The position numbers and the translations under genes were made by a program. A stretch of DNA of 11,308 nucleotides from Gammaproteobacteria bacterium (GTDB lineage Bacteria > Pseudomonadota > Gammaproteobacteria > Steroidobacterales > Steroidobacteraceae), in the NCBI GenBank assembly GCA_003162555.1, contig PMNQ01000217.1, forward strand, positions 2,602-13,909, read 5' to 3'. The notes beneath the pieces are model-generated. The model did no database searches, was not told where the DNA came from, and saw only the letters and a list, made by a program, of their open reading frames with translations. Of this stretch, positions 1 through 11,308 are shown piece by piece (positions within the stretch are counted from its first letter, which is position 1; each line of letters opens with the position of its first letter).

Positions 1-96
1 TTCACCAACGAGGGCACGGGCACGCTGATCGTCGCCGACATCAAGGCGCTGAGCAGCGCCGAACAGGAATCCGGCGGCGGCCAGGCTGTAGACTAA
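1..96 (+). CDS. argB: Probable acetylglutamate kinase, C-terminal end only
   Basis: Only the last 31 codons lie in the window, read in frame 1 and ending at a TAA at 94-96. The peptide begins FTNEGTGTLIVAD and ends with a short polar tail (AEQESGGGQAVD). The FT-[ND]-EG-x-GT-[LM]-[IV] pattern resembles the extreme C-terminus of ArgB proteins, which often read ELFTDEGIGT followed by a few hydrophobic residues. ArgB phosphorylates N-acetylglutamate in the second step of arginine synthesis. The presence of argH 1.8 kb downstream on the same strand supports the call. The fragment is too short to be certain, since a fused ArgA/ArgB protein would end differently. Nothing can be said about its start or active site. 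Confidence 0.55.
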   Translation, partial: FTNEGTGTLIVADIKALSSAEQESGGGQAVD

Positions 97-142
97 GGGC
101 TGTACACACGCACCAGTGGCCTTCCGCCATGCAGCCACGCAC

Positions 143-1762
143 ATGACATCCGGCCGCAGCCCGCAGCCGCCCAGCGCCAGGCCTGAGGCCGAACGGCTGA
201 ACACGCGCGCGGCCGGCGTCGTCGGCCTCGCGGTGATGTGCAGCCGCGTGCTTGGCCTGCTGCGCGAGCAGATTTGCGCCGCGCTGTTCGGCGGCGGCGG
301 CGTCATGGACGCGTTCACGGCCGCATTCCGCATTCCAAACCTGCTGCGCGACCTGTTTGCCGAGGGCGCGCTCTCGACCGCGTTTGTCACGACCTTCAGC
401 AAGACCGCCGCGCGCAGCAACGATGCGGCGGCATGGCGACTGGCCAACAAAGTGGCGACGATGGCCGCGGTGGTGCTCGGCGCGCTTTGCGTGCTCGGCA
501 TCATCTATTCGCCGCAGCTGGTGGCCACGCTGGCACCGGGTTTCCCGCCGGCCAAGGCGGCGCTGACCGTGCAGCTGACGCGCATCATGTTCCCGTTCAT
601 CCTGCTGGTGTCGCTGGCCGCGCTGGTCATGGGCATGCTCAATGCCAAGAATATTTTCGGCATGCCGGCGATGGCTTCGAGTTTCTTCAATGTCGGCTCG
701 ATTGTCGGCGGCGTCGGCTTAGGGTTCTGGCTCGATCCGCACTTCGGTCCGCTCGCGCTGGTCGGCCTGGCCATCGGCACACTGATCGGCGGCGGGCTGC
801 AGCTCGGCGTGCAGCTGCCGCAGCTCCATCGGCTCGGTTTCCGCTATCGCCCGGATTTCAGCTGGCGCGATCCTGGTGTAGCAGCCGTTCTAGGACTGAT
901 GGGACCGTCGGTTATTGCCGCGAGTACCACGCAGGTCAACGTGCTGATCAATTCGATCTTCGCCTCGCGCCTTGGCGACGGCCCGATTTTCTGGCTGGCG
1001 ATCGCATTCCGTCTGATGCAGCTGCCGCTCGGACTATTCGGCGTGGCGCTCGGCACCGTCACGCTGCCGCTGCTGTCGCGCCTCGCGGTGAGCGGCGATA
1101 TGGGCGCTTTCCGGGGTGAGCTCTCGCGCGGCATGCGGCTCGGTTTCCTGCTGACGATCCCGTGCACGATCGGGCTGATGCTGCTGGCCGGGCCGATTGT
1201 CTCGGTGCTGTACGAGCACGGCCGCTTCGATGCCTTCCAGGCCGGCGAAGCGGCCGGCGCGCTGCGTTTCTATGCGATCGGACTGGCCGGCTATGCCGCC
1301 CTCAAGGTGCTGGTCAACGCCTTCTATGCGCTCGACCAGCGGCGCACGCCGATGTACACCAGCTTCGTCGCCGTGGCGCTGAACCTGCTGCTCAACTGGA
1401 TCTTCACCCGCCATCTGCACTGGGGCCATCGGGGCCTGGCCTTCTCGACCGGCTGCGTGGCCACCTGCAATTTCCTGCTGCTTTACTGGCTGATGCACCG
1501 GCACCTCAAGCGCCTCGAGACGCGCCGCATGTCGGTGCTGCTGGCGAAGGTGGCGCTCGCCAGCGCGATGCTGGCGCTGGTCTGTTGGGCCTCGCAGCAC
1601 TGGCTGCTCGCCGGCTGGGAGCAGCTGACCTTCGCGCCCCGGCTCGGCCTGTTGCTGCTGACGATCGGCACGGCGATGGTGGCTTTCGTCGGCAGCGGCG
1701 TCCTGCTCCGCATCGAGGAACTGCAGGAATTGATGGCGGCCGTGCGGCGGCGTGTTTTGTGA
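143..1762 (+). CDS. murJ: Lipid II flippase MurJ (MviN family)
   Basis: This is an integral inner-membrane protein of about 539 residues (E. coli MurJ has 511) that moves undecaprenyl-linked lipid II across the inner membrane for peptidoglycan synthesis. The sequence is strongly hydrophobic, with some 14 possible membrane helices, as expected for the MOP-superfamily fold. The N-terminal family signature is clear: SRVLGLLRE near residues 34-42, MDAF near 55-58, then RIPNLLRDLFAEGALSTAF. The charged cavity residues known from E. coli (R18, R24, D39) correspond here to R35, R41 and D56. A GTG at 116 would add nine residues, but the ATG at 143 is preferred. The first 18 or so residues are polar and proline-rich and precede the usual family start. 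It lies 46 bp after the probable argB and before argH, an unusual place, since murJ commonly neighbours rpsT/ribF. Confidence 0.96.
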   Translation: MTSGRSPQPPSARPEAERLNTRAAGVVGLAVMCSRVLGLLREQICAALFGGGGVMDAFTAAFRIPNLLRDLFAEGALSTAFVTTFSKTAARSNDAAAWRLANKVATMAAVVLGALCVLGIIYSPQLVATLAPGFPPAKAALTVQLTRIMFPFILLVSLAALVMGMLNAKNIFGMPAMASSFFNVGSIVGGVGLGFWLDPHFGPLALVGLAIGTLIGGGLQLGVQLPQLHRLGFRYRPDFSWRDPGVAAVLGLMGPSVIAASTTQVNVLINSIFASRLGDGPIFWLAIAFRLMQLPLGLFGVALGTVTLPLLSRLAVSGDMGAFRGELSRGMRLGFLLTIPCTIGLMLLAGPIVSVLYEHGRFDAFQAGEAAGALRFYAIGLAGYAALKVLVNAFYALDQRRTPMYTSFVAVALNLLLNWIFTRHLHWGHRGLAFSTGCVATCNFLLLYWLMHRHLKRLETRRMSVLLAKVALASAMLALVCWASQHWLLAGWEQLTFAPRLGLLLLTIGTAMVAFVGSGVLLRIEELQELMAAVRRRVL

Positions 1763-1861
1763 CAATAGAATCGATATGGGCGTTTTTGAATCATATATGA
1801 ATCAATATGGCGACCGAACCGGCGACTTGCGCCGTGTCCGCCCGGCAAGCGGGGCCGGACC
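1754..1861 (+). promoter_or_regulatory. AT-rich spacer with palindrome, possible operator/promoter for argH
   Basis: Between murJ and argH the base composition changes sharply, with an AT-rich island at about 1754-1810. It contains the 20-bp imperfect palindrome TTGAATCATATATGAATCAA at 1786-1805, in which 18 of 20 positions are self-complementary. A GAATC-(N)-ATATG motif occurs at 1768, 1788 and 1799, spaced 20 and 11 bp, so roughly in helical phase. This resembles a regulator-binding site upstream of argH. No clean -35/-10 pair could be assigned. The match to the enterobacterial ARG box (TGAAT-4 nt-ATTCA) is poor, so the regulator is unknown. Confidence 0.45.
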
Positions 1862-1903
1862 TTGCGGACTATCATGGGCCGTCCTCAACCAGCGCGGATC
1901 CGC

Positions 1904-3112
1904 ATGAGCAGACTGTGGGACAAGGGCGCGCCGCTCGATCAGCGGGTGCTGCAATTCACCGCCGGGGAAGACCACGCGCTCGACGAGCGCCTGGTGGATG
2001 CCGACGTGCGCGCCTCGATCGCCCACGCGCAGATGCTGTGCGCGCAGGGCCTGATCAGTGCGAACGACGCCACGGCGATCTGTGACGGTCTGGTCGCACT
2101 TGGCGCCGAGCACGCGCGCGGCGAATGGCGCATCGGGCTCGAGGACGAGGACGGCCAGACCGCGCTCGAAAAACGCCTCACCGCGCGCATCGGCGCCGCC
2201 GGTGGCCGCGTGCACCTTGGCCGCTCGCGCAACGACCAGGTGCTGACGGCGCTGCGTCTGTACATGCGCGAGGCCCTGGACGAACTGGCGGCCGGGGCTG
2301 AAGCGGCGGCGGCCGCGCTCGATCGCCTCAAGGCTCGCCAGGGCACGATCGCGCTGCCCGGCTACACGCACATGCAGCAGGCCATGCCGAGCTCGGTGGC
2401 GCTGTGGGCGGACGGATTCGGCGCGGAACTGCGCGATGACGCAGAGGGCCTGCGCGCTGCGCGCCGCCGCCCCGGACGGAATCCCCTCGGCTCGGCCGCG
2501 GGCTTCGGTACGCCGGGCCTGCCGCTCGATCGGGCCGCGACCACCCGTGCGCTCGGGTTCGATTCCACGCAGGAGCCGGTCACCGCGGTACAACTCTCGC
2601 GCGGCAAGGCCGAGGCGCAGCTGCTGTTCGAGGTCACGCTGCTGATGCAGGACCTGGGTCGGCTCGCCTCCGATCTGCTGCTGTTCTGCACGCAGGAATT
2701 CGCGTTCGTCGACCTGCCCGAGGCCTTCACGACCGGCTCATCCATCATGCCGCAGAAGCGCAATCCCGACGTGTTCGAGCTGCTGCGCGGCCGCGGCGCC
2801 ACCGCGCTCGCCTGCCTGACCGAAGCGCTGGCGCTGTGCGCAAAGCTGCCGTCGGGCTACCAGCGCGATCTGCAACTGCTGAAGGCGCCGCTGTTCCGCG
2901 GCATCGACCTCGCGCAGCAGAGCCTCGGCATCGTAGCGCCAGCGATCGACGCGCTGCAGTTCAACCCAGCCAACATCCGCATCGATCCGGCGGTGCACGC
3001 GGCCGGCGAAGCCTTTGCGCTGGTGGTCAGCGAAGGCCTGCCATTCCGCGACGCCTACCGGCGCATCGCGGCGCGATTCGCGCGCAGCGCCAGGAAAGGC
3101 CCGACGCCATGA
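1904..3112 (+). CDS. argH: Argininosuccinate lyase
   Basis: It splits argininosuccinate into arginine and fumarate, the last step of arginine biosynthesis, in the cytosol as a tetramer of the fumarase/aspartase superfamily. The three superfamily signatures are present: GRSRNDQV near residues 107-114, GYTHMQQAMP near 153-162 (T155 and H156 in the active site), and the mobile loop SSIMPQKRNPD starting at 279, where S280 should be the catalytic serine. The ATG at 1904 gives 402 residues starting MSRLWDKGAPLDQ, matching the short xanthomonad-like form that lacks the N-terminal GGRF segment. Upstream TTG (1862) and ATG (1874) codons would add an unrelated extension. At 402 residues it is shorter than the roughly 457 of E. 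coli, mostly at the two ends. The stop overlaps an ATG, and the next gene starts 10 bp later. Confidence 0.95.
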   Translation: MSRLWDKGAPLDQRVLQFTAGEDHALDERLVDADVRASIAHAQMLCAQGLISANDATAICDGLVALGAEHARGEWRIGLEDEDGQTALEKRLTARIGAAGGRVHLGRSRNDQVLTALRLYMREALDELAAGAEAAAAALDRLKARQGTIALPGYTHMQQAMPSSVALWADGFGAELRDDAEGLRAARRRPGRNPLGSAAGFGTPGLPLDRAATTRALGFDSTQEPVTAVQLSRGKAEAQLLFEVTLLMQDLGRLASDLLLFCTQEFAFVDLPEAFTTGSSIMPQKRNPDVFELLRGRGATALACLTEALALCAKLPSGYQRDLQLLKAPLFRGIDLAQQSLGIVAPAIDALQFNPANIRIDPAVHAAGEAFALVVSEGLPFRDAYRRIAARFARSARKGPTP

Positions 3113-3122
3113 GCGAAACGCC

Positions 3123-3572
3123 ATGAACAGCAGCGCCGACAACGCCACCGCACGCGCACCGTCCGCGGGCCTGGTGAGCTACACGCACCTGATCTACGGA
3201 TTGCACGCCTGCGCGGTACTCACCGGCATCCTCACCAGCTCCAGCATCGCCGGACGGTTCCTGTTCGGGCTGCCGTCGATCATTGCCGTGATCCTCAACT
3301 ACGCGCGCCGCGATGAAGCGCGCGGCACCTGGCTGGAGTCGCACTTCGAATGGCAGATCCACACCTTCTGGTATGCGCTGCTGTGGATCGCGGTGACGCT
3401 GCTGGTCAGCGCGCCGCTCCTGCTGGTGGTAGTCGGCATCTTCTTCGCCATCGCCGGATTTGCGCTGGTTGGCCTGTGGGTGGCCTACCGTGTCGTGCGC
3501 GGCTGGATGGCGCTGTACGCAAAGGCCCCGATGCCGCGCCATCCGGCCGTGACACCGGCGACAGGCGGTTGA
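3123..3572 (+). CDS. Small membrane protein, DUF4870-like
   Basis: This protein of 149 residues has no known biochemical role. The N-terminal 20 residues are polar. A motif-rich region follows, with YTHLIYGLHA near residue 20, GLPSIIAVILNYARR near 50-64 and GTWLESHFEWQIHTFWYALLW near 68-88, then two long hydrophobic stretches to about residue 135 (three to four membrane helices in all). The aromatic- and charge-bearing loop RGTWLESHFxWQIxTFW is typical of small proteobacterial inner-membrane proteins grouped as DUF4870. The start at 3123 gives a normal N-terminus; an upstream in-frame ATG lies inside argH and is not credible. It begins 10 bp after the argH stop and ends 10 bp before the lptM-like gene, so the three are probably co-transcribed. 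Nothing links it directly to arginine synthesis. Confidence 0.8.
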   Translation: MNSSADNATARAPSAGLVSYTHLIYGLHACAVLTGILTSSSIAGRFLFGLPSIIAVILNYARRDEARGTWLESHFEWQIHTFWYALLWIAVTLLVSAPLLLVVVGIFFAIAGFALVGLWVAYRVVRGWMALYAKAPMPRHPAVTPATGG

Positions 3573-3582
3573 GGGCAGGCAC

Positions 3583-3849
3583 ATGAAAGCGCGTATGAAC
3601 AAACGGCGAATGGATCTGCGACTGGCCGCCCTCGCGGCGTGGAGCCTTGGCGCGCTGTGCGGTTGCGGGCAGAAAGGCGCCCTGTTCCTGCCCGATCACA
3701 CGCCGCAGCCGGTGATTTCCGCGCCTGCAGCGGCGCCTGCAGCAGCGCCAGCGGCCGCGCCCGATGCAGCGCCCGACGCAGCGACGACGCCGGACGCAAC
3801 CACGACGCGCAAGGCGCCGCGCGACCCGGATCCAACTACGGCACGCTGA
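3583..3849 (+). CDS. lptM: Small lipoprotein, LptM (YifL)-like
   Basis: A predicted lipoprotein of 88 residues. The N-terminus is basic (MKARMNKRR), followed by a hydrophobic stretch and the lipobox LCGC, with C28 as the lipidated cysteine. The residues after it, GQKGALFLPD, match the LptM signature (CG-x-KG-x-L-x-x-P). In E. coli LptM is an outer-membrane lipoprotein that helps mature the LptD/LptE lipopolysaccharide translocon. The rest (about residues 42-88) is low-complexity Ala/Pro/Asp/Thr with AAP and PDA repeats, probably a disordered tail. A GAGG at 3571-3574 sits 8 bp before the ATG at 3583, which favours this start over the internal ATGs at 3595 and 3610. LptM genes are often beside lysA; here none is present. 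Its last 14 bases overlap the end of the convergent minus-strand gene. Confidence 0.8.
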   Translation: MKARMNKRRMDLRLAALAAWSLGALCGCGQKGALFLPDHTPQPVISAPAAAPAAAPAAAPDAAPDAATTPDATTTRKAPRDPDPTTAR

Positions 3850-4396
3850 CGACCCACGTACCCGGACGGCGCAGCAGCAGCTGCGGTCCCTGTGCGCCGC
3901 GCAGTGCCAGCAGCGCCGGAAATTCACTGCGCGGAAAAATCGCGGGCAGGTCATGACCGCCACTGCACGGCGCAGCGACAATCGCGCGCACATTGCGGCG
4001 CCAGGCATCGACCATGCGCTGCAGGTCGGCACTGGTGACACCGGACTGCGAGGCGTGCAGCAGCAGCGCGCCTCCGCAGCTCCCCGCCAGTGCGTGAATA
4101 CCGGCGCGCACTGACGCCGCAGCGCCTTCTTCCCAGTTGCGATCGACCACCAGCGTCACCGGCATGCGGCCCAGCGCGGGCGCCAGCTTGTTGGCCTGCG
4201 CGCCCAGCACCACGGTGACGGCGTGTCCCGCGACAGCGGTCGCACGGCTCAGCATCAGCGACAGCAGCGGCACGCCATTCACCAGCGCGCTTTGCCACGG
4301 CGCCACAGCGGCCGCGCCGGGCGCGCCCGGATCCGCATCCGCAACCCCGCCGGCATCCGCCGCCAGCACAATGATCTGCAGTTCCGCGCCGTTCAT
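3836..4396 (-). CDS. MobA/MocA-like nucleotidyltransferase homologue with degenerate active site
   Basis: The 186-residue product resembles the MobA-like NTP-transferase family, whose MocA/MobA members attach a nucleotide to molybdopterin. Preserved features are the opening beta strand IIVLAAD, the VTVVLGAQANKLAPAL strand-helix unit, NWEEGAAASVRAG near residues 87-99 (compare the family N-x-W-x-x-G-x-x-x-S-x-R-x-G), and a C-terminal LPAIFPRSEFPALLALRG at about 150-167. The key catalytic parts are altered. The LAAG-x-S-x-RMG-x-x-K loop is replaced by an Ala/Gly/Pro-rich segment (residues 12-36) without the Arg and Lys. The metal-binding D-Q-P of the CDQPxVT element reads ASQSGVT at 115-121. 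The frame is intact, so this is a divergent or non-catalytic paralogue, not an obvious pseudogene. The ATG at 4396 is preferred over a TTG at 4438. It is divergent from polA, and no molybdenum genes are seen nearby. Confidence 0.72.
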   Translation of the reverse strand: MNGAELQIIVLAADAGGVADADPGAPGAAAVAPWQSALVNGVPLLSLMLSRATAVAGHAVTVVLGAQANKLAPALGRMPVTLVVDRNWEEGAAASVRAGIHALAGSCGGALLLHASQSGVTSADLQRMVDAWRRNVRAIVAAPCSGGHDLPAIFPRSEFPALLALRGAQGPQLLLRRPGTWVVSVP

Positions 4397-4437
4397 ATCC
4401 GCACCCGCACCGCCTGCCGCGTCGCTGTCGGCGCTCA

Positions 4438-4445
4438 ACTATACT
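4438..4445. promoter_or_regulatory. Shared symmetric -10 element between polA and the minus-strand MobA-like gene
   Basis: The octamer ACTATACT holds a -10 on each strand: TATACT at 4440-4445 for polA, and TATAGT (complement of 4438-4443) for the leftward gene. Each matches five of six positions of TATAAT. The rightward start would fall near 4452, about 4 bases before the polA ATG. The leftward start would fall near 4431, about 35 bases before the ATG at 4396. No convincing -35 box is seen on either strand, so the call is tentative. Confidence 0.45.
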
Positions 4446-4455
4446 GCCGCGGCCA

Positions 4456-7242
4456 ATGTCCCCGAAACCAGACCTGATACTCGTCGACGGCTCCTCGTAC
4501 CTGTACCGGGCCTTTCACGCCTTGCCGCCGCTGTCCAACTCACGCGGCGAGCCGACCGGCGCCGTGCACGGCGTGCTCAACATGCTGAAGAAGCTGCTGC
4601 GCGATTATCCGGGCACGCGGCTCGCGGTGGTGTTCGACGCGCCGGGCAAGACTTTTCGCGATGATCTGTTTGCGCAGTACAAGGCGCACCGGCCGCCGAT
4701 GCCCGATGACCTGCGCGCGCAGATCGAGCCACTCCTCGCCGCGGTGACCGGGATGGGCCTGCCGCTGCTGCGCATCGTCGGCGTCGAAGCCGACGACGTC
4801 ATCGGCACGCTCGCCACGCGCGCCGCCGCTGCTGGCGAACAGGTGCTGATCTCCACCGGCGACAAGGACATGGCGCAGCTCGTCAATGAGCGCATCACGC
4901 TGATCAACACGATGAGCGACACGCTGCTGGATCGCGCCGGCGTCAAGGCGAAGTTCGACGTGTATCCGGAGCAGATCATCGACTACCTCGCGCTTGTCGG
5001 CGACAGCTCCGACAACATCCCGGGCGTCGACAAGGTCGGCCCGAAGACCGCGGCCAAGTGGCTCAACGCCTACGGCACGCTTGAGCAGCTGCAGGCGCAT
5101 GCCGCCGAGATCACCGGCAAGGTCGGCGACAACCTGCGCGCCGGCACTGACACGCTGGCGCTGTCGCATGAGCTCGCCACCATCCGCTGCGATGTGGAGC
5201 TGACTGTAGATGAAGCGGCGCTTGTCTCGCGTCCGCCGGATACCGCCGCGCTCCGCGAGCTGTACACACGATTGGAAATGCGCTCGTTCCTGCGCGCACT
5301 CGACGGCGGCGATGGCGCCGCGACCGGTGCAGCGGGCGCGCCGGACGCCAGCAGCAGCGGCGGCGCTACCGCAGCAAACGCTGCCGGCAGCGCTGCAGCC
5401 ACTGCCGCACCGATGATTGGCGCAGATCTGCTCGAGCGTCAGTACACGCTGATCGATGACTGGACCCAGTTCCTTGGCTGGCGTGAGCGGCTGGCGCGCG
5501 CGCCGTTGTTCTCGTTCGACACCGAGACTACCGGTCTCGACTACATGCGCGCGCAAATCGTCGGCGTGTCGTTCTGCGTCGAGCCCGGCAAAGGCGCGTA
5601 CGTGCCGCTCGCGCACAACTACGCCGGCGCGCCCGAGCAGCTCGATCGCGCACGCGTGCTCGAATCGCTCCGTGCGCTGCTCGAGGATCCCGCGCACGCC
5701 AAGGTCGGCGCGCACATGAAGTTCGACATGCACGTGCTCGAGAATCACGGCATTCATCTGCGCGGCCAGCGCTACGACACCATGCTGGAATCCTACGTGC
5801 TCAATAGCACCGCGACGCGCCACGACATGGATTCGATGTCCGAGTTTTACCTCGGCATCCGCACCATTCATTTCGAGGACGTGGCCGGCAAGGGTGCGAA
5901 GCAGATCAGCTTCGATCAGGTGAGCGTCGAGACCGCGGCGAATTATTCCGCCGAGGATGCCGACATCACGCTGCGCCTGCATCAGAAACTGTGGCCGCAG
6001 CTCGAGGCGATACCGGCGCTGGCGCAGCTGTACACCGAAATCGAGCAGCCGCTGGTGCCGGTGCTGCAGCGCATGGAGCGCGGCGGCGTGCTGATCGATC
6101 GTGCGATGCTGAGACAGCAGAGCATCGAGCTGGCCGCGCGCCTGGTCGAGCTTGGCGCCGAAGCGCAGCGCGAGGCCGGGCAGGAGTTCAACGTCGAGTC
6201 GCCGAAGCAGCTGCAACAGATCCTGTTCGAGAAACTGAAACTGCCCGTGGTGCGCAAGACGCCGACCGGACAGCCGTCCACTGCCGACGATGTACTCGAA
6301 GAGCTGGCGGCCGAGCACGCCTTGCCCAAGCTGATCCGCGATTACCGCGAGCTGGCGAAACTCCGTTCAACGTACACGGAGAAACTGCCTGAACAGATCG
6401 ATCCGCATACAGGCCGCGTGCACACCTCGTATCACCAGGCGGTCGCGGCCACGGGCCGGCTCTCATCCACCGATCCGAACCTGCAGAACATTCCGATCCG
6501 CACACCCGAGGGGCGCCGCATCCGCCAGGCTTTCATCGCGCCTCCCGGCCAGTTGCTGCTGGCGGCCGACTATTCGCAGATCGAGCTGCGCATCATGGCG
6601 CACCTGTCGGGCGATGAAGGCCTGCTGCGCGCCTTCGCCGCCGACCAGGACATCCATCGCGCCACGGCCGCGGAAGTGTTTGGCATCGCGCCCGGAGCGG
6701 TAAGCGCCGACCAGCGGCGCTCGGCCAAGGCGATCAACTTCGGACTGATCTACGGCATGTCGGCCTTCGGCCTCGCCAAGCAGCTCGGCATCGAGCGCGG
6801 CGCGGCCGCGCAGTACGTCGAGCTGTATTTCGCGCGCTACCCGGGTGTGCGCCGCTACATGGACGACACGCGCGCGCGCGCGAAGCGCGATGGCTACGTC
6901 GAGACCGTCTGCGGCCGGCGCCTGTACCTGCCGGAGATCAACTCGCGCAATCGCCCGCTGCAGCAATACGCCGAACGCAGCGCGATCAACGCGCCGATGC
7001 AGGGCACGGCCGCGGACATCATCAAGCGCGCCATGCTGGGTGTCGACGCCTGGTGCCAGCAGCCGGAAGTGCCGGCGCGGCTGCTGATGCAGGTGCACGA
7101 CGAGCTGGTGCTGGAAGTGCGCGCCGACTTTCTCGACGCGGCCACTGCGCGCGTGCGCGAGTTGATGGTCGGCGCCGCGCAGCTGCGCGTGCCGTTGAAG
7201 GTTGATGTCGGTCACGGCGCGAACTGGGACGAGGCGCACTAG
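4456..7242 (+). CDS. polA: DNA polymerase I, with 5' nuclease, proofreading and polymerase domains
   Basis: It removes RNA primers and fills gaps in lagging-strand replication and excision repair. At 928 residues it has the same length and catalytic numbering as E. coli Pol I. Domain 1 (about 1-285) is the 5' nuclease: VDGSSYLYRAFHAL, VFDAPGKTFRDD, GVEADDVIG, STGDKDMAQLV and GDSSDNIPGVDKVG supply the metal-binding acids. Residues 285-322 form an Ala/Gly/Ser linker. Domain 2 (about 330-515) is the 3'-5' exonuclease, with D355 and E357 in FDTETTGLD, so proofreading looks intact. The polymerase domain has motif A with D705 (DYSQIELR), motif B with K758, F762 and Y766 (KAINFGLIYG) and motif C with D882 (QVHDELVLE). 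The start MSPKPDLILVDGSSYLYRAF fits the family. No Shine-Dalgarno precedes it, and the putative -10 lies only 10 bp upstream, so translation may be leaderless. Confidence 0.99.
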   Translation: MSPKPDLILVDGSSYLYRAFHALPPLSNSRGEPTGAVHGVLNMLKKLLRDYPGTRLAVVFDAPGKTFRDDLFAQYKAHRPPMPDDLRAQIEPLLAAVTGMGLPLLRIVGVEADDVIGTLATRAAAAGEQVLISTGDKDMAQLVNERITLINTMSDTLLDRAGVKAKFDVYPEQIIDYLALVGDSSDNIPGVDKVGPKTAAKWLNAYGTLEQLQAHAAEITGKVGDNLRAGTDTLALSHELATIRCDVELTVDEAALVSRPPDTAALRELYTRLEMRSFLRALDGGDGAATGAAGAPDASSSGGATAANAAGSAAATAAPMIGADLLERQYTLIDDWTQFLGWRERLARAPLFSFDTETTGLDYMRAQIVGVSFCVEPGKGAYVPLAHNYAGAPEQLDRARVLESLRALLEDPAHAKVGAHMKFDMHVLENHGIHLRGQRYDTMLESYVLNSTATRHDMDSMSEFYLGIRTIHFEDVAGKGAKQISFDQVSVETAANYSAEDADITLRLHQKLWPQLEAIPALAQLYTEIEQPLVPVLQRMERGGVLIDRAMLRQQSIELAARLVELGAEAQREAGQEFNVESPKQLQQILFEKLKLPVVRKTPTGQPSTADDVLEELAAEHALPKLIRDYRELAKLRSTYTEKLPEQIDPHTGRVHTSYHQAVAATGRLSSTDPNLQNIPIRTPEGRRIRQAFIAPPGQLLLAADYSQIELRIMAHLSGDEGLLRAFAADQDIHRATAAEVFGIAPGAVSADQRRSAKAINFGLIYGMSAFGLAKQLGIERGAAAQYVELYFARYPGVRRYMDDTRARAKRDGYVETVCGRRLYLPEINSRNRPLQQYAERSAINAPMQGTAADIIKRAMLGVDAWCQQPEVPARLLMQVHDELVLEVRADFLDAATARVRELMVGAAQLRVPLKVDVGHGANWDEAH

Positions 7243-7256
7243 GGCCTCGCGCTTTT
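7230..7256 (+). terminator. Small intrinsic terminator overlapping the polA stop
   Basis: CGAGGC at 7230-7235 pairs with GCCTCG at 7244-7249 around an 8-base loop containing the polA stop. A short TTTT at 7253-7256 follows. The stem is only 6 bp and the T run is short, so it is probably a weak terminator separating polA from the downstream membrane-protein gene. Confidence 0.45.
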
Positions 7257-7367
7257 ATGTAGCGAAACCGTCGCCGCCCGCCGACAGTCGATGGCGCGGT
7301 GCCGCAGCCCGTAAACTGGATCCCAGTCTGGAGCGGACCAACGCCCTGCCAATTCGAGCGAATCCCG

Positions 7368-7898
7368 ATGAAATCACATGCATTTGCAGTCGCCACCGCG
7401 CTGACCCTCGCCTGCGCCACGGCCCCGGCGTTCAGCGTCGACAAGGGTGTCTACCTGGGCGCGGCCCTCGGCCAGACCGAGAGCGGTCTGCGCGACAGCA
7501 ATTTCAATTTCAAGGATCGCGACCAGGGCTACAAACTGATCGCCGGCATCCGGGTGTTGGGCCTGCTGGCCGTGGAGCTCAACTACGTCGATCTCGGCAC
7601 TTCCAGTGTCGGCGGCGCACAGGCAAAAACCAAGGCTGCCGACGGGTTCGCGATGGTGTTCCTGCCCATCCCGCTCGTCGACGTCTACGGCAAGCTCGGT
7701 TACGTATCGTGGAAGACTGACGCCTCGTCGCCAACCCTGGCTTCGTTCCGCACCACCGGAAGCGATCTGGCCTACGGAGCCGGTGTGCAGGTCCATTTTG
7801 GCAGTCTGTCGGCCCGGCTCGAGTACGAGGCCTTCGATGCCAGGGAAGCCGCCAAGCCGACCATGCTGTCGCTGGGCGCCACCTACACATTTCTGTAA
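7368..7898 (+). CDS. Small outer-membrane beta-barrel protein
   Basis: The 176-residue product starts with a clear Sec signal peptide (MKSHAFAVATALTLACATAPAFS, cleavage near residue 23). The mature part begins VDKGVYLGAALGQ, a typical opening strand of small OmpA-type or OMP_b-brl barrels. Alternating polar/hydrophobic stretches follow: GYKLIAGIRVLGLLAVELNYVDLG, DVYGKLGYVSWKT, LAYGAGVQVHFGSLSARLEYEAFD and the final strand LSLGATYTFL. This fits about eight strands, assembled by the BAM machinery. The protein ends in F-L, not in the more usual terminal Phe. The ATG at 7368 is chosen because the signal peptide begins there; an upstream GTG at 7299 would place 23 polar residues before it. No ligand or function can be inferred. 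Its stop lies just before the structured RNA region at 7899-8053, whose terminator probably also ends this transcript. Confidence 0.8.
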   Translation: MKSHAFAVATALTLACATAPAFSVDKGVYLGAALGQTESGLRDSNFNFKDRDQGYKLIAGIRVLGLLAVELNYVDLGTSSVGGAQAKTKAADGFAMVFLPIPLVDVYGKLGYVSWKTDASSPTLASFRTTGSDLAYGAGVQVHFGSLSARLEYEAFDAREAAKPTMLSLGATYTFL

Positions 7899-8053
7899 AT
7901 CCGGCGAACCCAGCGGGGAACTAACCCCGGAAGCGCGACTCACAACTCCCTGTGAGTGCGAGTAACGTGCTCCCCGCTTCCCTCCCTAAGCGGGCTTCTG
8001 TGCCCCGGTGGCTTATCCCCCCAGATTTCTAGCCACCGGGGCCTTTTATTTTC
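7899..8053 (+). ncRNA. Candidate small regulatory RNA at the polA-engB locus
   Basis: This stretch codes for no credible protein on the + strand but is full of RNA structure. The stems are: P1, AGCGGGGA (7912-7919) with TCCCCGCT (7971-7978), perfect 8 bp; P1a, GGGG/CCCC (7915-7918 with 7925-7928), competing with P1; P2, CGC-bulge-ACTCACA (7934-7944) with TGTGAGTGCG (7951-7960); P3, CCCGCTT (7973-7979) with AAGCGGG (7988-7994), also competing with P1; and the terminator at 8002-8052. The loops are C-rich: ACTCCC, CCCTCCCT and TATCCCCCC. In E. coli the Spot 42 sRNA gene, and in Pseudomonas the ErsA gene, lies between polA and engB. From memory, the Xanthomonas sRNA sX13 also has C-rich loops and lies near polA. 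The 5' end is unknown and no strong promoter was seen, so the RNA could instead be cut from the 3' UTR of the barrel-protein mRNA. Confidence 0.6.
8002..8052 (+). terminator. Strong intrinsic terminator, perfect 12-bp stem
   Basis: GCCCCGGTGGCT (8002-8013) pairs perfectly with AGCCACCGGGGC (8031-8042) around a 17-base loop. It is followed by CTTTTATTTT to 8052. It ends rightward transcription from the barrel-protein gene and/or the candidate sRNA. The right arm also encodes the last residues and stop codon of engB on the other strand. Leftward transcripts would form the same hairpin but have no T run after it. Confidence 0.88.
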
Positions 8054-8628
8054 TGGAACCAGTGGTGCAACTGGCTACGCGCCTGCTCGAGGCCCGTGCC
8101 ATCCACCGCCGAGAAAGCCTGCACCGTGGCGCGCCCGGCCAGCGCCCGTTGCGCCACGGCCAGCGCGCGGCTCAATTCTGCGCGCTTGAGTTTGTCAGAT
8201 TTGCTCAGCAGCACATGCACCGGACAGTGCACGGCCTGCGCCCAGGCGATCAATCCCTCGTCGCCCTCGAGCAGGCCGCGCCGGCTGTCGACGATGAGAA
8301 ACAGGCCGCGCAGCGAAGCGCGCTGTGAGAGCGCCGTGGTCATCGGCGCCCAGGTGGCGCGTTCCGCCGCGCTCGCCTCCGCATAGCCATAGCCCGGCAA
8401 ATCAACGATGCGGCAGCCGGGCGCGAGTTCGAAAAAGTTCAGCAGGCGCGTACGTCCCGGAGTCTTGGCGGTGCGCGCCAGCGCGCGGCGAGCGGTCAGC
8501 GCATTGATGGCGCTGGACTTGCCTGCGTTCGAGCGCCCCGCAAAGGCCGCTTCGGCGCCGGAATCCTCGGGAAAATGGCTTGGGTGCGCGGCGCTCAGCA
8601 ACAGCGCCGCGTTTGGATAGGTGCTCAC
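8029..8628 (-). CDS. engB: Ribosome biogenesis GTPase EngB (YihA/YsxC)
   Basis: A TRAFAC-class GTPase of 199 residues that assists assembly of the large ribosomal subunit and was earlier linked to cell division. G motifs in order: G1 AGRSNAGKSSAIN (about residues 29-41), G2 region KTPGRTRLLNFF, G3 DLPGYGYAEAS, G4 LSKSDKL and G5 FSAVDGTG. The RSNAGKSS and DLPGYGYA signatures are specific to EngB. The GTG at 8628 gives VSTYPNAALLLSAAHPSHFP, the usual family N-terminus. A further-upstream GTG at 8685 would add 19 unrelated residues and overlap the likely cytochrome c4 promoter. No good Shine-Dalgarno precedes 8628. The gene is divergent from the cytochrome gene (67 bp between starts) and converges on the candidate sRNA, whose terminator arm encodes its last codons. 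The polA/engB neighbourhood is conserved in gammaproteobacteria. Confidence 0.97.
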   Translation of the reverse strand: MSTYPNAALLLSAAHPSHFPEDSGAEAAFAGRSNAGKSSAINALTARRALARTAKTPGRTRLLNFFELAPGCRIVDLPGYGYAEASAAERATWAPMTTALSQRASLRGLFLIVDSRRGLLEGDEGLIAWAQAVHCPVHVLLSKSDKLKRAELSRALAVAQRALAGRATVQAFSAVDGTGLEQARSQLHHWFQKIKGPGG

Positions 8629-8661
8629 GGGCGGTGAATGTAGTGTGCGCGGGGCCTGGTG

Positions 8662-8667
8662 TACAAT
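8662..8667 (+). promoter_or_regulatory. Putative -10 box for the cytochrome c4-dsbA operon
   Basis: TACAAT matches five of six positions of the -10 consensus and lies 28 bp before the cytochrome ATG at 8696, giving a leader of about 20 bases. No clear -35 is seen at the right distance. The box sits in the 67-bp gap between the divergent engB and cytochrome starts. Confidence 0.4.
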
Positions 8668-8695
8668 TCCGCGACTCAACGACACGGGTTACATC

Positions 8696-9355
8696 ATGAC
8701 TGCGACTATTCGTCTCGCCGGCCTGGCGCTGCTGCTGCTCGCGGCGCCGGTTTCCTGGTCGAAGGGTTCCGCCGAGGCCGGCGCCGCGGTGGCTGGCACC
8801 TGCATGGCCTGCCACGGCCCCAACGGCAACAGCACCAACAGCGAATGGCCGCGCCTGGCCGGGCAGAATGCCGCCTACACCGAACACCAGTTGCACCTGC
8901 TGCACGATGGCCGGCGCACCGGCAAGGTCGGCGACAACGCCGCAGCGATGATGCCGCCGATGGCGCTGATGCTGAGCGATGCGGACATCGAGAACGTCGC
9001 GGCGTATTACGCCGAGCAGACGCCCAGCGGGCTCGAGGCCGATCCTTCATACTGGAAAGCCGGCGAGAAACTCTACCGGAGCGGCGATGCCGCGCGCGGC
9101 ATCCCGGCCTGCGCCGCCTGTCATGGCCCGACCGGCCGCGGCAATCCGGCTGCGGGCTTCCCGGCGCTGCGCGCGCAGCAGTCGGTGTATGTCATCAAGC
9201 AGCTCAGTGCGTACAGTGCGGACGTGCGCTACACCAGGAACGAGAAGGGCGCCAGTAACGGCGGCGACTACGGCAACATCATGCACACGATCGCCACGCG
9301 CTTGAGCGATACGGACATGCGCGATCTCGCCTCCTACGTGCAAGGTATGCGCTGA
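8696..9355 (+). CDS. Di-haem cytochrome c4
   Basis: A periplasmic or membrane-attached electron carrier of 219 residues that usually passes electrons from the bc1 complex to terminal oxidases. The N-terminal signal peptide runs to about residue 22 (hydrophobic core LAGLALLLLAAPVSW). Two similar halves each bind one haem: CMACH at residues 36-40 and CAACH at 139-143. Each is followed by HGP-x-G-x-(S/G)-N and then a Met-containing region for the sixth ligand (MMPPMA in the first half, IMHTIATRLSDTDM in the second). Both halves end with the c4-type helix DIENVAAYYAEQ / DMRDLASYVQGM. An upstream in-frame start at 8621 lacks a signal peptide and is rejected. The stop TGA shares its A with the dsbA ATG, so the two are probably translationally coupled. 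The engB-cytochrome c4-dsbA order matches Pseudomonas. Confidence 0.95.
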   Translation: MTATIRLAGLALLLLAAPVSWSKGSAEAGAAVAGTCMACHGPNGNSTNSEWPRLAGQNAAYTEHQLHLLHDGRRTGKVGDNAAAMMPPMALMLSDADIENVAAYYAEQTPSGLEADPSYWKAGEKLYRSGDAARGIPACAACHGPTGRGNPAAGFPALRAQQSVYVIKQLSAYSADVRYTRNEKGASNGGDYGNIMHTIATRLSDTDMRDLASYVQGMR

Positions 9356-10209
9356 TGAACGCCATGCACCGGACACTGATCGCCTCAGCGCTCGTGGCGC
9401 TGGCGGCCTGCTCGCAGCAGCCGGCCTCCGCACCCGCGGCACCCGCCGCCGGATCGCCCGCGCCGGCCGCCGCGCCCGCCACGCCCGCCACAGCACCAGC
9501 GAACGCGCCCGCTCCGGCAGCAGCGGAATCAACGGCCAGCGTAAAGACACCGCCGACGCCGCCGGCCGAGGAATCGAAGCTCGAGAAAGTCTCGCCGCTC
9601 GCCGCGGCCGGCAAGCTGCCAGCCGGCAAATGGATCGCGGGCACCAACTACCGGCCGCTGGTGCCGGCACAGCCGACCGATGCCGCGCCCGGCAAGGTCG
9701 AAGTACTCGAAGTGTTCTGGTACGCCTGCCCGCACTGCTATGCGCTCGAACCCTTCCTCGCGGCATGGGTCAAGCGCAAGGCCCCGTACATCGACTTCCG
9801 CCGCGTGCCAGTGACCTGGCAACCGGTGCACCAGTCGCACGCGCGGCTGTTCTACGCGCTCGAGGCGCTGGGCAAGGAATCCGCGCTGCACAGCGAGATC
9901 TTCGAAGAGATGCACGTGCGCAAGAACTACATGTTCGCCCAGGGCAATGCGGACGAGACGCTCTCGGCGCAGGTCGCCTTCGTCAAGGCGCACGGCATCA
10001 GCGCGGCGGATTTCACCAACGCCTACAATTCGTTCACCGTGCAGACCGATCTGTCGAAGGCTGACGACCTGGTGCACCGCTATCACGTCGACGGCGTGCC
10101 GACGGTGATCATCAATGGCAAGTACGTCACCGACGTGAACATGGCGGGGAATCCGGCCAATTTGATCAGCATCATCGACGATCTCGCCGCCAGCGAAAAA
10201 GGCCGCTGA
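9355..10209 (+). CDS. dsbA: Lipoprotein-type thiol:disulfide interchange protein DsbA
   Basis: A periplasmic thiol oxidase of 284 residues that introduces disulfide bonds into exported proteins and is normally re-oxidised by DsbB. The N-terminus looks like a lipoprotein signal (TLIASALVALAAC), with C19 as the predicted lipidated cysteine. Residues 20-75 are a low-complexity Ala/Pro/Ser/Thr linker that would hold the enzyme away from the membrane. The thioredoxin fold follows: the strand VEVLEVFWYA leads to the active site CPHC at residues 125-128, the same tetrapeptide as in E. coli DsbA. The inserted helical domain comes next, then GVPTVIINGKY with the cis-proline P249. E. coli DsbA is a soluble protein of about 208 residues; the excess here is the lipid anchor and linker. 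It overlaps the cytochrome c4 stop by one base. dsbB is not in the window. Confidence 0.95.
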   Translation: MNAMHRTLIASALVALAACSQQPASAPAAPAAGSPAPAAAPATPATAPANAPAPAAAESTASVKTPPTPPAEESKLEKVSPLAAAGKLPAGKWIAGTNYRPLVPAQPTDAAPGKVEVLEVFWYACPHCYALEPFLAAWVKRKAPYIDFRRVPVTWQPVHQSHARLFYALEALGKESALHSEIFEEMHVRKNYMFAQGNADETLSAQVAFVKAHGISAADFTNAYNSFTVQTDLSKADDLVHRYHVDGVPTVIINGKYVTDVNMAGNPANLISIIDDLAASEKGR

Positions 10210-10234
10210 GGGCCTGTACGCGCCCAATACGTCG

Positions 10235-11197
10235 ATGCTCCACCGCTACGCGCTGCAGGGCAATGGCTTGACCAGCGTCAGCGACGCGACGCTGGCAAAC
10301 ACCCTGTGGATTGACCTGCTCGAGCCGACGCCCGAGGAGGAACGCGCCGTCGAGGCGCAATGCGGCATCGACGTGCCGACGCGCGAAGAGATGCGCGAGA
10401 TCGAATCTTCCAACCGGCTGTATGAGGAAGATGGCGGCGTCTACCTGACCGCGACCATCGTCACCAAGCTCGACACCGACCTGCCACAGAACTCGCAGAT
10501 CACCTTCATCCTCAAGGATGGCCGGTTGATCACCAACCGCTACTGCGACCCGCTGCCGTTCCGGCGTTTCATCAGTTACGCCGAACGCCACGCGCCCGCG
10601 TGCAGCACGGGTCCGGCGATCCTTGCCGGCCTGGTCGAGGCGATCATCAACCGGGTGGCCGATGTGATCGAGCGCGTCAGCGCCGATCTGGACGCCATAT
10701 CAGCCGAAGTGTTCACGCGCCCGACGCGCCGCCGCGGTGGCCCGCGTGATTTTCGCGCGGTGCTCGAGCGCGTCGGCCAGAGCGGCGAACTGATCGCTAA
10801 GACGCGCGAGAGCCTGGTCAGCCTCGGGCGCGCGCTGGCCTTCGTGCAGCAGGCCACCGCGATCAATCTTGCCAGCGATGTGCGCGCCCGCTTCGGCACG
10901 CACTCGCGCGACGTCATCGCGATGAGCGATCACGCCTCGTTTCTCGGCAACAACGTCTCGTTCATTCTCGATGCGACGCTCGGCATGATCAACATCGACC
11001 AGAACAACATCCTGAAGATCTTCTCGGTGGTCACCGTGTTCCTGCTGCCGCCTTCGGTGATCGGCGCCATCTACGGCATGAACTTCGACCACATCCCCTG
11101 GGCCCACGAATCCTGGGGATTCATGGGGGCGCTCGGCCTGATGATCGCCTCGGCGGTCGTCCCCTACCTGATTTTCAAGCGCCGCGGCTGGCTGTAA
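10235..11197 (+). CDS. corA: CorA family magnesium transport protein
   Basis: A homopentameric inner-membrane channel for Mg2+ (Co2+ and Ni2+ may also pass), with 320 residues against 316 in E. coli. The large N-terminal cytoplasmic domain covers about residues 1-255, including the start LHRYALQGNGL, the IDLLEPTPEEE segment near 26-36 and the long helix around residues 170-250. TM1 (about 259-280) ends directly in the diagnostic YGMN motif (G281-M282-N283), which forms the selectivity filter. TM2 is at about 294-314, followed by the basic tail KRRGWL. The periplasmic loop reads NFDHIPWAHE in place of the common MPEL form, a tolerated variation. The ATG at 10235 fits the family N-terminus, although no clear ribosome-binding site is seen. 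It starts 25 bp after the dsbA stop, so it may share that operon or have its own promoter. Confidence 0.95.
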   Translation: MLHRYALQGNGLTSVSDATLANTLWIDLLEPTPEEERAVEAQCGIDVPTREEMREIESSNRLYEEDGGVYLTATIVTKLDTDLPQNSQITFILKDGRLITNRYCDPLPFRRFISYAERHAPACSTGPAILAGLVEAIINRVADVIERVSADLDAISAEVFTRPTRRRGGPRDFRAVLERVGQSGELIAKTRESLVSLGRALAFVQQATAINLASDVRARFGTHSRDVIAMSDHASFLGNNVSFILDATLGMINIDQNNILKIFSVVTVFLLPPSVIGAIYGMNFDHIPWAHESWGFMGALGLMIASAVVPYLIFKRRGWL

Positions 11198-11260
11198 GTC
11201 GGCGCGGCCCCGCTGCGCGGATCGCCGGAACATGGCGCTTTAGGGTAATCTTGCGCGGCT
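11198..11260. other. corA-tRNA spacer
   Basis: These 63 bases hold a small GCGG/CCGC inverted repeat near 11204-11213 without a T run, and a TAGGGTAATCTT stretch at 11241-11252 that could include a poor -10 for the tRNA. No convincing terminator or promoter could be defined. Confidence 0.3.
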
Positions 11261-11308
11261 GCGCCCGTAGCTCAGCTGGATAGAGTACTGCCCTCCGAAG
11301 GCAGGGGT
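11261..11308 (+). tRNA. tRNA-Arg (anticodon CCG), 5' part, cut by the window end
   Basis: The first 48 bases of a tRNA are present. The acceptor 5' strand is GCGCCCG, then TA, with a D stem GCTC/GAGT (one G-U pair) around AGCTGGATA. The anticodon stem CTGCC/GGCAG encloses the 7-base loop CTCCGAA with anticodon CCG at 11295-11297. CCG reads the arginine codon CGG. The sequence closely follows E. coli tRNA-Arg(CCG) as remembered. The T arm and acceptor 3' strand lie beyond the window. Confidence 0.95.

Follow-up and report, generated by a model that had tools for sequence, protein, structure and literature searches.

What is encoded between polA and engB in the Steroidobacteraceae, in a slot that carries Spot 42 in enterobacteria (RF00021, between polA and yihA/engB) and ErsA in Pseudomonas (the polA-engB gap, according to the accessible text of PMC8575079)? 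We analyzed an 11,308-nt stretch of gammaproteobacterial DNA (the window), in which a sequence-only reading had placed a structured sRNA at 7899-8053. At a probability of roughly three in four, our answer is that the gap encodes a trans-acting sRNA of about 100 nt, a shortened member of a class-wide and mostly polA/engB-linked family, which would be driven by sigma-E and would block its targets with C-rich loops.

The locus and its genes

The polA gene (4456-7242, forward strand; PF00476, 533.1 bits) is followed on the same strand by a gene for an outer-membrane β-barrel protein (7368-7898; PF13505, 53.0 bits; PF01389, 32.7 bits), which lies upstream of the predicted sRNA. On the reverse strand, the convergent gene at 8029-8685 (PF01926, 57.3 bits, with its reading frame) is presumably engB/yihA, a name that we take from its position and domain. 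These neighbours, together with the covarying structure described below, bear out the proposal that the slot between polA and engB holds an element resembling an sRNA. The stop codon of engB occupies 8029-8031, so that the 3′ end of the gene overlaps the terminator of the sRNA in its 3′ arm. Since the stop and the last codons of engB fall within this arm (8029-8042), the gene and the terminator are under a joint constraint.

The barrel gene does lie between polA and the RNA, as the sequence-only reading had described, but its insertion is not special to the window. Counting the window itself, a similar open reading frame stands upstream of the RNA in at least 44 of the 100 loci compared within the family, a lower bound given that flank lengths vary between loci. 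On the sequences compared, a barrel gene at this place is thus common in the family. The other 56 loci, which show no similar barrel frame in the flank, still carry the RNA and its promoter element. Elsewhere in the window, an argH-like Lyase_1 frame of 416 aa (1862-3112) has a 3′ end that overlaps other frames and may be truncated or frameshifted.

Structure of the predicted RNA

The predicted transcript spans 7951-8049 on the forward strand, where the 5′ end is placed from the promoter with an uncertainty of a few nucleotides each way. Its fold has a z score of -6.00, and that of the whole 155-nt stretch 7899-8053 has a z score of -4.66; in both cases none of 200 shuffles is equal. On the promoter reading, about 7899-7950 of the interval originally proposed would lie upstream of the transcript. 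The covariance model R1, built without the window from nine of 30 fetched family loci, scores the RNA at 44.8 bits (E 9.4e-09). The model R2 scores it at 51 bits, with the window among its 100 training rows. With both models, hairpin 1, hairpin 2 with its CUCCCU loop and the terminator hairpin are all present in register.

The three hairpins found agree with the stem-loops and the perfect rightward terminator that had been noticed at the outset. Hairpin 1 (GAGUGCG/CGUGCUC) folds at 7954-7972; here, the R1 and R2 models align another register, from 7960. Hairpin 2 (7973-7994) exposes the C-rich loop CCCUCCCU at 7980-7987, which is the proposed binding loop. The last hairpin (8002-8042; hairpin 4 in the numbering of the relatives) is a rho-independent terminator with a perfect stem of 12 bp, in which 8002-8013 pairs with 8031-8042, followed by CTTTTATTTT with a U tract from 8044. 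Its loop holds a second C-rich stretch, CCCCCC, at 8017-8022. The perfect stem and CTTTTATTTT fit rightward termination. A simple terminator scan of 7400-8300 called no terminator, since it allows loops of up to 8 bases and the loop in the window has 17.

Conservation and compensatory change in the family

EngB was detected in 198 of 200 same-family genomes, and the 30 loci where it matched best were fetched, among them that of the window. Behind engB, the core CCCCGCU...CUCCCU...GCGGG is intact in 29 of these and cut by a contig end in one. At E <=0.01, R1 matches 172 of the 200 genomes, in 23 of 25 genera; some of the 28 genomes with no match perhaps reflect draft gaps. Two stretches behind engB in genus g16 (L100 and L101) have neither the core, by script search, nor an R2 match, which suggests a lineage-specific loss of the sRNA in this genus. 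By eye, L100 shows barrel-like coding sequence beside engB.

The comparison with related genomes that had been advised for this locus reveals strong compensatory change, so the sequence-only reading passes the part of its own refutation test that concerns relatives. We used 100 of 106 distinct family loci, leaving out the truncated L026, the surplus L059-L061, and L100 and L101 from genomes with no match. In their alignment (A6), 96.5% of 3095 pair cells hold standard pairs, and changes on both sides occur at 29 of 32 pairs. Cells with both-side changes number 371 against a shuffled mean of 99.8, and none of 500 shuffles reaches any of five covariation measures. When the structures are slid by 1-3 columns, only 35-47% of the cells are paired. 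By helix, both-side changes occur at four of five pairs in the counterpart of hairpin 1, at four of six in the stem of hairpin 2, and, somewhere among the 100 loci, at all 13 modelled pairs of the terminator.

The loci were chosen as marked by R1 or by a core seen by eye, so that their 100/100 presence is by construction, and the alignment is model-fitted; thus, the controls outweigh the raw paired percentage. MAFFT alignments had misplaced hairpin 1 with its variable loop (A1 and A2) or shifted the terminator in two rows (A3). They were replaced by a nine-sequence seed (A4) and the model-fitted A6 and A7, both of which lean towards the given structure, hence the shuffle and slide controls. 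Seven additional matches, all weak (E from 1.4e-4 to 6.5e-4), lay on the strand opposite the RNA and disappeared at a stricter threshold.

Anatomy of the RNA across relatives

Most family relatives carry four hairpins. Hairpin 1 commonly reads GAGYG...CRCUC, and hairpin 3 commonly reads ACCCGG...CCGGGU; its loop is GAGACC in 55 of the 100 rows and CAUCCCCAUG in others. Hairpin 3 is missing in six rows, namely the window (L002), where its site corresponds to 7995-8001, L003-L006 and L008. CCCC occurs in the terminator loop of 11 rows, which are these six together with L007, L010, L023, L102 and L104. Going by genome handle, all 11 belong to the window's genus, in which L009, L085 and L089 are members with no such loop, and L007 combines hairpin 3 with a C-rich terminator loop. 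Since C-rich terminator loops are, by eye, also frequent in the class-wide rows, we read the loop as kept and hairpin 3 as lost; the window's clade would then have lost hairpin 3 and retained the C-rich terminator loop.

The loop of hairpin 2 has a constant core. This core, CUCCCU, is present in 100/100 family rows, from loci selected by R1 or by the larger core seen by eye, and the longer CCUCCCU in 87/100. Among 38 class-wide rows the counts are 36 and 26, respectively. By eye, the linker between hairpin 3 and the terminator, commonly (A/G)GUCUG, occurs with both main types of hairpin 3 loop. We do not favour a pseudoknot that would join the GAGACC loop to GGUCU in the linker, since rows with CAUCCCC-type loops keep the same linker (by eye).

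Promoter element and sigma-E context

The sigma-E promoter has the form GGAACTT-N15/16-TCNNA. Starting 18 bases behind the stop of the barrel gene, the window holds a putative -35 element of this type, GGAACTA (7917-7923), and, 16 nt after this heptamer, a putative -10 element, TCACAA (7940-7945), in a degenerate and weak form. In 89/100 family loci, GGAAC occurs in the 75 nt ahead of hairpin 1, compared with 8/100 in a background stretch. In 85 of those 89, the distance is 34-36 nt, and 50 read GGAACTT. The commonest -10 hexamers at a spacing of 16 in the 89 loci are TCTAAT (21), TCTAAC (11) and TCCAAC (7), and the other 11 family loci have GAAAC or TGAAC at the same position. In the class-wide rows, a GAAC element is in place in 31/38, against 0/38 for the background. 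The built-in scan for sigma-70 promoters found no sigma-70-like site in 7400-8300. By eye, the upstream sequence of three loci from the phylum search (L224, L225 and L236) is sigma-70-like and not sigma-E-like, which suggests promoter replacement there.

The window's genome encodes one RpoE that passes the NCBIfam threshold of 236.15 bits, with a score of 279.8, and it is followed by a gene whose product carries an RseA_N domain (49.3 bits). A GGAACCG-N16-TCAAA element stands about 250 nt ahead of the RpoE match. In all, the RpoE model has 10 matches in this genome, RpoE included. The pattern GGAACTN{16,18}TCNNA is not enriched in the window's genome, where it has 32 hits and the backward control has 51; this, like the weak -10 element of the window, speaks against sigma-E control. 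Three hits, selected post hoc among 30 of these 32, start 75, 78 and 164 nt ahead of the chosen starts of RpoH, a SurA-like protein and BamD, respectively. The SurA-like protein scores 345.1 bits, under the model's cut-off of 394, and its SurA_N domain scores 126.3 bits. The genes for RpoH, SurA and BamD are members of the sigma-E regulon of E. coli.

Class-wide distribution and tandem copies

The sequence-only reading had suggested that the RNA may be lineage-specific, which the distribution contradicts: besides the family matches of R1, the model R2, for which the 100 family loci served as training set, matches 112 of 370 class genomes at E <=0.001, in 90 of 273 genera. EngB and/or PolA lies in the flank of 26 of 30 class loci fetched, a set that includes two in-family loci, the window itself and another family member. 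The 38 matches in these 30 loci are 92.2% paired, with both-side changes at 29 of 32 pairs and 0/500 shuffles equal. A search of the phylum found R2 in 29 of 397 genomes. The class accounts for 27 of these, counting the window's genome, and the two hits outside it (E 7.5e-4 and 8.8e-4) were taken as chance. For the loci from this search (L221-L239), EngB is in the flank of 10 of 19. Copies may also be repeated. In gaps that adjoin polA and engB, R2 matches four copies in tandem in each of L126 (G351:C33) and L135 (G444:C8), with a GAAC element ahead of seven of the eight copies by script; L138 and L130 hold two-copy arrays, and genome G741 has five R2 matches.

We compared these hits with those of three Rfam families. 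In a sample of 184 class genomes at E <=1e-3, anti-hemB matches 92 (10 over its cut-off), sX13 matches 10 (two over) and Pseudomon-1/ErsA matches eight (one over). In 14 control genomes, the numbers are three, one and zero, none over a cut-off. Of the 66 R2 hits assigned to this sample by genome handle, 59 overlap anti-hemB hits. Four of the eight ErsA hits overlap both R2 and anti-hemB hits, and three of the 10 sX13 hits overlap R2, two of them anti-hemB too. The comparison took anti-hemB hits to 4.4e-5, and two weaker ones (G267 and G318) would also overlap R2. None of these overlaps involves the three loci that exceed the cut-off for ErsA or sX13. Searched directly, R2 matches both of these sX13 loci in place (E 2.4e-4 and 4.8e-4), and at the ErsA locus (L162) its best hit, of 11.9 bits (E 0.052), is not significant. 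In a 5-kb stretch of E. coli K-12, the best R2 hit is Spot 42 (13.5 bits, E 0.023), which is suggestive and not significant. Among the 30 class loci fetched, five pass the Rfam cut-off of any family, in each case anti-hemB.

Proposed action

The structure, its compensatory changes, the constant loop core, the promoter-like element, the position, and the rpoE gene with its RseA_N-domain neighbour are directly supported. From these we infer that the window sRNA is transcribed, depends on sigma-E, pairs through its loops and represses. The stretch would encode a stand-alone, trans-acting sRNA of about 100 nt, driven by a promoter of the sigma-E (RpoE) type under envelope stress, which probably switches it on. 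Its hairpins would present two C-rich loops, CCCUCCCU and the CCCCCC of the terminator loop, for pairing with G-rich, Shine-Dalgarno-like stretches of target mRNAs. This pairing would mostly block translation of the targets, and the terminator hairpin would both end and protect the sRNA. This model, in which envelope stress induces an sRNA whose loops mask Shine-Dalgarno regions, is proposed by analogy with sX13, ErsA and ncS04/anti-hemB. In the window's genome (72% complete), AGGGAGGGA, the full 9-nt loop complement, is present at three places: one is the sRNA's own antisense, and the other two fall within open frames and are not followed, in the next 40 nt, by the start of an open frame of more than 60 codons. 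Since AGGGAGGGA is rare and none was found at a start codon, any pairing would be shorter or imperfect.

Alternative explanations

The same sRNA could be transcribed here by housekeeping sigma-70 and be constitutive, with GGAAC as a relic or as the site of another ECF sigma factor. The degenerate -10 element of the window fits this, as do the description of sX13 as constitutive (accessible text of PMC3771888) and the listing of ncS04, an RNA discussed below, with no fold change in seven conditions (accessible text of PMC5688073); another ECF factor among the 10 RpoE-model matches could also read the site. We nevertheless consider this account clearly unlikely, in view of the near-fixed distance of GGAAC in the family, with GAAAC or TGAAC in the remaining loci, the RpoE-RseA pair in the genome, and the result of the sigma-70 scan. 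It is highly improbable that the element is a 3′-UTR fragment or terminator of the barrel gene beside engB, with no activity in trans. The closeness of the promoter element to the barrel stop and the overlap of the terminator with the 3′ end of engB would agree with such an origin, and lone terminators are expected between convergent genes. However, a terminator would not explain hairpins 1 and 2, which are kept by compensatory changes, or the constant loop core, and the RNA and promoter element persist in the family loci with no similar barrel frame in their flanks of varying length.

A separate matter is whether the likeness to anti-hemB, sX13 and ErsA reflects common descent or convergence, with C-rich hairpins arising independently at a favoured locus. 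Weak scores also come from C-rich hairpin RNAs that belong to distant bacteria (6C at 20.5 bits, ar14 at 38 bits), the over-cut-off ErsA locus is barely recognized by R2, and in the lists compared for the class sample, four of eight ErsA hits and seven of 10 sX13 hits do not overlap R2. Against this stand the overlap of most R2 hits with anti-hemB, the recovery of both sX13 loci in place, the shared gene neighbours and promoter type, and several loci matched by three models together. In addition, the models of anti-hemB, sX13 and ErsA all have hits, below cut-off, among the four tandem copies between polA and engB in G351. Convergence thus appears rather unlikely, and we lean slightly towards a broader model in which anti-hemB, sX13 and Pseudomon-1/ErsA would be branches of one ancient, class-spanning, sigma-E-controlled polA/engB sRNA family, with re-wiring to sigma-70 in some branches, expansion to tandem arrays in others and trimming in the window's clade, and in which Spot 42 may be a far-diverged enterobacterial branch.

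Comparison with known sRNAs

At gathering cut-offs, Rfam has no match in the window. By E-value, the best is anti-hemB (35.7 bits, E 4.9e-07), followed by sX13 (26 bits, E 0.003), Pseudomon-1/ErsA (20.9 bits, E 0.045) and 6C (20.5 bits, E 1.1); Rfam shows no clan for these four. The expectation that the sequence would not resemble Spot 42 was correct, as Spot_42 has no match in the window at E up to 10. Of the other families that the sequence-only reading had named for checking, sX13 and ErsA appear below their cut-offs of 50 bits, and the closest family, anti-hemB, is one that it had not named. The window is also below the anti-hemB cut-off (RF02837, 49.5 bits), but seven of 20 family relatives are above it, so "probably undescribed" does not describe the family even though the window's own copy fails the threshold.

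The anti-hemB RNA has a hairpin 2 with a CCUCCCU loop near-identical to that of the window, and then a terminator hairpin. The alignment with the window covers model positions 1-81 of 81, lacks most of an internal stretch of 21 positions, and is shorter where relatives carry hairpin 3. Since the Rfam model starts at hairpin 2, it omits hairpin 1. In L223 hemB is a neighbour of the RNA, and in L229 the RNA lies between hemB and engB, which fits the Rfam name; in contrast, no hemB is among the eight window proteins scanned. According to the accessible text of PMC5688073, anti-hemB is ncS04 of Burkholderia cenocepacia, an expressed RNA of 105 nt with reported Hfq binding; co-purification with Hfq is given there and in the accessible text of PMC4603805. 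A MicA-like RNA of Bordetella (accessible text of PMC12235514) was found to have no bearing on the window RNA.

ErsA (RF01719) shares with the window RNA the polA-engB gap, in which the window has the barrel gene between polA and the RNA, as well as C-rich loops. It is under the control of sigma-22 (AlgT/U), as described in the accessible text of PMC5819304, and the ErsA locus L162 shows TGAACTT upstream. The sX13 RNA of the Xanthomonadaceae (RF02232) lies downstream of polA and has three stem-loops with C-rich apical loops, which repress mRNAs bearing G-rich motifs near the start codon (accessible text of PMC3771888). The window RNA is likewise downstream of polA, with the barrel gene intervening, and has two C-rich loops compared with three in sX13; the loop sequences differ. 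The mechanism may differ between members, as sX13 is described as Hfq-independent and ErsA requires Hfq to act on several of its targets.

The paper on sX13 also mentions Spot 42 and αr7 sRNAs at polA and remarks on common C-rich loops (accessible text of PMC3771888); thus, the idea of a kind of polA-locus sRNA is already in print. Our limited literature search found no paper that treats ErsA, or Pseudomon-1, together with sX13, and did not find the one-family reading with a sigma-E-type promoter stated.

In summary, an apparently orphan structure is now placed. As far as the sequences indicate, the window RNA is a shortened relative of sRNAs known elsewhere and not an invention of this lineage. 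Rfam appears to sample the class-wide family piecemeal, as anti-hemB and probably also as sX13 and Pseudomon-1/ErsA, and the slot, loop and promoter type in common suggest that a single family lies behind three sRNAs that were named separately. This predicts envelope-stress control via anti-Shine-Dalgarno loops in many genera that carry no Rfam annotation there. In its accessible text, the sX13 paper left open whether the polA loci of other bacteria encode similarly acting sRNAs (PMC3771888), a question on which a class-wide family that may include sX13 itself would bear.
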